Shown: piece by piece, positions 1 through 64,000 of the stretch
How the letters are laid out: every line of letters starts with the position of its first letter
How positions within the stretch are numbered: the stretch's first letter is position 1
Source: Geobacillus stearothermophilus ATCC 12980
GTDB taxonomy: Bacteria > Bacillota > Bacilli > Bacillales > Anoxybacillaceae
Length of the DNA: 64,000 nt
Reading direction: 5' to 3'
Assembly (NCBI RefSeq): GCF_030369615.1
Contig: NZ_CP128494.1
Coordinates: forward strand, 2,375,501-2,439,500
Notes under the pieces: model-generated
What the model was told of the DNA's origin: nothing
The model's input: only the letters and a program-made list of their open reading frames with translations
Database searches by the model: none
Translations under genes and position numbers: made by a program

Positions 1-103
1 CCGACGTCGCAATGGCGTTCGCGGTATCGTGGAACCCGTTAATAAAGTCAAACGCCAACGCGAAAACCACAATGAATATCGTCAAGACTAAAATCATATC
101 CAT
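1..103 (-). CDS. pit: Inorganic phosphate transporter, PiT family (N-terminal end only)
   Basis: Only the first 34 codons lie in the window; the gene continues beyond the left edge. The peptide starts MDMILVLTIFIV, a hydrophobic first helix, and carries GFHDTANAIATS, the PiT-family signature that helps form the phosphate/cation path in the membrane. The family mediates low-affinity, cation-coupled phosphate uptake. It follows the DUF47 gene on the same strand with a 17-base gap, the usual Bacillus pairing of a PiT transporter with its PhoU-like partner, so the two are very likely one operon. Family is confident; substrate is inferred from family. Confidence 0.85.
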   Translation of the reverse strand, partial: MDMILVLTIFIVVFALAFDFINGFHDTANAIATS

Positions 104-120
104 AAAAACAACGTCCCCTT

Positions 121-741
121 TTACGCGTTGCGCATAATGATCGTCTCGAGCGTATTCGCGACATCTTCACAGCTGTCAGCAATCTCTTCCAACATTTCGT
201 AAAGCTCTTTGTATTGGATGAGCTTAATCGGGTCTTTTTGCGTCACAAACAAGTTTTTGATCGAAGCGCGCAAAATTTCGTCGCATTTCGTTTCGTAATC
301 CTTGATTTTAATGGCGTGCTGGCGCATGTCAAGCAACTTTTTGTGCGACAGCAGTTCGAGCGCATGAACGATTTCGATCGTGCTTTGGTAAATATAGTCG
401 AAGAACTTCACCATATGTTCGTCAATGTCCGTGAATGAGAACATTTCAAACCGGGCGGAGCATTGTTCAAGCCCGTCAAGCACATCATCCATTTTCATCG
501 CCAGCTGATGGATGTCCTCCCGTTCAATCGGCGTAATGAACGTTTTGTTCAATTGGACGACAAGCTCATGGATGAACGAATCGCCTTTCCGTTCATACTC
601 TTTCATGACGCGGGCGAATTCTTTCAAGTCGCTCACGCCTCGGATTTTATACTCAACAAAGTATTGGGCTGCTTCCTTGACATTTTCCGAAATCTTAAAC
701 AACATGTCGAAGAAAACGTCCTTTTTTGGGGAAAAGATCAT
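121..741 (-). CDS. ykaA: DUF47 (PhoU-like) phosphate transport accessory protein
   Basis: A 206-residue, highly charged, all-helical protein of the DUF47/PhoU-like family, partner of PiT transporters. The helical repeats contain the acidic clusters typical of this fold (for example KMDDVLDGLE and EEIADSCEDVANTLE near the C-terminus), which in PhoU proteins bind metal. I chose the ATG of MIFSPKKD because GGAGGG sits 8 bases upstream; a GTG three codons earlier lacks this spacing. It precedes pit in an operon. The upstream region has a striking array of TTTACA direct repeats (separate entry), so phosphate control is likely. Function as regulator or partner of Pit is known for the family, not shown here. 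Confidence 0.85.
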   Translation of the reverse strand: MIFSPKKDVFFDMLFKISENVKEAAQYFVEYKIRGVSDLKEFARVMKEYERKGDSFIHELVVQLNKTFITPIEREDIHQLAMKMDDVLDGLEQCSARFEMFSFTDIDEHMVKFFDYIYQSTIEIVHALELLSHKKLLDMRQHAIKIKDYETKCDEILRASIKNLFVTQKDPIKLIQYKELYEMLEEIADSCEDVANTLETIIMRNA

Positions 742-794
742 TGAGACCACCCTCCATCTCAGAAATCGAAAATCACCGCTACTTATTGTAGTAA

Positions 795-856
795 TTTACA
801 CAGCATTTACAATAAGACAATCAAAAATTTTACACAAAATTTACATTACCTTTACA
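795..856. promoter_or_regulatory. PhoP-box-like direct repeats upstream of ykaA-pit
   Basis: Five exact copies of TTTACA begin at 795, 806, 829, 840 and 851, that is with 11, 23, 11 and 11 base steps, one helical turn or two. This is the hexamer (TTHACA) and spacing of PhoP binding sites in Bacillus. They lie in an AT-rich tract just upstream of ykaA-pit. A plausible minus-strand promoter (TTGTAA, 16 bases, TACAAT) overlaps the proximal copies. The hexamers read on the plus strand, opposite to the genes, so repression or an inverted activating arrangement are both possible. Confidence 0.7.
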
Positions 857-899
857 TTTTGTTCGCTTTTCCTGCCCATATATTATGTAGCGTGCCAAA

Positions 900-934
900 C
901 AAAAGCCGAAGCTATGCACATTTGCTTCGGCTTT
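900..934 (-). terminator. Terminator of pepA
   Basis: An 11-base perfect stem (AAAGCCGAAGC with GCTTCGGCTTT) and an 11-base loop are followed on the minus strand by a short T-rich tract. It lies about 80 bases after the pepA stop codon. Confidence 0.7.
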
Positions 935-1011
935 CCCATTCGACATCGCGCGGCCGCCGGCTCAGCCCGTCCTGCTTGAATTAGGCGATCGCAGCGCCGC
1001 TTGCGTCTTGC

Positions 1012-2505
1012 TTATTCAAACCGTTCAACAAACGCGGTGAGCGTCCGCACCATGACACCCGTCGCCCCAACCGGGCCGAGGTCGCCATCTTTCTTTGCAG
1101 TCGCCGTGCCGGCAATGTCCAAATGCACCCACGGGGTGTCTTCGGCAAACTCGCCAATAAACGCCCCGCCCATAATGGCGTGCCCTTCGCGCCCCGGAGA
1201 GTTGTTCAAATCGGCGATTTTGCTGCTTCGCACCCGCTCGCGGTCGTGTTCGGTGATCGGCAGCCGCCAAATGAACTCCCCGGTTTCCATCGATGCTTCC
1301 AGCAGCTGCTCAAACAGCGCCTCGTTGTTCGTCATCGCTCCTGTTTTGTCCGTGCCAAGGGCGACGATCACTCCGCCTGTCAGCGTGGCGACATCGATGA
1401 TATAGCTGGCGCCGTGCTGTTTCGCATAAGTCACCGCATCGGCCAAAATGAGCCGTCCTTCAGCGTCCGTGTTGCGGACTTCGATCGTTTTTCCGGACAG
1501 CGATGTGATGACATCATCCGGTTTGAACGCCTCGCCGCTGATCATATTGTCAGTCGCCGGGATGACGGCGAGCACGTTTTGTTCCGGCCGCAGTTCGCCG
1601 ATCGCTTCCATCGCCCCGAGCACCGCCGCCGCGCCGGCCATATCCGTTTTCATATCAACCATGCTGTCGCGCGGCTTCAGGCAGTAGCCGCCTGTGTCGA
1701 ACGTCACCCCTTTGCCGACGAGGGCGATCACGTCTTCCCATTTTTCTTTCCCTTGATATTTCAACATGATCAATTTCGGCGGCTGCTTCGACCCTTGGTT
1801 GACCGCGAGCAGCGCTCCCATGCCGAGCCGCTCCATGTCTTCTTTCTCCAAAATTTCATAGTCAAAATCGTATCGGTCAGCGAGCTTTACGGCATAATCC
1901 GCCAAATCGGACGCCGTCAGCAAATTCCCCGGCGTGTTGACGAGCGTGCGCGCCGAGTTCGTCGCCTTCCCGTATACCGAACCGACGAACAAGCTCGCCT
2001 CGATGTCCGCTGCGTCCGCCCCCGTATAAACGGTGAGCGATTTCATCTCATAGTCCCGCTCTCGCCTGTTTTGCTTGTATCCCGGGAACTCATACGTCGC
2101 CAAATAATACGCTTCAGCAAGCGCATGCGCGGCTTCGTTTTCGTCGACGTCCCCGGCCGTAAACGTGTCAAGCGCGACCGCCGCTTTCGTCCGCTTCGCC
2201 TGCTTCAACGCGCGAAACAGCTTGCCGAACACCTCGCGCAGCCGCGCAAACGTCAGCTCCTCTTTTTTGCCGAGCCCGACAAAATAGAGTCGTTTCGCCC
2301 CGGCCGGCAAAAGCGGGTGAATCACGGCGATGCTCCCCCGTTTCGCGGAAATGTCGCCTTCCTTCCACAGTCCGGACAGCTGTCCGCCAAGGCGGGCGTC
2401 ATACTCGCCGGCAAGGCCGGCAAACGGCTGCCCCCCTTCAAACAAGCCGATGACCAACGCTTCCTCGTTCGTTTCGACAGACGGCAATGGCTTTACCGTA
2501 AACAT
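1012..2505 (-). CDS. pepA: Leucyl aminopeptidase (M17 family, cytosolic)
   Basis: A 497-residue protein, the normal length for PepA/YuiE. It removes N-terminal amino acids from peptides in the cytoplasm using two metal ions. The C-terminal catalytic half shows the M17 elements in order: [10 protein letters not shown] with the metal- and substrate-binding region, [13 protein letters not shown] with the Lys/Asp ligands, and [12 protein letters not shown], the family signature. The start is the ATG of MFTVKPL, preceded by AAAGGATGAG; the open frame extends 19 codons further without a ribosome binding site. [10 protein letters not shown] departs slightly from the common FDSGGISLKP, but catalytic residues look intact. 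Monocistronic, with its own terminator. Confidence 0.93.
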
Positions 2506-2677
2506 CGTCTCATCCTTTCTATGATTATGCCTTCCCGTCTTCATTATAGCGAAACAAGCCAATTATTTCGATCATCTAATGGATGAATTCCCCATATTTA
2601 AAAACAAGGGGGGGCGAAAGAGGGAAAAAGGCGGGATGGGGCGAATGGATAACCATACTCCGATGCAGAAAGGACCG

Positions 2678-3495
2678 ATGCCGTTGAAAATCGTTTCCTT
2701 ATGTCCAAGCAACACCGAACTGCTCGCCTATCTCGGCCGCCTTGACGATGTCGCCGCCGTCGACGATTCGTCCGACTGGCCGCCCGAGGTGAAGCAGCTG
2801 CCAAACGTCGGGCCGGATTTGCACATTGATATGGACCGCGTCGAGGCGCTCAAGCCTGACCTGGTCGTCGCCTCTTTAAGCGTGCCCGGCATGGAGCGCA
2901 ACGTCGAGGAACTCAAACGGCGCGGGCTCCCGCATCTCGTGCTGGCGTCGAATTCGCTTGAGGACATCGCCAACGATCTCCTTCAGCTCGGCGAGGCGCT
3001 TGGCGAAACGAAAAAAGCGGCCGACCTCGTCCGCCGCTACCGCGCATTTCTCAGCGAATACCGCGAGCGGGCCGCAACGGTGGCGGAGCCGGCTCGCCTC
3101 TATTGGGAATGGTGGCCGCGGCCGATTTTCACGCCGGGCGGGGCAAACTGGCTGAGCGAACTAAGCGAACTCGCCGGCGGGCACAACGTGTTCGCCGACC
3201 TTCCAGAAGCGAGCGTCCAGACGGAATGGGAAGACGTCGTCGCCCGCAACCCGTCGCACGTCCTGCTCGTTTGGGTCGGCGTGCAGACGAAAAACATGAA
3301 CGCCAACGCCGTTATCGCGCGCCCGCACGCCGACAAGACTGAGGCGGTCCGTGCCGGGCGCATCCACGTGTTGGAAGAAGCGCTCTATTGCCGTCCGTCT
3401 CCGCGCCTCTTGGTCGGATTAAAAAATTGTCGCCGCTTTTGCATCCGGCGCTGTTTCCTCCCGCTGACGACAGCGATCCGCTCCTTGGCGGCTGA
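2678..3495 (+). pseudogene. Cobalamin/iron-binding BtuF-like protein, frameshifted near the C-terminus
   Basis: The frame encodes a periplasmic-binding-protein fold of the BtuF/FhuD type (KIVSLCPSNTELLAYLG at the start, then PDLVVAS and WPRPIFTPGG), but without a signal peptide, as in the 'cobalamin-binding protein' group of Bacillaceae. Near the end the frame is broken in a run of six A at 3421-3426: with seven A the reading would continue LKKLSPLLHPALFPPADDSD and stop at TGA 3493-3495, whereas the actual frame runs on into the opposite-strand yuiC. So about 22 C-terminal residues are out of frame. The start is uncertain; MPLKIV has AAAGGA 3 bases upstream, and an ATG 11 codons earlier is an alternative. 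Could be a real mutation or a sequencing slip. Confidence 0.7.
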
Positions 3496-3512
3496 CGGGC
3501 GGGAGCCCTCCT

Positions 3513-4151
3513 TTAACTTTTCGATTCCAAATATTGCTGCCGGAACACTTGCATCGTTTCATCCTCGTTCAACCGCGTCAATTCTTCCTCCGACAGCTTG
3601 CCGTCCCCTTTTTGGATAATGTAAACTTGCACTTTCCTTTTTCCCCAATATTTATAGACATCTTCGACCGTTTCATAATATAAATCAAGATGATGGCCTT
3701 TGATCGCCCCGCCTTTGTCGGCGACGACGCCGAACCCGTATCCGGGGATGAACAAAATCGTGCCGATCGGAAAGATCGATAAATCGGCAGCAATCGTCGA
3801 ATAAAGGTCGCGCTTCACGCGGACGCCGGAGTACGTGATGCCATACTCAGGGTGATCAGGCGTTTTCCCGGTCGATTCAATGCCGGCTGTATAGCCGGTG
3901 GCGACCACTTCAACGGAAGGATATTTTGACCAGTCAAAATGATCCTCAAGCCGCGGGGCGGAGCGACTGCCGCTTTTCGGGCGGCCGTTTGTCCCGCCAC
4001 TCGGCTCATGCTCGACCAATAATGCGCTCGACAAGGAGCGGAGAACCGTTTCCGCCTCGACTCCGGAAACAGACTGGAACGTCGCGGTGAGCGCCAGGAA
4101 AAACAACACCGTCATCGCGGTCCGGCGTGCAAACTGCCTGAACCTATCCAA
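3513..4151 (-). CDS. yuiC: 3D-domain (Asp-Asp-Asp) cell-wall-associated protein YuiC
   Basis: About 212 residues: an N-terminal hydrophobic segment ([17 protein letters not shown]), a variable linker, then the 3D domain from about residue 80, with ATGYTAG, the three aspartates in [15 protein letters not shown] and HHLDLYY. This is the fold of MltA-type lytic transglycosylase cores; family members act on peptidoglycan and B. subtilis YuiC is described as a muralytic enzyme linked to resuscitation. I place the start at a TTG (LDRFRQ), because GAGGAG is 9 bases upstream; a TTG three codons earlier abuts that site. Converges with the frameshifted BtuF-like gene. Confidence 0.85.
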
Positions 4152-4323
4152 TGATCTCAACTCCTCTCACACCTCTATTTATCTCCAACCAAAATCGAAA
4201 TATTCATTGCAACGGCGGGCCAATCGAAAAAACGCATGACACCGGACTCCAAGCGCCTGTTCCGCGGCGCCCTCCGGCATCGCCGCAACATGAAAAAACG
4301 CCGCCGCAGACACGGTGGCGCGC

Positions 4324-4358
4324 AAAAATAAAAAACGCCCCCGCTTGCGCGGAGACGC
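4324..4358 (-). terminator. Terminator of the yuiB transcript
   Basis: GCGTCTCCGC, loop GCAA, then GCGGGGGCGT (with G-T pairs) is followed on the minus strand by TTTTTTATTTTT, about 70 bases after the yuiB stop codon. Confidence 0.8.
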
Positions 4359-4426
4359 CTGAACACCTTTGATACCCTTTTGCGAAAAATACAACCGATC
4401 GGGCAGCATGATCGATCCGAAATGTC

Positions 4427-4750
4427 TTAGAACATTTGATAGCCTTTCGCCCGCAGCGTGCGGATCGCCCATCCGGCGCAAAGGGCGCCGGCAAAGCCGC
4501 TCGCCAAAATCAACAAATCAGCCGTTTCCAGCGAGGCGATTTTCCGGCCGAGCGCCGAAAACGAGGCGGCCGGATCGGTCCAATACTGCTTCCATGGCAC
4601 ATCGTCAATAATGAACACCGCAATGACCGGAAAGCAAACAGCCATGATCCATGTCATGCGCAACAACATATTTAACAAAAATCCGATGCCGAAAAATAAG
4701 ACGAAAAATAAAAGCATCGAAATGAGTACAACCGGCAAACTCATTTGCAT
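4427..4750 (-). CDS. yuiB: YuiB-like small membrane protein
   Basis: A 107-residue integral membrane protein with two N-terminal hydrophobic helices (LPVVLISMLLFFVLFFGIGF and the WIMAVCFPVIAVFII stretch), a short polar region and a third helix near the C-terminus (LLILASGFAGALCAGWAI). It matches the position and size of B. subtilis YuiB; function unknown. GGAAGG precedes two possible ATGs two codons apart; I use the first. It follows yuiA on the same strand. Confidence 0.75.
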   Translation of the reverse strand: MQMSLPVVLISMLLFFVLFFGIGFLLNMLLRMTWIMAVCFPVIAVFIIDDVPWKQYWTDPAASFSALGRKIASLETADLLILASGFAGALCAGWAIRTLRAKGYQMF

Positions 4751-4805
4751 CCGCCCTTCCCTACCTTACACCCTTTTTCAGTGTACTGGATGGGCGGATG
4801 ACAAG

Positions 4806-4943
4806 TCAATGCTCATCGTCGTCTTCCGTCTCGCTTCCCGTCCCTTGGCAGCCGCAGCACGTTTCCGATCCGCCGAGCAAAAGCTGGACGTATCCGTGGC
4901 CACCGCAGTACACGCAATCGGTCGTCGTCGCCGTTTGTGCCAT
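4806..4943 (-). CDS. yuiA: YuiA-like small zinc-finger protein
   Basis: A 45-residue protein MAQTATTTDCVYCGGHGYVQ... with two C-x2-C-x-G-x-G modules (CVYCGGHG and CCGCQGTG), the DnaJ-type zinc-binding repeat, and an acidic tail SETEDDDEH. I chose the ATG preceded by GTGGAGGGGAAGA; the open frame is 27 codons longer but the extension has no site. It lies 34 bases after the NUDIX gene, so the two may be cotranscribed. Role unknown. Confidence 0.8.
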   Translation of the reverse strand: MAQTATTTDCVYCGGHGYVQLLLGGSETCCGCQGTGSETEDDDEH

Positions 4944-4977
4944 TCTTCTTCCCCTCCACTTCTTTTTTGTTAATATA

Positions 4978-5571
4978 TCAAAATTTTCTGTAAAAAACGG
5001 CGATTCTTCTCTGTTTTCGTTCATGTAATCGAATACATCGGCGCCTCGCTTTCATTTTCTCCATTATTCTTATGATTTTGACGATTTTAAGTAAAGGCGG
5101 TACTTCGTGTACCCAAACCGGATCACCCGGGTTCAGCCCGTTATGCGGGGGAAGGGAGACGAGCGGCTCAAGCGCCAATAAATAGCGAAGCAGCCCGGAC
5201 GTGTTCGGGTCGTCGCGGAACGCCGCCTTGCTTAAAAAAGCAGCGGCCGACAATTCGCCCGCCTGCACGGTAATGGCGGCCGACAATGGGCGGAGAAGAA
5301 ACATCGCCAAATTGTCGCTGATCTCTCCGTCGATGACCCCGGTGCGCAAACCGAGAAACACGACCGGCTCGGCGTCGATTCCCGTCTCCTCTTTCACTTC
5401 GCGGACGGCCGCCTCGTCAAGCATCTCCCCCGGCTTGACGAATCCAGCCGGCAACGACCATTTGCCTTTCAGCCCGCTGTAGGCTTTCTTGACGACAAGC
5501 CATTCGCCCGCTTCGTTGATCACAAGCCCGGCCGAGGCAATCCATACGTTTCCGCGTTTGTGGTCCATCAT
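4978..5571 (-). CDS. NUDIX hydrolase
   Basis: About 197 residues. The NUDIX box is complete: [23 protein letters not shown] (G-x5-E-x7-R-E-U-x-E-E-x-G-U) near residue 45, so hydrolysis of a nucleoside diphosphate linked to another group is expected; the substrate cannot be read. Start is one of two adjacent ATGs (MMDHKRG) after AAAAGGATGAGG. The last 25 or so residues ([24 protein letters not shown]) are basic and not typical of the domain, so the C-terminus may be extended by an old frameshift. Lies between the yumB terminator and yuiA. Confidence 0.8.
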
Positions 5572-5680
5572 CCTCATCCTTTTCCCATCGTTGTTCCTGT
5601 TTGTATTTCGACAAGAAAGCAGCCGTTCCCTGTCAGCCGCCATATAAAAAAGAGCCGGCCCGAACGGAAACATCCATGAG

Positions 5681-5708
5681 AAAAGGCGCCCCTGGCGATG
5701 GGAGCGCC
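5681..5708 (-). terminator. Terminator of yumB
   Basis: GGCGCTCC pairs with GGGGCGCC across an 8-base loop, followed on the minus strand by TTTTCTC, 15 bases beyond the yumB stop codon. Confidence 0.8.
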
Positions 5709-5723
5709 CTCTTTTGGCCTTCA

Positions 5724-6938
5724 TCAGAAAAACTTGAATTTCCCTTTTTTCATGACGAGCGATGCACCGCCGATCAAATACAAAGCGCGGTTGTCGACGA
5801 CTTTTTTCATGAAGCTCGCTTTCGTTCCCCACAACTTTTTGCCGAACACAACGCCGATCGCATCGTCATGGCCGAGCGAGCAAACCGTCCCTTTAATATC
5901 CGGCTTAAACGGCTCCAGCTCCCCTTGTCCACGGATGAGCACCGCCAAGTTTTTCGCGCACAGCTGGCCTTCTTGCATGGCGATTTGCGCCGTCGGCGGA
6001 TACGGGCGGTTCGTTTCTTCATCAATGACGAGCGAACAGTCGCCGACGACGAAAATGTCTTCATGCCCCGGGACACGCAAGTACGGGTCCACTTTAATGC
6101 GCGCCCGCGCCGCTTCAAACCCAGATTCCTCGATGACGCGGCTGCCGCGCACGCCGGCCGCCCAAATGACCGTGCCGGCTTTAATTTCCTCGACATCATC
6201 ACCTTTCGCGACAATGATGCCATCCGGCGTGCACTCTTTAATGGCGGTGCCGATTTTAAACTCCACTCCTTTGCGCTCGAGCTGGCTCACCGCGTATTCG
6301 ACAAGCTCCGGATCGAAGCCCGGCAGCGCGGTCGGCGCCGCTTCGACGCAAATGATGCGCACTTTGTGCGGATCGACGTCATATTCGCGGCACAGCTCCG
6401 GAATGCGGTTGACGAGCTCGCCCAAAAACTCGATGCCGGTGAACCCGGCCCCGCCGACCACGATCGTCAGCCGCTCGTCTTTCTTTTCCTCTTCCGTGTT
6501 GTACGTCGCAAACTGGTACTCGATATGCTCGCGGATTTGCCGCGCCGCGTTGATGTTGGCGATCGAGAACGCGTACTCTTTCAGCCCTTTGATGCCGAAC
6601 GTCTCCGATTCGAATCCGAGGGCGATGACGAGATAATCGTACGTCAGCTCGCCATTTTCAAGCAGCACTTTCTTTTCGCCCGGCACGATTTTCGTCACCG
6701 TATCTTGGACGAATTTCACCTTGCTGCGATCAATGACGTCGCGGATCGGATAGCGGACGCGGTCATGGTGCAACGTGCCGGCCGACGCTTCATGGAGCCA
6801 TGTCGTTTCATAATGGTAGTCGTGTTTGTTGACAAGCGTAATGTTCGCCTCGTTCACCCCGACAAGTTTTTGCAGGCGGACGGTCGTCATGAGCCCGCCA
6901 TAGCCAGCCCCTAAAATGACAACGTTTGGTTTTCTCAC
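5724..6938 (-). CDS. yumB: Type II NADH dehydrogenase (NDH-2) YumB
   Basis: About 404 residues. Two Rossmann folds are visible: [13 protein letters not shown] (FAD, residues 4-16) and [19 protein letters not shown] (NADH, near 155), plus the second FAD motif [11 protein letters not shown] near 285. The C-terminus MKKGKFKFF is amphipathic-basic, the membrane-docking end of NDH-2. It passes electrons from NADH to menaquinone without pumping protons. I choose GTG at MRKPNVV, as in B. subtilis YumB, with GGAAGTGA 5 bases upstream; two earlier in-frame GTGs are weaker. A Rex-like operator lies about 90 bases upstream, so NADH/NAD redox control is likely. Diverges from yumC. Confidence 0.9.
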
Positions 6939-7021
6939 TTGAATCACTTCCACCCTTTTTAATTTTTTTCCACACGTTTCTGATAGCTTTTGCTTCGGCC
7001 CCCATTTTTATTGAGCGAAGT

Positions 7022-7039
7022 TTGTGAAAGTATTCACGT
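7022..7039. promoter_or_regulatory. Rex-like operator between yumB and yumC
   Basis: TTGTGAA-AGTA-TTCACGT matches the Rex palindrome TTGTGAA-N4-TTCACAA at 12 of 14 fixed positions. It lies in the divergent intergenic region, nearer to yumB, the NADH dehydrogenase. Rex is the NADH/NAD sensor that represses ndh in Bacillus. Confidence 0.65.
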
Positions 7040-7231
7040 TAACCTTCAAAAAAATGTCGACAGATTGTCACAAAAAATTAACAATCTATCCACAACCATA
7101 TTAGTTCTTTTTTTGCCTCTTTTCAAGCCCTTTTTTTCCGCCGGCCCGGCAAAAATTCGCCGTTATAACAGCGCGCATTTATGGTAAGATAAACTTGTAA
7201 GGCCATTATTTATATGAGGGGAGGAATGTCG

Positions 7232-8224
7232 GTGAAAGAGGATCGGAATCTTTATGACGTCACGATCATCGGCGGCGGGCCGACCGGGATGTTTGCCGCG
7301 TTTTACGGCGGCTTGCGGCAAATGAAAGTGAAAATTATCGAAAGCCTTCCGCAGCTTGGAGGGCAGCTGGCTGCGTTGTATCCGGAAAAATACATATACG
7401 ATGTCGCCGGGTTTCCGAAAGTGCGCGCCCAAGAGCTTGTCAACCAGCTGAAAGAGCAGATGGACCTATTTTCGCCGACCGTCTGCCTGAACGAGTCGGT
7501 CGACACGCTCGAAAAGCAGGGGGACGGAACGTTTAAACTCGTCACCAATCAACAAATCCATTATTCGAAAACGATCATCATCACCGCCGGAAACGGCGCC
7601 TTTCAGCCGCGTCGGCTCGAAATCGAAAGCGCTCCCCGCTATGAAGGAGAAAACTTACATTACTTCATCAACGACTTAGGGCAGTTTTCCGGAAAGCGCG
7701 TGCTCGTCTGCGGCGGCGGCGATTCGGCCGTCGACTGGTCGCTCATGCTCGAACCGATCGCCGAAAGCGTCATGATTGTGCATCGCCGTGACAAATTCCG
7801 CGCCCATGAACATAGCGTCGAACAGTTGATGAAGTCAAGCGTGCACGTGAAAACGCCGTTTGTGCCGGTCGAGCTCATCGGCGATGACCAAGGCATCCGC
7901 CAGGTCGTCCTCGAGCATGTGAAAGAAGGCGCGAAAGAAACGATCGATGTCGACGCCGTCGTGGTCAACTACGGCTTTATTTCGTCGCTCGGCCCGATCA
8001 AAAACTGGGGGCTTGACATCGAAAAAAATGCGATCAAAGTCAACTCGCGCATGGAAACGAACATCCCCGGCGTGTATGCGGCCGGCGACATTTGCACATA
8101 CGACGGCAAAATCAAGCTGATCGCCTGCGGCTTCGGTGAAGCGCCGATCGCCATCAGCAGCGCGAAAACGTACATCGACCCGACGGCGCGGATGCAGCCG
8201 GCGCACTCCACGTCGCTCTTTTAA
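7232..8224 (+). CDS. yumC: Ferredoxin/flavodoxin-NADP+ reductase YumC (thioredoxin-reductase-like)
   Basis: About 330 residues, the usual length of the bacterial TrxR-like FNR. FAD-binding [17 protein letters not shown] opens the protein, NADPH-binding [17 protein letters not shown] lies near 155, and [13 protein letters not shown] is the second FAD contact near 280. There is no CxxC redox motif in the NADPH domain, which separates it from true thioredoxin reductase. It reduces ferredoxin or flavodoxin with NADPH in the cytoplasm. The start is a GTG (VKEDRN) because GGGGAGG is 7 bases upstream; the ATG two codons earlier is only one base from that site. Confidence 0.9.
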
Positions 8225-8326
8225 GCGGCAAAAAAGCGGCGACCGCCGAAACGGATTCGCCTATAACACGAACGAAAAACAGTACTTGCCAAAACAACAG
8301 CCCGACGGAACCAGAATGTTTGACGC

Positions 8327-8388
8327 AAAAAAAAAAACGCGCCCTGCCAAATCGGGCGGAAACCGCCGCCCGGTCGCAGCAGGGCTCG
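8327..8388. terminator. Bidirectional terminator between yumC and the LapA-like gene
   Basis: GCGCCCTGC pairs with GCAGGGCTCG and encloses a second hairpin (CGGGCGG with CCGCCCG). One side has ten T on the minus strand, the other GTTTTTC on the plus strand, so it can end both convergent genes. Confidence 0.8.
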
Positions 8389-8400
8389 TTTTTCATTGCG

Positions 8401-8697
8401 CTATTCTTTCGCGGCCGCCGTATCCAGCCGCTCTGTTTGCTCCAAAAGCGCTGCCAGTTCCTCATTTTTCTTTTCCGCCGCCTTCAACCGCCGCTGCAAG
8501 CTGAACAAGCGCACCCAACCAAGCATGCCGACAACGAGACCGCCAACAATCGCCGATCCGAAAATGACGACAATGAGCGGCAGGCGGGTTTCACCGGCCA
8601 AATAATGGATCGTCACTTGCTCGACATTGGCCACTGCCATAAGAGCGATGACAAGCGCCAACACGAGCGCCAGCAACAAATTCAACTGCCCTTTCAT
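8401..8697 (-). CDS. LapA-domain (DUF1049) small membrane protein
   Basis: A 98-residue protein with two hydrophobic helices (LLLALVLALVIALMAVANV and LPLIVVIFGSAIVGGLVVGML) flanking ETRLP, and a C-terminal coiled coil (RRLKAAEKKNEELAALLEQ). This is the LapA/DUF1049 architecture; in E. coli LapA takes part in LPS assembly control, but the role in Gram-positive bacteria is unknown. GGGGGAGCGCCG precedes the ATG. Own terminator; no operon partner visible. Confidence 0.8.
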   Translation of the reverse strand: MKGQLNLLLALVLALVIALMAVANVEQVTIHYLAGETRLPLIVVIFGSAIVGGLVVGMLGWVRLFSLQRRLKAAEKKNEELAALLEQTERLDTAAAKE

Positions 8698-8830
8698 CGG
8701 CGCTCCCCCTTCCTTTGACGGCCGTCTGGAAACGGCCTCCGGCGACGGGCGGCTTCAGCCGTTCACTCGGCATTGCCCCGGTGCGCCGGGGACGATTGAT
8801 ACGTTGAACAGCGCATTTCATGCCATTCGG

Positions 8831-9196
8831 CTAACATTGCTCCGGCGTGCCGGCGTTCGTTGCGGTGCGGAACGACGAGCCGCAGCCGCATGTTGCGATG
8901 GCGTTCGGGTTGTTGATCGTAAACCCGCCACCAAGCAAAGACTGCTTGTAGTCGATGACCGTGCCGCGCAAAATCGGGGCACTGTCGCGGTCGACCAAAA
9001 TTTTAATCCCGTGCTGTTCGAATTCAATATCATCATCGCGCCGCTCGTGCTCAAAGCCCATGCCGTACGACAGCCCGCTGCAGCCGCCGCCATGGACGCC
9101 GACGCGCAGGTAAGCGTGCTCTTCTTCCTGCTCCTTCATCATGTCCTTAATTTGAAACGCCGCCGCTTCGGTCAGCGTCACGATCGCTTCCGCCAT
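8831..9196 (-). CDS. yutM: HesB/IscA-like iron-sulfur protein YutM (A-type carrier)
   Basis: A 121-residue A-type iron-sulfur carrier. The three conserved cysteines are present: GGGCSGLSYGM near 38 and ATCGCGSSF (C-x-C) near 103. Such proteins hold or pass on Fe-S clusters to apo-targets in the cytoplasm. GGAAAGGAGAGAG precedes the ATG. It sits downstream of dapF on the same strand, 97 bases away, as in B. subtilis. The C-terminal tail after GSSF is slightly longer than in most homologues and ends in Cys. Confidence 0.88.
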   Translation of the reverse strand: MAEAIVTLTEAAAFQIKDMMKEQEEEHAYLRVGVHGGGCSGLSYGMGFEHERRDDDIEFEQHGIKILVDRDSAPILRGTVIDYKQSLLGGGFTINNPNAIATCGCGSSFRTATNAGTPEQC

Positions 9197-9293
9197 TGGA
9201 CTCTCTCCTTTCCATGTTCTCGTCTTTCCAACCGGTCTCGTTTTGCCTCTTTTTTCTCTTTGCTTATAGTATACCGCTTTCCCATCCGGGTGC

Positions 9294-10166
9294 TCAACCG
9301 TTCTGCCCGCTTTCGTAAAAATACACGCCAGTGCACACCGTCTCCGCCGGCCCGGTCATGCGTACACGCCCGTCATGCCCCCAGACGATGCGCAAATCGC
9401 CGCCGGCCAAATGGACGACCGTTTCCACTCCGCGCGCCGTTTTGCCGTTCAACACCGAAGCGACGACGGCCGCGCACGCTCCGGTTCCACACGCCTGCGT
9501 CACGCCGGAGCCGCGCTCCCAGACGCGGAAATGAAGCTCGCGTTCATTGACGACTTCGACAAACTCGACGTTCACCCCTTCCGGAAAGCGCGGATCTTTC
9601 TCGACAAGCGGGCCGAGCGTCGTCACCGGCGCTTCGTCAATGTCCTCGACATAAAAAATGACGTGCGGGTTTCCCATCGAAACGGCGGTAATCGTATATT
9701 CGCGCCCGTTTACCACAAACGGCTCGGCGACCACCTGCGCCGCTTCCGGCCCGGCCATCGGAATAGCGCTCCGCGCGAGGCGCGGTTCGCCCATATCGAC
9801 GGTCACGCTCGCTACCTTGCCGTTTTGGACAGCGACTTCCGCCTCGACAAGCCCGGAGAGCGTTTCAATCAAAAACGAGCGGCCGCGGACGAGGCCGTGC
9901 TCATACGCATATTTTGCCACGCAGCGCAAGCCGTTCCCGCAGTTTTTCCCTTCCGAGCCGTCGCTGTTAAAGATGCGCATTTTCACCGGCGCCTCATCGG
10001 ACGGGCAAATGAGGATCAAGCCATCCGAACCGATGCCAGTGTTGACATCCGACACGCGGCGGGCGATCGCCGGCAACTCGTCTTCCGGCAACGTTTCCCG
10101 AAACAAATCGACGTAAATATAACTATTTCCTAACCCATGCATTTTCGCAAACGAAAACGATCGCAC
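9294..10166 (-). CDS. dapF: Diaminopimelate epimerase
   Basis: About 290 residues. It interconverts LL- and meso-diaminopimelate for lysine and peptidoglycan synthesis. Both catalytic cysteines are visible: [18 protein letters not shown] near 80 and [14 protein letters not shown] near 225, and the N-terminus [20 protein letters not shown] is the family hallmark. I place the start at a GTG with GGGAGGG 6 bases upstream; the open frame extends 45 codons further without support. Followed by yutM on the same strand. Confidence 0.93.
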
Positions 10167-10262
10167 GATATGCCCTCCCAAAAAATTTTTCACCTTTTGC
10201 GTATATTGAATCCTTTGTGTGGACAAAATGGGAATATCCCCCGTTTTTTCATATACATTGAA

Positions 10263-10294
10263 GAGGATGCCGCTTGTAGGCATCCTCCTTTTTT
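10263..10294 (+). terminator. Hairpin with T-run upstream of dapF
   Basis: GAGGATGCC, a 7-base loop and GGCATCCTC are followed on the plus strand by CTTTTTT. Both neighbours are read from the minus strand, where the hairpin follows the yuzB stop but the T-tract is poor (TTCAATGTAT). It may end yuzB weakly, or antisense transcripts. Confidence 0.55.
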
Positions 10295-10297
10295 CAG

Positions 10298-10537
10298 TCA
10301 AAACATCGGATTTTCTTCCAAATGTTTATAAATATTTTCCACCAGCTGCTCCGGCGTCTCACCGCTGACAAATTCGCCGTTGACGAGCGCAAACAACGTT
10401 TCCGCACAACGCGTGCAATAGCTTAAGCAGCTGTATTCGATGATGTCCAAATTCGGGTCTTTTTCAAGCATTTCCATTGCTTTGTACGACCCGCTCGCCA
10501 AGTTGCTGATGCAAAATTCTATGACCGGCAAAATCAT
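10298..10537 (-). CDS. yuzB: YuzB-like protein (DUF1450)
   Basis: A 79-residue protein [20 protein letters not shown] ... HLEENPMF, very close to B. subtilis YuzB in length and in the ENPMF end. It contains CISN near residue 9 and [11 protein letters not shown] (three Cys) near 37, suggesting a thioredoxin-like or metal-binding fold; function unknown. The start is the ATG with AGGTGAACAGG upstream; the frame is open 22 codons further without a site. Confidence 0.85.
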
Positions 10538-10861
10538 CGCCTGTTCACCTTCCTGCTTCCCATCGTAGCCGTTTTGCGGCGCGGCGTCAACGGACATGCT
10601 CACGAGAAGGGCGCGGAAAAAGAGCGTCCCTCCAGTTTGAGAAAATCAAAAGCGCTGGCGCAAGGTTTCTCAAGTTGAGAAAAGGCGCAAGCGACGGCAT
10701 GACGCTGAACGCACGACGCCGACCGCCGACAGGGAAGCCGCCATGCCGCTTCGGTTGAGCGCTCTCAGCGCCAAACGATGCGGTTTGTCAGCTTATGCGC
10801 CTCCAAGGCGGCCGTCCAGAAAAATTGTTGTTCTTTTGTCACAATTTCGCTATACTTTTTT

Positions 10862-11149
10862 ATGTTTTGGCATTGGCGGCTTACGAAACTGGACACAAGC
10901 CTGCCGCATTCGCCAAGCGCCCAGCTCGCCGAAGCGCAGGCGGAGCAAATCGTCCAAGTGCTGCAAAAACGGTGGAACGGCGAAGAGCCGCCGAGCGAAT
11001 TCCCGCCGATCAAGCTGAAAGGCATTCTCGGCTCACTCGGCAAAAAACACGGCTTCGGCCTCGTCGCGGACCGCCCGCTCACCGGACGCGTGCCGCGCCT
11101 GTTAAAGTCAGGCATTTTGTGGATGTACAAGTACCATCATGGGTATTAA
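10862..11149 (+). pseudogene. yutJ: Remnant of yutJ, an NDH-2-like NADH dehydrogenase
   Basis: The last 75 or so codons read SAQLAEAQAEQIVQVLQKRW ... GILGSLGKKHGFGLV ... GRVPRLLKSGILWMYKYHHGY, the C-terminal signature of NDH-2 type dehydrogenases (AQLA.AQ helix; SLGKK.G; GR....LK). The body of about 270 residues with both Rossmann folds is gone. Just upstream, in another frame, the DNA reads FGIGGLRNW, which resembles the N-terminal GxGGL dinucleotide fold, and a promoter (TTGTTC, 17 bases, TATACT) is still present. So this looks like the two ends of yutJ joined by an internal deletion. The position, between yuzB and yuzD, is that of yutJ in B. subtilis. Confidence 0.65.
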
Positions 11150-11248
11150 CCTGCTGAGCAGGCGGCCGCTTTGGCTTCCTGTTCATTCACGCCAACAAAA
11201 GCGGCGGAGGACTCCCCGCCTCCTCTTTAGATGGCGTTCACCTGCCGC

Positions 11249-11578
11249 TTACGATGAGCGGTAGCCGTATTTCTCCATTTCCGCATAAATCGACTTCAGC
11301 CGCGGATTGCCTTCGGCCACGACTTCCCCTTCCACGACCACGACAGGGTACACCCAATCTTCCTCAACGATCGTCTGCGCCAGTTTCCGCTTTGCCTCAT
11401 CGTCAGCGGGCGGCGCGAAAATGTCGACGTACGTCATCACAAACGGCTGGTCGGGATATTTGCGGCGCAACGCAGCCTCGAGCCACTCATACGTTTCCTT
11501 CGACGACGGCAGCTGCACGCACGACGGACAAATGATGTCGGCCCCGTACACACAAATTTCAACCGGCTTGAATGTCAT
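11249..11578 (-). CDS. yuzD: YuzD family thioredoxin-like protein (DUF1462)
   Basis: A 109-residue protein beginning MTFKPVEICVYGADIICPSC, with a Cys pair (CPSC) after the first strand, as in the YuzD/DUF1462 thioredoxin-fold family. Function unknown; the neighbourhood of NifU-, IscA- and NDH-type genes hints at Fe-S or redox work. I chose the ATG of MTFKPV since AAAGG is 9 bases upstream; the earlier ATG is directly next to it. It diverges from yutI. Confidence 0.82.
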   Translation of the reverse strand: MTFKPVEICVYGADIICPSCVQLPSSKETYEWLEAALRRKYPDQPFVMTYVDIFAPPADDEAKRKLAQTIVEEDWVYPVVVVEGEVVAEGNPRLKSIYAEMEKYGYRSS

Positions 11579-11662
11579 CGTTGTCATCCTTTGCGAAAAC
11601 AAAATTTATCATTAGATTTTTTCCGCTACCATGATTATAATAAAAAATAGGGAAAGGAGTCG

Positions 11663-11905
11663 ATGAAAATGACGGATCAAGAAATCAAAGAACAAGTACA
11701 AGAAGTTTTAGATAAACTCCGTCCGTTCCTGCTTCGCGACGGCGGCGACTGCGAACTTGTCGATGTCGAAGACGGCGTTGTCAAACTCCGTCTCCTTGGC
11801 GCATGCGGCAGCTGCCCGAGCTCGACGATCACGCTGAAAGCGGGGATCGAACGCGCCTTGTTTGAAGAAGTGCCGGGCGTCGTTGAAGTGGAACAAGTGT
11901 TTTAA
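11663..11905 (+). CDS. yutI: NifU C-terminal-domain iron-sulfur scaffold/carrier
   Basis: An 80-residue Nfu-type protein. The only cysteines lie in ACGSCPSS (C-x2-C) near residue 48, the cluster-binding motif that bridges an Fe4S4 cluster between two monomers; [20 protein letters not shown] is also typical. It delivers Fe-S clusters, probably working with the suf system found at 34-39 kb. GGAAAGGAG precedes the ATG. A strong terminator follows at once, so it is monocistronic. Confidence 0.92.
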
Positions 11906-11907
11906 TG

Positions 11908-11943
11908 AAAAATCCGAACAGCGACCGCTGTTCGGATTTTTTT
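11908..11943. terminator. Bidirectional terminator of yutI and thrB
   Basis: AAAATCCGAACAGC, loop GACC, GCTGTTCGGATTTTTTT: a near-perfect 14-15 base stem with A and T tracts on both sides, between two convergent genes. Confidence 0.9.
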
Positions 11944-12006
11944 GTCGCCGGCGGGCGGACACCGTCCGCTTCCGGACGACCCCGAAAACCGGACTGCCGC
12001 TGGCGG

Positions 12007-12921
12007 TCAAGCTTCAAGCGCCAGCTTGTAGACGCGGCTGCCGCGCGGCTCGACGGAAAGACGCGCGATGTCGCACGTCGGAAAATGCGGGCGCAGCTGG
12101 TGCGCCAACCGCTCTCCTTGACCCGGTTCGGCAAAGACGAGCACTGTCGGCCCCGCCCCGCTCAGCGCCGCGCCGATCGCTCCGTATTCCTCGGCAAGCG
12201 TCTCGGCCCGCGCCAGCTCCGGAACGAGCGGTTTCCGGTACGGCTGGTGGAACAAATCGGCCGCCATCATCCGGCCGGCGAGCTTCCAGTTTTTCGTGAG
12301 CAAGGCGGCGACAAGGACGTTGCTGACGGCGCTTGCCTCGACGGCGCGCGCCCGCGGCCATTGGGCCGGCAGCTGTCCGCGCGCTTTTTTCGTTTCCAGT
12401 TCATAACCGGGGATAATGGCGACGATCTCCACATCAAATTCCGGCACACGGACGACATCCACCCCCGCTTCGCGGCAGCAGCCGATGACCAGCCCCCCGT
12501 ACAGCGAGGCGCCGACATTGTCGGGATGCCCTTCATAGCGGGCCGCCCATTCCATCTTTTGTTCGCGCGACAGGCCTAGCTCGAGCAGCGCATCGGCGAG
12601 CTCCACGCCGGCGACGACCGCCGCTGCGCTGCTACCTAGCCCGCGCGTAAACGGAATGTCGCTGTACACATCGACCGCGCAGCTCGGCAGCCGCCGGCCG
12701 TGCGCGTCCGCCACCTTGTCCGCCACCTCGTACACCAAATTGTCCGTCCCGCGCGGAATGCCGCTGACTTCCGGTGTTTTGGGCGCAAACGACCACGCTT
12801 CCGCCAAGCGAACATCAAGCGTCAAGTAACGGTTGACGGCGAGCCCGATCGAGTCAAAGCCGGGCCCTAAGTTCGCCGTGCTGCCCGGCACGATGATTTT
12901 CAACATCTCGTCTTCTTTCAT
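12007..12921 (-). CDS. thrB: Homoserine kinase
   Basis: A 304-residue GHMP kinase that phosphorylates homoserine, the fourth step from aspartate to threonine. ATP-binding [16 protein letters not shown] lies near residue 90, and the C-terminal [11 protein letters not shown] glycine loop near 255. The ATG (MKEDEMLK) overlaps the thrC stop codon as ATGA, so translation is coupled. Last gene of hom-thrC-thrB, ended by the shared hairpin with yutI. Confidence 0.94.
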
Positions 12922-13979
12922 GTGCGGACAACCCCTTGCAAACGCTCCAAGACAGCTCGTTCATCATTCGGCAGCACGACCGGCTCAATCGCCGCCGTCT
13001 CCAAGGCGATGGCCGGGTCTTTCAAGCCGTTGCCGGTCAAAACCGCTACGACGAGGCTGCCGCGTTCGATTTCGTTCCGTTCGCGCTGTTTGATGACCCC
13101 GGCGATGGCCGCGCATGATGCCGGCTCGGCAAAAATGCCTTCCGTCCGGGCGAGCCGCTTGTAGGCGGCCAAAATTTCGGCATCGCTCACCTCATCGATT
13201 TTTCCGCGCGATTCGTTGGCGGCCTCGACCGCTTTTTCCCAGCTCGCCGGATTGCCGATGCGGATCGCCGTCGCCACCGTTTCCGGCTGTTCAATCACCC
13301 GGTTGCGGACGATCGCTGCCGCTCCTTCCGCTTCAAAGCCGCGCATTTGCGGCAACCCGGTCCCTTTGGCCGCATGGTACTCCTTAAACCCTTTCCAATA
13401 GGCGGTGATGTTGCCGGCGTTGCCGACCGGAATGGCGAGCACGTCCGGGGCGCGGCCAAGCTGGTCGCACACTTCGAACGCCGCCGTTTTCTGTCCTTCG
13501 ATCCGGTGCGGATTGACCGAGTTGACAAGCGTAATCGGCGCCGTTTCGCTCAGGCGGCGCACCATTTTCAGCGCCTCGTCAAAGTTGCCGTCAATCGCGA
13601 AAATCTCCGCGCCGTACATCGCCGCTTGCGCCAGTTTGCCAAGCGCGATTTTCCCGTTCGGCACAACGACGAGGCAACGCATGCCGGCGCGCGCCGCATA
13701 GGCGGCCGCCGACGCCGACGTGTTGCCAGTTGACGCGCAAATGATCGTATGGCTTCCTTCCTCTTTCGCTTTCGCCACCGCCATCACCATGCCGCGGTCT
13801 TTAAACGAACCGGTTGGGTTCGCCCCTTCAACCTTGACATACAAGGTGATCCCAAGCTCTTCCGACAGACGCGGCAGCGGAATGAGCGGCGTGTTCCCTT
13901 CGCAAAGTGACAGCCTCGGCGTCGCCGCCGTAAGCGGCAAAAACTCGCCATAGGCGTCAAGCAGGCCGTTCCATGCCAT
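12918..13979 (-). CDS. thrC: Threonine synthase
   Basis: A 353-residue PLP enzyme of the short threonine synthase type (same length as B. subtilis ThrC). The Schiff-base lysine is in [11 protein letters not shown] near residue 57; [17 protein letters not shown] and [13 protein letters not shown] are the phosphate-binding and cofactor loops. It converts O-phosphohomoserine to threonine. Its ATG overlaps the hom stop by one base (TAATG) and its stop overlaps thrB, so the three genes are tightly coupled. Confidence 0.95.
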
Positions 13980-15277
13980 TACCGTTTCTCCCCTTCCACC
14001 CGATACGAACTTTGGACGCGCTCGACGATTTCCAAATCGCCCAGCTGCTGCAAAATGTCTTCGTAGTCTTGCTGCGAGGCGTCATGCGTCACGATCACGA
14101 TTTCCGCCAGACCGTTTTCTTTCAGCGGCAGCTGCAAAATTTTCTCAAAGCTCACCCCGCGCTGCGAAAACAGCGTCGTAATTTTCGTAAATGCACCGAC
14201 TTGGTCTTTCACATGAATGCGCAAAAAGTATTTTGAGAAAATTTCCGCTGGCGCTTTCAATTGCTTTTCATATTGCGGGGCGACCGCGGAATGGCCGTTG
14301 ACGCCAAGGCGCATGTTTTTCATCACCGCGACCAGATCGGAGACAACGGCTGTCGCCGTCGGCAGGCTGCCCGCCCCCGGCCCGTAAAACATCGTCTCCC
14401 CGACCGCTTCGCCATACACATAGACGGCGTTGTATTCGTTATGCACCGACGCAAGCGGGTGCGAATCCGGCAAAAACGTCGGCTGGACGCTCACTTCGAC
14501 CTTCTGCCCGTCGCGCTGGGCGATGCCGATCAATTTCATCGTGTAGCCAAGCCGCTTCCCGTAGTTCAAGTCTTCCTCGGTCACTTCGGTGATTCCCTTC
14601 ACTTGCACATCGTCCAAGTCGATGTCCATCGAAAAGCCGAGGCGGGCCAAAATCGCCATTTTTCGCGCCGCATCGAGCCCTTCCACGTCTGACGTCGGAT
14701 CGGCCTCGGCGAACCCGAGCGCCTGCGCTTCCGCCAGCACGGCTTCATACGAAGCGCCGTTTTGCGACATTTTCGTCAAAATGTAGTTCGTCGTTCCGTT
14801 CACGATGCCCATGAGCTTGGTGATCCGGTCGGACGCCAAGCCGTCGACCAGGCTGCGCAAAATCGGAATGCCGCCGGCGACGCTCGCTTCATAAAACAAA
14901 TCGCAACGGTGCTCCGCCGCCACCCGAAGCAGCTCTGAACCGTAGACAGCCATTAAATCTTTGTTCGCGGTCACCACGTGCTTCCCTTGGCGGAGCGCCC
15001 GCAACAGCCACTCTTTCGTCTCCTCGACGCCGCCCATCACCTCGATGATGACATTGATGTCCGGATCGTCGATCACGTCGGCGGCGCTTGTCGTCAATAA
15101 TGCGGGGTCGACGGCGACATCGCGCGGCTTATGTACGTCCCGGACGAGGATTTTTTTCACCTTCACCGGACAGCCGACTTGGTGCATCAATTTTTCCTGG
15201 TGGTTTTCGATAATTTTCACCACGCCGCTCCCGACCGTTCCTAGTCCTAACAATCCGACCAAAATTGGTTTTTCCAT
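13979..15277 (-). CDS. hom: Homoserine dehydrogenase with ACT domain
   Basis: A 432-residue enzyme in three parts: NAD(P)-binding [18 protein letters not shown] at the N-terminus, a catalytic domain with [14 protein letters not shown] and [14 protein letters not shown] (substrate and active-site Lys region, residues 165-215), and a C-terminal ACT domain ([21 protein letters not shown], from about 350) for feedback by threonine. It reduces aspartate semialdehyde to homoserine. First gene of the operon; promoter and direct-repeat operator lie just upstream (separate entry). Confidence 0.95.
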
Positions 15278-15303
15278 GATTCCCGCTCCTTCTGTTTACG
15301 TAC

Positions 15304-15360
15304 AGTAGACATTTGTATTTTTATAGTAGACATTATAAAAGACGATCAGCCATTTGGCAA
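15304..15360 (-). promoter_or_regulatory. hom-thrC-thrB promoter with direct-repeat operator
   Basis: On the minus strand TTGCCA and a perfect TATAAT are separated by 17 bases (15360 to 15332). The decamer AATGTCTACT occurs twice, 21 bases apart (two helical turns): one copy overlaps the -10 box and the other lies just downstream, at 15325-15334 and 15304-15313. This is a textbook position for a repressor; a threonine-responsive ThrR-type regulator is one candidate. Confidence 0.75.
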
Positions 15361-15369
15361 TGAAAAGTT

Positions 15370-16344
15370 TTACGACAGCTCGTTCACCGGGGTCAACGGC
15401 GACCGGCCTTCCAAGACAGCGATGATGTTGTCGCGCGCCAACGTCATCATCGCTCGCCGCGTTTCGTATGTGGCGCTGCCGATATGCGGCAACGCCACAA
15501 CGTTCGGAAGCGACAGAAGCGGATGATCGGCGGCGACCGGCTCTTTCTCAAACACATCGAGCCCGGCAGCGGCGATCTCCCCTGCGACAAGCGCCTCATA
15601 AAGCGCCTGTTCATCAACGACCGCGCCGCGCGCCGCATTAATGAAAATCGCCGATGTTTTCATTTGCCGAAACGCCTCGCGGTTGAACAAATGGCGCGTC
15701 TCGCGGGTCAGCGGCGTCAAGCAGACGACAAAATCGCTCTCGGCAAGCAAATCGGCGAACGGGCGGTAGACGGCGCCCAGCTTCTCTTCCGCCTCCGGAC
15801 GGCGCGAGCGGTTGTAATACAACACATCCATGTCAAACCCTTTCGCCCGCTTCGCCACCGCCTGCCCGATGTTGCCCATGCCGACGATGCCGATCGTTTT
15901 ATGATGGACATCGGCGCCCGCCAGCAAAAACGGGCTCCAGCTTTTCCATTTTCCTTCTTTCAAAAATTCGGCTGCTTCGACAAGGCGGCGGGCAGTGGCG
16001 AGCAGCAAAGCAAACGTCAAATCAGCCGTCGTATCGGTCAGCACATCCGGCGTGTTGCACACAAGAACGCCGCGCTTCGTTGCCGCCGGCACGTCAATGT
16101 TGTCATAGCCGACGCCCATGTTGGCGACGACTTTAAGCCCTGAACCGGCCGCCAGCACGTCCTCGTCGATCGGGTCGGACACCATCGGCAAAAGGGCCGC
16201 CGCCTTTTTCGCCTCTTCCACCAACACCTCGTGCGGCACAGCCACGTCCTCATGCGGCCACATGCCGACCTCGGCGACGGCGGCGAGCGGGGCGATCACC
16301 TCCTCCGGCAGCTTTCGCGTCACAAAGACGTACGGTTTCGTCAT
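15370..16344 (-). CDS. D-2-hydroxyacid dehydrogenase (glyoxylate/hydroxypyruvate reductase type)
   Basis: A 324-residue NAD(P)-dependent dehydrogenase. NAD-binding GIVGMGNIGQAVAKRAKGF lies near residue 150, the substrate-binding Arg in NAARGAVVDE near 235, Glu in DVFEKEPV near 263 and the catalytic His in ALPHIGSAT near 285, the complete Arg-Glu-His set. Sequence style is that of the GyaR/GhrB subgroup (reduction of glyoxylate, hydroxypyruvate or 2-ketogluconate). GGAGGGCTGTTTC precedes the ATG; a longer open frame upstream is not supported. Separate from the thr operon, which has its own promoter. Confidence 0.88.
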   Translation of the reverse strand: MTKPYVFVTRKLPEEVIAPLAAVAEVGMWPHEDVAVPHEVLVEEAKKAAALLPMVSDPIDEDVLAAGSGLKVVANMGVGYDNIDVPAATKRGVLVCNTPDVLTDTTADLTFALLLATARRLVEAAEFLKEGKWKSWSPFLLAGADVHHKTIGIVGMGNIGQAVAKRAKGFDMDVLYYNRSRRPEAEEKLGAVYRPFADLLAESDFVVCLTPLTRETRHLFNREAFRQMKTSAIFINAARGAVVDEQALYEALVAGEIAAAGLDVFEKEPVAADHPLLSLPNVVALPHIGSATYETRRAMMTLARDNIIAVLEGRSPLTPVNELS

Positions 16345-16510
16345 GAAACAGCCCTCCATCTCATTTTTTCTAAATCTTATCACAACTCCAGCTGAAAAAA
16401 ACGGGAAGTTGTCCGTTCCGGTGGTTCGGAAAAGTCGGCACTCGTTCGTTGCGGACAAAAACGAAGACCCCCTGTCACGGAAAGAAAACAGGCCCCCATT
16501 CGCTTCGGCT

Positions 16511-16555
16511 GAAAAAAAACAGGGTGTTTCCTTTCTATAAAAAGGAAAATCACCC
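16511..16555 (-). terminator. Second terminator in the yutH-dehydrogenase gap
   Basis: GGGTG..TTTCCTTT pairs with AAAGGAAA.CACCC around a 6-base loop and is followed on the minus strand by TGTTTTTTTTC. It stands in series with the yutH terminator about 20 bases upstream. Confidence 0.75.
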
Positions 16556-16571
16556 AGACCTGCTTCAGCTG

Positions 16572-16593
16572 AAAAAACGGGAAGTTTCTTCCC
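16572..16593 (-). terminator. Terminator of yutH
   Basis: GGGAAG, loop AAA, CTTCCC and then GTTTTTT on the minus strand, starting 3 bases past the yutH stop codon. Confidence 0.8.
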
Positions 16594-16595
16594 CC

Positions 16596-17600
16596 TCATG
16601 GCGCCGGCGGCAGCCATTCAACGGCCGGCAGCCGGATATGGTTGGCGATGCCGGCGATCTCAGCAAATGACGCCAAAAACTGCTCATACTCGCGCGATGC
16701 GTCAAGCAACTGCCGCAGCGCCCGTTCCTGCCTCGCCTGCTCTTCGCGGTCCGCCGTCGTATAATACGCCTCGATGCATTCAAAATACGGAAGCGGAAAC
16801 AGCAGGCGCGCATAAACCAGCCGCCAGGCAAACGACGACAGCGGCGCCAAATGACCGTAATCTTGGAAGAACTGCCGCACTGCCCGTTGACAGCCTAGCC
16901 CACGCTTGTTGTACAAATGGCGCACCCATTCCGCCAAATCGCGGGCGCAATGGTCGTACACCCAATCGAGCGGCAGCTTCGCCTCCGTTCCTTCGACCCA
17001 GCCGGCTTGCGGCAGGCGCTCATGACAAAACGCCGCATAATCGACGCGCAGCGGTTCGTCGTCGAGCTCTGTGTCAGCCACATATTGCACGGCGTTTTCC
17101 GCCAATCCTAAATAGTACGGGAACGATTCAAGAAACAGGCGGTCAAACGGCGATGCCGGCCCCGCTGCCATCATGTTCGCCCAAAACGCCTCCATTTGGT
17201 CGATTCGCTTCGCCCACAGTTCGCGCCATTGGCCGATGCGCCGGCAGGATGTGATCGGCAGCGGGCAAGAGCGCCCGTATTCATGCATGAGCGCCAGTTC
17301 GCGGCCGAGCGAACGAAGGCGGGCGGCCGGAAGCGGCGCGCGGAGGAGGACGAACGGCTGGCCTTGGCAGGGGGCAATATACGTCCCATGTTTCGTTTTG
17401 ACCAGCTCCCCGACGCCGTCCACCCCTTTCGCCCGCAAATAGCGGCTCATTTGCTGACGCTCTTCCAGCTCCGCCTCGCTCCGCCCATCCGCCGGCACGA
17501 TGAGAAACCGCTCTTGTTTATGCCAAACGACCGTAGACGCTCCCCGCTGTTCCATCCGTCCGACGCGCATGTCATATTGCTCATATACCCATGTTTCCAT
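16596..17600 (-). CDS. yutH: Spore coat-associated YutH, CotS/kinase-like family
   Basis: A 334-residue protein of the CotS/YutH group, which has an aminoglycoside-phosphotransferase (kinase-like) fold: the region LPLDWVYDHCARDLAEWVRH near 205 is where the catalytic loop lies in the family, although a canonical HGD is replaced by VYDHC, so activity is doubtful. Known relatives are spore coat constituents made under mother-cell sigma factors. AAAGGAGGAG precedes the ATG, 5 bases away. Upstream on the minus strand there is CATATATAA, a possible sigma-E/K -10 element, but I could not find a convincing -35. Confidence 0.82.
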   Translation of the reverse strand: METWVYEQYDMRVGRMEQRGASTVVWHKQERFLIVPADGRSEAELEERQQMSRYLRAKGVDGVGELVKTKHGTYIAPCQGQPFVLLRAPLPAARLRSLGRELALMHEYGRSCPLPITSCRRIGQWRELWAKRIDQMEAFWANMMAAGPASPFDRLFLESFPYYLGLAENAVQYVADTELDDEPLRVDYAAFCHERLPQAGWVEGTEAKLPLDWVYDHCARDLAEWVRHLYNKRGLGCQRAVRQFFQDYGHLAPLSSFAWRLVYARLLFPLPYFECIEAYYTTADREEQARQERALRQLLDASREYEQFLASFAEIAGIANHIRLPAVEWLPPAP

Positions 17601-17856
17601 GGCCGCTCCTCCTTTGTCTTTTTGGCTTGCATTCTTCCTCCCTCCATGTCGTCGCCGCCCCGATGCCGCCCGGACGGGAACGGACTTTTGCGCGCTGATT
17701 CCCGGGCCCATAGCCGCGGCAAGGGCAGCTATTGTTTATATATGACAGCAGGCGTCAAAAAAACCGATGAGCATTTTTCTTTATACGAAGGATACATTCA
17801 TGGCATGATAACGTATATATAACAAACGACTTTTTCAAAAGAATGGGTGACAAACC

Positions 17857-18354
17857 ATGACCAAACCGGATATGAACAACCTTGAACAAACCGCCCGCCG
17901 ATGGCTCGAGGAGCGGGGGGTGACGGTGGAAAAAATTGCGGAGCTTGTTTATTATTTGCAATCGAAATACCATCCGGATTTAACGATGGACGAATGCATT
18001 GAAAACGTCAACCGCGTCATCTCGAAACGCGAAGTGCAAAACGCGATTTTGACCGGCATCCAGCTCGACAAGCTCGCCGAGGACGGTCGGCTTGACGAGC
18101 CGCTGCAATCCATCATCCGCCGCGATGAAGGGTTGTACGGGGTGGACGAAATTTTGGCCCTTTCGATCGTCAACGTGTACGGATCGATCGGGTTTACGAA
18201 CTACGGTTATATCGACAAACAAAAACCGGGCATTTTGCAATATTTAAATGACAAATCAACCGGCAAATGCAACACGTTTTTGGACGACATCGTCGGCGCC
18301 ATCGCCGCGGCGGCATCCAGCCGCCTCGCGCATCGAGCCGCCAACACCGAGTGA
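17857..18354 (+). CDS. yutG: PgpA-like phosphatidylglycerophosphatase domain protein YutG
   Basis: A 165-residue soluble protein of the YutG/PgpA-domain family. Features are ARRWLEERGVTVEKIAELVYYLQ at the start, then DEILALSIVNVYGSIGFTNYGYIDK near 100 and LDDIVGAIAAAASSR with the conserved Asp pair near the end. Gram-negative PgpA makes phosphatidylglycerol from its phosphate; these shorter Firmicutes relatives lack membrane helices, so the substrate is inferred. GGGTGA precedes the ATG by 6 bases. Diverges from yutH. Confidence 0.85.
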   Translation: MTKPDMNNLEQTARRWLEERGVTVEKIAELVYYLQSKYHPDLTMDECIENVNRVISKREVQNAILTGIQLDKLAEDGRLDEPLQSIIRRDEGLYGVDEILALSIVNVYGSIGFTNYGYIDKQKPGILQYLNDKSTGKCNTFLDDIVGAIAAAASSRLAHRAANTE

Positions 18355-18461
18355 GCGGCGGCGCGAAGCATCCATGCAAAAGACGAAATAGCAGCACCCC
18401 TCAAGCCAAACACGATTTGTTGGTTCGCATCGATGGCTTTGTTGCTGCACCCGGTCATGAG

Positions 18462-18491
18462 AAAGGGTGCCCCGAGCCTTTCGGGACACCC
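18462..18491 (-). terminator. Terminator of yutF
   Basis: GGGTGTCCCGA pairs with TCGGGGCACCC (one mismatch) and is followed on the minus strand by TTTCTC, just past the yutF stop codon. Confidence 0.65.
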
Positions 18492-18499
18492 CTCTTGCT

Positions 18500-19270
18500 T
18501 TACAGGCGCTCCATCCATTCGCGGAGCGAATCAGCCGTATAGGTCGGCTGCCGTTCGTAGCGGGCGAGCATCTCTTTCGTCGTGACGCCCGTATGGACGA
18601 GCAGCGTATCGATGCCCGCGTTCATGCCGGCTAAAATATCCGTCTCGTAATAGTCGCCGATCATCAACACATCTTCCTTTGGAACACCAAGCACTTTAAG
18701 CGCCTGCTCCATAATGATGTTTTCCGGCTTGCCGATAAACGTTGGCTTCACTTGCGTCGAAACGGCGACGACGGACGTGATGGCGCCGTTGCCCGGCAGC
18801 AGCCCGCGCTCGGTCGGCAAGGCGATGTCGCCGTTTGTCGAAATGAACATCGCCCCGTTACGGACGGCAAGGCACGCGATGGCAAGCTTTTCGTACGTCA
18901 GCTGGCGGTCGATGCCGATGACCACCACGTCTGCGTCCTCCCCAGCGAAGCGGAACCCTTTTTCCGCCAACGCGGTGCGGATCCCTTCCTCGCCGATGAC
19001 ATAAACGGACGCGTCCGGCTTTCGCTCAAAAATGTAGTTCGCCGTCGCCTGGCTTGTTGTGAAGACATGCCTCTCTTCCGCCGGCACGCCGAATGAGCGC
19101 AATTTTTCCGCCACTTGCGCCGGCGTGCGCGACGAGTTGTTCGTGACAAACAAATACGGAAGGCTGCGGCGGTGCAGCTCGTTCACAAACTCGCGCGCCT
19201 CGGCGATGCATTCTGTGCCGCGGTACATTGTCCCGTCCAAGTCAAGCAAATAGCCTTTGTATCGTTTCAA
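18500..19270 (-). CDS. yutF: HAD-superfamily (class IIA) phosphatase YutF
   Basis: A 256-residue NagD-like HAD hydrolase. Motif I is LLDLDGTMYRG at residue 8, motif II LFVTNNSSRTPAQ near 40, the lysine of motif III is in IGKPENIIM near 178 and motif IV MIGDYYETDILAG near 202. It dephosphorylates small sugar or nucleotide phosphates in the cytoplasm; natural substrate unknown. The start is a TTG overlapping the yutE stop codon (TTGA), with AAAGGAG about 12 bases upstream, so it is translated in coupling with yutE. Confidence 0.9.
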   Translation of the reverse strand: MKRYKGYLLDLDGTMYRGTECIAEAREFVNELHRRSLPYLFVTNNSSRTPAQVAEKLRSFGVPAEERHVFTTSQATANYIFERKPDASVYVIGEEGIRTALAEKGFRFAGEDADVVVIGIDRQLTYEKLAIACLAVRNGAMFISTNGDIALPTERGLLPGNGAITSVVAVSTQVKPTFIGKPENIIMEQALKVLGVPKEDVLMIGDYYETDILAGMNAGIDTLLVHTGVTTKEMLARYERQPTYTADSLREWMERL

Positions 19271-19755
19271 CGGTTGTCAGTCTCCTTTCCATCCATCGAT
19301 TCGCTGCCAAACGCCGATTCGCTGCCAAACGCCGACACCGAGCCGAGCTCGCTTTCCAAGTAATGGCGCACCGCCTTCGGGTACGCCTCAAGCGCCGGCA
19401 GCTGTTCGTTCAAATCCGCGAGCAGTTTCGCGTGATCGACGTTCGTATAGTTTTGGACGAGCGCTTTCCGGTGGGCGATGAACGCTTTCAGCCGCTCGCC
19501 GTCCTCAGCCGAAATCACCTGCTCGTCAGTCAAAATGTCAATAATGTCGTTATAGCTCCCCGGGTCGCGCATAATAAAGCCGTCAATCATCGCGTTGCCG
19601 ACATCGAGCACCGCCTCGATGAGGACATGAGCGATCCGCTCGAGCGCCAGCTGCTCAAGCGCGCCGTCCCAGTGGCGCTGCGCTTTGTAGTGCGCCATCA
19701 GTTGCTCCATGCAGCGAAGCCGCTCTTCCAATTTGTTTCGGTCGACAAAATACAT
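19267..19755 (-). CDS. yutE: DUF86/HepT-like protein YutE with repeated C-terminal tail
   Basis: A 162-residue helical protein of the DUF86 (HepT-like) family. HepT RNase toxins have R-x4-6-H-x-Y; here the region reads RKALVQNYTNVDH, in which the His is replaced by Gln/Asn, and no MntA nucleotidyltransferase is adjacent, so it is unlikely to be an active HepT toxin. The last 25 residues contain SAFGSESAFGSES, encoded by a perfect 18-base tandem duplication. It is cotranscribed with yutF (overlapping ends). Confidence 0.82.
   Translation of the reverse strand: MYFVDRNKLEERLRCMEQLMAHYKAQRHWDGALEQLALERIAHVLIEAVLDVGNAMIDGFIMRDPGSYNDIIDILTDEQVISAEDGERLKAFIAHRKALVQNYTNVDHAKLLADLNEQLPALEAYPKAVRHYLESELGSVSAFGSESAFGSESMDGKETDNR
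19298..19333. repeat. 18-base tandem duplication in the 3' end of yutE
   Basis: GATTCGCTGCCAAACGCC occurs twice head to tail. It keeps the frame and doubles a six-residue peptide (FGSESA) in the YutE tail. Confidence 0.95.
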
Positions 19756-19849
19756 GGCTCGTCCTCCTTTTTTCTTCCCCGCCTTCCTCCCTTTTTCGCC
19801 GTTCGTCTGCTATGATGGACATAGGCGAAAAATAGAGGGGGGAATGGAG

Positions 19850-20119
19850 ATGAGTGAACGGTTTTACTTATACGATGATACGATCGAGGCAGCGGTCCGG
19901 TTCGTCAGCTTTGTCGGCGAGCGGCAGCGGTTCGATTTGGCGTTAATTGAAAATGACCGCTTTTATGGGAAATATTTGGTGCTGGATTTGCAAAGCAACC
20001 GGTTTGCCATTCTTGGCCGCGACGATTTGGAGGAGCCGGGCTATATCGAACGCGCCTATGCACTCAGCGAACAAGACGCCGATGAGCTGCGCGCCTTTTT
20101 GGACGAATGCCTTTCATAA
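19850..20119 (+). CDS. DUF3055 family protein
   Basis: An 89-residue acidic protein, MSERFYLYDDTIEAAVRFVS ... RFDLALIENDRFYGKYLVLDL ... FAILGRDDLEEPGYIERAY, which I recognise as the DUF3055 family of Bacillales; function unknown. GAGGGGGG lies 7 bases before the chosen ATG; another ATG two codons earlier is too close. Followed 58 bases later by another small gene on the same strand. Confidence 0.8.
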   Translation: MSERFYLYDDTIEAAVRFVSFVGERQRFDLALIENDRFYGKYLVLDLQSNRFAILGRDDLEEPGYIERAYALSEQDADELRAFLDECLS

Positions 20120-20177
20120 CCTTCCTCGGTTTTGGACATCTTATGAAACACCCCCGACAGCAAGGAAGGTGAGACGA

Positions 20178-20462
20178 ATGGCGGAACGAGAACAATATGC
20201 CGACTTTTCCGTCGTCGAAAAACAGCGCAACTTTTTAACCGCCGAAGAATTCCCGGAAGGTCCGTACGGCTCGCCGCGCCGCGATGACGCCCTGGTCGAG
20301 AACAAAAGCACGCCGTGGAAGGAAGGGCAGCGCCATTACAGCGCCTTCAACTATGAGTTCAAATCGTTTCACCAAAACATTCCAAGGCGCGATCCGGCCT
20401 CCCATCCGCCGCACGACGACCCGCGCCAAAGCGAGCAGTTTCCATACAACGAAGGCGAATGA
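20178..20462 (+). CDS. Small hydrophilic cytosolic protein, function unknown
   Basis: A 94-residue, highly charged, Pro-rich protein (MAEREQYADFSVVEKQRNFL ... EFPEGPYGSPRRDDALVENKS ... ASHPPHDDPRQSEQFPYNEGE). No membrane segment, no cysteine, and low predicted order at the C-terminus. A strong AAGGAAGGTGAG site precedes the ATG. It resembles conserved Bacillaceae 'cytosolic' proteins, but I do not recognise a domain. A short GC hairpin (CCGCCCG/CGGGCGG) lies between its end and that of the convergent yutD. Confidence 0.7.
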   Translation: MAEREQYADFSVVEKQRNFLTAEEFPEGPYGSPRRDDALVENKSTPWKEGQRHYSAFNYEFKSFHQNIPRRDPASHPPHDDPRQSEQFPYNEGE

Positions 20463-20496
20463 CGTGCGACCGCCCGGCAGCGGGCGGCTGCCGCCT

Positions 20497-20772
20497 TTAC
20501 CGCTTCACCTTGCGCAACACAAAATAGGCGCACCCAAAATTGCAATATTCATACAAATACTCGGACAGCGTGCTGATTTTCGTATCATACGTCGCCTTTT
20601 GGTTATGGTCATCGAAAAACCCGCGCAGGCGAAGCTGATTGTATCCCCAATCGCCGACAATGTAGTCGTACTTCCCTAAAATATCGGCGTATCGGGCGCG
20701 AAACGCCTCTTCGTTAAACGCGTTTTTGACGTTTTCAACCAGTTCATAACAATAGTTGTTAACGCAAATCAC
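20497..20772 (-). CDS. yutD: YutD family protein (DUF1027)
   Basis: A 91-residue protein with several conserved aromatic stretches: GKYDYIVGDWGYNQLRLRGF near 35, then YDTKISTLSEYLYEYCNFGC and AYFVLRK. This is the YutD/DUF1027 family of Firmicutes; role unknown. I chose the GTG of VICVNNYCYEL since GAGGTGA is 5 bases upstream; a GTG three codons earlier is also possible. Adjacent to lipA and yutC as in B. subtilis. Confidence 0.83.
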   Translation of the reverse strand: MICVNNYCYELVENVKNAFNEEAFRARYADILGKYDYIVGDWGYNQLRLRGFFDDHNQKATYDTKISTLSEYLYEYCNFGCAYFVLRKVKR

Positions 20773-20883
20773 CGCTCTCACCTCGCCTTTCCACTTTCAT
20801 CATAAACGATGAACCGCACCCAATCAATTACTATTATCAAACAGCGAACCGCGTGCCACCCTAAAAGCGAGGGGGGGCTGACG

Positions 20884-21570
20884 ATGAACCGATGTTGGAT
20901 CGCCGCCGCGTTCGGAACGGCGATCGCCCTGGCCGGCTGCGCGCAGACGGCGCAGGACGAAAACACCGACGTCTACAAACGGAGCGGCAATACGATCAAT
21001 GTGACCGACCGCAATGAGCTGTACAACGAAAATGGGGTGCCAAACGGCGATGACACGCCGATGAACAACTTCGGCTACGTCCGCCATCAAAAAAGCCCGA
21101 TCCTCGGCGATGCAAACGGCTATAACGACATGCCGTCGTTCAACCGCGAGCAAGCCGCCGATTTAATCAGCAAACTGTGCACGCAGCTACCGGGCGTCAA
21201 CGATGTCGCCACGCTCGTCACCGATGAAGAGGTGCTTGTCGTCTATGACGCCGACACAAAAAATCGGCAGCAAACCGCCGACCAAGTGAAAAAGACAGCG
21301 CTGTCCGTCGTTCCCCGCTACTACCATGTGTATATCGCCGACAATCCACAGCTGATGAAAGACATTGAGCGCTTCGGGCTCCTTGATTCGAACGCGCGCA
21401 ATATCGACCAACTTCTCGATGCCACGATTCAGCGGATGTTGAAATATCCGCAAGGGAAAAAGCTGAGCGACGGGGAAAATGAAAACGGCGAAATGATCAA
21501 CGAGACAAACGACCACCTCGACCGTGACTTCCGCGACGGCACGCCGCGGCCGACGCCGGCCGGACGGTAG
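20884..21570 (+). CDS. yutC: YhcN/YlaJ-family sporulation lipoprotein YutC
   Basis: A 228-residue lipoprotein: short signal MNRCWIAAAFGTAIALAGC with lipobox LAGC and Cys 19 as the lipidated residue, an Asn/Asp-rich linker, then a YhcN/YlaJ domain from about 75 (QAADLISKLCTQLPGVNDVATLVTDEEVLVVYDAD). Relatives are spore cortex or inner-membrane lipoproteins. GAGGGGGGG precedes the ATG. The gene ends in a Glu/Asn/Pro-rich tail and its own terminator. Confidence 0.85.
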   Translation: MNRCWIAAAFGTAIALAGCAQTAQDENTDVYKRSGNTINVTDRNELYNENGVPNGDDTPMNNFGYVRHQKSPILGDANGYNDMPSFNREQAADLISKLCTQLPGVNDVATLVTDEEVLVVYDADTKNRQQTADQVKKTALSVVPRYYHVYIADNPQLMKDIERFGLLDSNARNIDQLLDATIQRMLKYPQGKKLSDGENENGEMINETNDHLDRDFRDGTPRPTPAGR

Positions 21571-21575
21571 CGAAA

Positions 21576-21622
21576 GAAAACGGTCTGCCTGTTTCTTAAA
21601 GAGGCTCGACCGTTTCTTTTTT
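21576..21622 (+). terminator. Terminator of yutC
   Basis: AAACGGTC pairs with GACCGTTT across a 22-base loop, followed by CTTTTTT, 8 bases past the yutC stop codon. Confidence 0.7.
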
Positions 21623-21756
21623 CCGGCAACAAAAGCCGCCAGTCAAAGTGTTTGCCGCCTGGGCGCGATGCCCGCATCTCCCCTCGCAGGCTGTTTGGCG
21701 GCAGCGAGGGGGGCGGACGCCGGCTTTGACTCCGCAAGCCCGGGCGCCTGCCATCT

Positions 21757-22653
21757 TCACGCCTTCAGCTGCCGCGCTTTCGCCGCTTCGTTCACCTGCT
21801 CGTCGGCATGGTACGACGAACGGACGAGCGGACCGGCCTCGCAATGGCTGAACCCTTTGCTCAGCGCGATTTCTTTCAGCTCTTGGAATTCGTCCGGATG
21901 GTAATATTTGACGACTTTCAAATGTTTTTTCGTCGGCTGCAAATATTGGCCGATCGTCAAAATGTCGACATGGTTGGCGCGCAAATCGTCCATCGCTTCG
22001 ATAATTTCCTCTTTCGTTTCCCCAAGGCCGACCATGATGCTCGATTTCGTCGGAATGTCCGGCTGCAGTTCTTTCGCGCGCCGCAAAAACTCAAGCGAGC
22101 GTTCATATGTCGCCCGGGCGCGCACTCTCGGCGTCAGACGGCGCACCGTTTCGATGTTATGGTTTAAAATATCGGGACGGGCGTCCATCAGCGTTTTTAA
22201 GTTTTCATACACGCCGCCCATATCCGATGGCAGCACTTCAATCGTCGTAAACGGATTTTTCCGGCGGATGGCACGCACCGTTTCCGCAAACACCGCCGCC
22301 CCGCCGTCTTTGAGGTCATCGCGGGCGACGGCCGTAACGACGACGTGTTTTAAATTCATGATGCGCACCGACTCAGCGACGCGTTCCGGCTCTTGCCAGT
22401 CAAGCTCGGTCGGGAGCCCGGTTTTGACAGCGCAAAAGCGGCAGGCGCGCGTGCAGACGCTGCCCAAAATCATAAACGTCGCCGTCCGCCTTACCGCCCA
22501 GCACTCATGAATATTCGGGCACTTCGCCTCTTCGCACACAGTATGTAAACGATTTTCCCGCATCAGCTTCTTCAATCCGATATAATGTTCATTCGTGTTC
22601 AGTTTAATCTTCAGCCAGTCCGGCTTGCGGACATGTTCTTCGTTTGTTGCCAT
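21757..22653 (-). CDS. lipA: Lipoyl synthase (radical SAM)
   Basis: A 298-residue radical-SAM enzyme that inserts two sulfurs into protein-bound octanoate. Both Fe-S clusters are marked: the auxiliary-cluster motif [12 protein letters not shown] near 41 and the SAM-cluster motif [10 protein letters not shown] (C-x3-C-x2-C) near 68; the C-terminal [13 protein letters not shown] holds the conserved RSSYHA serine ligand. GTGGAGTGAG precedes the ATG. Its products serve GcvH (at 45 kb) and the 2-oxoacid dehydrogenases; Suf (34-39 kb) supplies the clusters. Confidence 0.96.
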
Positions 22654-22813
22654 CGTTCTCACTCCACTTGTCGAGGATTGTTCCATTTTCATTATAAATG
22701 AAAAACGCGAAAAAACACAAAAAAATAAGCCTCTTTCCTCTTTTTAACATTTATGAATCGCCTGTTTCTCCCCAAACTAAACATATGAAATGGGCGAAAA
22801 GGGGGGATTCCAC

Positions 22814-23806
22814 GTGCACCGATGGTTTGTCGCCCTATGGGTGGCGACGGTGTTGTTCATAGCGGCCAGCGCGGCTTCCGCGGCGGAAAACGACGACGCA
22901 GTATACGAACAGCGCATGGAGCTGTATAAAAAAGCGGAGGCGGTTTCGCTCATTCCATGGTATTACTTTGCCGCCATCGACCAGTATGAACGGAACATCC
23001 GGCAAGCGCGCCGCGACTTGCCAAAACCAACCGGCGTCCTCGGCATTTATATGAAACCGGACGTATGGGCCGGACCGCTGAACAAAAATCCGCACGATAC
23101 GAACCCGTTTACGATTTCCCAGTTTGGCGGGCTCGGTGTGGACGGAGACGGGGACGGCAAGGCGCGGGCGGATGACGACGACGACGTCATCATGGCCATG
23201 GCACGCTATTTGCAGACATACGGTATCGATCATCGCCATATTAAAATCGCGCTTTGGAACTATTACCAGCGTTCCAAAACGGTGGATTTGATTTTAGGAA
23301 AAGTGAAGATTTACAAAAAATACAAGACATTGAAACTGGATGACCATGTCTTTCCGCTCCCGTTGCGGGCGAATTACAGCTACCGCGACACGTGGGGCGA
23401 TGCGCGCGGCTGGGGCGGGCGCCGCATTCATGAAGGAACCGACATTTTCGCCGGCTACGGCGTGCCGGTCCGCTCGACGTGCTATGGCATTGTCGAACTG
23501 AAAGGATGGAATAAATACGGCGGCTGGCGCGTCGGCATCCGCGACATCAACAACACGTACCATTATTTTGCCCATTTGAACGGCTTTGCCGCCGGGCTTC
23601 GCGAAGGGCAAATCGTCGAGCCGGGCACGATCATCGGCTCGGTCGGCAGCTCCGGCTACGGACCGCCGGGCACCGCTGGAAAGTTCCCGCCCCACCTCCA
23701 TTACGGCATGTACAAAGACAACGGCTATACGGAGTGGGCGTTTGACCCGTATCCGCACTTGAAAGCGTGGGAGCGGGCCGAGCAGCAGCAACAGCGGCGC
23801 CGCTAG
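22814..23806 (+). CDS. lytH: L-Ala-D-Glu endopeptidase LytH (M23 family)
   Basis: A 330-residue secreted peptidase. N-terminal signal peptide (HRWFVALWVATVLFIAASAASAA), a central helical region, then an M23 domain from about 195 with zinc ligands in GGRRIHEGTDIFAGYG (H-x3-D) and FPPHLHYGMY (H-x-H). In B. subtilis LytH trims peptide side chains in the spore cortex late in sporulation. Start is a GTG after AAAAGGGGGG with 7-base spacing; an ATG eight codons upstream covers that site. Ends in Gln/Arg-rich EQQQQRRR. Confidence 0.9.
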   Translation: MHRWFVALWVATVLFIAASAASAAENDDAVYEQRMELYKKAEAVSLIPWYYFAAIDQYERNIRQARRDLPKPTGVLGIYMKPDVWAGPLNKNPHDTNPFTISQFGGLGVDGDGDGKARADDDDDVIMAMARYLQTYGIDHRHIKIALWNYYQRSKTVDLILGKVKIYKKYKTLKLDDHVFPLPLRANYSYRDTWGDARGWGGRRIHEGTDIFAGYGVPVRSTCYGIVELKGWNKYGGWRVGIRDINNTYHYFAHLNGFAAGLREGQIVEPGTIIGSVGSSGYGPPGTAGKFPPHLHYGMYKDNGYTEWAFDPYPHLKAWERAEQQQQRRR

Positions 23807-23821
23807 CAGCGGCGGCTGGAC

Positions 23822-23849
23822 AAAAAAGAGGCCGATGTCGGCCTCTTTT
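23822..23849. terminator. Bidirectional terminator of lytH and livF
   Basis: AAAAGAGGCCGA and TCGGCCTCTTTT form a perfect 12-base stem with a TG loop, flanked by A and T runs, between convergent genes. Confidence 0.9.
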
Positions 23850-23865
23850 CGTCTTTCTGCTTTCG

Positions 23866-24573
23866 TTAATGCCCGCCCAAATACGCCTGTTTCACTTGCT
23901 CGCTCGCCTGCAGCTCGCTCGCCGCCCCCGACAGGACGACGCGCCCGGATTCGATGACGTAGGCGCGGTCGGCGATGGAGAGCGCCATGTGGGCGTTTTG
24001 TTCGACAAGCAAAATCGTCGTTCCCGATTCGTTGATTTCCTGAATGATGCGGAAAATCGTCTTCACCAGCAGCGGCGCGAGCCCCATCGACGGTTCGTCA
24101 AGCAAGAGCAGCTTCGGGCGCGCCATGAGCGCACGGCCGATGGCGAGCATCTGCTGCTCGCCGCCCGAAAGCGTGCCGGCCAGCTGCTTGCGCCGCTCCT
24201 CGAGGCGCGGGAACAGCTGAAAGACTTTGGCAAAGTCTTGTTGAATGCCGTCTTTGTCTTTGCGCAAAAACGCGCCAAGCTCCAAGTTTTCCTCGACCGT
24301 CATATTGGCGAACACGCGCCGCCCTTCCGGCACGTGGGAAATGCCTTGCTTGACGATCGTTTGCGCCGCCTTGCCGGCGATCGAAGCCCCTTCGTAGACG
24401 ATGTCGCCACTTTTCGGCTTCAACAAGCCGGAGATCGTTTTTAGCAGCGTCGTTTTGCCGGCGCCGTTTGCGCCGATCAGCGTGACGATCTCGCCTTTGT
24501 TCACCTCAAGCGATACGCCTTTTAAGGCATGAATGTTGCCGTAAAACACATCGATTGCCTCCACTTTCAACAC
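23866..24573 (-). CDS. livF: Branched-chain amino acid ABC transporter ATPase LivF
   Basis: A 235-residue ATPase with Walker A GANGAGKTT near 35, signature LSGGEQQM near 138 and Walker B LLLLDEPSMGLAP near 158, the latter phrase being typical of LivF. It energises import by LivH/LivM. The start is a GTG (VLKVEAIDV) with GGAGGTG 7 bases upstream, one base after the livG stop. Last gene of livJHMGF. Confidence 0.93.
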   Translation of the reverse strand: MLKVEAIDVFYGNIHALKGVSLEVNKGEIVTLIGANGAGKTTLLKTISGLLKPKSGDIVYEGASIAGKAAQTIVKQGISHVPEGRRVFANMTVEENLELGAFLRKDKDGIQQDFAKVFQLFPRLEERRKQLAGTLSGGEQQMLAIGRALMARPKLLLLDEPSMGLAPLLVKTIFRIIQEINESGTTILLVEQNAHMALSIADRAYVIESGRVVLSGAASELQASEQVKQAYLGGH

Positions 24574-24574
24574 G

Positions 24575-25354
24575 TCACGACACCTCCTCGCCAAGGTAAG
24601 CCTCGATCACTTTCGGGTTGCTGCGCACTTGTTCCGGCGTGCCGTGGGCGATCAATTGGCCGTGGTCCAACACGTAAATGCGCTCGCATATGCCCATCAC
24701 AAGCGACATATCATGCTCAATCAACAAAATCGTCAACGCAAACCGTTCGCGGATAAACGCGATCAAGTTCATCAATTCTTTCGTTTCTTGCGGGTTCATG
24801 CCGGCGGCCGGCTCGTCAAGCAAAAGCACTTTTGGCTGCGCCGCCAGCGCCCGGGCGATCTCAAGCCGGCGCTGCTGGCCGTACGGCAAGTTTTTCGCTT
24901 TCTCGTGCATGACGCCGTCAAGCTGAAAAATGTTCAAAAACTCGATCGCCTTTTCTTCTATTTCCTTTTCCCCGCGGAAATGGGACGGGAGGCGGAGAAT
25001 GGAGCTCGCGATCGAATGGCGGGCATGCGCATGGTAGGCGACTTTCACATTGTCGAGCACCGACAGCTCGCCGAACAGGCGAATGTTTTGAAACGTCCGG
25101 CTGATCCCTTTGCGCGTAATTTTATACGGCGGCAGTCCGTTCAACGTCTCGCCGTCAAGCATAATCCGCCCGTCAGTCGGCACATACACGCCCGTCAACA
25201 AGTTAAACAGCGTCGTTTTCCCCGCGCCGTTCGGGCCGATGAGCCCGACAAGCTCCCCTTGATATAGCTCCATCGTCACACCGGAGAGCGCCTTCAGCCC
25301 GCCAAACTGGATGCCGACGTTTTCTGCTTTAAGCAACGGTGTTTTTGCCGCCAT
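24575..25354 (-). CDS. livG: Branched-chain amino acid ABC transporter ATPase LivG
   Basis: A 259-residue ATPase: Walker A GPNGAGKTT near 40, the LivG-type insertion (GISRTFQNIRLFGELSVLDN near 87), signature PYGQQRRLEIARAL near 158 (an SGGQ variant usual for LivG) and Walker B VLLLDEPAAGMNP near 175. Its ATG overlaps the 3' end of livM by 26 bases, so translation is coupled. Confidence 0.93.
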   Translation of the reverse strand: MAAKTPLLKAENVGIQFGGLKALSGVTMELYQGELVGLIGPNGAGKTTLFNLLTGVYVPTDGRIMLDGETLNGLPPYKITRKGISRTFQNIRLFGELSVLDNVKVAYHAHARHSIASSILRLPSHFRGEKEIEEKAIEFLNIFQLDGVMHEKAKNLPYGQQRRLEIARALAAQPKVLLLDEPAAGMNPQETKELMNLIAFIRERFALTILLIEHDMSLVMGICERIYVLDHGQLIAHGTPEQVRSNPKVIEAYLGEEVS

Positions 25355-26303
25355 GATTCATTCCTCCCTGCGCTGCCTTCCGCCATTTGAAGAGCGAAGA
25401 TAGTTCTTTCGTCCCCATCAACCCGGTTGGACGGTACAGCATCACCAAAATCAAGACGATGCTGTAAATGATCATCCGCGTTTCCGGATAGTTTTGCAAG
25501 AACGTCGAAACGATCGTCAGCAACACCGCGGCCACCACCGCGCCGGATAGGCTGCCGAGCCCACCGAGGACGACGAAAATCAAAATGTCGAACGATTTCA
25601 GGAAGCCAAAGTTCGATGGCTGAATAATGTAAAAGTGGTGCGCATACAGCGCTCCGGCGATGCCGGCGAAAAACGAACCGATCACAAACGCCGCCACTTT
25701 GTAATACGTCGTGTTGATCCCCATGGCATCGGCGGCGATTTCATCTTCGCGGATCGAGATGCACGCCCGTCCGTGCGTCGAGTTCGTGAAGTTGGCGATC
25801 ACCAAAATGGTGGCAAACAGGCAGGCGAACACCCACGGCCATGTCGTCATATGCGTCACCGTCATGCCGCTCGCCCCGCCGACGTAATCGATGTTCAAGA
25901 GCGCGATGCGGACAATTTCGCCAAAGCCGAGCGTGGCGATCGCCAAATAATCGCCTTTTAAACGCAAGCTCGGCACGCCGATGATGAGGCCGGCGAGCGC
26001 CGCCGCCACCCCGGCAGCCAAAACGCCGGCCGCAAACGGCAGCTGCAGCTTCATCGTCATAATCGCGGAGGCATAGGCGCCAACGGCGAAAAAACCGGCA
26101 TGGCCAATGGAAAATTGTCCGGTGATCCCGATAATTAAATGAAGGCTGACGGCCAAAATGACATTAATCGCCATAAAAAAGAGGGTATTCACATAAAAGA
26201 TGTTTAACGTTCCGCTTGCAATCAGCCACTCGACAACAACGAAAAAGGAGAAGGCCAGTATGACGGAAACCCAAAATCCACTCGTCCGCTTCCAAGTTGC
26301 CAT
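25329..26303 (-). CDS. livM: Branched-chain amino acid ABC transporter permease LivM
   Basis: A 324-residue permease with about nine hydrophobic helices and the LivM signatures HLIIGITGQFSIGHAGFFAVGAYA near 55, MTMKL, and GINTTYYKVAAFVIGSFFAGIAGALYAH near 195. It forms the membrane channel with LivH. GGATGGTAGGG precedes the ATG, 16 bases after the livH stop. Confidence 0.93.
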   Translation of the reverse strand: MATWKRTSGFWVSVILAFSFFVVVEWLIASGTLNIFYVNTLFFMAINVILAVSLHLIIGITGQFSIGHAGFFAVGAYASAIMTMKLQLPFAAGVLAAGVAAALAGLIIGVPSLRLKGDYLAIATLGFGEIVRIALLNIDYVGGASGMTVTHMTTWPWVFACLFATILVIANFTNSTHGRACISIREDEIAADAMGINTTYYKVAAFVIGSFFAGIAGALYAHHFYIIQPSNFGFLKSFDILIFVVLGGLGSLSGAVVAAVLLTIVSTFLQNYPETRMIIYSIVLILVMLYRPTGLMGTKELSSLFKWRKAAQGGMNHGGKNTVA

Positions 26304-26319
26304 TGTTCCCTACCATCCT

Positions 26320-27198
26320 TTACACTTTTTCTCGTACGTTCTTGCCAAACAATCCGGCCGGCCGGAAAATGAGGATGAGAATTAAAATGACAAACGCCAC
26401 TCCGTCGCGCCAAAGCGAGTAGCCGAGCCCGCTGACGAGCGATTCGATGACGCCAAGCAAAAGCCCCCCGACCATCGCTCCCGGAATGATGCCGATTCCG
26501 CCCAACACGGCGGCGACAAACGCTTTTAATCCGGGAAGAATGCCCATCAATGGCTCGATTTTTGTATAATAAATGCCGAAAATAACGCCTGCCGCCCCCG
26601 CAAGCGCCGAACCGATGGCGAACGTGGCCGAAATCGTATTGTCGACGTTGATTCCCATTAACCGGGCCGCTTCCGCATCATGAGAGACGGCGCGCATCGC
26701 TTTCCCGATTTTTGTCCGGTGAACAATGAACTGAAGAAGGACCATCAAAACGAGGGACGTGCCGAGGATGAACAGCGACTGGCTGCTGATGACAACGCCA
26801 AACAGCTCCAAGTTCCGATCTGACAGCAACGTGCTCGGATACGCTTCCGGCTGCGCCCCACGCAAATAAATGATGACGTACTCAATGAGCAGCGATACGC
26901 CGATCGCTGTAATGAGCACAGCAATGCGCGTCGCGTTGCGCAGCGGCTTGTACGCAATCCGCTCAATGACTACCCCGAGCACGGCACAGGCGGCCATCGC
27001 CAACAACAGCGCTGGGAAAAAACCGACGCCGAGCATCGTCACAGCGTAAAAGCCGACGAATGAACCAATCATAAAGACGTCGCCATGGGCGAAGTTAATG
27101 AGCCGGACGATGCCATACACCATCGTATAGCCAAGCGCGATGAGCGCATAAATGCTGCCTAGCGAAATGCCGTTGACCAGCTGTTGAATGAGTTCCAT
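26320..27198 (-). CDS. livH: Branched-chain amino acid ABC transporter permease LivH
   Basis: A 292-residue permease with 7-8 membrane helices. LivH signatures are GISLGSIYALIALGYTMVYG near 10, LINFAHGDVFMIGSF near 32 and AVLGGIGIIPGAMVGGLLLG near 225. I start at the ATG of MELIQQL, where AAGGAG is 9 bases upstream; the open frame goes 30 codons further without a site. Separated from livJ by a GC-rich stem-loop. Confidence 0.93.
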   Translation of the reverse strand: MELIQQLVNGISLGSIYALIALGYTMVYGIVRLINFAHGDVFMIGSFVGFYAVTMLGVGFFPALLLAMAACAVLGVVIERIAYKPLRNATRIAVLITAIGVSLLIEYVIIYLRGAQPEAYPSTLLSDRNLELFGVVISSQSLFILGTSLVLMVLLQFIVHRTKIGKAMRAVSHDAEAARLMGINVDNTISATFAIGSALAGAAGVIFGIYYTKIEPLMGILPGLKAFVAAVLGGIGIIPGAMVGGLLLGVIESLVSGLGYSLWRDGVAFVILILILIFRPAGLFGKNVREKV

Positions 27199-27251
27199 GA
27201 TTGCACGCTCCTTAACGAAAACTCGTCGTTGGCCAAAAGAAATGCCGGATG

Positions 27252-27275
27252 GGAGGGCGCCCCTTAGGGGCCTCC
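27252..27275 (-). other. Intercistronic stem-loop between livJ and livH
   Basis: GGAGG/CCTCC and an inner CCCC/GGGG (loop TTA) form a GC-rich hairpin about 30 bases after the livJ stop codon, with no T-run after it. Such hairpins after binding-protein genes usually protect the upstream mRNA or attenuate transcription, giving more binding protein than permease. Confidence 0.55.
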
Positions 27276-27303
27276 TCTGTCCACGCATCCATCCAGCCTT
27301 TTA

Positions 27304-28500
27304 TTACGGATTCACTTTTGTTTTAAATTGCTGCTGCCCGTCTTTGTATTCCAAAATAATGGCCGATTTGACAGGATTGTGGTTTTGATCGACCGTAAAT
27401 GTTCCCGTGACAAGCTGCAAATCTTTCGTTTGCGCCAGCGCGTCTTTAATTTTCACCGGATCGGCGCTGCCAGCCCGTTTGATGGCATCCGCCAAGAAGT
27501 ATGCCGTATCGTAACCAAGGGCGTTAAAGGCGTCCGGCGCTTTATTGTATTTCGCTTGGAACGCTTTGACAAATTCTTGAATTTTCGGATCCGGGTCGCC
27601 CGACGAATAATGGTTCGTAATGTACGTATTGTTCAACGCGTCTTTGCCAGCAAGCTCAATCAGTTTTGGCGAATCCCAGCCGTCGCCGCCCATGATCGGG
27701 ATGTTCAACCCAAGCTCTCGCGCTTGTTTGACGATCAAACCGACTTCTTCATAGTAGCCCGGCAAGAATAAAAATTCCGGATTGGCCGATTTAATGCTCG
27801 TCAGCGTGGCGCGGAAGTCGGTGTCTTTCGCCACATACGCTTCTTCGGCAACAATTTGGCCGCCGCCGGCTGTAAATGTTTCTTTAAATGACGCCGCCAG
27901 CCCTTTCGAATAGTCGCTCGCGCTGTCGATCAAAACAGCCGCCTTTTTTACTTTCAAGTCGTTCAGCGCAAATTTGGCCGCCACCGTTCCCTGGAACGGG
28001 TCGATAAAGCACGTCCGGAAGACGAACTCGTTCACTTTGCCATCTTTGACGGTCACCGTTTCGCTCGTCCCAGACGGTGTAATAATCGGAACTTTATTGT
28101 CATTGGCAATTTGCACTTGAGCGAGCGTGTTCGTGCTCGTCGCCGAGCCAATGATGGCGACGACTTTATCCTGGCTGATCAACTTGATCGCGCCGTTCGT
28201 CGCTTCGGCCGCTTCCGATTTGTTGTCGACTTTCACCAACTCCAGCTTTTTGCCGTTGATTCCTTCTTTGTTGATTTCCTCAAGCGCCAAGTCGAGCCCT
28301 TCCGCAATCGACTGGCCGTATGACGCGGCCCCGCCGGACAGCTCAAGGTTGGCGCCGATTTTAATCACATCGCCGCCCCCGCCTCCGCCGCTGTTTCCGC
28401 CTGAAGAACTGCCTCCTTGCTGGTTGCCGCCGCAGCCGGCCAAAAGACCCGCCGTCAGCATCAATGAGAAAAAGACACCTGCTGCTCTTTTTTTCTTCAT
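27304..28500 (-). CDS. livJ: Branched-chain amino acid-binding lipoprotein
   Basis: A 398-residue lipoprotein: signal MKKKRAAGVFFSLMLTAGLLAGC with lipobox LLAGC, then a low-complexity linker of Gly/Ser with six consecutive Gly (residues 26-43), then the LivJ fold (IKIGANLELSGGAASYGQSI, then AIIGSATSTNTLAQVQIAND near 110). It catches leucine/isoleucine/valine-type substrates outside the membrane and feeds LivHM. GGGGGAACAAGAA precedes the ATG. First gene of the liv operon. Confidence 0.93.
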   Translation of the reverse strand: MKKKRAAGVFFSLMLTAGLLAGCGGNQQGGSSSGGNSGGGGGGDVIKIGANLELSGGAASYGQSIAEGLDLALEEINKEGINGKKLELVKVDNKSEAAEATNGAIKLISQDKVVAIIGSATSTNTLAQVQIANDNKVPIITPSGTSETVTVKDGKVNEFVFRTCFIDPFQGTVAAKFALNDLKVKKAAVLIDSASDYSKGLAASFKETFTAGGGQIVAEEAYVAKDTDFRATLTSIKSANPEFLFLPGYYEEVGLIVKQARELGLNIPIMGGDGWDSPKLIELAGKDALNNTYITNHYSSGDPDPKIQEFVKAFQAKYNKAPDAFNALGYDTAYFLADAIKRAGSADPVKIKDALAQTKDLQLVTGTFTVDQNHNPVKSAIILEYKDGQQQFKTKVNP

Positions 28501-28751
28501 TTCTTGTTCCCCCATTGTTCAAAATGTTCTGTCACCAGAGCGCACACCTTTTTCTGCATACTATATCGATAGAGTCCGTATGCCTTGTGCGCTCGTGCGC
28601 CGCGCCGGATGGCGCCGCAAACTGATGCATGCCTTCCGATGCCGGCCGTTCATCCCCCCTCTCAAACTGATATATAAATAATAAAATTATTTTCAATTTA
28701 ATATAATATTACAAAATTCGAACCAACTCGTCTAGTTGTTTTCTATTTAAA
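28501..28751. other. Upstream region of livJ
   Basis: About 250 bases without a convincing gene. It holds a long untranslated leader for livJ (28501-28670) and a very AT-rich tract (28670-28760) where the livJ promoter must lie; several weak -10-like boxes are possible, and no riboswitch is evident. The next structure is the hairpin at 28752-28795. Confidence 0.5.
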
Positions 28752-28795
28752 AAACAAAAAAGCTGTTTCCTCTTGACAAACGCCAGAGAAACAGC
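28752..28795 (-). terminator. Probable yunB terminator, displaced by a repeat element
   Basis: GCTGTTTCTCT pairs with AGAGGAAACAGC and is followed on the minus strand by TTTTTTG. The only upstream gene on that strand is yunB, 340 bases away, with a repeat element between them. Confidence 0.7.
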
Positions 28796-28897
28796 CAAAG
28801 CCCCTTCGCCGAGAAGAACACTTTTTTTGCATAACATTTCCATGTTTCTGTAAAAACCATTCCCAACGGCTGACGGGCACCCGTCAACCTAACGGAA

Positions 28898-29060
28898 CTA
28901 TATAGATGCAATTTGAAGCTTTGCCATTTGCAGCTTTTACCCGAGTATTTGATCGACTGTCGGGCGACCGAACAACGCCGCTTAAAGACCCATATATGGG
29001 TCTGTGAAGCAGGCGGTTGTTCGATCCTCCGTCACGCCTTGGCTTGCCTTCGACAGTCGA
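28898..29060. repeat. Structured repeat element, copy A (truncated)
   Basis: Starts with CTATATAGATGCAATTT, the same end as copy B (60448-60692, opposite orientation). The core runs from CGACTGTCG (28954) to CGACAGTCG (29059) and contains ACCGAACAACGCCGCTT, an AAAGACCCATATATGGGTCT palindrome and GTTGTTCG. The matching right end is missing. No credible coding frame. It lies in the 3' untranslated region of yunB. Confidence 0.8.
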
Positions 29061-29130
29061 ACGAGAACGATCGATTTAGGAAGATGACAGTCGCCGGCCT
29101 TTTAGAGGCGCACATTGACAGCCTTTCCCA

Positions 29131-29877
29131 CTACCGCTTCGGAAGCTGGATGGACGGGCCGACTTGACCGCCGTTTTTGTTGTAAAATTGCGGCACTTCT
29201 CCCGGAATAAAGCGCATCACAACTGGAATATCTGTTGTCACATTGGAAATTTTCGATGCAAAAGGAATGACGACCTGGATGTCGACCGATACATGAATAT
29301 CAATTTCAATAAAAAAACTGTTAATATCATACGCTCGAATTTCTTTCGTCACTTCCGATTCGACATTGCCAACGATCTGAAACTGCACCGGAATGCGCGG
29401 GCCGAGGTTGGCGAGCAGCACGTTGTTCGTCACTTGGCCGAGCGGGATATAGTAAATGATCCCGCGGCTGTCCCCTTGGCCGGATTCGACCTCAGGCAGC
29501 ACCATCCGTTCGATCCGTCCTTCTGTCGCCGCCTTTAAGCTTTCCATCACATGATCATCCGTCTCCGATAAGATGCGATTGATCACCGCAGTGTCAAAAT
29601 CGACCGACACAATTTTGCCGCTTTCGTCCTTTTGAACCGTGACCAGCTGCCGAAATTCAGGGTTGTCTTTTTGAAACTGCTGCTCAATGGCGTTATTGAT
29701 CACCAAGTTGGCAATCCGCTTCGTTTCCGTTTCCGCAATTTCCATCAGCATCGGCTCAATGCCTTTATTCACGATCCAAAGCCCGGCCGCTGTGGAAAAC
29801 ATAAAAAAAACGAATGTCAATAAAAACACGTAGCGGAACGGAAGCGGCCCTCTCCGCACAAATCGGGGGCGCAGCAA
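29131..29877 (-). CDS. yunB: Sporulation protein YunB
   Basis: A 248-residue protein with one N-terminal membrane anchor (FRYVFLLTFVFFMFSTAAGLW) and an extracytoplasmic domain with LVINNAIEQQF and TDIPVVMRFIPGEVPQFYNKNG near the C-terminus, as in YunB, a mother-cell sporulation protein. The start is a TTG (LLRPRFV) with GGAGGGATTT upstream. That ribosome binding site lies inside a long hairpin (separate entry), which is unusual and may control translation. Confidence 0.88.
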   Translation of the reverse strand: MLRPRFVRRGPLPFRYVFLLTFVFFMFSTAAGLWIVNKGIEPMLMEIAETETKRIANLVINNAIEQQFQKDNPEFRQLVTVQKDESGKIVSVDFDTAVINRILSETDDHVMESLKAATEGRIERMVLPEVESGQGDSRGIIYYIPLGQVTNNVLLANLGPRIPVQFQIVGNVESEVTKEIRAYDINSFFIEIDIHVSVDIQVVIPFASKISNVTTDIPVVMRFIPGEVPQFYNKNGGQVGPSIQLPKR

Positions 29878-29881
29878 AATG

Positions 29882-29927
29882 AAATCCCTCCTTTACAAGC
29901 TATATGTATGCTTGCAAGGAGGGATTT
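29882..29927 (-). promoter_or_regulatory. yunB: Hairpin that includes the yunB ribosome binding site
   Basis: On the minus strand, just after the yunC stop codon, AAATCCCTCCTTgCAAGC pairs with GCTTGtaAAGGAGGGATTT (about 17 pairs, one interruption) around the loop ATACATATA. The right arm contains the AAGGAGGG site of yunB, so a transcript reading through from yunC would hide it. CATACATA in and before the loop resembles a sigma-E -10 box; a transcript starting there would lack the left arm. Confidence 0.7.
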
Positions 29928-29929
29928 TT

Positions 29930-30232
29930 TCACCGCATTTTCAACAGCGCGTCTTTTCCTTTCATTCCCCGTTTGATGCCAAGCTCCTCGGCGGCGACTG
30001 TCACCGATTCGAGCGGCGCCTCAAGCAACTGCTCGACCGTGCGCACCCCGACCGCCCGTCCGGCGACAATGCCGCGGTCGCGCAGCTTTTCGTTCAATAA
30101 CGCCACATCGAGCGCCCCGCACATGATGTACCCTTTTTCACTCGCCACCGCCAGCAAGTTCGTTTTCGGCAGCTGGACGGACACCGCGACAAACGGATGT
30201 CCCTCAATGATAATCGGCTTGACTTCCACCAT
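29930..30232 (-). CDS. yunC: YunC family protein (DUF1805)
   Basis: A 100-residue protein with PIIIEGHPFVAVSVQLPKTN and YIMCGALDVALLNEKLRDR, the DUF1805/YunC fold; function unknown. GGAGAGTGA lies about 8 bases before the ATG (MVEVKP). It is on the strand of yunB and yunD, as in B. subtilis. A larger open frame upstream is not supported. Confidence 0.85.
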   Translation of the reverse strand: MVEVKPIIIEGHPFVAVSVQLPKTNLLAVASEKGYIMCGALDVALLNEKLRDRGIVAGRAVGVRTVEQLLEAPLESVTVAAEELGIKRGMKGKDALLKMR

Positions 30233-30293
30233 CGCCGCAGTCACTCTCCTTTCCATACTCCAATGTATGAAGCATGGAAAAAGAAGTGCCTGC

Positions 30294-31676
30294 CTATTGG
30301 GCCAATTTCCAGGCGAGAAGATCGCGCAAAAACTCCGGCATATAGTACGTTTTCTCCGCTGCCCGCTGAATTTGCGGATAAAAATGACCAATGGCAAACA
30401 TGTCGGTCGTCGCCACGTCATAGGTGCGCTCCGGCTCGAGCGGCTCGCCGTTGATTCGAATGGCGCGGATATGCCAGGCGCCGTCTTCTTCCAGCTCCGT
30501 TTCGATCTCGACGCCGTCGTACACCATTTCCCCCATCACTTCGCCGCGGAAGCCAAACCCTTTAAAACGAAAATGCTTCATCCGTTCCGTATTGGCCTCA
30601 AGGATAATCTCTTTGAGCTCCGCGCCGCGCAGCTTCACCTTGCACGGGTTGAGCGGATGCGGGCAAATGCGATGCAAATCTTTTTTCGTCACCGGTCCTC
30701 TCGCAAGCGGTTCAAGCAGCACCCCGGCGTTCACCATCCCGATGTCCGCCTGGCACCATTCGCGCAGCGCAGACGCAAGCAAACGGGCAAGCGGCGACGG
30801 AGCGAACCAGTCAAGCGGCAAGTCATCATGGAGCACGGCGACTTGTTCCGCTTCAAGCCGCGCCAAACTTTTCTGTTCAAGGGAGCGAAGGCGGCACGCC
30901 ACTTCTTCGGAAAACGGCATCACACCAGCATCCAACACCTTCGCAGACGCCCGCCCAAGACGTCGCCCTTCCACTTCCAGCTTAACGACACCGACATATT
31001 GTCCGTATTTCCCAGCCGCGCAAAGAAGCGCACCGTTTACTTCCTTACCTTCTGGAAACACATGGTGGGTGTGAGCGCCCAACACAATATCCACGCCCGG
31101 AATCGTTGCAGCGATTTTTTCATCTTCATTCACCCCAAGATGAGACAGCACAACGACGCAATCGGCCTTTTGCCTCACTTCCTCCACCGCCGCTGCCAAC
31201 ATGTCAAACGGCGGAACGATCTTCCAGCCGAGCAGCTCGTAAAAGTGAGAAAACGGAGCGGTGGCGCCAACCACCCCAATGCGAAACGTCTCCGTCGCCG
31301 GGATGACGACATACGGAAGCGCCCAATGCGGCCGCACGCCATCGCGGCGAAACAAATTGGCGACAACGACCGGAAACCGAGCCTGTTCGTACAACGTATC
31401 CAGTTCATCATGATCAAGGGTGATCCCTTCGTTGTTGCCGATCGTCACCGCATCATAGTGAAGATCGTTCAATAAGTCCACATTCGCTTTTCCACGCGTC
31501 GCCTCGGTAATCGGGTGCACGCGATCGAGAAAATCGCCGACGTCAAACAACAGCATCGCCTCGTTGCGAGCGCGATGTTCCCGTCTCCGTTCCGACAAAA
31601 AGCGGACGATTTGCGGCCAATGTTCAAAATGGCTGTGCACGTCGTTCGTATGATAAATGTAGATAGTTTGCTTCAA
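30294..31676 (-). CDS. yunD: Bifunctional metallophosphatase/5'-nucleotidase YunD
   Basis: A 460-residue UshA-like enzyme without a signal peptide, so cytoplasmic. Metallophosphatase motifs in order: YHTNDVHSHF (residue 8), LLFDVGDFLDR (46), TIGNNEGI (77), VVLSHLGVNED (158) and GAHTHHVFPEG (185). The C-terminal nucleotidase domain has MVNAGVLLEPL near 305 and YDVATTDMFAIGH near 420. Start is a TTG (LKQTIYIYHTN) with GGAAGGAGGGG upstream, as is common here. Confidence 0.9.
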   Translation of the reverse strand: MKQTIYIYHTNDVHSHFEHWPQIVRFLSERRREHRARNEAMLLFDVGDFLDRVHPITEATRGKANVDLLNDLHYDAVTIGNNEGITLDHDELDTLYEQARFPVVVANLFRRDGVRPHWALPYVVIPATETFRIGVVGATAPFSHFYELLGWKIVPPFDMLAAAVEEVRQKADCVVVLSHLGVNEDEKIAATIPGVDIVLGAHTHHVFPEGKEVNGALLCAAGKYGQYVGVVKLEVEGRRLGRASAKVLDAGVMPFSEEVACRLRSLEQKSLARLEAEQVAVLHDDLPLDWFAPSPLARLLASALREWCQADIGMVNAGVLLEPLARGPVTKKDLHRICPHPLNPCKVKLRGAELKEIILEANTERMKHFRFKGFGFRGEVMGEMVYDGVEIETELEEDGAWHIRAIRINGEPLEPERTYDVATTDMFAIGHFYPQIQRAAEKTYYMPEFLRDLLAWKLAQ

Positions 31677-31696
31677 AACGCGCGCCCCTCCTTCCA

Positions 31697-32584
31697 TTAC
31701 GCCAAACTTTCCCATACAAGCCGGGCCCCGAGCAGTACAAGCACTAGCCGCAGCACGACGACAAGCATCCGGCTTGGCATCCGCTTATTGATCCACGCCC
31801 CGGTTTTCGCGCCGATCCATACGCCGGGAATGAGGGCAAGGGCAAACGACCATTGCACATTTCCCATCGCGACATGGGTGAGTGAACCGACGAGCGAGGA
31901 CAAAAAAATCATCAACATCGACGTCGCCACCGCCACATGGGGCGGAAAGCGAAACAGCACGATCATCGCCGGCACCATGAGCGAGCCGCCGCCAATGCCA
32001 AACAACCCGCCGAAAAAGCCGACCACAAACGCGATGGCGACCGCCATGAGCGGTTGATAGCCGTATGTGAACACCTCGCCGTTTCGGTCCGTGTACATTC
32101 GCACAACACGCCGTCGCCACCATGGCGCCGGCCGCGCCTGCTCCGCCGCTGTTCGTTCGGCCCCGTTTTCTTTCGCCGCCGCCGTCTCGTCAGCCGAACG
32201 CTTCGTTTTCTTTTGACTCAGCGACAAAAAGAGCGACATGGCGATTAAAAACAGCCCAAAATACAATGAAAAATGAGCGGCGCTCAGCGTATTGTTCACC
32301 CAAGCGCCGATGACCGCCCCGGGAACGCTGCCAAGGCAAAAGAGCAAGCCGCTTTGATAGTCGACCATTTTGTCTTTCATATACGACAATGTGGACGATA
32401 AGCCATTGAAAATAATGACGACAAGCGACGTGCCGACCGCCACTTGCGGCGTCACCGCCGACAGCCAGCCGAGCGCGCCGAAAAACAGAAGCGACGGCAC
32501 GATGATCACCCCGCCGCCAAGGCCGGCCAAACTGCCGACCGTCCCCGCGATAAAGCCGATCAAGACAAGCAACGCATACGCCAT
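31697..32584 (-). CDS. yunE: TauE/SafE-type anion exporter YunE
   Basis: A 295-residue membrane protein of the TauE/SafE family with eight or so helices and the two family repeats: GTVGSLAGLGGGVIIVPSLL at 14 and GFFGGLFGIGGGSLMVPAMIV near 190. A charged cytoplasmic loop (KKTKRSADETAAAKENGAER) separates the halves. Members export sulfite, sulfoacetate or similar anions; specificity is not readable. GGGGGATGG precedes the ATG. Downstream of yunF in the same direction. Confidence 0.87.
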   Translation of the reverse strand: MAYALLVLIGFIAGTVGSLAGLGGGVIIVPSLLFFGALGWLSAVTPQVAVGTSLVVIIFNGLSSTLSYMKDKMVDYQSGLLFCLGSVPGAVIGAWVNNTLSAAHFSLYFGLFLIAMSLFLSLSQKKTKRSADETAAAKENGAERTAAEQARPAPWWRRRVVRMYTDRNGEVFTYGYQPLMAVAIAFVVGFFGGLFGIGGGSLMVPAMIVLFRFPPHVAVATSMLMIFLSSLVGSLTHVAMGNVQWSFALALIPGVWIGAKTGAWINKRMPSRMLVVVLRLVLVLLGARLVWESLA

Positions 32585-32607
32585 CCTCCATCCCCCTCTT
32601 TCTCGCT

Positions 32608-33456
32608 TCAAAACAAACCAAGCTGCCGCGGCGCAAGGCCCGTGTACTCAATGCCAAGCAAATCGATCAATTGTTTGGCGTTGTCGGCGGCATCGCCGCC
32701 GGAGTTGTTGTTAAACAGCACGTAAATCTGTTTCGTTTTTTGTTTTAATGCCTCTATATGGCGCACCCACTCGCGCAGCTCGCGCTCATTGTACCGGTAT
32801 AAATAGCGGACCACCCTCCAGTTCTCGCCGGCCGTCGCCTTGTTCCAGCCGTGAACATTCCGTCCGTGCAGGCGGATGAGCGTCTTTTCCCGGTCGGTCG
32901 GATGCAAAACGGTCGGCACCGACCCTTCCCCCGCCTGCGGCTCGTCGCAAATTGTGTGAATCCACCCTTCCTCTTCCATAAAGTGAAGCGTTTTTTCATA
33001 AAAGCGCGGCGAAAACCACGATTGGTGCCGAAATTCGAGCGCCGCCGGCACCTCCCCCATCCGCGCTTTTGTCCAGCGCAAGTACGCCACATGCTCGCGC
33101 CGACAGTCAAACCACGGCGGAAACTGAAACAGCACCATCGCCAATTTCCCCGCTTCCTGAAACGGCGCGATCGATTCCAGAAACGCGGCAAACATCGCTT
33201 CCTTGCTTTCATACGGAATCGGGCCGCGCTCATGCCCGGTCATTCCTTGGTATGCCTTCACGATAAACTGAAACGACGGCGGCGTTTCCCGAATCCATTT
33301 TTCCACATTCGCCCGCGGTTGAATGGCGTAAAAGTACGAATCGACCTCGACCGTCGGAAAATGGGCCGCATATTCCGGCAGTTTGTCCTTCGCAGCAAGG
33401 CCCGGCGGATACAAACTGTCATGATCGCCCCAGCCGGTCAGTCCAATATAAATCAT
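32608..33456 (-). CDS. yunF: DUF72 family protein YunF
   Basis: A 282-residue TIM-barrel-like DUF72 protein: IYIGLTGWGDHDSLYP at the start, PTVEVDSYFYAIQPRANVEKW near 38, LEFRHQSWFSPRFYE near 140 and YVLFNNNSGGDAADNAKQL near the end, all hallmarks of the family. Function unknown (nuclease-like activity proposed for some relatives). Three start codons lie within nine bases (GTG, ATG, ATG); I use the last. Followed by yunE 23 bases on. Confidence 0.87.
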   Translation of the reverse strand: MIYIGLTGWGDHDSLYPPGLAAKDKLPEYAAHFPTVEVDSYFYAIQPRANVEKWIRETPPSFQFIVKAYQGMTGHERGPIPYESKEAMFAAFLESIAPFQEAGKLAMVLFQFPPWFDCRREHVAYLRWTKARMGEVPAALEFRHQSWFSPRFYEKTLHFMEEEGWIHTICDEPQAGEGSVPTVLHPTDREKTLIRLHGRNVHGWNKATAGENWRVVRYLYRYNERELREWVRHIEALKQKTKQIYVLFNNNSGGDAADNAKQLIDLLGIEYTGLAPRQLGLF

Positions 33457-33581
33457 GGCCATCACCAGTTTATTCAGCTTTCAGATATTTTAACTATACC
33501 ATAAGCAGGTCGGCCATGAAATCAAAACGACTATTGGCACGTTGCTCTAAGGGGGAATGGCCTGCGACGCGGCAAGCAACG

Positions 33582-34040
33582 TTATTCTTGCGTCAAGTAA
33601 TTGAAATGTTTATCCGTGATATAGGTGAGATCAATATCAAAATTCATCTTATCTAAGATCGGTTGAATGTACTCGATTAAATGTGTGCCAACCCCAAAAT
33701 AATCAGGGAACTTCGTAATATAAAACGAATGATTATTATCACAATCGGGCTTATGTTCAACTAACCCTTCGATGACCTCAATGATTCGGTCCACCATATG
33801 TTGTTCTAATGTTTTCTCTGAAATGATGACCGTGTGGATATAATTCTCCGCGCCTTCAAATGAATCCTCATCCTCGATTCCCTTTAAAATGGGAAAATCA
33901 TCGAGAACACTAGGTCTCCTGTAATCCAAAATCAATAACATACAAACCGTTTCACCATCTTGGTCATCTAAACGAAACAACTCCAGATCTCGCAACTTCA
34001 ACATTCTGATCAATTTCCACATTCCTATCATCTCTTTCAC
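33582..34040 (-). CDS. Hypothetical protein, AT-rich, function unknown
   Basis: A 152-residue acidic protein (KLRDLELFRLDDQDGETVCM ... ENYIHTVIISEKTLEQHMVD ... HSFYITKFPDYFGVGTHLIE). No signal peptide or membrane helix. I do not recognise a domain. Its base composition is clearly lower in GC than yunF and sufB, and the synteny with B. subtilis is interrupted here, so it may have been acquired. The start is doubtful: GTG, or ATGs 3 and 6 codons later. About 240 AT-rich bases with no clear gene separate it from the sufB terminator. Confidence 0.55.
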   Translation of the reverse strand: MKEMIGMWKLIRMLKLRDLELFRLDDQDGETVCMLLILDYRRPSVLDDFPILKGIEDEDSFEGAENYIHTVIISEKTLEQHMVDRIIEVIEGLVEHKPDCDNNHSFYITKFPDYFGVGTHLIEYIQPILDKMNFDIDLTYITDKHFNYLTQE

Positions 34041-34279
34041 GTTCCACTCTCTTTTTCATCGTTATATTTTCAAAATAATGAAACATCACCAATCCGATTA
34101 TAGATCATAACAAAATATTCATAAATAACCATTCCTTCACAAATCTGAAATGGACGATCATCGTTATGGACGCTTTTAGCACGGATAGAGCATGCCAGCA
34201 TAACAATGACCGCTGACACCCACTCCATGTGACTCAAAACATTGAGGATGAGACACTGAAGTGGGATCAGCGGCACTTG

Positions 34280-34321
34280 AAAAAAATGATGGGTGCAGCG
34301 CTTCGTTTGAACGCTGTACCC
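34280..34321 (-). terminator. Terminator of the suf operon
   Basis: GGGTACAGCG pairs with CGCTGCACCC (one mismatch) across an 11-base loop and is followed on the minus strand by ATCATTTTTTTC, 16 bases past the sufB stop. Confidence 0.8.
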
Positions 34322-34336
34322 TTGATATGATCAAGA

Positions 34337-35734
34337 TTATCCAATGCTTCCTTCCATCTCGAACTTGATCAAGCGGTTCATCTCGACCGCGTATTCCATC
34401 GGCAGCTCTCTTGTAAACGGCTCAATGAAGCCCATGACGATCATTTCCGTCGCTTCCTGCTCGGAAATGCCGCGGCTCATCAAGTAGAACAGCTGCTCTT
34501 CCGACACTTTCGACACTTTCGCTTCGTGCTCAAGCGAGATGTTGTCGTTTAAAATTTCGTTGTACGGAATCGTGTCCGATGTCGACTGATTGTCGAGAAT
34601 GAGCGTATCGCATTCGATGTTCGAGCGCGAGCCGGACGCTTTGCGGCCGAAATGGACCATGCCGCGATACGTCACCTTGCCGCCTTGTTTGGAGATCGAC
34701 TTCGAGACGATCGTCGATGACGTATTCGGGGCCAAATGGATCATTTTCGCCCCGGCGTCTTGATGTTGCCCTTTGCCTGCGATGGCGATCGACAGCGTCA
34801 AGCCGCGCGCCCCTTCGCCTTTTAAGATGACGGCCGGGTATTTCATCGTCAGCTTCGAGCCGATGTTGCCGTCGATCCATTCCATCGTCGCGTTTTCTTC
34901 GCAGACGGCGCGCTTCGTCACCAAGTTGAAGACGTTGTTCGCCCAGTTTTGGATCGTCGTGTAGCGGCAGTAGGCGCCTTTTTTGACGATGATCTCAACA
35001 ACCGCGCTATGAAGCGAGTTCGTCGTGTAAATCGGCGCTGTACAGCCTTCGACGTAATGGACGTGCGCCCCTTCGTCCACGATGATGAGCGTCCGTTCAA
35101 ACTGCCCCATGTTTTCCGAGTTGATGCGGAAGTACGCCTGAAGCGGCGTATCGACTTTGACGCCTTTCGGGACGTAGATGAACGAACCGCCCGACCAGAC
35201 GGCCGAGTTCAAGGCCGCAAATTTGTTGTCTGTCGGCGGCACGACTTTGGCGAAATACTCGCGGAACAAGTCTTCGTTCTCCTTCAGCGCCGAGTCGGTG
35301 TCTTTAAAGATGACACCGAGTTTTTCGAGGTCTTCTTTCATGTTGTGGTAGACGACTTCCGATTCGTATTGCGCCGAGACGCCGGCCAAATATTTTTGTT
35401 CCGCCTCTGGAATCCCTAATTTATCGAACGTCTCTTTGATCTCCGCCGGCACCTCATCCCACGAACGGCCCGATTTTTCCGTCGGTTTGACGTAGTACGT
35501 AATTTCATCGAAATCGAGGCTTGATAAGTCGCCGCCCCATTGCGGCATCGGTTTGCTGTAGAAGATGTCGAGCGCTTTTAAGCGGAACTCGAGCATCCAT
35601 TGCGGCTCGTTTTTCATCCGCGAAATTTCTTCGACGACTTCACGCGTCAGGCCGCGCTGGGCGCGGAAGACGGAGACGTCTTTATCGACGAAGCCGTACT
35701 TGTATTCACCAATTTCCGGGGCTTTTTTCGCCAT
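34337..35734 (-). CDS. sufB: Fe-S cluster assembly protein SufB
   Basis: A 465-residue SufB. It forms the SufBCD scaffold on which clusters are built. The beta-helix core has [22 protein letters not shown] near 188, HYVEGCTAP with a conserved Cys near 235, and [22 protein letters not shown] near 412. GGAAGGTGAACCGAG precedes the ATG. Last gene of sufCDSUB, 22 bases after sufU. Confidence 0.96.
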
Positions 35735-35756
35735 CTCGGTTCACCTTCCTTTAGAC

Positions 35757-38708
<2,952 letters not shown>

Positions 38709-38725
38709 AGTCCTCCTCCTAACGC

Positions 38726-39505
38726 TTACGCTTCTTGTCCGACCGTTTCGTCTTCGATGCCGAGTTCTTTTTTGATCCAGTCGTACCCTTCCGCCTCAAG
38801 CCGCTGCGCCAGCTCCGGACCGCCGGACTTGACGATGCGCCCTTGCATCATGACATGCACATAATCCGGGGTGATGTAGTTGAGCAGCCGCTGGTAGTGG
38901 GTGATGATCAAACAGCCGAACTCGCTGCTGCGCATTTCGTTGACACCTTTGGCGACGATTTTGAGCGCGTCGATATCGAGGCCGGAGTCGATCTCGTCTA
39001 AAATGGCGATTTTCGGCTCAAGCATCATCAGCTGCAAAATTTCATTTCGCTTTTTCTCCCCGCCCGAGAATCCTTCGTTCAAGTAACGGTGCGCCATATC
39101 CGGGTTCATTTCGAGAAACGCCATTTTTTCATCGAGCTTGCGGATGAATTTCATGAGCGAAATTTCGTTGCCTTCGCCAAGCCGGGCGTTGATCGCCGCG
39201 CGCAAAAAGTCGGCGTTCGTCACTCCACTGATTTCGCTTGGGTATTGCATCGCCAAAAACAGGCCGGCGCGCGCCCGTTCGTCGACTTCCATCTCAAGGA
39301 CATCCTGGCCGTCGAGCGTCACCGATCCTTCTGTCACTTCATATTTTGGATGGCCCATAATGGCCGATGCCAGCGTCGACTTCCCCGTTCCGTTCGGACC
39401 CATGATGGCGTGGATTTCCCCGCCTTTGACTTCCAAGTCCACTCCTTTTAAAATTTCTTTTCCCTCCACGGCGACGTGGAGATTGCGAATCGTCAATACC
39501 GCCAT
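38726..39505 (-). CDS. sufC: Fe-S cluster assembly ATPase SufC
   Basis: A 259-residue ABC-type ATPase: Walker A GPNGTGKSTLA near 36, signature FSGGEKKRNEILQL near 143 and Walker B IAILDEIDSGLDIDA near 167, with the SufC-specific EISGVTNADFLRAA. It drives SufBCD shape changes. AGGAGGTATGCTGC precedes the chosen ATG (MAVLTIRN). First gene of the operon. Confidence 0.96.
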   Translation of the reverse strand: MAVLTIRNLHVAVEGKEILKGVDLEVKGGEIHAIMGPNGTGKSTLASAIMGHPKYEVTEGSVTLDGQDVLEMEVDERARAGLFLAMQYPSEISGVTNADFLRAAINARLGEGNEISLMKFIRKLDEKMAFLEMNPDMAHRYLNEGFSGGEKKRNEILQLMMLEPKIAILDEIDSGLDIDALKIVAKGVNEMRSSEFGCLIITHYQRLLNYITPDYVHVMMQGRIVKSGGPELAQRLEAEGYDWIKKELGIEDETVGQEA

Positions 39506-39565
39506 GCAGCATACCTCCAATTCTCAATTGAAAGTCAATTCACTCGCTTGTCTTCTAGCGATCGT

Positions 39566-39619
39566 TCATTCTCATTTTATTCTCATTATCATTTTATAAC
39601 AAATGAAAACTACGTGCAA
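39566..39619 (-). promoter_or_regulatory. suf promoter with Fur-like AT-rich operator
   Basis: TTGCAC and TAAAAT are 17 bases apart on the minus strand (39619 to 39591). Starting at the -10 box, the sequence ATGATAATGAGAATAAAATG contains TGATAAT and GAGAAT hexamers like a Fur box, one half perfect and the other poor. Iron control of suf is plausible. Confidence 0.5.
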
Positions 39620-39736
39620 CTTTCCCGCTCTGTTTTCACTGTGACCGTGTGAAAAAACAGCGCCTTTTACTATTTTACACGAAAACCGCAAGCTTGTACG
39701 AGTTTTTGCAAAAAAAGACCCCGTTTTTTCCGGAGT

Positions 39737-40096
39737 CTAGTGAGCCGCCCGCAGCTCGCGGAGGCATTCTTGCACAAGCGTCACCGCTTGGCTCATCGCC
39801 GCCCCGCCGCCAAACGCGGCCGCCACCGCGTATACTTCCAAAATTTCCTGTTCCGACGCTCCTTCATCAAGGCAGCCTTTCGCATGGTAAATCGTGCAAT
39901 ACTCATCTTGCGTCGCCAGGCTGATGCCAAGGGCGATCAATTGTTTTTCTTTTTTCGACAGCGCTCCCTCGGCAAAGCACGCTTCCGTAAACGCGTTAAA
40001 CCGCTCGGCTACGTTCGGAAGTTTTTTGGGTGAACGCCCCTATCCCTTCTTTGTAGCGGTGAAGGGAGGATTCGACCGATGCATAAACGAATGGTA
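39737..40096 (-). pseudogene. yurZ: Carboxymuconolactone decarboxylase-like (AhpD fold) gene yurZ, frameshifted
   Basis: The 3' part encodes [23 protein letters not shown] and [19 protein letters not shown], a CMD/AhpD-type domain (here C-x5-HAKGC rather than C-x2-C). Upstream codons in frame read [20 protein letters not shown], and before that [15 protein letters not shown] in another frame; the shift falls in a run of six A (minus strand, 40022-40027), where five would restore the frame. No good start codon remains at the 5' end. The location between metQ and sufC matches yurZ. Confidence 0.7.
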
Positions 40097-40198
40097 TTGA
40101 AAGGGTGTGGAAACACCACCGTTTCGCCAACATCGACGGAATGTCATGATGAAAACGAATGGTTCTGTTCCACTCCCATCATCATAGGAAAGGGGGCA

Positions 40199-40390
40199 AT
40201 GCCATTGATTCGTTGGGTTGTCTTTGCCTTAACCGCCGCTTTCGCTTCGTTTTTGGCATGGATCATCATCGGCAGCATTCTCGGTGAACACGGGGACGTC
40301 ATCTTCAGTTTAACGACAGTGGTCGCCCTGCAAAACTGCGTCATCATCGTCATGCTCGCCGCCGTACTGGCGCGTTTGAACAACCGATGA
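40199..40390 (+). CDS. Small two-helix membrane protein, unknown
   Basis: A 63-residue protein with two hydrophobic helices (WVVFALTAAFASFLAWIIIG and VALQNCVIIVMLAAVLARL) joined by GEHGDVIFSLTT. A good site, GGAAAGGGGG, precedes the ATG (MPLIRW). The frame is open upstream but without support. I do not recognise a family. It lies alone on the plus strand between metQ and the yurZ pseudogene. Confidence 0.65.
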   Translation: MPLIRWVVFALTAAFASFLAWIIIGSILGEHGDVIFSLTTVVALQNCVIIVMLAAVLARLNNR

Positions 40391-40471
40391 AGCGCGGGAA
40401 AACAGACCGGCCGCGGCGTCTCTCCATCCAAAACGGTTTTGAACTTTCGGGCGGCTCTTTTTTGTGCAAAA

Positions 40472-40500
40472 AATAACGGAAGCGATTCGCTTCCGTTATT
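40472..40500 (-). terminator. Terminator of metNPQ
   Basis: AATAACGGAAGCG, loop AAT, CGCTTCCGTTATT and then TTTTGC on the minus strand: a perfect 13-base stem that includes the metQ stop codon. Confidence 0.9.
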
Positions 40501-41347
40501 GATTGTTTGTCGCCGCTGGAATGACGGCGCCGTGGTATTTTTCTTTGATGAAATCTTGGATTTCTTTCGATTGCAGCACTTCGACAAGCGTTTTGATTTC
40601 TTTCCGGTTTTCATCGCCTTTGCGCACCGCCACAATGTTCACATACGGATTGTTTTTCGGCGACTCCACGGCGATCGGGTCTTTCGCCGGGTCCAAACCG
40701 GCGTCAAGCGCATAGTTGGCGTTGATCAAAACCGCATCGCCTTCGCCGTTTTTGTAAATTTGCGGCAGAAGTCCAGCATCGACGTCCGCTTTAAATTTCA
40801 AATGTTTCGGGTTTTCGACGATGTCGTTGACCGTCGCTTTCGTTTTATCGATGCCCGGTTTCAGCTTAATGAGCCCCTTTTCTTGCAGCATCGACAAAAT
40901 GCGTCCATGGTCGGCGACCGAGTTGCTCATGATGATCGTCGCGCCGTCCGGCAGTTCTTCAATGCTTTTGTATTTTTTCGAGTATAAGCCGATCGGCTCG
41001 ATATGAATGCCGCCGGCGTTGACGAAATCATAGCCGTACTCTTTCTTTTGCGATTCCAAATACGGAATGTGTTGGAAATAGTTGGCGTCGATTTGCTTCT
41101 CAGCCAGCGCTTTGTTCGGCAAGATGTAATCTTGGAACGTAATGATCTCCAAGTCGATGCCTTTTTTCTTCAAAATCGGTTTCGCTTTTTCCAAAATTTC
41201 CGCATGCGGCACGTTCGACGCACCGACTTTCAACTTCACCAATTTGCCGTCTTTGCCGCCTTCCGCGTTGTCGTTATTGTTGCCGCCGCATGCCGCCAAA
41301 GCGAGCACGAGAATGGCGGCGAGCAACATACCCAACCATTTCTTCAT
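40496..41347 (-). CDS. metQ: Methionine-binding lipoprotein MetQ
   Basis: A 283-residue NlpA/MetQ lipoprotein with signal MKKWLGMLLAAILVLALAAC (lipobox LAAC). Typical stretches are LKVGASNVPHAEILE near 40, QIDANYFQHIPYLE near 87 and IMSNSVADHGRIL near 137. It binds methionine outside the cell and delivers it to MetP-MetN. GGGGGAAACAACTG precedes the ATG. Last gene of the operon; its stop codon lies in the terminator stem. Confidence 0.94.
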   Translation of the reverse strand: MKKWLGMLLAAILVLALAACGGNNNDNAEGGKDGKLVKLKVGASNVPHAEILEKAKPILKKKGIDLEIITFQDYILPNKALAEKQIDANYFQHIPYLESQKKEYGYDFVNAGGIHIEPIGLYSKKYKSIEELPDGATIIMSNSVADHGRILSMLQEKGLIKLKPGIDKTKATVNDIVENPKHLKFKADVDAGLLPQIYKNGEGDAVLINANYALDAGLDPAKDPIAVESPKNNPYVNIVAVRKGDENRKEIKTLVEVLQSKEIQDFIKEKYHGAVIPAATNNQ

Positions 41348-41362
41348 CAGTTGTTTCCCCCT

Positions 41363-42031
41363 TTATCGTTTATCGATTTTCGAAGTGACAAAGTCACCGA
41401 TCAGCTGAATGATAAATACAATGACCAACACCAATACGGTTGCGACAAATGTCACATCGTTATGGTTGCGCTGGAACCCTTCCAAATACGCCAAGTTCCC
41501 AAGCCCGCCGGCGCCGATGGCTCCAGCCATCGCTGTATAGCTGACGAGCGACACCGCCGTCACCGTAATGCCGGAGACAAGCGCCGGCAATGACTCCGGC
41601 AGCAGCACTTTCCAAATGATCGTCCACGTTGAGGCGCCCATCGCTTGGGCTGCTTCGATGACGCCTTTATCAATTTCGCGAAGGGCAATCTCCACCATGC
41701 GGGCGTAAAACGGCGCGGCCCCAATGACCAAAGCCGGCAGCGCCGCATTGGCGCCAAGCATCGTCCCAACAAGCCAGGTGGTAAACGGAATGAGCAAAAT
41801 GATCAAAATAATAAACGGAATGGAGCGGAAAATGTTCACAAACGCCGCAATCACGGTATTGACAAACCGGTTTTCCCATAGGTTGCCCTTCGCTGTCAAA
41901 AATAGAAGCAAGCCAAGAACGATTCCGAGAACGAAAGTGGCCGCCACCGCCACTCCCGTCATATACAGCGTCTCGACCGTCGCCGCCCACATCGTCTCCC
42001 ATTGGACGTTCGGCAGGAGGTTAGCGAGCAT
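41363..42031 (-). CDS. metP: Methionine ABC transporter permease MetP
   Basis: A 222-residue permease with five hydrophobic helices, typical of MetI/MetP: TLYMTGVAVAATFVLGIVLG near 25 and the ATPase-contact loop EIDKGVIEAAQAMGASTWTI near 120. It forms the channel as a dimer. GGAGGTGATTCACG precedes the ATG, which lies 11 bases inside metN. Confidence 0.94.
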   Translation of the reverse strand: MLANLLPNVQWETMWAATVETLYMTGVAVAATFVLGIVLGLLLFLTAKGNLWENRFVNTVIAAFVNIFRSIPFIILIILLIPFTTWLVGTMLGANAALPALVIGAAPFYARMVEIALREIDKGVIEAAQAMGASTWTIIWKVLLPESLPALVSGITVTAVSLVSYTAMAGAIGAGGLGNLAYLEGFQRNHNDVTFVATVLVLVIVFIIQLIGDFVTSKIDKR

Positions 42032-43049
42032 CGTGAATCACCTCCACCGCCACCTGCTGGCTTTGAATGTAGCCAAGCGCCCGGTCAATTTCATCCGCCG
42101 CCCCATTGATGTGCACAAACAGCACCCCATAAGCGCCTTGATGGGTTTGCGAAATTTTCCCTTGCAAAATATTCATATCGACGGCAAATTGCCGCACGAC
42201 CTGGCTGATGAGCGGCTGGCCGGCCGCCGCGCCGACAAACGTCAGCTGCGCGATCAGCCCGCTCGGGTATTGGCCAAACAAATGGGAAATCGCCTCTTCC
42301 GTCTCTTCCGGCTCGACGAGCTGCTTGACGAACCGCTTCGTGATCGGCTGCTGCGGGTTGCGGAACACGTGCAACACGTCGCCTTGCTCAACGATTTTGC
42401 CGTTTTCCATCACGGCGACGCGGTCGCAAATTTTGCGGATGACGTGCATTTCATGGGTGATCAGCACGATCGTCAGCCCGAGCCGCTTGTTGATGTCAAC
42501 GAGCAAGTCCAAAATCGCATCGGTCGTCTGCGGGTCCAACGCCGATGTCGCCTCGTCGCAAAGCAGCACTTTCGGGTTGTTGGCGAGCGCCCGGGCAATG
42601 CCGACACGCTGCTTTTGCCCGCCGCTCAACTGCGACGGATACGCCTCTTCCCGCCCCGTGAGCCCGACGAGCTCGATCAATTCATCGACCCGTTTTTGCC
42701 GCTCCGCTTTCGGAACACCCGCAATCTCGAGCGGAAACGCAATGTTTTCCCGCACTGTGCGCGACCAAAGCAAGTTGAAATGTTGGAAAATCATCCCGAT
42801 CTCTTGACGCGCCTTGCGCAGCTCCCGCCCTTTGATGCGCCCCATGTCGCGGCCGGCGACGACCACCCGGCCGCCCGTCGGCTTCTCGAGCCCATTGAGC
42901 AAGCGGATGAGCGTACTTTTCCCCGCGCCGCTGTAGCCGATAATGCCGAAAATTTCCCCTTCGCGAATCTCAAGCGACACATTGTCGACGGCCGTGACTG
43001 AGCCGTTAGCCGCTTGATAGATCTTTGTCACATGTTCGAGTGTAATCAT
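42021..43049 (-). CDS. metN: Methionine ABC transporter ATPase MetN
   Basis: A 342-residue ATPase with Walker A GYSGAGKSTL near 38, signature LSGGQKQRV near 140, Walker B VLLCDEATSALDP near 162 and a C-terminal NIL domain (from about 265) that binds methionine and inhibits transport. GGAGGAAGGTGAAACG precedes the ATG (MITLEHV). Preceded by a SAM-I riboswitch and a consensus promoter. Confidence 0.95.
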   Translation of the reverse strand: MITLEHVTKIYQAANGSVTAVDNVSLEIREGEIFGIIGYSGAGKSTLIRLLNGLEKPTGGRVVVAGRDMGRIKGRELRKARQEIGMIFQHFNLLWSRTVRENIAFPLEIAGVPKAERQKRVDELIELVGLTGREEAYPSQLSGGQKQRVGIARALANNPKVLLCDEATSALDPQTTDAILDLLVDINKRLGLTIVLITHEMHVIRKICDRVAVMENGKIVEQGDVLHVFRNPQQPITKRFVKQLVEPEETEEAISHLFGQYPSGLIAQLTFVGAAAGQPLISQVVRQFAVDMNILQGKISQTHQGAYGVLFVHINGAADEIDRALGYIQSQQVAVEVIHDAR

Positions 43050-43081
43050 CGTTTCACCTTCCTCCCCAAGGCGGCGGAGCG

Positions 43082-43247
43082 CAAAAAGAAAACCTTTCTG
43101 CCCGCAGAGAACAGAAAGGTATTGTGCACCATTCCGTCTCTTATCTCTCAAAGCAGGCCGCTTTGTGTGAATTGGCACCTTTTCAGCGCACGCGCTGACG
43201 GTTGCCGGGCTTCATTGGGCACATCCCTCCACCTCTCTTGATAAGAG
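43082..43247 (-). promoter_or_regulatory. SAM-I (S-box) riboswitch with intrinsic terminator, controls metNPQ
   Basis: On the minus strand P1 is CTCTTATC ... GATAAGAG (43247-43240 with 43145-43138). Between them are the S-box conserved pieces in order: AGAGAGGTGGAGGGA, a CCC-AATGAAGCCCGGCAACC segment and GGTGCCAATTC. The expression platform is ACCTTTCTG/CAGAAAGGT followed by TTTTCTTTTT (43120-43082). With SAM bound, the terminator forms and methionine uptake is shut off. Confidence 0.95.
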
Positions 43248-43282
43248 CGCAACAATCGCCTATTCGATTGACTACAACTGTG

Positions 43283-43312
43283 ATTGTATCACCTTGTGTC
43301 GAACATTGTCAA
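43283..43312 (-). promoter_or_regulatory. metNPQ promoter
   Basis: A perfect TTGACA and TACAAT separated by 18 bases on the minus strand, about 35 bases before the riboswitch P1 stem. Confidence 0.8.
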
Positions 43313-43320
43313 TAAAAATT

Positions 43321-43665
43321 TCACCCAACATGCCGATATGGCTTAGCCAAATGGAGGAGCGACTCAAGCAGCAACAGATGACGAAAGCTTCCCGATACAT
43401 GCACTTCGCGCAGCCGGACGAGCTGCTGCAGCTTCAGCTCGCCGTCTAAAAGCGAGCAAAGTGCTTTTTTGGAGCCGTGCACCGTCAAGACGTTCCGTTC
43501 ATCAGGTTCCCTTCCGGCAGTAAGCTCCTTGCCGAGCGCCACCATGGCGGTCTCTTCCTCGCTTTCAAAGCGAACATACAGCTGCTCATCCGGCAAAATC
43601 GGCAACAAATGGCGCAACGTTTGCATCCGTTCCATAAACTGTCCTACCAACTCGCACATTTCCAT
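43321..43665 (-). CDS. yusD: YusD-like protein (SCP2-like)
   Basis: A 114-residue protein in the position of yusD: MEMCELVGQFMERMQTLRHL at the start, then LYVRFESEEETAMVALGKE and LTVHGSKKALCSLLDGELKL, in line with an SCP2-type lipid-binding fold, though I assign it mainly by place. GGGGGAGG precedes the ATG by 7 bases; an earlier ATG overlaps the site. Its stop codon abuts the metN promoter. Confidence 0.7.
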   Translation of the reverse strand: MEMCELVGQFMERMQTLRHLLPILPDEQLYVRFESEEETAMVALGKELTAGREPDERNVLTVHGSKKALCSLLDGELKLQQLVRLREVHVSGSFRHLLLLESLLHLAKPYRHVG

Positions 43666-43818
43666 TGAGCATCCTCCCCCCATCTCCTTTGTCCTTTTAT
43701 TTCCATGCCGAAGGGGGAGAATCCTTTACAAAAATCTCGACAGCCGCCGTGGCGAACCAACGCCGTTTTTGTCATTTCCCATGAAATGTGTCAAACGGCG
43801 TCAAAAAATGGCGGATCG

Positions 43819-44133
43819 TCAACGCGGCAAACGGGCGCGGATTGCTTCGTACAAATAAGGGACCGAATGGAACGCATACCATTTGCCGATGATCTCTCCG
43901 CCGGCGAAAAGAAGCAAGCACGGAACGCTTTCAATTTTCCACGCCGCCGCCTGCTCGGGGATGTAGTTGATGTCCGTTTCGCAAAACGGTATGTCCGGAA
44001 ACAATTGTTCTAGGACAACAAGCATGCGCCTCGCCAACTGGCACGTGCCGCACAGTGGGGTATACAACGAAAGAGCGAGAAGCGGCTCCCCTTCCACCAT
44101 TCGCTTAATATCGTTTCGACCGATTGTGTTCAC
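43819..44133 (-). CDS. yusE: Thioredoxin-like protein YusE
   Basis: A 104-residue thioredoxin-fold protein with active-site CGTC in SLYTPLCGTCQLARR near residue 28 and the cis-Pro loop KIESVPCLLLFAGG near 66. A general thiol-disulfide role is likely; partner unknown. The start is a GTG that overlaps the yusF stop (GTGA), with AGGAAGAGG upstream. Confidence 0.88.
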   Translation of the reverse strand: MNTIGRNDIKRMVEGEPLLALSLYTPLCGTCQLARRMLVVLEQLFPDIPFCETDINYIPEQAAAWKIESVPCLLLFAGGEIIGKWYAFHSVPYLYEAIRARLPR

Positions 44134-44489
44134 TCGCCTCTTCCTCTCATGAACGATTCGATACGGACGTCAAAATGGGCGCGCAGCAGCACATGCGCCA
44201 AATGCCAGATCGGGGCGGCGGCCACTTCGCGATACGCCCGGTCAATGTAAATATGCCCTGCTTCCGGAAACACCCGGCGGAACTGCCGGCGCAATTTTTC
44301 CCCCGCCTCGTCGGCATCGGCGAGCACGTACACATCCCGCCCTTCGAGTTCATCGGCCAGCTCCTCAAGGCGCGCATCGCTGATCGTGCCGTTCGTGCAA
44401 ATGATGACAACCGGCTCGTTCAGCACGGCCGCCACTTTTTCCTTATCTGACCGCCCTTCCACAATAATCACTTTTTCCACCTGTCGCAT
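44130..44489 (-). CDS. yusF: Toprim-domain protein YusF
   Basis: A 119-residue Toprim protein: catalytic Glu in KVIIVEGRSDKEKV at residue 11 and the D-x-D pair in VYVLADADEAGEKLRRQF near 55, as in RNase M5 and small primase-like proteins. It probably acts on nucleic acid, target unknown. TTAGGTGGGT precedes the ATG (MRQVEKV); the frame is open further up without a site. Coupled to yusE. Confidence 0.88.
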   Translation of the reverse strand: MRQVEKVIIVEGRSDKEKVAAVLNEPVVIICTNGTISDARLEELADELEGRDVYVLADADEAGEKLRRQFRRVFPEAGHIYIDRAYREVAAAPIWHLAHVLLRAHFDVRIESFMRGRGE

Positions 44490-44535
44490 GTCCGACCCAC
44501 CTAACGTGAATGAGGATACAATATTGTATGGCAAC

Positions 44536-44562
44536 AGAAAAGCAACGGCCATCCGCCGTTGC
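44536..44562 (-). terminator. Terminator of yusG
   Basis: GCAACGGC, loop GGATG, GCCGTTGC, then TTTTC on the minus strand, between yusG and yusF. Confidence 0.7.
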
Positions 44563-44660
44563 CTCCTAACACCAGCCCGCCTCCCCGTCGCAGTCGACAT
44601 ATTTTTGATCCGGTTCAACGGTAGCGGTGACCCATTTTCAAATTTTCCCATTTGTTCGCT

Positions 44661-44801
44661 TTATCCGTTTTTCCACGCTACAGCCGCAGGAAGCGGAAGG
44701 CGGCCGATGAGCTCGCCTCCCTCGTACAGTTCGATCGTGCGGCCGTTCCATTTGCCGGTGACCCGGTCCGTGACATCCAGTTGCTTCGTTTGCAACACCA
44801 T
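44661..44801 (-). CDS. yusG: YusG-like small protein
   Basis: A 46-residue gene: MVLQTKQLDVTDRVTGKWNG then RTIELYEGGELIGRLPLPAAVAWKNG. It resembles B. subtilis YusG (V-T-D-R-V, K-W, a short beta hairpin ending LPLP) and sits in the same place between yusF and gcvH. GGGGTG is 6 bases before the ATG. Function unknown. It is short enough to be missed by automatic gene finding. Confidence 0.75.
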   Translation of the reverse strand: MVLQTKQLDVTDRVTGKWNGRTIELYEGGELIGRLPLPAAVAWKNG

Positions 44802-44874
44802 CACGAGCACCCCTTTTTCATCACATTCCGGTATGTATAGGGGGCCCGGTTCGAAGCGAACTTTGCAGGAACGT

Positions 44875-45258
44875 TTATCCTTCGTTGATCATCGCTTCGT
44901 ATTGTTCGGCCGTCAACAAGTTGTCCACTTCACTTAAGTCTTTCGGCTCAATAACGATCATCCATGCTTTTTCATACGGTGATTCGTTCACATATTCCGG
45001 ATTGTCGTTCAACGCTTCGTTCACTTCGACGACCGTGCCGCTGATCGGCGCATACAATTCCGAGACGGTTTTCACCGACTCAACGCTGCCGAACGGCTCG
45101 TTCGCTGTCAGTTCCGCGCCGACTTCCGGCAGCTCGACAAACACGATGTCGCCCAGCTCCGATTGGGCGAAATCGGTGATGCCGATGCGCACTTTATCCC
45201 CTTCGACGCGCACCCACTCATGCTCTTTCGAATAACGGAGTTCTTTCGGCGTGTTCAT
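44875..45258 (-). CDS. gcvH: Glycine cleavage system H protein
   Basis: A 127-residue lipoyl carrier. The lipoylated lysine is in [15 protein letters not shown] near 63, followed by the usual [22 protein letters not shown]. It carries the aminomethyl group between GcvP, GcvT and Lpd, and in Bacillus also passes lipoyl groups to other enzymes. CTGGAGGGATTTA precedes the ATG. Confidence 0.96.
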
Positions 45259-45351
45259 TAAATCCCTCCAGTGCGGCAAGTTGTGTTCTTTTTCATCATA
45301 ACCGATTTTTCGCCAAAACTCACTGAATTCATTTCATTTCGGCCAAATTTT

Positions 45352-45729
45352 TTATGTTTCCGTCGAAACGCGCCCGGCAAAACACGATTCGTAGTCTTGT
45401 TCGCGGAATCCGACCACGACCCGCTCGCCGTCCGTTAAAATCGGCCGCTTGACGAGCATGCCGTCCGAGGCGAGCCACGTGAGCATCTCGTCTTCCGAGG
45501 CGCCATCGAGCTTGTCTTTCAATCCGAGTTCGCGGTATTTCATGCCGCTTGTATTGAAAAATTTTTTGAGCGGCAGCCCGCTTTTTCGATGCAAGTCGGC
45601 GAGCTGTTCTTTCGTCAGCGGCTCGTCGACCAAATGCACCGTTTGCACCTCAATGCCGTGTTCATCGAGCCAACGCTTCGCCCTCCGGCACGTTCCGCAT
45701 TTTGGATACCAGTAGAGCGTCAGCGCCAT
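45352..45729 (-). CDS. yusI: ArsC/Spx-like protein YusI
   Basis: A 125-residue Spx/ArsC-family protein with C-x2-C in YWYPKCGTCRRAKRWL near 9 and the family stretch KEQLADLHRKSGLPLKKFFNTSGMKY. ALTLYWYP at the start and the RPILTDGERVVVGF near the end fit the ArsC fold. True arsenate reduction is not implied. The start is the second ATG, 7 bases from GGGAGG. Confidence 0.86.
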   Translation of the reverse strand: MALTLYWYPKCGTCRRAKRWLDEHGIEVQTVHLVDEPLTKEQLADLHRKSGLPLKKFFNTSGMKYRELGLKDKLDGASEDEMLTWLASDGMLVKRPILTDGERVVVGFREQDYESCFAGRVSTET

Positions 45730-45769
45730 CCGCATTCCTCCCTTTCATTCGACGGCTTGGAATTCATGG

Positions 45770-45802
45770 AAAAAGAAGCACCAGGCAAACGCCTGGCACT
45801 TC
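45770..45802 (-). terminator. Terminator of the (broken) fad operon
   Basis: GAAGTGCCAGGC, loop GTTT, GCCTGGTGCTTC and TTTTTCC on the minus strand: a 12-base stem just after the fadE remnant. Confidence 0.9.
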
Positions 45803-45808
45803 CCATTA

Positions 45809-45973
45809 TCACACAATATACCGTTCCGCTTCAATGAGGGCGGCAGCCGCCTCGCGTTTTTTCGCGATCACATTGATCGGCGTATGGCGCGTCAACCGGC
45901 GGAGAGCGGCGAGCATCATCCGCAGCGTGTCACCTTGTTCGACGGCGACAAGCGTTTCTTTCGCATGCGCCTC
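45809..45973 (-). pseudogene. fadE: C-terminal remnant of acyl-CoA dehydrogenase fadE
   Basis: The last 54 codons read EAHAKETLVAVEQGDTLRMM then LAALRRLTRHTPINVIAKKR and EAAAALIEAERYIV, the C-terminus of the large FadE/YusJ acyl-CoA dehydrogenase. It is joined directly, in a different frame, to the 5' part of fadN. The rest of fadE (about 540 codons) and all of fadA are missing. Confidence 0.75.
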
Positions 45974-46539
45974 AATTTCATATAGGCGACCACATCCGGA
46001 TCGGTATGCTCCGTCGGGATGATTTCAAGCAGCTTCAAATAGCGCGGCGGATTGAAGAAATGCGTGCCTAAAAAGTGTTTTTTGAAATCATCCGAACGCC
46101 CCTCCGCCATCGCGGCGATCGAGATGCCGGATGTGTTCGAGCTGACGATCGTCCCCGGCGTCCGCACCTCGTCAACGCGGGCGAAAACGCTTCGTTTGAC
46201 ATCCAAGTTTTCGACGACGACTTCAATGATCCAATCAACATCCGCCAGCCGATGGAAATCGTCTTCAAAGTTGCCGGTTTCAATGAGCGCCAGATTGTCT
46301 TGAGCCATCAGCGGCGCCGGCTTTTGCTTTTTCATCCGCTCCAGCGCCTGATTGGCGAGGCGGTTGCGCACTTGTTTATGCTCGAGCGTCCAACCTTTTG
46401 CTTCTTCCTCTTTCGTCAATTCCCGCGGCATGATATCCAACAGCAGCGTCGGAATGCCGACGTTCGCCAAATGGGCGGCAATGCCCGAACCCATGACGCC
46501 GAACCCAAGCACCGCAGCGCGCCGAATGCGTTTTGCCAT
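45974..46539 (-). pseudogene. fadN: N-terminal remnant of fadN (3-hydroxyacyl-CoA dehydrogenase)
   Basis: About 188 codons of FadN/YusL: NAD-binding RRAAVLGFGVMGSGIAAHLA, VDWIIEVVVENLDVKRSVFA near 118, SSNTSGISIAAMAEG near 148 and HFFNPPRYLKLLEIIPTEHT near 175. Homology stops after DVVAYMK, where the fadE remnant begins. Thus the enoyl-CoA hydratase half and over half of the dehydrogenase are lost. GGGGGAACC precedes the ATG and a perfect FadR operator lies just upstream. Confidence 0.85.
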
Positions 46540-46560
46540 TTCGGTTCCCCCTCACATCAC

Positions 46561-46578
46561 TGAATGAATCATCATTCA
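46561..46578. promoter_or_regulatory. FadR operator of the fadNAE operon
   Basis: TGAATGA-ATCA-TCATTCA is an exact match to the Bacillus FadR consensus (TGAATGA-N4-TCATTCA), 21 bases upstream of the fadN start codon. Confidence 0.85.
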
Positions 46579-46723
46579 TTTTTTGGTAAAAAAATAGCCA
46601 TGAAAACGTTATCTATATTCAATATATAGTATGTTGGTAATTTTTTTCAATATATTTGCGCACATTTTTTTTCACATCGCCGCCGTTCTTTCAATCCATA
46701 CTAACAACCAGGAGGTGAAGACG

Positions 46724-46873
46724 ATGGCCCGGCTGAAAAAAAATCCGTCTGAACGCGGCGTCAGCGCGGCGAGCGTGAAAGGAAACGCCGGCCCGACGGT
46801 CGAAGCCGACGGCGGCGGCAAGCGGACGAGCCAAAATCAGCAGTACAAAAAGCACAACATGCAAGGGGACTGA
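46724..46873 (+). CDS. yuzL: YuzL family small protein
   Basis: A 49-residue basic, Gly/Ser/Asn-rich protein: MARLKKNPSERGVSAASVKG then NAGPTVEADGGGKRTSQNQQ. This matches the YuzL family, which lies beside yusL in B. subtilis; such small hydrophilic proteins are often spore associated but the role is not established. A perfect AGGAGGTGA site precedes the ATG. Own terminator. Confidence 0.8.
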   Translation: MARLKKNPSERGVSAASVKGNAGPTVEADGGGKRTSQNQQYKKHNMQGD

Positions 46874-46900
46874 ACGCCTAAGGGCGTCCGTCCCCTTTTT
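46863..46900 (+). terminator. Terminator of yuzL
   Basis: GGGGAC pairs with GTCCCC, enclosing an ACGCC/GGGCGT hairpin, followed by TTTTT. The yuzL stop codon is at its base. Confidence 0.8.
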
Positions 46901-46935
46901 GCCTGCTTGACTTTCGCGCTGCCGGGCGATGGGCG

Positions 46936-47853
46936 TCACTTACGGAACATGCCTTTGACGACGAACGCCACGTTGGCCGGGCGCTCGGCGAGCCGGCGCA
47001 TAAAATAGCCGTACCAATCGGTACCGTACGGCACGTACACGCGCATCGTATACCCTTCGCGCGCCAGCTCGACCTGGCGCTCCGGACGAATGCCGTACAA
47101 CATTTGAAATTCAAACTGACTGTTCGGGATATTGTATTCCTTGACGAGCTGCTTCGTATATTCAATGATGGCGTCGTCATGCGTCGCCACCGCCGTGTAG
47201 TTGCCGTTTAGCATATGCTGCTTGATGATCTTTTTAAAGTTTTCGTCCACATCTTTTTTGTCTGGAAACGCCACTTCCGGCGGCTCTTTGTACGCCCCTT
47301 TGACGAGCCGCAAGTTCGGGCGGTACGGCTTCAGATCTTCAATGTCTTGCTCCGTCCGGTACAAATACGCCTGCAGGACCGTTCCGACGTTATCGTACTC
47401 TTTTTTCAACGTTTTAAAAATGTCGAGCGTCTTTTGGCAGCGTGAATAGTCTTCCATGTCGATCGTCACGAACACGCCGCGCTCTTTCGCCGCATCCAAA
47501 ATGCGGCGCATGTTGCGCATGACAAGATCATCGGAAATGTCAAGCCCCATCGACGTCATTTTCAGCGACAGTTGCGAATTCAGCTTCTCGCGGCTGATCG
47601 CGTCGATCGCCTCTAGGCAATGGTTCGCCATCTCGTTCGCTTCTTGCTCGTTATCGACAAACTCTCCCAAGTAGTCGACCGTCACGGCCAGCCCTTTTTC
47701 GTTCAGCCGGCGGATGACATGCACCGCTTCCTCAATCGTTTCGCCGGCGACAAACCTTGACGCGCCGAAGCGGAGGCCGTATCGCTTCGCCAACCGGGTC
47801 AACGTCTTATTTTTGGACAAGAACAAAAAAAAGTCGCGCATCAGCTGTTCCAC
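46936..47853 (-). CDS. fadM: Proline dehydrogenase (FadM/PutB type)
   Basis: A 305-residue monofunctional proline dehydrogenase (FAD-dependent TIM barrel) that oxidises proline to pyrroline-5-carboxylate and passes electrons to the quinone pool. VTVDYLGEFVDNEQEA near 55, LRLVKGAYKEPPEVAFPDK near 185 and the C-terminal GYFMRRLAERPANVAF, with the substrate-binding R-R-L-x-E-R motif, are visible. Start is a GTG with AGGAGG 9 bases upstream. Despite the name, grouped with fad genes only by position and FadR control in B. subtilis. Confidence 0.9.
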   Translation of the reverse strand: MEQLMRDFFLFLSKNKTLTRLAKRYGLRFGASRFVAGETIEEAVHVIRRLNEKGLAVTVDYLGEFVDNEQEANEMANHCLEAIDAISREKLNSQLSLKMTSMGLDISDDLVMRNMRRILDAAKERGVFVTIDMEDYSRCQKTLDIFKTLKKEYDNVGTVLQAYLYRTEQDIEDLKPYRPNLRLVKGAYKEPPEVAFPDKKDVDENFKKIIKQHMLNGNYTAVATHDDAIIEYTKQLVKEYNIPNSQFEFQMLYGIRPERQVELAREGYTMRVYVPYGTDWYGYFMRRLAERPANVAFVVKGMFRK

Positions 47854-48017
47854 TGTTGCAAGCCTCCTTGTACGGAAACGCATTCATCATCCTTATTGTA
47901 CCATGTTTCCGCCCGATTGAATATGTTTTTTCCGCACGGTTTATCTTTTATATGTGAATAATTTTCCACTCACTGCACAATCTACAAGCGAACAAACCAT
48001 GAAAGGAGCGAAACGCG

Positions 48018-48275
48018 ATGCAGCAACAACCGCAAATGAACCCGCAGACCGCGATGCCCGAGCCGCCGCAAATGGTGTCATCAAAAGACGCCATGTATTT
48101 TTCCGATATGATGTCGTGGAACTTGCTCGCGGCGAAAAAGGCGCACTTTTTCGCCGCGCAATGCCGGGACCCCGAGGTGGTGCAGGCGATCGAGCGCGCC
48201 GGGCAAATGCATCAGCGCCATTACAACATGATTTTGCGTCATTTGCAAAACCCGCCGCAGCCGCCGGTGATGTGA
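48018..48275 (+). CDS. CotF-family spore coat protein, short
   Basis: An 85-residue protein with a Gln/Pro/Met-rich head (MQQQPQMNPQTAMPEPPQMV) and a helical body (SSKDAMYFSDMMSWNLLAAKKAHFFAAQ), ending HLQNPPQPPVM. It resembles small relatives of YusN/CotF coat proteins. AAAGGAG precedes the ATG. Followed 30 bases later by a second member. Confidence 0.75.
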   Translation: MQQQPQMNPQTAMPEPPQMVSSKDAMYFSDMMSWNLLAAKKAHFFAAQCRDPEVVQAIERAGQMHQRHYNMILRHLQNPPQPPVM

Positions 48276-48305
48276 AAGGAACATTTCTAGAGGGAGGGAC
48301 GCCCG

Positions 48306-48641
48306 ATGAACCAAAAACAAGTGCAAAATCCAGAGACGCAAGTGCCGAAAACGCCGCAAATGAACGAACGCGATTTTTTGAACGACATGTTGACAACAGA
48401 AAAATACATGACGTCGGCATACAGCGTGTACTTGCATGAGGCGAGCAACCAACCGTTATATCAAGAAATGATGAACATTTTCACAGAAACACAAAACTGC
48501 CAGCGCGAACTGTATAACTTGATGTTCAAAAAAGGCTGGTACAAACTTGAAGCCGCCGATCCGCAAAAGCTTCAGCAAATGTACCAGCAGTTCCAAGGGT
48601 ATACGAATCAGCTCCCTTATCAAGGGAATGTCATGCAATAA
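48306..48641 (+). CDS. yusN: CotF-family spore coat protein YusN
   Basis: A 111-residue CotF-like protein: NERDFLNDMLTTEKYMTSAYSVYLHEA near 20 and FTETQNCQRELYNLMFKKGWYKLEAAD, typical of the coat-protein CotF domain (a ferritin-like helical pair). GAGGGAGGG precedes the ATG. Forms a two-gene unit with the preceding short coat gene and ends in a strong terminator. Confidence 0.85.
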   Translation: MNQKQVQNPETQVPKTPQMNERDFLNDMLTTEKYMTSAYSVYLHEASNQPLYQEMMNIFTETQNCQRELYNLMFKKGWYKLEAADPQKLQQMYQQFQGYTNQLPYQGNVMQ

Positions 48642-48647
48642 CAAAGC

Positions 48648-48686
48648 AAGAGGATGTCCGAACAGCAAAAGGACATCCTCTTTCTC
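48648..48686 (+). terminator. Terminator of the coat gene pair
   Basis: AAGAGGATGTCC and GGACATCCTCTTT form a 12-base perfect stem, followed by CTC and a T-poor end; 7 bases past the yusN stop. Confidence 0.8.
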
Positions 48687-48726
48687 AATCCGTTAAGAAG
48701 ACCGGGTGCAGAAAGGGGAGAAAGGG

Positions 48727-48807
48727 ATGGCAGCGCCATCCGAATCCGTGTGGAACATGCTGCAAACAGCCGACGTCCGCATCCGCGACACCGAGATCAT
48801 TGAATAA
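48727..48807 (+). CDS. Possible 26-residue peptide
   Basis: An open frame MAAPSESVWNMLQTADVRIR-DTEIIE with GGGGAGAAAGGG directly before the ATG and a terminator-like hairpin beginning at its stop codon. I recognise no family. It could be a small peptide or the leftover 5' end of a longer gene. Confidence 0.35.
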   Translation: MAAPSESVWNMLQTADVRIRDTEIIE

Positions 48808-48844
48808 GCACCCCTTCTTGTTCCACAGGGATGCTTATTCTTTC
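48802..48844 (+). terminator. Terminator-like hairpin after the 26-codon frame
   Basis: GAATAAGCACCCC pairs with GGGATGCTTATTC (13 positions, one mismatch) across a 13-base loop, followed by TTTC. Confidence 0.6.
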
Positions 48845-48856
48845 ATGAATAGACGA

Positions 48857-49018
48857 TCAATCCCACCAGTCTGGATACGGCGGATACGGCGGATACAGCA
48901 GATACGGCGGATACGGCGGATACGGGTAAAACGGACGCGGAGCTAACGCGCCGCCGAGCAGTCCGCCCAAGAAGCCGCCGACAAATGGGGCGCCAAACAA
49001 CAATCCTGGAAATGGCAT
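48857..49018 (-). CDS. Small Gly-rich/Pro-Tyr repeat protein, probably coat-related
   Basis: A 53-residue protein: hydrophobic Gly-rich head PFPGLLFGAPFVGGFLGGLL then ALAPRPFYPYPPYPPYLLYP-PYPPYPDWWD. The tail is made of PYPPY repeats encoded by GGATACGGC tandem repeats (48873-48926). AAAGGAGAAGG precedes the chosen ATG. A neighbour 100 bases away on the same strand has the same head, so they are paralogues. The composition suggests an assembly or surface (spore coat) protein. Confidence 0.65.
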   Translation of the reverse strand: MPFPGLLFGAPFVGGFLGGLLGGALAPRPFYPYPPYPPYLLYPPYPPYPDWWD

Positions 49019-49076
49019 CGTTCCTTCTCCTTTCCCCAAAGCTAGAATGCTACACTGTATTCATATGCAACAAACA

Positions 49077-49106
49077 AGAAAAGAGGGTGGGTCGTCCGCC
49101 CAACCC
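49077..49106 (-). terminator. Terminator of the upstream Gly-rich gene
   Basis: GGGTTGGG pairs with CCCACCC (one bulge) across a 7-base loop; CTCTTTTCTTG follows on the minus strand, 12 bases past the stop codon. Confidence 0.65.
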
Positions 49107-49117
49107 TTGCCGGTTTC

Positions 49118-49273
49118 TCACCACCAAATGGGGACATACCACAACGGATAGAAAAACAGCGGAACTAATGCGCTCCCGAGCAAACCGCCTAAAAAGCCGC
49201 CAAAAAACGGAGCGCCGAAGAAAAACGGGTGCGGCCGCCAAATGCGTTCATCCGCTGCTTGGAGATGGCTCAT
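49118..49273 (-). CDS. Small Gly-rich hydrophobic protein, paralogue of its neighbour
   Basis: A 51-residue gene with GGAAGGAGG before the ATG: MSHLQAADERIWRPHPFFFG then APFFGGFLGGLLGSALVPLF-FYPLWYVPIWW. The block FGAPFxGGFLGGLLGxALxP is shared with the 53-residue protein downstream, but the Pro-Tyr repeats are replaced by FFYPLWYVPIWW. Too short for many gene finders. Function unknown; probably a spore-surface or membrane-associated peptide. Confidence 0.7.
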   Translation of the reverse strand: MSHLQAADERIWRPHPFFFGAPFFGGFLGGLLGSALVPLFFYPLWYVPIWW

Positions 49274-49758
49274 CTTGCTTCCCTCCTTCCACTTGCTTTA
49301 GTCCCACTGTATGCAGAAAAAACGCCCGTTGCTTAGGCCAGTACCTATATAAGTTGCAATAAAGATTTTCCGATTGTTCGATTCTGTTTTCCTTCATAAC
49401 AAGTCATTTTGATAGAATGCGGTGGACGCTCTACTGGATGTAAAACAAAATTTCAACTTATACAGAAGGCTGGTGAAAAAAGGCGATTTCTCCCAAATCA
49501 TCGATCCGTGAATGCAAGGGAAAGCTTCTTTCCAAAAGATATTCCCATTAAAGGAAATTATTTTCTTTTATTTCTAATATATCCCAAAAAGGTTCATCGC
49601 CAAATTTTGTGATTTAGTGACAAAAAAGAGAAAGTACTGACGAGATCCTGGCAATAATGTTAGCGGTGAAATAAACATTAAGGAGGATATTACACACATC
49701 ACGAAGTATATTTAAGTAAAATAATGGATATTAGCAGACGAGACAGGAGAGAAATTAG
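49274..49758. other. AT-rich gap without a clear gene
   Basis: About 485 bases. I see only short frames, an AAGGAGG at 49680 with no start codon in reach, and the promoter region of the EamA remnant near the right end. Base composition drops relative to the left half of the window, which marks the start of the accessory region. Confidence 0.6.
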
Positions 49759-50249
49759 ATGAAAAAGAAAATCTTTTTAGTGTTGGCCAACTTATTTTGG
49801 GCTGGCAATTACTTAATCGGAAATACGTCGTCGCAGAAATTGGTCCTTTATGGCTCACATTCATTCGTTGGAGTGTCGCGTTCTTATTCCTTCTTCCCAT
49901 CTCCTATTTTTTGGAACGGCCGCGCTACGGAGAAATCATGAAGCAATTTTGGCTGCCATTAAGCATTACCGGTATTCTTGGCATTATTGGCTATAACCTG
50001 CTTCTTTACGGAGCATTGGAATATACATCACCGATGAATGCGGCGATTGTGAACGCGTTGAATCCGGCCGTTATCGTGATCTTGTCGTATTTTCTGTTAA
50101 AAGAACGCATGACGTTTGTCAATGTGGTTGGCTTTATCCTTTCGCTCGTCAGCGTATTGTTTATTTTAACCAACGGACATCTGCAGTGGATTTTCCAAAC
50201 GAGCTATAACCGCGGCGATTTGATGATGTTAATCGCCGGTGTGGTGTGA
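49759..50249 (+). pseudogene. EamA/DMT-family transporter, frameshifted and truncated
   Basis: The start MKKKIFLVLANLFWAGNYLI is a good EamA first helix, with AGGAGAG upstream. At 49821-49823 (AAA) one A is missing; restoring it gives GKYVVAEIGPLWLTFIRWSV, and the other frame then continues through helices 2-5 (YTSPMNAAIVNALNPAVIVI near 95) to GDLMMLIAGVV, where a TGA stops it. EamA proteins have ten helices; the whole second half is missing and a terminator follows 4 bases later. So it is doubly broken. Confidence 0.8.
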
Positions 50250-50252
50250 AAT

Positions 50253-50285
50253 AAAAATCCCCTCAAGTTGCCTTGAGGGGATTTG
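50253..50285. terminator. Bidirectional terminator between the EamA remnant and the DJ-1 gene
   Basis: AAATCCCCTCAAG, loop TTGC, CTTGAGGGGATTT: perfect 13-base stem with A and T runs on both sides. Confidence 0.9.
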
Positions 50286-50289
50286 ATCA

Positions 50290-50844
50290 TTATTTTTGAA
50301 GCAAGCGAATGAATTCGCGCATGAAACCAGGCAAGTCCGGCCAAGCATGTGCAGAAACGAGGTTTTGGTCGACATGTACTGTGCTGTCAGACACATACGT
50401 TGCCCCTAGTGCTTCCACGCCTGGCTTGCAAGCGATGTAAGCAGTCAAGCTGCGGCCTTTCAACAAATCTGGCATTGTTTCGAAAATGAGGGACGCATGG
50501 CAAATCGCAGCGATCGGTTTATTCGCTTCAAAGAAATGTCTAACAATGCGTTGAAGGTCCGCATCAAGACGAATGTATTCTGGTGCGCGTCCTCCTGGAA
50601 TGACGATTGCGTCGTATTGCGTTGGATCGATATCGGCAAACGCCGCATGCGCCTCAATCAGGTATGCTTGTTTTTCCTCATATGTATCCCAGCCAGTAAA
50701 GTCATGCACAACCGTCTGTAATTTCTTTTTCTTCGGCGCCGCAATCGTTACATCATATCCTTCTTCTAATAAACGATAATATGGATAATACACTTCTAGC
50801 GCTTCTACCGCATCTCCCGTTACAATCAATACTTTTTTGCTCAT
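50290..50844 (-). CDS. DJ-1/PfpI family protein
   Basis: A 184-residue DJ-1/PfpI-type protein: KVLIVTGDAVEALEVYYPYY at the start (with the conserved acidic residue), DAIVIPGGRAPEYIRLDADL near 78 and the nucleophile elbow PIAAICHASLIFE near 112 with Cys 115 followed by His. Relatives are glyoxalase III-, deglycase- or amidase-like stress proteins; activity cannot be decided. GTAAGGAGGCAAG precedes the ATG. Its upstream region is interrupted by an IS remnant 80 bases away. Confidence 0.9.
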   Translation of the reverse strand: MSKKVLIVTGDAVEALEVYYPYYRLLEEGYDVTIAAPKKKKLQTVVHDFTGWDTYEEKQAYLIEAHAAFADIDPTQYDAIVIPGGRAPEYIRLDADLQRIVRHFFEANKPIAAICHASLIFETMPDLLKGRSLTAYIACKPGVEALGATYVSDSTVHVDQNLVSAHAWPDLPGFMREFIRLLQK

Positions 50845-50923
50845 GATCTTGCCTCCTTACCTACTTTTTACTTACATTTCTATCATACCGAAAGATGAAA
50901 AAAGCAAAAGAAAAATGCTTATC

Positions 50924-51346
50924 ACTCACATTTCGCACCCTCTCGACGAAAATCGGGAGGATTTTTTCGTTCCGATGTCGAATGAATCCTTGAGAGTGCG
51001 TCAGTTTATTACTCCAGAACACCCGTTGAAGGGTCCTGGAGGCCGCAAGCTGACCCGGCCGACGGGACAGGCGATTTTTCAGCTGTTTCAATATGTGAAC
51101 GTCGTCCTGTTCAAGCTGCCGGATGGGCGCATCCAACGCTCACTGGATCGCTCCCTTACCCCTGATCAGCGAAGGATTCTGCAGGGATTGGGCATGGATG
51201 AGAGCATCTACGTGTAACGTGATACGGAACGACCAGTGATGGTAAAAAAAGGATTGCCATCGCTCGTTGTGTTGATCAAAAAGTTATTCTGAAAAACTAA
51301 ATAAAAAATCCTTTGTTTTGACCTTGTTAGGGTGCGAAATGTGAGT
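50924..51346. mobile_element. Internally deleted insertion sequence with perfect 18-base terminal repeats
   Basis: ACTCACATTTCGCACCCT at the left end is repeated exactly in inverted form at the right end. Inside, on the plus strand, the last 70 or so codons of a DDE transposase remain (LTRPTGQAIFQLFQYVNVVL ... SLDRSLTPDQRRILQGLGMD ... stop at 51217), which I take as an IS1634/IS4-like family. The left end is fused to this by a deletion of over a kilobase. It sits inside a second IS element, whose left part is gone. Confidence 0.8.
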
Positions 51347-51902
51347 CACTTCACGTTCATGTTGTGTCACCTCGATCGTCACAGGAGGGACATCAAACAC
51401 TTGACGGATATCGACTTTGAACGGTTTGACTTCACGCAAAGAAGCCCCACATCCTTGACACGTATGCACATGGTGGACGATGCGATGATGTGGATGTTCC
51501 ACTTGACGGAGCGTCGTTCCTTGATGTCCTTCTTGTCCGCCTGGCTTGTTGCCAGATGGTTGACGAGAAGAACGTGTGTTGGCAAAACGGTCAGAAGATG
51601 GGGGCCAATGGCTATTGGAGCTGTTTTTTTTCGTGCGTGCTTCCAGCTCTTGAACACGGTACTTCAGTTGTTCATTTTCTTTGCGTAGTTGTTTGTTTTC
51701 GTGACGCAAATGTTCATTTTCTTGAACGAGTTGATGAATGAGCTGTTTTTGTTGTTGAACTTTGCCGATTAAGCTCTCAACTGTAAATACAGCTTGTTGT
51801 ACCGTCAACATGCGATTCACCTCCTTGTCTATCAATATCCACATCATAGACAGGAAATACAAAAAATATTCAGCTCACTTTATGATGTGGCTGAATAGTT
51901 AC
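51347..51902 (-). mobile_element. IS66-family element, 5' fragment (copy 1)
   Basis: Near-identical to the right 557 bases of the complete copy at 57174-58786. It encodes the first 155 residues of the transposase, with LHRHENKQL-type coiled coil and CQGCGASL zinc motif; two residue changes were noted (T14 for M, and T for A in DVPPV). It ends in TGAATAGTTAC at the right and is cut on the left by the other IS, so it cannot move by itself. Confidence 0.9.
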
Positions 51903-52312
51903 AATTAACCGTCAAGTAGCTGTATCGACGAACGAGCTATCGTCTGGTGCTCAAAATATTTCCGAAGAATTGCAACAAGCCGTACTATTAATAGAAAAAA
52001 TGGATGAAACGTTTGCGCAAACGGCAGACCGAACCGCGCAAACAGCCCAGTATAGCCATATGGCGGTAGAAGCGATTCGTCATGGGCAAAAGGCGATTGA
52101 ACAACAAGAAAAATTTATTCGTGATAACGCAGAGGCAACGGCATTAATTGAAAAAGAGACGAACGAGTTTACGGCGTATGCGTTAAATATCGAGCAAATG
52201 GCGAAAGCGGTATCGGACATTGCCGAACAGACGAATTTACTTGCGTTAAATGCGGCAATTGACCGATGAACTACAAGCGGTGATGGAGAAGTTTCAGACA
52301 AACCATCGCTAA
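51903..52312 (+). pseudogene. Methyl-accepting chemotaxis protein remnant
   Basis: The frame reads VAVSTNELSSGAQNISEELQ, then a coiled-coil signalling domain to SDIAEQTNLLALNAAI, the highly conserved hairpin tip of MCPs, then DR and stop; a few bases on, ELQAVMEKFQTNHR resembles an MCP C-terminus. So the sensor half was removed by the IS66 copy on the left, and the second half of the hairpin (AIEAARAGE...) by an internal deletion. Confidence 0.8.
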
Positions 52313-52314
52313 AA

Positions 52315-52350
52315 GAACCCCCTTTGTTACACATGCGTAACAAAGGGTGC
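52315..52350. terminator. Terminator of the nos-nir cassette
   Basis: CCCTTTGTTAC, 6-base loop, GTAACAAAGGG: 11-base perfect stem containing the nosF stop codon; GGTTCTTTT follows on the minus strand and GTTTTTT on the plus strand. Confidence 0.85.
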
Positions 52351-53052
52351 GTTTTTTGGGTTTACGTGAAGGGAGAGAAAGACGTCCTCGAGAGTGCGGC
52401 ATCGATACGTTCGGTAAATGTCGGGCAACGTGCCGAACGCTTTCACTTCTCCTTGGAACATAATTGCTATCCGGTCGGCGATTTCGACAACATCACGCAT
52501 AATATGACTGCTAAGAAGAATTGTTTTTCCGTTGTTTCGTAACTCACGAATAAGTTGCTTAAACTGAATCACCCAATACGGATCTAATCCGTTCGTTGGC
52601 TCATCGAAAATATAAAGATCAACGTCGGAAAGTAAACATTGTGCGAGATTTAAGCGTTGGCACATCCCTTTAGAGAAAGAGCCAACTTTTTGATGTCGTT
52701 CTTCCCATAACCCAACTTTTTTCAACGTTGCTTCAATCGTTACCATACTTGTATTTAAAAACTTTCCGTAATAGCTGATAATTTCAAGCGGGGTCAATTC
52801 CTTTGGAAAGTTCATATGATCAGGCATATAAGCAAATCGTTTTTTCTTTTCCGTTGCAAAAGTAATCGTTCCAGCAGTAGGTTGTTCAATCCCAGTAATT
52901 AATTTAATGAGTGTGCTTTTCCCTGCTCCGTTTGCTCCGCATAGCACCACGCATTCTCCGCGAGCGATATGAAGATAAACAGGATGCAGCACGCAGCGGT
53001 TTTTATATGACTTGGAAACACCATCGATCGTTAAAATAGTGGAGCCGCCCAT
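52327..53052 (-). CDS. nosF: ABC transporter ATPase NosF
   Basis: A 241-residue ATPase: Walker A GANGAGKSTLIKL near 39, the signature FSKGMCQRLNLAQC (the usual NosF/CcmA variant of LSGGQ) near 127, Walker B LYIFDEPTNGLDP near 148. It powers the NosDFY complex, which in denitrifiers matures the copper centre of N2O reductase. GGGAAGGATAAA precedes the ATG, one base after nosY. Last gene of the cassette. Confidence 0.87.
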   Translation of the reverse strand: MGGSTILTIDGVSKSYKNRCVLHPVYLHIARGECVVLCGANGAGKSTLIKLITGIEQPTAGTITFATEKKKRFAYMPDHMNFPKELTPLEIISYYGKFLNTSMVTIEATLKKVGLWEERHQKVGSFSKGMCQRLNLAQCLLSDVDLYIFDEPTNGLDPYWVIQFKQLIRELRNNGKTILLSSHIMRDVVEIADRIAIMFQGEVKAFGTLPDIYRTYRCRTLEDVFLSLHVNPKNAPFVTHV

Positions 53053-53053
53053 T

Positions 53054-54007
53054 TTATCCTTCCCTTCTTTTCAATAAATGCGTAGATAGCAAAATCGCGA
53101 CCACTGCCATTGCAAATAAGGCGGTCATTGCTGCAATGTTGAGCGTTCCTGTTTTGGTAAACGTTTTTAACACTAAATACTCCGGGCCGAAAATATAGTT
53201 GGCATTTAGCTGCTCGATTGCCCATACTCGTAACGTTTCGACAGGGTTCAGCAAGAGAAAAAATAACAAACTTTTTAGCTTCAGAGAATATGGAATAAAA
53301 TCGATGACCGAAAAAATGACGAATTCGTAAATAAAGACGAGAAAGCTCCATGTCAATAACGTCAGCGATAGTCCTTGCATTCTCGTTACACTCATCGCGC
53401 CGATGAGTAGCGAAAGAGCAGAAAAAACAACTATTAGCAATACATTAAGCAAAAGGAACGTTTGAAAAATCGACGTTCCGCGCCAATGACCACTTGCTGC
53501 TAAAACAAGCCCAAATACTCCATACGATAAGCCAAGAGCGATGGTGAGTGAACAAACAAGCGCGAGAAATTTGCTGAGCATATAGTAAACGTAAGGAGCG
53601 TCATATGTTTTGTATAAAGCAAACCGACCGCTTTCTTTATCCACAAGAATAGAATTTGTGCCAAGAATTAAACATATGGCCGGTAAAAGCCATAAAGACA
53701 AGTTCATTAACATCGCAATTGCTCGTGTATATGAAGAGGTTTCGATTTCAGCGGTCGATCTTGTATCGACTACGGTTTTTTTCAGCCCAAAATATTCTGG
53801 ATTGACGCCGGACGTATTCATATTTTGGTTCACAGAGTCCAGCCCATATTGAACATCCACAGGGTCGGACTGGACGGATTGAATGCCGTAAGCATAAAGA
53901 AGCCCAGAAAGAACGAGAAATAAAACAATCATATTGAACAGCCATTTGTTTCGCAATAACATACGTAACTCATAGCGAATCATTGAATAGATGAGCGGAA
54001 TGTTCAT
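53054..54007 (-). CDS. nosY: NosY-type ABC permease
   Basis: A 317-residue membrane protein of the ABC-2 type: a cytoplasmic start (MIRYELRMLLRNKWLFNMIV), a first helix, a periplasmic loop of about 70 residues, then five hydrophobic helices between 95 and 300. With NosF and NosD it forms the maturation complex for copper-sulfide centre assembly. GGGGGAAAAAGCG precedes the ATG. Confidence 0.85.
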   Translation of the reverse strand: MNIPLIYSMIRYELRMLLRNKWLFNMIVLFLVLSGLLYAYGIQSVQSDPVDVQYGLDSVNQNMNTSGVNPEYFGLKKTVVDTRSTAEIETSSYTRAIAMLMNLSLWLLPAICLILGTNSILVDKESGRFALYKTYDAPYVYYMLSKFLALVCSLTIALGLSYGVFGLVLAASGHWRGTSIFQTFLLLNVLLIVVFSALSLLIGAMSVTRMQGLSLTLLTWSFLVFIYEFVIFSVIDFIPYSLKLKSLLFFLLLNPVETLRVWAIEQLNANYIFGPEYLVLKTFTKTGTLNIAAMTALFAMAVVAILLSTHLLKRREG

Positions 54008-54022
54008 CGCTTTTTCCCCCGT

Positions 54023-54475
54023 TTAATGGCTATGCATCTTGAATTCCATCATGTTTTGCTTGAGAAGTTCGTCCGCGGAAAACACTTGCCCACCGTGTTC
54101 GTTCGCAAATTTTTCTGCTGCTTGTTTCGTTAAAAAGGCGGCGATGCCGTATCCCATTGGGCTTTCGATGGATGAGTCGTGAACAAAATAACTCTTTTGA
54201 AAATCAATCCATTCTTTCGAATCATGTGCATGGACGAAGGCAGCGTCGATGTTTTTATGTTGCTGTAGATAAGTTACCATACAGCCGATATCGTCAAACT
54301 TCATCGGTTTTCCATCAATTAATACTTCCGCTGCTAACGATGCGTCACGAATCCCCATATGGCATGTATCACAGCTATCGACATTTTCGTTAATTTCTAC
54401 AGTCTTAGCTGCTTGGGCAGAGCATCCTGCTGTCATCGAAAGGGCAAGCAAAAAAGTGAGTAGTTTACGTTTCAT
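54023..54475 (-). CDS. nosL: NosL copper chaperone lipoprotein
   Basis: A 150-residue lipoprotein: signal MKRKLLTFLLALSMTAGC (lipobox TAGC), then VDSCDTCHMGIRDAS near 33 with the NosL C-x2-C-x-M metal site, FDDIGCMVTYLQQH near 78 and a His/Met tail KMHSH. NosL carries Cu(I) to the NosDFY/NosZ machinery outside the membrane. Its ATG overlaps the 3' end of nosD by 11 bases; GAGGAGGAAG upstream. Confidence 0.88.
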   Translation of the reverse strand: MKRKLLTFLLALSMTAGCSAQAAKTVEINENVDSCDTCHMGIRDASLAAEVLIDGKPMKFDDIGCMVTYLQQHKNIDAAFVHAHDSKEWIDFQKSYFVHDSSIESPMGYGIAAFLTKQAAEKFANEHGGQVFSADELLKQNMMEFKMHSH

Positions 54476-55823
54476 GATACTTCCTCCTCGTCACTAAAAA
54501 AGTAGCGCCACTCCATAAAGTCAGTAAGAGAAAAAAACTCAGTTGTGGAATAGGGAAAGGAGCAGCTTCGTTTTTCTTTTCATTGGTATTAGTGTGAGTG
54601 TGAATAGTTACAGGTGTTGCCAATGCATGCCGATCAACGATAAACTGATCGGATGGAATTGGTGTATATTGTTCAATCATGTTCCATAATCGGATAGCAG
54701 GGCTTTCATAAAAAATTTGCAAAAGCGGTTCTTTTGTCATGAGGTAGTAAGAAGCATCGCCGCTTTTATAGGCATAGTCTACAATATTGTCACGGTTAAG
54801 ATCCATCGTCTGCCAATCATCGTAATAATTCCCTAACCCTTCCCAACTAAAGGTGTTTTTGTTATTTTTCGCAGAGATGATTTGCCGTATGTTTTTTAAA
54901 AAGTTGTTTAAATAAATGGTGTTTTCTTTAGAAGATTTGCCGATGTCTAGTCCGGTGTCGTTTTGCTCAAATATGTTATAGCAAATCGAGCTTTTTTGGA
55001 CGTTTTCGACATACATCCCTTTTTTGTTTCCGCGCATGATGTTGTTAGTAATTTCAGAGTAAAACGTATCAAACATAAAAATACCGACACCGTCGATTGT
55101 TGTGTTCCATTGCAGCACATTTCCAGTCATTAGTACGTAGTCACTTTGCATAATCATAAATCCATTGCGGCTTTCGCTTACCTCATTTTGTGCGATGGCA
55201 ATATTTTTCGAGTCCATCGTATGAACGCCATATCTTACGTTCCATATTTTATTTTTTTGCACTTCGCAAAAATTAGAGTACGAGATGTAAATGCCGTCTT
55301 GTAAGCGAAAAATATTGTTTTCTATTATTTTTGTTTGCGGTGCTTCGGTAAGGTAAATCCCAAAGCCTTTAAACGCTTTTTTTTCGGCAAAACTTGTGAT
55401 TTGGTTATGCCTGATTTCAGTGCCATATCCGTTCCGAACGACGATTCCGTGGAACACGTCGTGAATAATATTGTTCAACATTTTTGTGCGATTGGCAGTA
55501 ATATAAATACCAGCATCTTGCGACCCGCTTTGTTGAATGTCTAAGTTGTCAATTACGACATCATCAGCGGCAACGGTTATGACGTTCCCTTCACCTGTTC
55601 CGATAATTATTGCTCCATCTTCGCCGCGAATCGTGACCGAGCGGTTGATGACGAGATTTCCACGATAAGTTCCTTTTTTTAGAGTAATGACATCGCCTTG
55701 ATGGGCGAGCTGTAATGCGCGATGGAGATCGTTTTCATTATGAACAGCAATTTCTTTTGCCATTGCTTTTGGCGCAGCAAGCGATAAAAGCAAAAGGAGA
55801 AAAAAGAGAATTTTTTTATGCAT
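54465..55823 (-). CDS. nosD: NosD periplasmic copper-centre maturation protein
   Basis: A 452-residue NosD: signal peptide (KKILFFLLLLLSLAAPKAMA), then a right-handed beta helix of about 15 NosD/CASH-type repeats (for example NRTKMLNNIIHDVFHGIVVR, NFCEVQKNKIWNVRYGVHTM), a non-helical domain, and a C-terminal membrane anchor (LSFFLLLTLWSGATFLVT) typical of Gram-positive relatives. AGGGGTGAGTGC precedes the ATG. It sits 30 bases after nirK. Confidence 0.88.
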   Translation of the reverse strand: MHKKILFFLLLLLSLAAPKAMAKEIAVHNENDLHRALQLAHQGDVITLKKGTYRGNLVINRSVTIRGEDGAIIIGTGEGNVITVAADDVVIDNLDIQQSGSQDAGIYITANRTKMLNNIIHDVFHGIVVRNGYGTEIRHNQITSFAEKKAFKGFGIYLTEAPQTKIIENNIFRLQDGIYISYSNFCEVQKNKIWNVRYGVHTMDSKNIAIAQNEVSESRNGFMIMQSDYVLMTGNVLQWNTTIDGVGIFMFDTFYSEITNNIMRGNKKGMYVENVQKSSICYNIFEQNDTGLDIGKSSKENTIYLNNFLKNIRQIISAKNNKNTFSWEGLGNYYDDWQTMDLNRDNIVDYAYKSGDASYYLMTKEPLLQIFYESPAIRLWNMIEQYTPIPSDQFIVDRHALATPVTIHTHTNTNEKKNEAAPFPIPQLSFFLLLTLWSGATFLVTRRKYHET

Positions 55824-55853
55824 GCACTCACCCCTAATGGTATGTTAGGTGCT

Positions 55854-56930
55854 TTAATGGCCCATCGTGGCCTTGCCGTCGTCTTCGCCGGTTTCGGTGA
55901 CTTTTAAAATGGCGACGGCTCCTTTTTGTGCATCGTTAAACTGGTGCGTGACAATCGGATAGTTTCCAGGACGAGTGACGGTAAATTCCACGACCGCACC
56001 ACCGCTCGCTGGAAGCATGACCGTTTGCAATCCTTTCAGATGGTTTGCAGGGTTTCCGTCTAAGTAAACGTCATCGAATACCGTTCCGACAACGTGGAAG
56101 GAGCTCACGTGATTTGGACCGACGTTATTGACGTAAATTCTAATACGATCCCCTACTTTTGCCACTAGTGGATGTTCTTTTAATGTAAACGTATCCCCAT
56201 TTGTATTTCGGTCTCCTTCTTTTAACGCTTTTGTTGAAAAGACGACATGGCTTGGAACGCCATTCGCAAAGTCGTTCATGTCGTTGTATTTGTACCATTC
56301 GTTTTGAATAAGTACAAATTCGCGGTCGATGCTTTTATCTGTTGGATAGCCGTTTTTCGGTTTGACGATAATGGTGCCGTGCATGCCGTTAGCGATATGC
56401 GCTAAAACAGGCGATGTGCCGCAGTGGTACATAAAGACGCCCGGATTGTTTGCTGGATAGGAAAATGTTCCGGTTTCGTTTGGCTGTACGTTTGCAAAAT
56501 CTTTTGATGGCGCAGCGTGAACGGCATGGAAGTCCATACTATGTGGAATGGCTGGATCCATGTTTTTTAGTGTGAAATGAATGGTGTCCCCTTCGTTTAC
56601 GACAACTAATGGACCTGGTGCCTGCCCGTTAAACGTCCACGCTTTGTATATTTTCCCTTTGTCAATTTCAATGTCGGTAATTTGTGCTGTCATTTCCACG
56701 TTGACGTCGTGTGGGCCGGTTCGTTCTATTTTGATCGGGACTGGAGGTTGGTTTAGCCCTTTATGAGGTTCAATGACTTGTGATGTTTGCGTCGTCCCTT
56801 GCGTAGAAGCGGTGTTAGCGCTCTCTTTTTTGGATGTGCTCGTCGCCACCGAATCGTTGCCGCTACAGCCTGCTAAAAGCGAAACACTTAACGCAGCAGC
56901 CGTCCACATCATTTTTGTTTTTCGTTTCAT
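55854..56930 (-). CDS. nirK: Copper-containing nitrite reductase NirK
   Basis: A 358-residue lipoprotein-type NirK, with signal MKRKTKMMWTAAALSVSLLAGC (lipobox LLAGC). It reduces nitrite to nitric oxide outside the membrane. Copper ligands are visible: HSMDFHAVHA (His of type 1 and type 2 sites) near 145, FMYHCGTSPVLAHIANGM (His-Cys...His...Met) near 184, and the second-domain type 2 His in PIVTHQFNDAQKGA near 335, with the catalytic Asp/His set in SMDFH and SSFHVVG. GAAGGGGGAAC precedes the ATG. First gene of the cassette, under an FNR-type promoter. Confidence 0.93.
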   Translation of the reverse strand: MKRKTKMMWTAAALSVSLLAGCSGNDSVATSTSKKESANTASTQGTTQTSQVIEPHKGLNQPPVPIKIERTGPHDVNVEMTAQITDIEIDKGKIYKAWTFNGQAPGPLVVVNEGDTIHFTLKNMDPAIPHSMDFHAVHAAPSKDFANVQPNETGTFSYPANNPGVFMYHCGTSPVLAHIANGMHGTIIVKPKNGYPTDKSIDREFVLIQNEWYKYNDMNDFANGVPSHVVFSTKALKEGDRNTNGDTFTLKEHPLVAKVGDRIRIYVNNVGPNHVSSFHVVGTVFDDVYLDGNPANHLKGLQTVMLPASGGAVVEFTVTRPGNYPIVTHQFNDAQKGAVAILKVTETGEDDGKATMGH

Positions 56931-56963
56931 TTTTGTTCCCCCTTCATCAAAATAACGTTGTTT

Positions 56964-57014
56964 CACCATTACTATAGCGGGTGCAATAGCTTGGTACGTG
57001 TGATAATTTTCACG
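56964..57014 (-). promoter_or_regulatory. FNR-type promoter of nirK-nosDLYF
   Basis: CGTGA-AAATTA-TCACA on the minus strand (57014-56999) matches the FNR site TGTGA-N6-TCACA with one mismatch. TATAGT (56976-56971) is a good -10 box. A start at about 56964 would put the FNR site centre at -41.5 to -42, the class II position. A second half-like TGTGA-N6-TTTGA lies a little upstream. Confidence 0.75.
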
Positions 57015-57173
57015 GAGGAAATATTATTTGTGAATAATTTTTGAAATGTTCAATGAATGACTCAACGGTAAAAATAGTAGTTTTGTTAATTATGAGGGAG
57101 AGGTGATTTTATTATATGAATATATTGTTTGTAACGTAATTAACGGAAAAACATGTAAAAGAGCTTGCGAAAG

Positions 57174-58786
57174 GTAACTATTCACCCCAATAGTGGTATG
57201 TAAAGAAGCGCAACACAAATAGGGCATCCCCGTGGTGGAAAATGCCCTAAGTGGTAGAAAGCACACGATCGAGCGTGTCGCCTGCCAACAGAAGACATAA
57301 CGAATCCCACACGTTTTTTTCGTGTTTCGTCAGTGTGGAAACGATGCTTCTTGTGATGCAAAAAGACTGGGCGAATGTTTCTTCGCGAAACGTACCCGAA
57401 ATGTTCTCTTTGACTTTAACCATGCGAAGATCGCGTTCGGCTTGGTTGTTGTCAAAGGGAACATGTACTTCACGTAAGAAACGCAGCGCTTCTTCCTTTC
57501 GTTTTTGAAGGCGTCGAACAAAAGCGAGTGCTTTTTTCGGAAGAGGCGTCATCGTTTCTAATCGGTGTTGTGCTCTTTCTAGGATGCGATCATACACTCG
57601 TTCCCACCGTCTCGCTTCTTCTTCGGAAAGTGCACCGTGATGGGCTTCGACGGCTTGCTTGGCGGCTAACAGAAACGTGGTCATGCGCATCGCCCACGTA
57701 TGCCCCTGTTCGATGAATCCTTTTAACTCACGCAAATGGTGGGCATGACAAAGGGCATGGGTGGCATGTGTGTATTTCGGATACGTACCGAACGCATCGT
57801 GCATCATCGTCCCTTCATATCGGGGAAGAATCCCGATATCATCGGTCGCTTTTTTTCCACGAGAAGCGTGAGGAGCCAAGTATGTATATCTCGATGTACA
57901 CGCGACATGCACCCATGCGAGTTTCCCATTGATGCGCAAACTCGTTTCATCGACATGCAGGATGTTGGATTCAAGTAAGGCGTCTTCGATGATGTCCATA
58001 TTTGATTCCAGCGCTTTGCGTCCTCGTTTCACCATATTGGCAAGAGTTCCCGTACTAATCGAGTGTTGATATAACGCTTCGATTGTATCACTTAAACGCT
58101 TGTACGGGATCAATTGGATATGATGTAAATAAACAACGAGCGCCGTGAGCCGTGGACCGTATTGCACATGATTCGTGACATGGGCTGGGAATTCGGCTTG
58201 TTGAACACATCGACAATGTGGACACGATTTCACTTCACGTTCATGTTGTGTCACCTCGATCGCCACAGGAGGGACATCAAACACTTGACGGATATCGACT
58301 TTGAACGGTTTGACTTCACGCAAAGAAGCCCCACATCCTTGACACGTATGCACATGGTGGACGATGCGATGATGTGGATGTTCCACTTGACGGAGCGTCG
58401 TTCCTTGATGTCCTTCTTGTCCGCCTGGCTTGTTGCCAGATGGTTGACGAGAAGAACGTGTGTTGGCAAAACGGTCAGAAGATGGGGGCCAATGGCTATT
58501 GGAGCTGTTTTTTTTCGTGCGTGCTTCCAGCTCTTGAACACGGTACTTCAGTTGTTCATTTTCTTTGCGTAGTTGTTTGTTTTCGTGACGCAAATGTTCA
58601 TTTTCTTGAACGAGTTGATGAATGAGCTGTTTTTGTTGTTGAACTTTGCCGATTAAGCTCTCAACTGTAAATACAGCTTGTTGTACCATCAACATGCGAT
58701 TCACCTCCTTGTCTATCAATATCCACATCATAGACAGGAAATACAAAAAATATTCAGCTCACTTTATGATGTGGCTGAATAGTTAC
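57174..58786 (-). mobile_element. IS66-family insertion sequence, complete (ISBst12-like, copy 2)
   Basis: About 1613 bases from GTAACTATTCAcccc to the inverted TGAATAGTTAC, with one transposase gene and no tnpA/tnpB. The flanking octamers (TGCGAAAG and CTCTCGGT) differ, so no target duplication is left, which suggests a rearrangement after insertion. The size and the single gene match what I remember of ISBst12. Confidence 0.92.
57247..58695 (-). CDS. tnp: IS66-family transposase
   Basis: A 482-residue IS66 DDE transposase: N-terminal coiled coil (HQLVQENEHLRHENKQLRKE, residues 28-60), a KKNSSNSHWPPSSDR element, a zinc ribbon (CQGCGASL and SCPHCRCVQ, near 110 and 160), and the catalytic domain with NILHVDETSLRINGKLAWVH, MHDAFGTYPKY and C-terminal VPFDNNQAERDLRMVKVKENISG. 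All three acidic residues appear to be present. The ATG follows a perfect AAGGAGGTGA; the open frame extends 17 codons more without a site. Confidence 0.93.
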   Translation of the reverse strand: MLMVQQAVFTVESLIGKVQQQKQLIHQLVQENEHLRHENKQLRKENEQLKYRVQELEARTKKNSSNSHWPPSSDRFANTRSSRQPSGNKPGGQEGHQGTTLRQVEHPHHRIVHHVHTCQGCGASLREVKPFKVDIRQVFDVPPVAIEVTQHEREVKSCPHCRCVQQAEFPAHVTNHVQYGPRLTALVVYLHHIQLIPYKRLSDTIEALYQHSISTGTLANMVKRGRKALESNMDIIEDALLESNILHVDETSLRINGKLAWVHVACTSRYTYLAPHASRGKKATDDIGILPRYEGTMMHDAFGTYPKYTHATHALCHAHHLRELKGFIEQGHTWAMRMTTFLLAAKQAVEAHHGALSEEEARRWERVYDRILERAQHRLETMTPLPKKALAFVRRLQKRKEEALRFLREVHVPFDNNQAERDLRMVKVKENISGTFREETFAQSFCITRSIVSTLTKHEKNVWDSLCLLLAGDTLDRVLSTT

Positions 58787-58905
58787 CTCTCGGTAAAAAG
58801 CGGCCAAGCGGGCTCCCAAATCTCGTTTGTCGTGCATCAGCGGCACCAACCCTTGTGAAAAATGCGGTTTTACTTTTATATATTCGCCGCTTTCGTAAAT
58901 GAAAA

Positions 58906-58934
58906 GATAAAAAAACCGGTGCCATTCGCCGGTT
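58906..58934 (-). terminator. Terminator of the small zinc-ribbon gene
   Basis: AACCGG and CCGGTT with a 9-base loop, then TTTTTATC on the minus strand, about 37 bases past the stop codon. Confidence 0.6.
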
Positions 58935-58970
58935 GAATGCGACAGAAACAGGAAGCCGCTTTTCGCTGTA

Positions 58971-59072
58971 TTATTTTTGCACAACCATTTTCATCCCGCA
59001 CTGGCAAAGCAATGAATGTTTCAGCCGCCGAATAGGCTGGCGGCATTGTTCACAAATCATCGGCTTGTTCAT
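58971..59072 (-). CDS. 33-residue zinc-ribbon peptide
   Basis: MNKPMICEQCRQPIRRLKHS then LLCQCGMKMVVQK: two cysteine pairs (C-x2-C and C-x-C) 13 residues apart, a minimal zinc ribbon. AAAGGGGAGAAAG precedes the ATG and a terminator follows. Function unknown; it could be a small regulator. Confidence 0.6.
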   Translation of the reverse strand: MNKPMICEQCRQPIRRLKHSLLCQCGMKMVVQK

Positions 59073-59175
59073 CGATCTTTCTCCCCTTTGCACTCCTTCT
59101 ACATTCTATTATACACACTTTTCGTTTATAGTAAATATAAATTAAAAATTATTATCAAATGATAGTGCGGGTGAT

Positions 59176-59212
59176 TTGGTTCCTCTTCCCATTTGTGCTA
59201 CACTAATAGTGT
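59176..59212 (+). promoter_or_regulatory. Promoter with palindromic operator before the FAD oxidoreductase
   Basis: TTGGTT and TACACT are 17 bases apart. ACACTA-A-TAGTGT, a perfect 13-base palindrome (59200-59212), overlaps the -10 box and the expected start point. An AT-rich tract lies just upstream. Confidence 0.55.
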
Positions 59213-59247
59213 TAATATTCTAACAAATAACAAAGGGAGGATGCACG

Positions 59248-59811
59248 ATGTACGACATCGCCATCATCGGCGCCGGGCCTGCAGGGGCAAGCGCCGCCAT
59301 TTTCGCCGTCAAAGCCGGGAAGAGAACGGTCTTGTTTGACAGCGACAAAGGCATGACAAAGCGCGCTTGGGTGGAAAACCATTACGGCGTTCCGCAAATC
59401 AGCGGCCCGGAATTGGTGGAAACCGGGAAAAAGCAAGCCGCAAAATTCGGAGCAGAATTGGTGGAAGCACAAGTGACGGATGTGCAAAAAACAGACGGGG
59501 GATTCCGTCTCGAAACAGAAGCTGGATCCTATGAAGCGAAACACGTTATCTTCGCCACCGGTTTGGCGACCGATTTAGCGGAAAAAATCGGCCTGCGCAC
59601 CAAACCGGGTACGGAGCCGCGCATTAAAACGGTGCTTGACGTCGACGCCAACGGCAAGACGAACATCGACGGCATTTAGGCGGCCGGGACGGTCGCTGGC
59701 GTCAGCGTCCATACGATCATCACAGCAGGCGACGGTGCGAAAGTCGCCATCAACGTCATCAGCGAGCTGAACGGCGAACGGTACGTCGATCACGATGTAT
59801 TGAAAAAATAA
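59248..59811 (+). pseudogene. FAD-dependent oxidoreductase (thioredoxin-reductase-like) with in-frame TAG
   Basis: The frame opens MYDIAIIGAGPAGASAAIFA (FAD-binding), then DSDKGMTKRAWVENHYGVPQ, VIFATGLATD near 110 and, after codon 143, TAG (59677-59679). Beyond it the same frame continues AAGTVAGVSVHTIITAGDGA and KVAINVISELNGERYVDHDV and stops at 59811 before a good terminator. TGG (Trp) fits the family at this place (DGIWAAGT). So an otherwise intact 187-residue protein is cut at residue 143 by one substitution. GGGAGG precedes the ATG. Confidence 0.82.
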
Positions 59812-59814
59812 CAA

Positions 59815-59846
59815 CGAAGGTGTCCCAAACAGCGGGACACCTTTTC
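59815..59846 (+). terminator. Terminator of the FAD oxidoreductase gene
   Basis: AAGGTGTCCC, 7-base loop, GGGACACCTT and TTC; 5 bases past the stop codon. Confidence 0.85.
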
Positions 59847-59949
59847 TAAATAGCGCCATGGAAACGGCCGAGATGCAAGATGACGGGCCTGAAACGTCTG
59901 TCGCGTCGTCCCCGCATGACAATAGCGGCCCCGATTCATCCAAGGACGC

Positions 59950-60417
59950 TTATTGTCCAATGCTCCAGTACTTCCCTTCAAAAAACAAGAGCGGGTCGCC
60001 CGGTTCGTCTTTCATCAAAATATCAGTCACTTCCCCAAAGTAAAGCGTATGATCGCCGGCCACGTACGTGCTGTGGACGTTGCATAAAATATTCGCCAAC
60101 GCCTCCGGCAAAATCGGATGGCCGTTCACCCAATCGAACGAAACAGGGCGTTCTTCTTTCAGCTGGCCAGCAAACAAGCGCGACAACTCCTCTTGATCAC
60201 GCCGCAAAATGTTGACGGCAAATTTCCCCGTTTGCTTGACAATGTCATGCATTCGCGCTTTATGGCCAATGGAGACGACCACCAGCTTTGGGTCGAGCGA
60301 AACGGACATAAACGCGTTCGCCGTCATCCCTTTCGCTTCCCCTTGAAATTCGGTCGTCACGACCGTCACGCCGGTTGCGAATTTCCCCATCGCGTTGCGG
60401 AATGTGCGGTCATCCAT
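59950..60417 (-). CDS. Flavin reductase-domain protein (FMN-binding, HpaC-like)
   Basis: A 155-residue split-barrel flavin reductase: FRNAMGKFATGVTVVTTEFQ at the start, GMTANAFMSVSLDPKLVVVS near 30 and HTLYFGEVTDI near 122. Such proteins supply reduced FMN/FAD to partner monooxygenases; no monooxygenase is adjacent here. Start is the ATG of MDDRTF with GGGATGGGAG upstream. The repeat element copy B sits 30 bases upstream of the start codon, where its promoter should be. Confidence 0.87.
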   Translation of the reverse strand: MDDRTFRNAMGKFATGVTVVTTEFQGEAKGMTANAFMSVSLDPKLVVVSIGHKARMHDIVKQTGKFAVNILRRDQEELSRLFAGQLKEERPVSFDWVNGHPILPEALANILCNVHSTYVAGDHTLYFGEVTDILMKDEPGDPLLFFEGKYWSIGQ

Positions 60418-60447
60418 ACGTTTCTCCCATCCTTCCCTTTTCGTCAT

Positions 60448-60692
60448 CTATATAGATGCAACAAAGAAGTTTAACATATCCTTGACAGAAAAGTGGTTTG
60501 CCCATTTTCGACTGTCGAAGGCAAGCGTGTGGCTTGCCTCCGTCACGCCTTAGCGTGACGGAAGACCGAACAACGACTCGCTTCACAGACCCATTCATGG
60601 GTCTTTAAGCGGCGTTGTTCGGTCACTCGACAGTCGGATGCAATGACCGGCAAAGACGAAAAATGTTAAAGCTTTAAATTGCATCTATATAG
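60448..60692. repeat. Structured repeat element, copy B (complete, 245 bases)
   Basis: Bounded by CTATATAGATGCAA and its exact inverted copy. Inside, on the minus strand, CGACTGTCG ... CGACAGTCG (60636-60509) enclose GACCGAACAACG pairing with CGTTGTTCGGTC, and at its tip AAAGACCCAT-GA-ATGGGTCT. A second hairpin is CCGTCACGC/GCGTGACGG. No coding capacity. The same element, reversed and truncated, lies at 28898-29060. Confidence 0.88.
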
Positions 60693-60735
60693 CCATATTC
60701 TATCCTATTCGTTGGCTAACGCCAACCGACATTCA

Positions 60736-60786
60736 TCTCCCACCTACTCACTGGGTTACACCCTTCGCGTTCCTTGAGGTGGGAGA
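60736..60786 (+). repeat. Possible right-end hairpin of an IS200/IS605-type element
   Basis: TCTCCCACCT and AGGTGGGAGA make a perfect 10-base stem with a 31-base loop, followed by CTTCTTTCGG. Similar 'CCCACCT...AGGTGGG' hairpins followed by CTTC-rich sequence stand at the 3' end of IS605/TnpB elements in thermophilic bacilli, as far as I recall. No tnpA or tnpB is present, so this would be a leftover end. Confidence 0.4.
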
Positions 60787-60913
60787 CTTCTTTCGGAAAT
60801 CCGTTAAAATCAGCTCTTCTCTCACAACAGAAAACACCGATTGAGCGAAAATCATGGTTTTTCACCAGCCTTCTAGATGAGCGCCTGCCTTTCGGTTTGT
60901 TCAAATCAGACTT

Positions 60914-62866
60914 TTATGACGCCGTTTTCTGCGTCCGTTCCCGTCTTCCGGCTACATATTGAATGGCAAACATGGCAGCAAATAAGACCAATCCAACGAT
61001 ATCGCTGATTTTTTCTGGATAAATCAGCAGCAATCCTGTCACAACCGCCATGGCGCGTTCAAGAATGTTGAGTTTCCGGTACCAAAAGCCGATCATTCCC
61101 GCGCTGATGGCGAGCATGCCGATAAATGCCGAGAATACGACCCAAATCAAATACGGAACGGTCGTGTCAATCATGAGCAAGGCCGGTGAAAGCACGAACA
61201 TGTACGGGATGATAAACGCCGAAATGGCGAGTTTCGTGGCGATGAACCCGGTCCGCAGCGGGCTTCCTCCGGAAATGCCGGCGGCCGCAAACGCCGCCAA
61301 CGCCACCGGCGGTGTAATGTCGGCGACAATGCCAAAGTAAAACACGAACAAATGCGCAGCCAGCTCCGGCACGCCGGATGCGATGATCGCCGGCGCCGCG
61401 ATCGTCGAAGTGATGACGTAGTTGGCCGTTGTTGGCGAACCCATGCCGAGAATGAGCGAAGTCAGCATCGTGAAAAAGAGCGTCAACAGCAAAACGCCGT
61501 TTGACAAATCGATCAAGCCGTTTGCCATTTTCAATCCAAGGCCGGTTTTCGTCACGACTCCGACGATGATGCCGGCTGCGGCGGTCGCCGCCGCCACGGA
61601 CAGCGCGCTTCTCGCCCCGTCGACTAGCGCGTCAATGATGTCGCGCCACCCCAGCCGCGTTTCCTTTTTTAAGCCGCTGACGACAATGATCGCCACGATC
61701 GACCAGAGCGCCGCCCGCATCACGCTCATCCCGCTCATCAGCAGCAAAATGACAACGATGATCGGAACGAGCAAGTAGATTTTTCCGAGCACTTCTTTCC
61801 GGTTCGGCATTTCTTCCTCTGTCAACCCGCGCAGCCCGATTCGCTTCGCTTCAAAGTGCGTCATCATCCAAATGCCGGCAAAATATAGAATCGCTGGAAT
61901 CGCCGCTGCTTTTGCGATCTCCCAATACGAAATGCCGCCGATAAACTCCACCATCAAAAACGCCGCCGCTCCCATGACCGGGGGCATGAGCTGGCCGCCG
62001 GTGGACGATGTCGCCTCCACAGCGCCGGCAAACTCTTTTCCATATCCGAGACGTTTCATCATCGGAATCGTAAACGCCCCGGACGTCACGACGTTCGCCA
62101 CCGAGCTGCCGCTGATCGTTCCTTGCAGCGCGCTTGAGAACACCGCCACCTTCGCCGGACCGCCGATTCGCTTCCCGGCGACAACGAGCGCCAAGTCATT
62201 AAAATACTCCCCGACACCCGTTTTCACTAAGAAGGCGCCAAACAACAAGAAGACGAAAATGTATGTCGCTGACACGTACAGCGGCGTGCCGAAAATGCCT
62301 TCCGTCGTAAAAAACATCGTTTTGACGAGCCCTTCCAAATCAACGCCCCGATGAGCCAAAAATCCCGGCATATACGGCCCGAAATACGCATATAGCAAAA
62401 ATAGCGAGGCGATGATCGTAATCGGCAGCCCGACCGCCCGCCTCGTCGCCTCAAGCACAAGCAGCACGGCGACCAAACCGACCGTAAAGTCAAGCGGCGT
62501 CATAATGCCGATGCGTTGGACGATGTCATCGAGCATCAGCGGCAAATATGCACCGACCCCGATCGACAACAGCGACAAAAGGATATTCACGATGCCGACG
62601 TCGGCGCGATGAAGATGTTTTTTCCGCGCCGGAAACAATAAAAAGATAAGCGACAAGGCAAACCCTAAATGGATCGACAATAAAATTTGTTTTGGAATCG
62701 TTTGAAAAATCGAAGCATATAACTGAAAGAGTGAAAATGAAAGCAGCCCGAAAAAGGCAATCCAGCCAAGCGGCCCTTTCAATTTGCGCGTCGCTGCTTC
62801 CGGATCATATTTTTCCAGCAATTGTTGCTGCTCCTCTGCGGATAGCTGTTCAAACTTCTCAGTCAA
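60914..62866 (-). CDS. TRAP transporter fused permease (4TM/12TM, DctQM type)
   Basis: A 650-residue membrane protein with about 16 hydrophobic helices: an N-terminal four-helix DctQ-like part (to about 170) and the large DctM part, with GGPAKVAVFSSALQGTISGSS near 238, EATSSTGGQLMPPVMGAAAF near 285 and the GMGSPTTANYVI motif near 480. It uses a sodium gradient to import an organic acid. Start is a TTG (LTEKFEQL) overlapping the DUF1850 gene by 8 bases, after GGAAGGGAGTG. Substrate unknown. Confidence 0.92.
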   Translation of the reverse strand: MTEKFEQLSAEEQQQLLEKYDPEAATRKLKGPLGWIAFFGLLSFSLFQLYASIFQTIPKQILLSIHLGFALSLIFLLFPARKKHLHRADVGIVNILLSLLSIGVGAYLPLMLDDIVQRIGIMTPLDFTVGLVAVLLVLEATRRAVGLPITIIASLFLLYAYFGPYMPGFLAHRGVDLEGLVKTMFFTTEGIFGTPLYVSATYIFVFLLFGAFLVKTGVGEYFNDLALVVAGKRIGGPAKVAVFSSALQGTISGSSVANVVTSGAFTIPMMKRLGYGKEFAGAVEATSSTGGQLMPPVMGAAAFLMVEFIGGISYWEIAKAAAIPAILYFAGIWMMTHFEAKRIGLRGLTEEEMPNRKEVLGKIYLLVPIIVVILLLMSGMSVMRAALWSIVAIIVVSGLKKETRLGWRDIIDALVDGARSALSVAAATAAAGIIVGVVTKTGLGLKMANGLIDLSNGVLLLTLFFTMLTSLILGMGSPTTANYVITSTIAAPAIIASGVPELAAHLFVFYFGIVADITPPVALAAFAAAGISGGSPLRTGFIATKLAISAFIIPYMFVLSPALLMIDTTVPYLIWVVFSAFIGMLAISAGMIGFWYRKLNILERAMAVVTGLLLIYPEKISDIVGLVLFAAMFAIQYVAGRRERTQKTAS

Positions 62867-63356
62867 ACAAGTTCACTCCCTTCCAGCATTGAACCAATGA
62901 TAGTCGTGTCACCTTGATGCGGACAATGGAGCCGGGAGGGATGACTGTTTTTAATGTCACCATCTTCCCTTCATAAACGACGCGATGGTTGGCGACAACC
63001 CTCCCAATGCTCAACAAGATGGATGGAAATTTGCGCTCCATGCCGGTAATATAGTATTTTCCATTCCGAAGCGTAAATATCTCCCCTGGCGCCGCGTTCG
63101 CCGGCATCCCGACCGCCGTATCCTCATAGGTGAGAGCGATTTGTTCAATCGTCCCGTCAGCCAACACCTTATACGTTTCCTCGACATCTGAACGGTGGAT
63201 CGAATGCGTATAGCGAATCGCGAACGTATCCCCTTGAGAAATCGGGATATACGCAGCGACCCGGCCATCCTTTTCAAACGCCAGCACCTGGCGGAAAGGA
63301 AGGAAGAAGACTGCAACCGCCAGAAGTGCACTGACCGCTGCGAACCATTTTCGCAT
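62859..63356 (-). CDS. DUF1850 protein of the TAXI-TRAP operon
   Basis: A 165-residue protein with an N-terminal signal or anchor (WFAAVSALLAVAVFFLPF) and a small extracytoplasmic domain (FAIRYTHSIHRSDVEETYKV near 48, AVGMPANAAPGEIFTLRNGK near 85). DUF1850 proteins are regularly found between the TAXI binding protein and the fused permease, as here; role unknown. Translationally coupled to the permease. Confidence 0.87.
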   Translation of the reverse strand: MRKWFAAVSALLAVAVFFLPFRQVLAFEKDGRVAAYIPISQGDTFAIRYTHSIHRSDVEETYKVLADGTIEQIALTYEDTAVGMPANAAPGEIFTLRNGKYYITGMERKFPSILLSIGRVVANHRVVYEGKMVTLKTVIPPGSIVRIKVTRLSLVQCWKGVNLFD

Positions 63357-63434
63357 CAGCCGCCCCCCTTCGTGGCCGGCGAAAATAAGGAAGGGCTGGC
63401 GCCATGAACCCGGCCAGTCCTTCCCGTGACACCG

Positions 63435-64000
63435 TTATTCCGCTTTAACTCCTTTTTCATCAAAGTATTTCTTCGCCCCCGGGTGAAGCTCGATCGACAT
63501 GCCATCCAGCGCATTTTCCAGCTTGATTTGCTGGGCTTTGGCATGTTTGACCTTATCCAAGTTTTCAAAAATCGCTTTCGTCACGTTGTAGACCGTGTCT
63601 TCCGGCAAATCCGCCCGAGCGACGAGCATCGCGCGCACGGCGACCGTCGGAACGGTTTCCGCTAGCTTATACGTCCCTTGAGGCACTTCATCTTTCGCAT
63701 AGTACGGGTATTTTTCAATCAGCGCATTGATTTTGTCTTCAGCGATCGGCACAATCACAACGTCTTCCGTCGCTGACAAGCCTTCCACCGCTCCCGTCGG
63801 CGTTCCCGCCGTAATAAAGGCGGCATCAATCGTGCCATCTTGGATGCCGGAGACGGAATCATCAAACGACAAGTTGCGCACTTCAATATCATCAAACGTA
63901 ATGCCGTGAACTTCCAAAATTTGCTCCGCATTTGCCCGCGTCCCCGAGCCCGCTTCCCCGACAGAAACGACTTTCCCTTTTAAATCCTCAACGGACTTAA
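63435..64000 (-). CDS. TAXI-family TRAP solute-binding protein (C-terminal part)
   Basis: The gene enters from the right edge; 188 codons of its 3' part are present, in frame to the last base. It has VSVGEAGSGTRANAEQIL and IDAAFITAGTPTGAVEGLSA, typical of TAXI binding proteins, and ends KKYFDEKGVKAE. It captures the substrate for the permease downstream. The 78 bases to the DUF1850 gene contain no clear terminator, so the three genes form one operon. Confidence 0.92.
   Translation of the reverse strand, partial: KSVEDLKGKVVSVGEAGSGTRANAEQILEVHGITFDDIEVRNLSFDDSVSGIQDGTIDAAFITAGTPTGAVEGLSATEDVVIVPIAEDKINALIEKYPYYAKDEVPQGTYKLAETVPTVAVRAMLVARADLPEDTVYNVTKAIFENLDKVKHAKAQQIKLENALDGMSIELHPGAKKYFDEKGVKAE

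Follow-up and report, generated by a model that had tools for sequence, protein, structure and literature searches.

nosD, nosL, nosY and nosF form one cassette with the copper nitrite reductase gene nirK in Geobacillus stearothermophilus ATCC 12980, and this arrangement is real and conserved in other Bacillales. NosDFY and NosL have been described as the machinery of nitrous oxide reductase. Judging from the sequences, we lean toward the view that the version of NosDLYF found here is dedicated to the copper loading of NirK and is needed under some conditions.

The nirK-nosDLYF cassette

The window, i.e., the whole stretch of 64,000 nucleotides that was analyzed, contains the ORFs in the order nirK-nosD-nosL-nosY-nosF on the minus strand, from 56930 to 52327, and all five genes are intact. 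The first gene, nirK (55854..56930, minus strand), encodes a copper nitrite reductase of the Geobacillus/Bacillus type, as judged from its ORF and from family and structure matches, and the product is a predicted lipoprotein (LLAGC). A G-rich stretch resembling a ribosome-binding site precedes the start at 56930, and an alternative in-frame ATG is located at 56969. NirK stays under the cut-off of TIGR02376 (202.9 versus 296.3 bits), which we take not to cover its branch because Geobacillus-type NirK structures match at an E-value of 1e-189. The best match among solved structures is the Geobacillus-type NirK 3x1e (E 1.3e-189), and NirKs from Bacillales of the same family are 79 to 81% identical to that of the cassette. 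By eye, the His/Cys/Met and Asp/His stretches, which we take to hold the type 1 and type 2 copper ligands, agree with 3x1e in the alignment.

The gene nosD (54465..55823, minus strand) is assigned to a nirK-linked type by TIGR04247 (308.7 bits versus a cut-off of 300) and by a clade of its own, and its product has a signal-like N-terminal stretch, a beta-helix and a hydrophobic C-terminal stretch. nosL (54023..54475, minus strand; PF05573, 69.9 bits versus a cut-off of 24) encodes a lipoprotein copper chaperone with the lipobox TAGC and a CXXCXM motif (CDTCHM); this copper motif, the meaning of which is given in the available text of PMC6530538, is conserved in 19 of the 19 loci listed. The remaining two genes encode an ABC permease (nosY, 53054..54007, minus strand; PF12679, 30.5 versus 27.2) and an ABC ATPase with Walker A, signature and Walker B motifs (nosF, 52327..53052, minus strand; PF00005, 99.5 versus 25), and the nucleotide-binding motifs together with the permease family identify NosF and NosY as an ABC pair. 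Among the 25 NCBIfam families listed, nothing over the cut-off was found for NosY, nor anything specific for NosF.

An earlier note on this DNA had described the same ORFs and gene order, which we recovered unchanged, and a tight spacing of 30 bases followed by overlaps. The 30-base spacer between nirK and nosD is present, but the only overlap is that of nosD with nosL (11 bases), whereas gaps of 15 bases (nosL-nosY) and 1 base (nosY-nosF) separate the other genes. Nor is the tightness general: in relatives, the distance from nirK to the start of the nosD ORF ranges from 14 to 131 bases and is wider than that of the window in most. In A. voinovskiensis, the spacer (L113:5045-5141; 55824-55853 in the window) has about 97 extra bases with a predicted hairpin. 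Several other relatives also have a stable hairpin at this site, and the spacer of the window has none. The hairpin may govern how much NosDLYF is made relative to NirK.

Conservation of the gene order without nosZ

The order nirK-nosD-nosL-nosY-nosF is present in nine of nine related named loci (A. voinovskiensis, six Cytobacillus records, one Paenibacillus record and Sporosarcina globispora). Our tree set comprised 17 loci with nirK directly before nosD, two of which have an identical NosD and are probably from one genome; hence, the occurrence of the order in other genomes, which the earlier note had left to be checked, extends to 16 distinct Bacillales genomes. A search beyond the Bacillales at E <= 1e-85 returned the source genome alone among 398 genomes of the phylum, a thin sample that missed genomes known to bear the type. 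No relative was found in viral contigs.

The note had seen no nosZ in the cassette and had considered that the gene might be elsewhere, and the absence in fact extends to the whole genome (2,860,911 bases in 2 contigs, 99.95% complete). The best score for NosZ (TIGR04246) was 55 bits, from a CuA-domain stretch, versus a cut-off of 625, so that nosZ was found neither in the operon nor in the genome. As a control, 8 of 41 genomes of the family had a NosZ above the cut-off in the same search; TIGR04246 was used instead of PF18764, which we discarded as a probe because it gave no matches anywhere, controls included. An intact nosZ with its own operon is thus not seen in this genome, and none of the loci read has the order nirK-nosZ-nosDLYF. 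nosZ exceeds the cut-off in 5 of the 16 genomes (A. voinovskiensis, C. massiliigabonensis, C. praedii, C. eiseniae and genome G108) and was not found in the other 11. In each of these five, a second nosD, which matches the nosZ-linked type, adjoins nosZ, and we therefore regard the nirK-linked and nosZ-linked machines as separate.

Another possibility raised at the outset was that the cassette is the remnant of a nos operon from which nosZ was lost via IS activity. Copies of IS66 do lie on both sides of the cassette (see below), but the order without nosZ inside is common to 16 distinct genomes, no IS was found inside the cassette of A. voinovskiensis, nosZ-linked NosD belongs to another clade and the genes are intact. 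These observations make the loss of nosZ from this cassette extremely improbable.

Co-occurrence with nirK and a common FNR-like box

NosD of the nirK-linked type occurs in 12 of the 397 Bacillales genomes of one sample, and all 12 are among the 39 genomes with nirK (hypergeometric p 1.4e-13, kinship uncorrected); the limit for the type, 450 bits, was set by us at a gap in the scores (455 to 306). nirK is located directly upstream of this nosD in 9 of the 12 genomes, and in the remaining 3, all of family f16, nosD lies apart from nirK among unrelated genes. A link of the type to nosZ instead of nirK was considered and rejected: nosZ is present in 5 of the 12 genomes and exceeds the cut-off in 4 of the 27 nirK genomes without the type (p 0.10), a count that leaves out the broken nosZ of genome G285, and the association is carried mostly by family f16. 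In G285, nosZ (C1:3078324-3080056) is in two pieces with internal stops, and nirK also contains an internal stop.

The FNR-type site that had been proposed upstream of nirK is supported by an FNR-like box at 56999..57014 on the minus strand (the plus strand reads TGTGATAATTTTCACG), with one mismatch to TGTGA-N6-TCACA, the FNR consensus used here. Such a box precedes 15 of 16 nosD-linked nirK rows versus 9 of 20 unlinked rows, with one further row at a contig end, and 25 of 37 distinct nirK rows overall (29 of 43 with duplicates) against a shuffle rate of 1.1%. It is also found before all three nirK-type nosD genes that are apart from nirK, two of which come from close relatives and share the same box. 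It precedes none of 20 nosD genes of other types and none of the three nosZ genes scanned.

Linkage to nirK could serve shared regulation only, and the client of NosDLYF could be a different copper enzyme of anaerobic respiration, such as a heme-copper NO reductase or oxidase with its CuA site. In line with this, COX1-type and CuA-type subunit genes adjoin nirK-nosDLYF in one genome (G289), B. azotoformans-like genomes hold nirK-type NosD away from nirK with an FNR-like box, and the source genome (G000) has a CuA-type match. However, among the 41 genomes of the family, CuA-type matches are widespread in the absence of nirK-type NosD, while nirK accompanies the type in 12 of 12 genomes, and of the loci read, one has COX1/CuA genes adjacent. 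We consider such a client distinctly unlikely. The locus in G289 (L192), with the COX1-type and CuA-type genes alongside, has two nirK genes flanking nosDLYF.

A separate clade of NosD

The NosD tree, with 48 rows, groups nirK-linked NosD in one clade of 20 rows (support 100/100), which includes the three copies apart from nirK, and nosZ-linked NosD in another clade of eight rows (support 100/100). Of two further types, one neighbors genes for copper P-type ATPases and the other has no evident partner. At loci L122, L120 and L124 (genera g2 and g9), another nosDLYF type is located near genes for a copper P-type ATPase and a CsoR-/ArsR-type regulator, with neither nirK nor nosZ beside it.

Fifteen columns of NosD are invariant in the 20-row clade and rare elsewhere. 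The most conspicuous are Tyr157, which is His in eight of eight nosZ-linked and 13 of 14 other rows; Ser181, elsewhere Asp or Glu; Asp204, elsewhere Tyr or Phe; and Phe249, which is Leu in 28 of 28 other rows. His201, Met203 and Met225 are conserved in all 48 rows, with clade-specific residues close by. The clade-specific residues were picked post hoc, and we treat them as leads only because such residues are expected in any old clade. The distances of NosD and NirK correlate (r 0.94 for 16 linked pairs, permutation p 0.0002), but this codivergence and the clade-specific residues are likewise expected when linked genes are simply inherited vertically as one unit. A bolder idea, toward which we are slightly skeptical, is that NosDLYF was respecialized from nitrous oxide reductase, becoming the first energy-driven maturation machine dedicated to NirK; the clade-wide changes in NosD near the His and Met residues would then mark the switch of client.

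Loss of nosDLYF beside a retained nirK

NosDLYF is not essential for NirK, because 19 of the 27 nirK genomes without nirK-type NosD show no NosD at E <= 1e-20; in the family of the source organism, NosD is missing in 7 of 17 nirK genomes. As its third option, the earlier note had suggested a complex diverted to NirK or to some other copper protein. This is the best supported of the three, except in the strict reading of an essential function, which the 19 genomes contradict. Geobacillus NirK produced in E. coli yields copper-loaded crystals, and this counts against a machine dedicated to NirK.

Empty sites can be compared within genus g92, in which one genome (G197) has nirK-nosDLYF and two others (G246 and G221) have a nearly identical NirK at the same site, followed by the same downstream genes without nosDLYF; the flanks of G197 and G246 share about 90% DNA identity. 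Genome G013 keeps the nirK of the cassette, but homology stops near the start of nosD and nosDLYF is gone. The ORF that follows nirK in G013 (L203:5948-6649) encodes an Ntox44 domain. On the NirK tree, three changes in linkage (with one uncertain row omitted) or four are needed. The loss of nosDLYF with NirK kept fits a helper that is needed at times only, and a conditional role also fits the phenotype of Paracoccus, in which, according to the available text of PMC6530538 and PMC7558416, loss of NosL has an effect only under copper limitation.

The repeated absence of nosDLYF beside a kept NirK would also be expected if nosDLYF had landed beside nirK once and had since been carried along without a functional tie. 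Yet the five cassette genes are under purifying selection, with dN/dS values relative to A. voinovskiensis of 0.14 for nirK, 0.16 for nosD, 0.32 for nosL (only 7 changes), 0.12 for nosY and 0.07 for nosF, and nirK-type NosD occurs with nirK only and has its own FNR-like box when apart; we find such hitchhiking quite improbable. The losses could also reflect a general role in supplying or removing copper under anaerobic conditions in which NO is produced, with no specific client, and the other NosDLYF type of Anoxybacillus and relatives, near copper P-type ATPase and CsoR-type genes, points in the same direction. This P-type ATPase-associated type belongs, however, to a different clade and lacks the FNR-like box (0 of 20), while the nirK type is confined to genomes with nirK, so a general role seems unlikely to us.

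Origin of the cassette

The cassette lies in a low-G+C island (52316..57173) and looks like a recent import. The DNA of the island is 94.3% identical over 3,529 bases and 94.9% identical over 1,330 bases to the cassette of A. voinovskiensis, compared with 75% at one control locus, a CuA oxidase locus, and the G+C content is 40.5% for nosDLYF and 46.7% for nirK versus 52.7% for the window. An IS66-type element (57174..58788, minus strand; transposase at 57247-58746) starts at the base after the end of the island, and sequence comparison revealed a partial second copy in the same orientation that is 99.6% identical (51346..51902, minus strand). The 8 bases on one side of the full copy do not match those on the other, so that no target duplication was found, and the IS66 copies could not be shown to stem from simple insertion or to form a composite transposon of the classic kind. 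A plasmid vehicle was rejected: no near match of the island was found in 72,556 plasmid records, and the protein matches on plasmids were all below 60% identity.

Several stretches nearby deserve mention. The segment that separates the island from the partial IS66 copy (51903-52315) contains a fragment that by eye resembles part of a chemotaxis receptor. A stretch of 69 bases (50925-50993) is 85.5% identical to sequence flanking the cassette in A. voinovskiensis, where a DUF4277 ORF is close by, and may be what is left of an IS from the donor. In genome G004, a copy of the cassette-flanking IS66 element (L120:5377-6991, 95% identical) lies directly before another nosDLYF cluster.

The genome also has a resident nirK of the Geobacillus type in its nar region (C1:619135-620173; L112:8112-9177), which is split over two frames and is flanked by a gene for an MFS transporter and by an IS110-type transposase. 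The imported cassette may have replaced this resident gene, unless the split is an assembly error.

A model for conditional copper loading of NirK

NirK is usually thought to fill itself with copper. We hypothesize that NirK and NosL, both predicted lipoproteins, are anchored at the outside of the membrane, where NosL would pass Cu(I) on to NosD. NosF/NosY would then hydrolyze ATP to power the transfer from NosD into apo-NirK, in the way that NosDFY supplies NosZ. An FNR-type regulator would switch on nosDLYF together with nirK. The machine would matter at low copper supply or under strong competition for the metal, and hence would be dispensable and often lost. The whole cassette would have come from an Anoxybacillus-like donor to its place next to IS66, with the resident copy of nirK decaying.

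If a lineage of nosDLYF does serve NirK, the presence of nosD without nosZ need not signal a lost N2O reductase. This would bear on the use of nosD as a marker of nos clusters (KEGG K07218), for which the available text of PMC11388526 provides an example. The copper loading of NirK in soil and thermophilic Bacillales could then be tested directly in naturally occurring pairs of closely related genomes, one with and one without these four genes at a given site.

Comparison with known systems

In the literature searched, which omits most subscription journals, we found no systematic treatment of nirK-linked NosDLYF and no paper on thiocyanate dehydrogenase clusters with NosDFY-like genes. Such clusters carry relatives of NosDFY that serve an enzyme other than NosZ. 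The conjecture that NirK is the recipient is already in print, while the evidence from the clade, co-occurrence, regulation and empty sites appears to be new. A 2026 survey of lipoproteins in P. thermoglucosidasius describes NosDFYL without NosZ and names NirK as a likely recipient, in one remark of its available text (PMC13068155). There, the main locus of Parageobacillus thermoglucosidasius is not beside nirK and is probably of the unlinked type of that family, and a homologue in G. stearothermophilus B4109 clusters with NosL, NosD and an ABC pair, which is probably the cassette of the window. A 2012 paper on B. azotoformans suggested that nos clusters without nosZ act as a copper factory that may supply other copper proteins, such as NirK, too (PMC3475470). 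Its nosD5-L5-Y5 resembles the copies that we found apart from nirK, and nirK is isolated, with no nirK-nosDLYF described in the text available.

The closest characterized system is NosDFY(L) of nitrous oxide reductase from Pseudomonas stutzeri (7o0y), to which NosD is homologous over most of its length (E 1.4e-43). The cassette has the same four components and keeps the NosL motif and the candidate copper residues. Unlike nos operons, it has no nosZ, its candidate client is NirK, and its NosD belongs to a separate clade with Tyr157, Ser181, Asp204 and Phe249.
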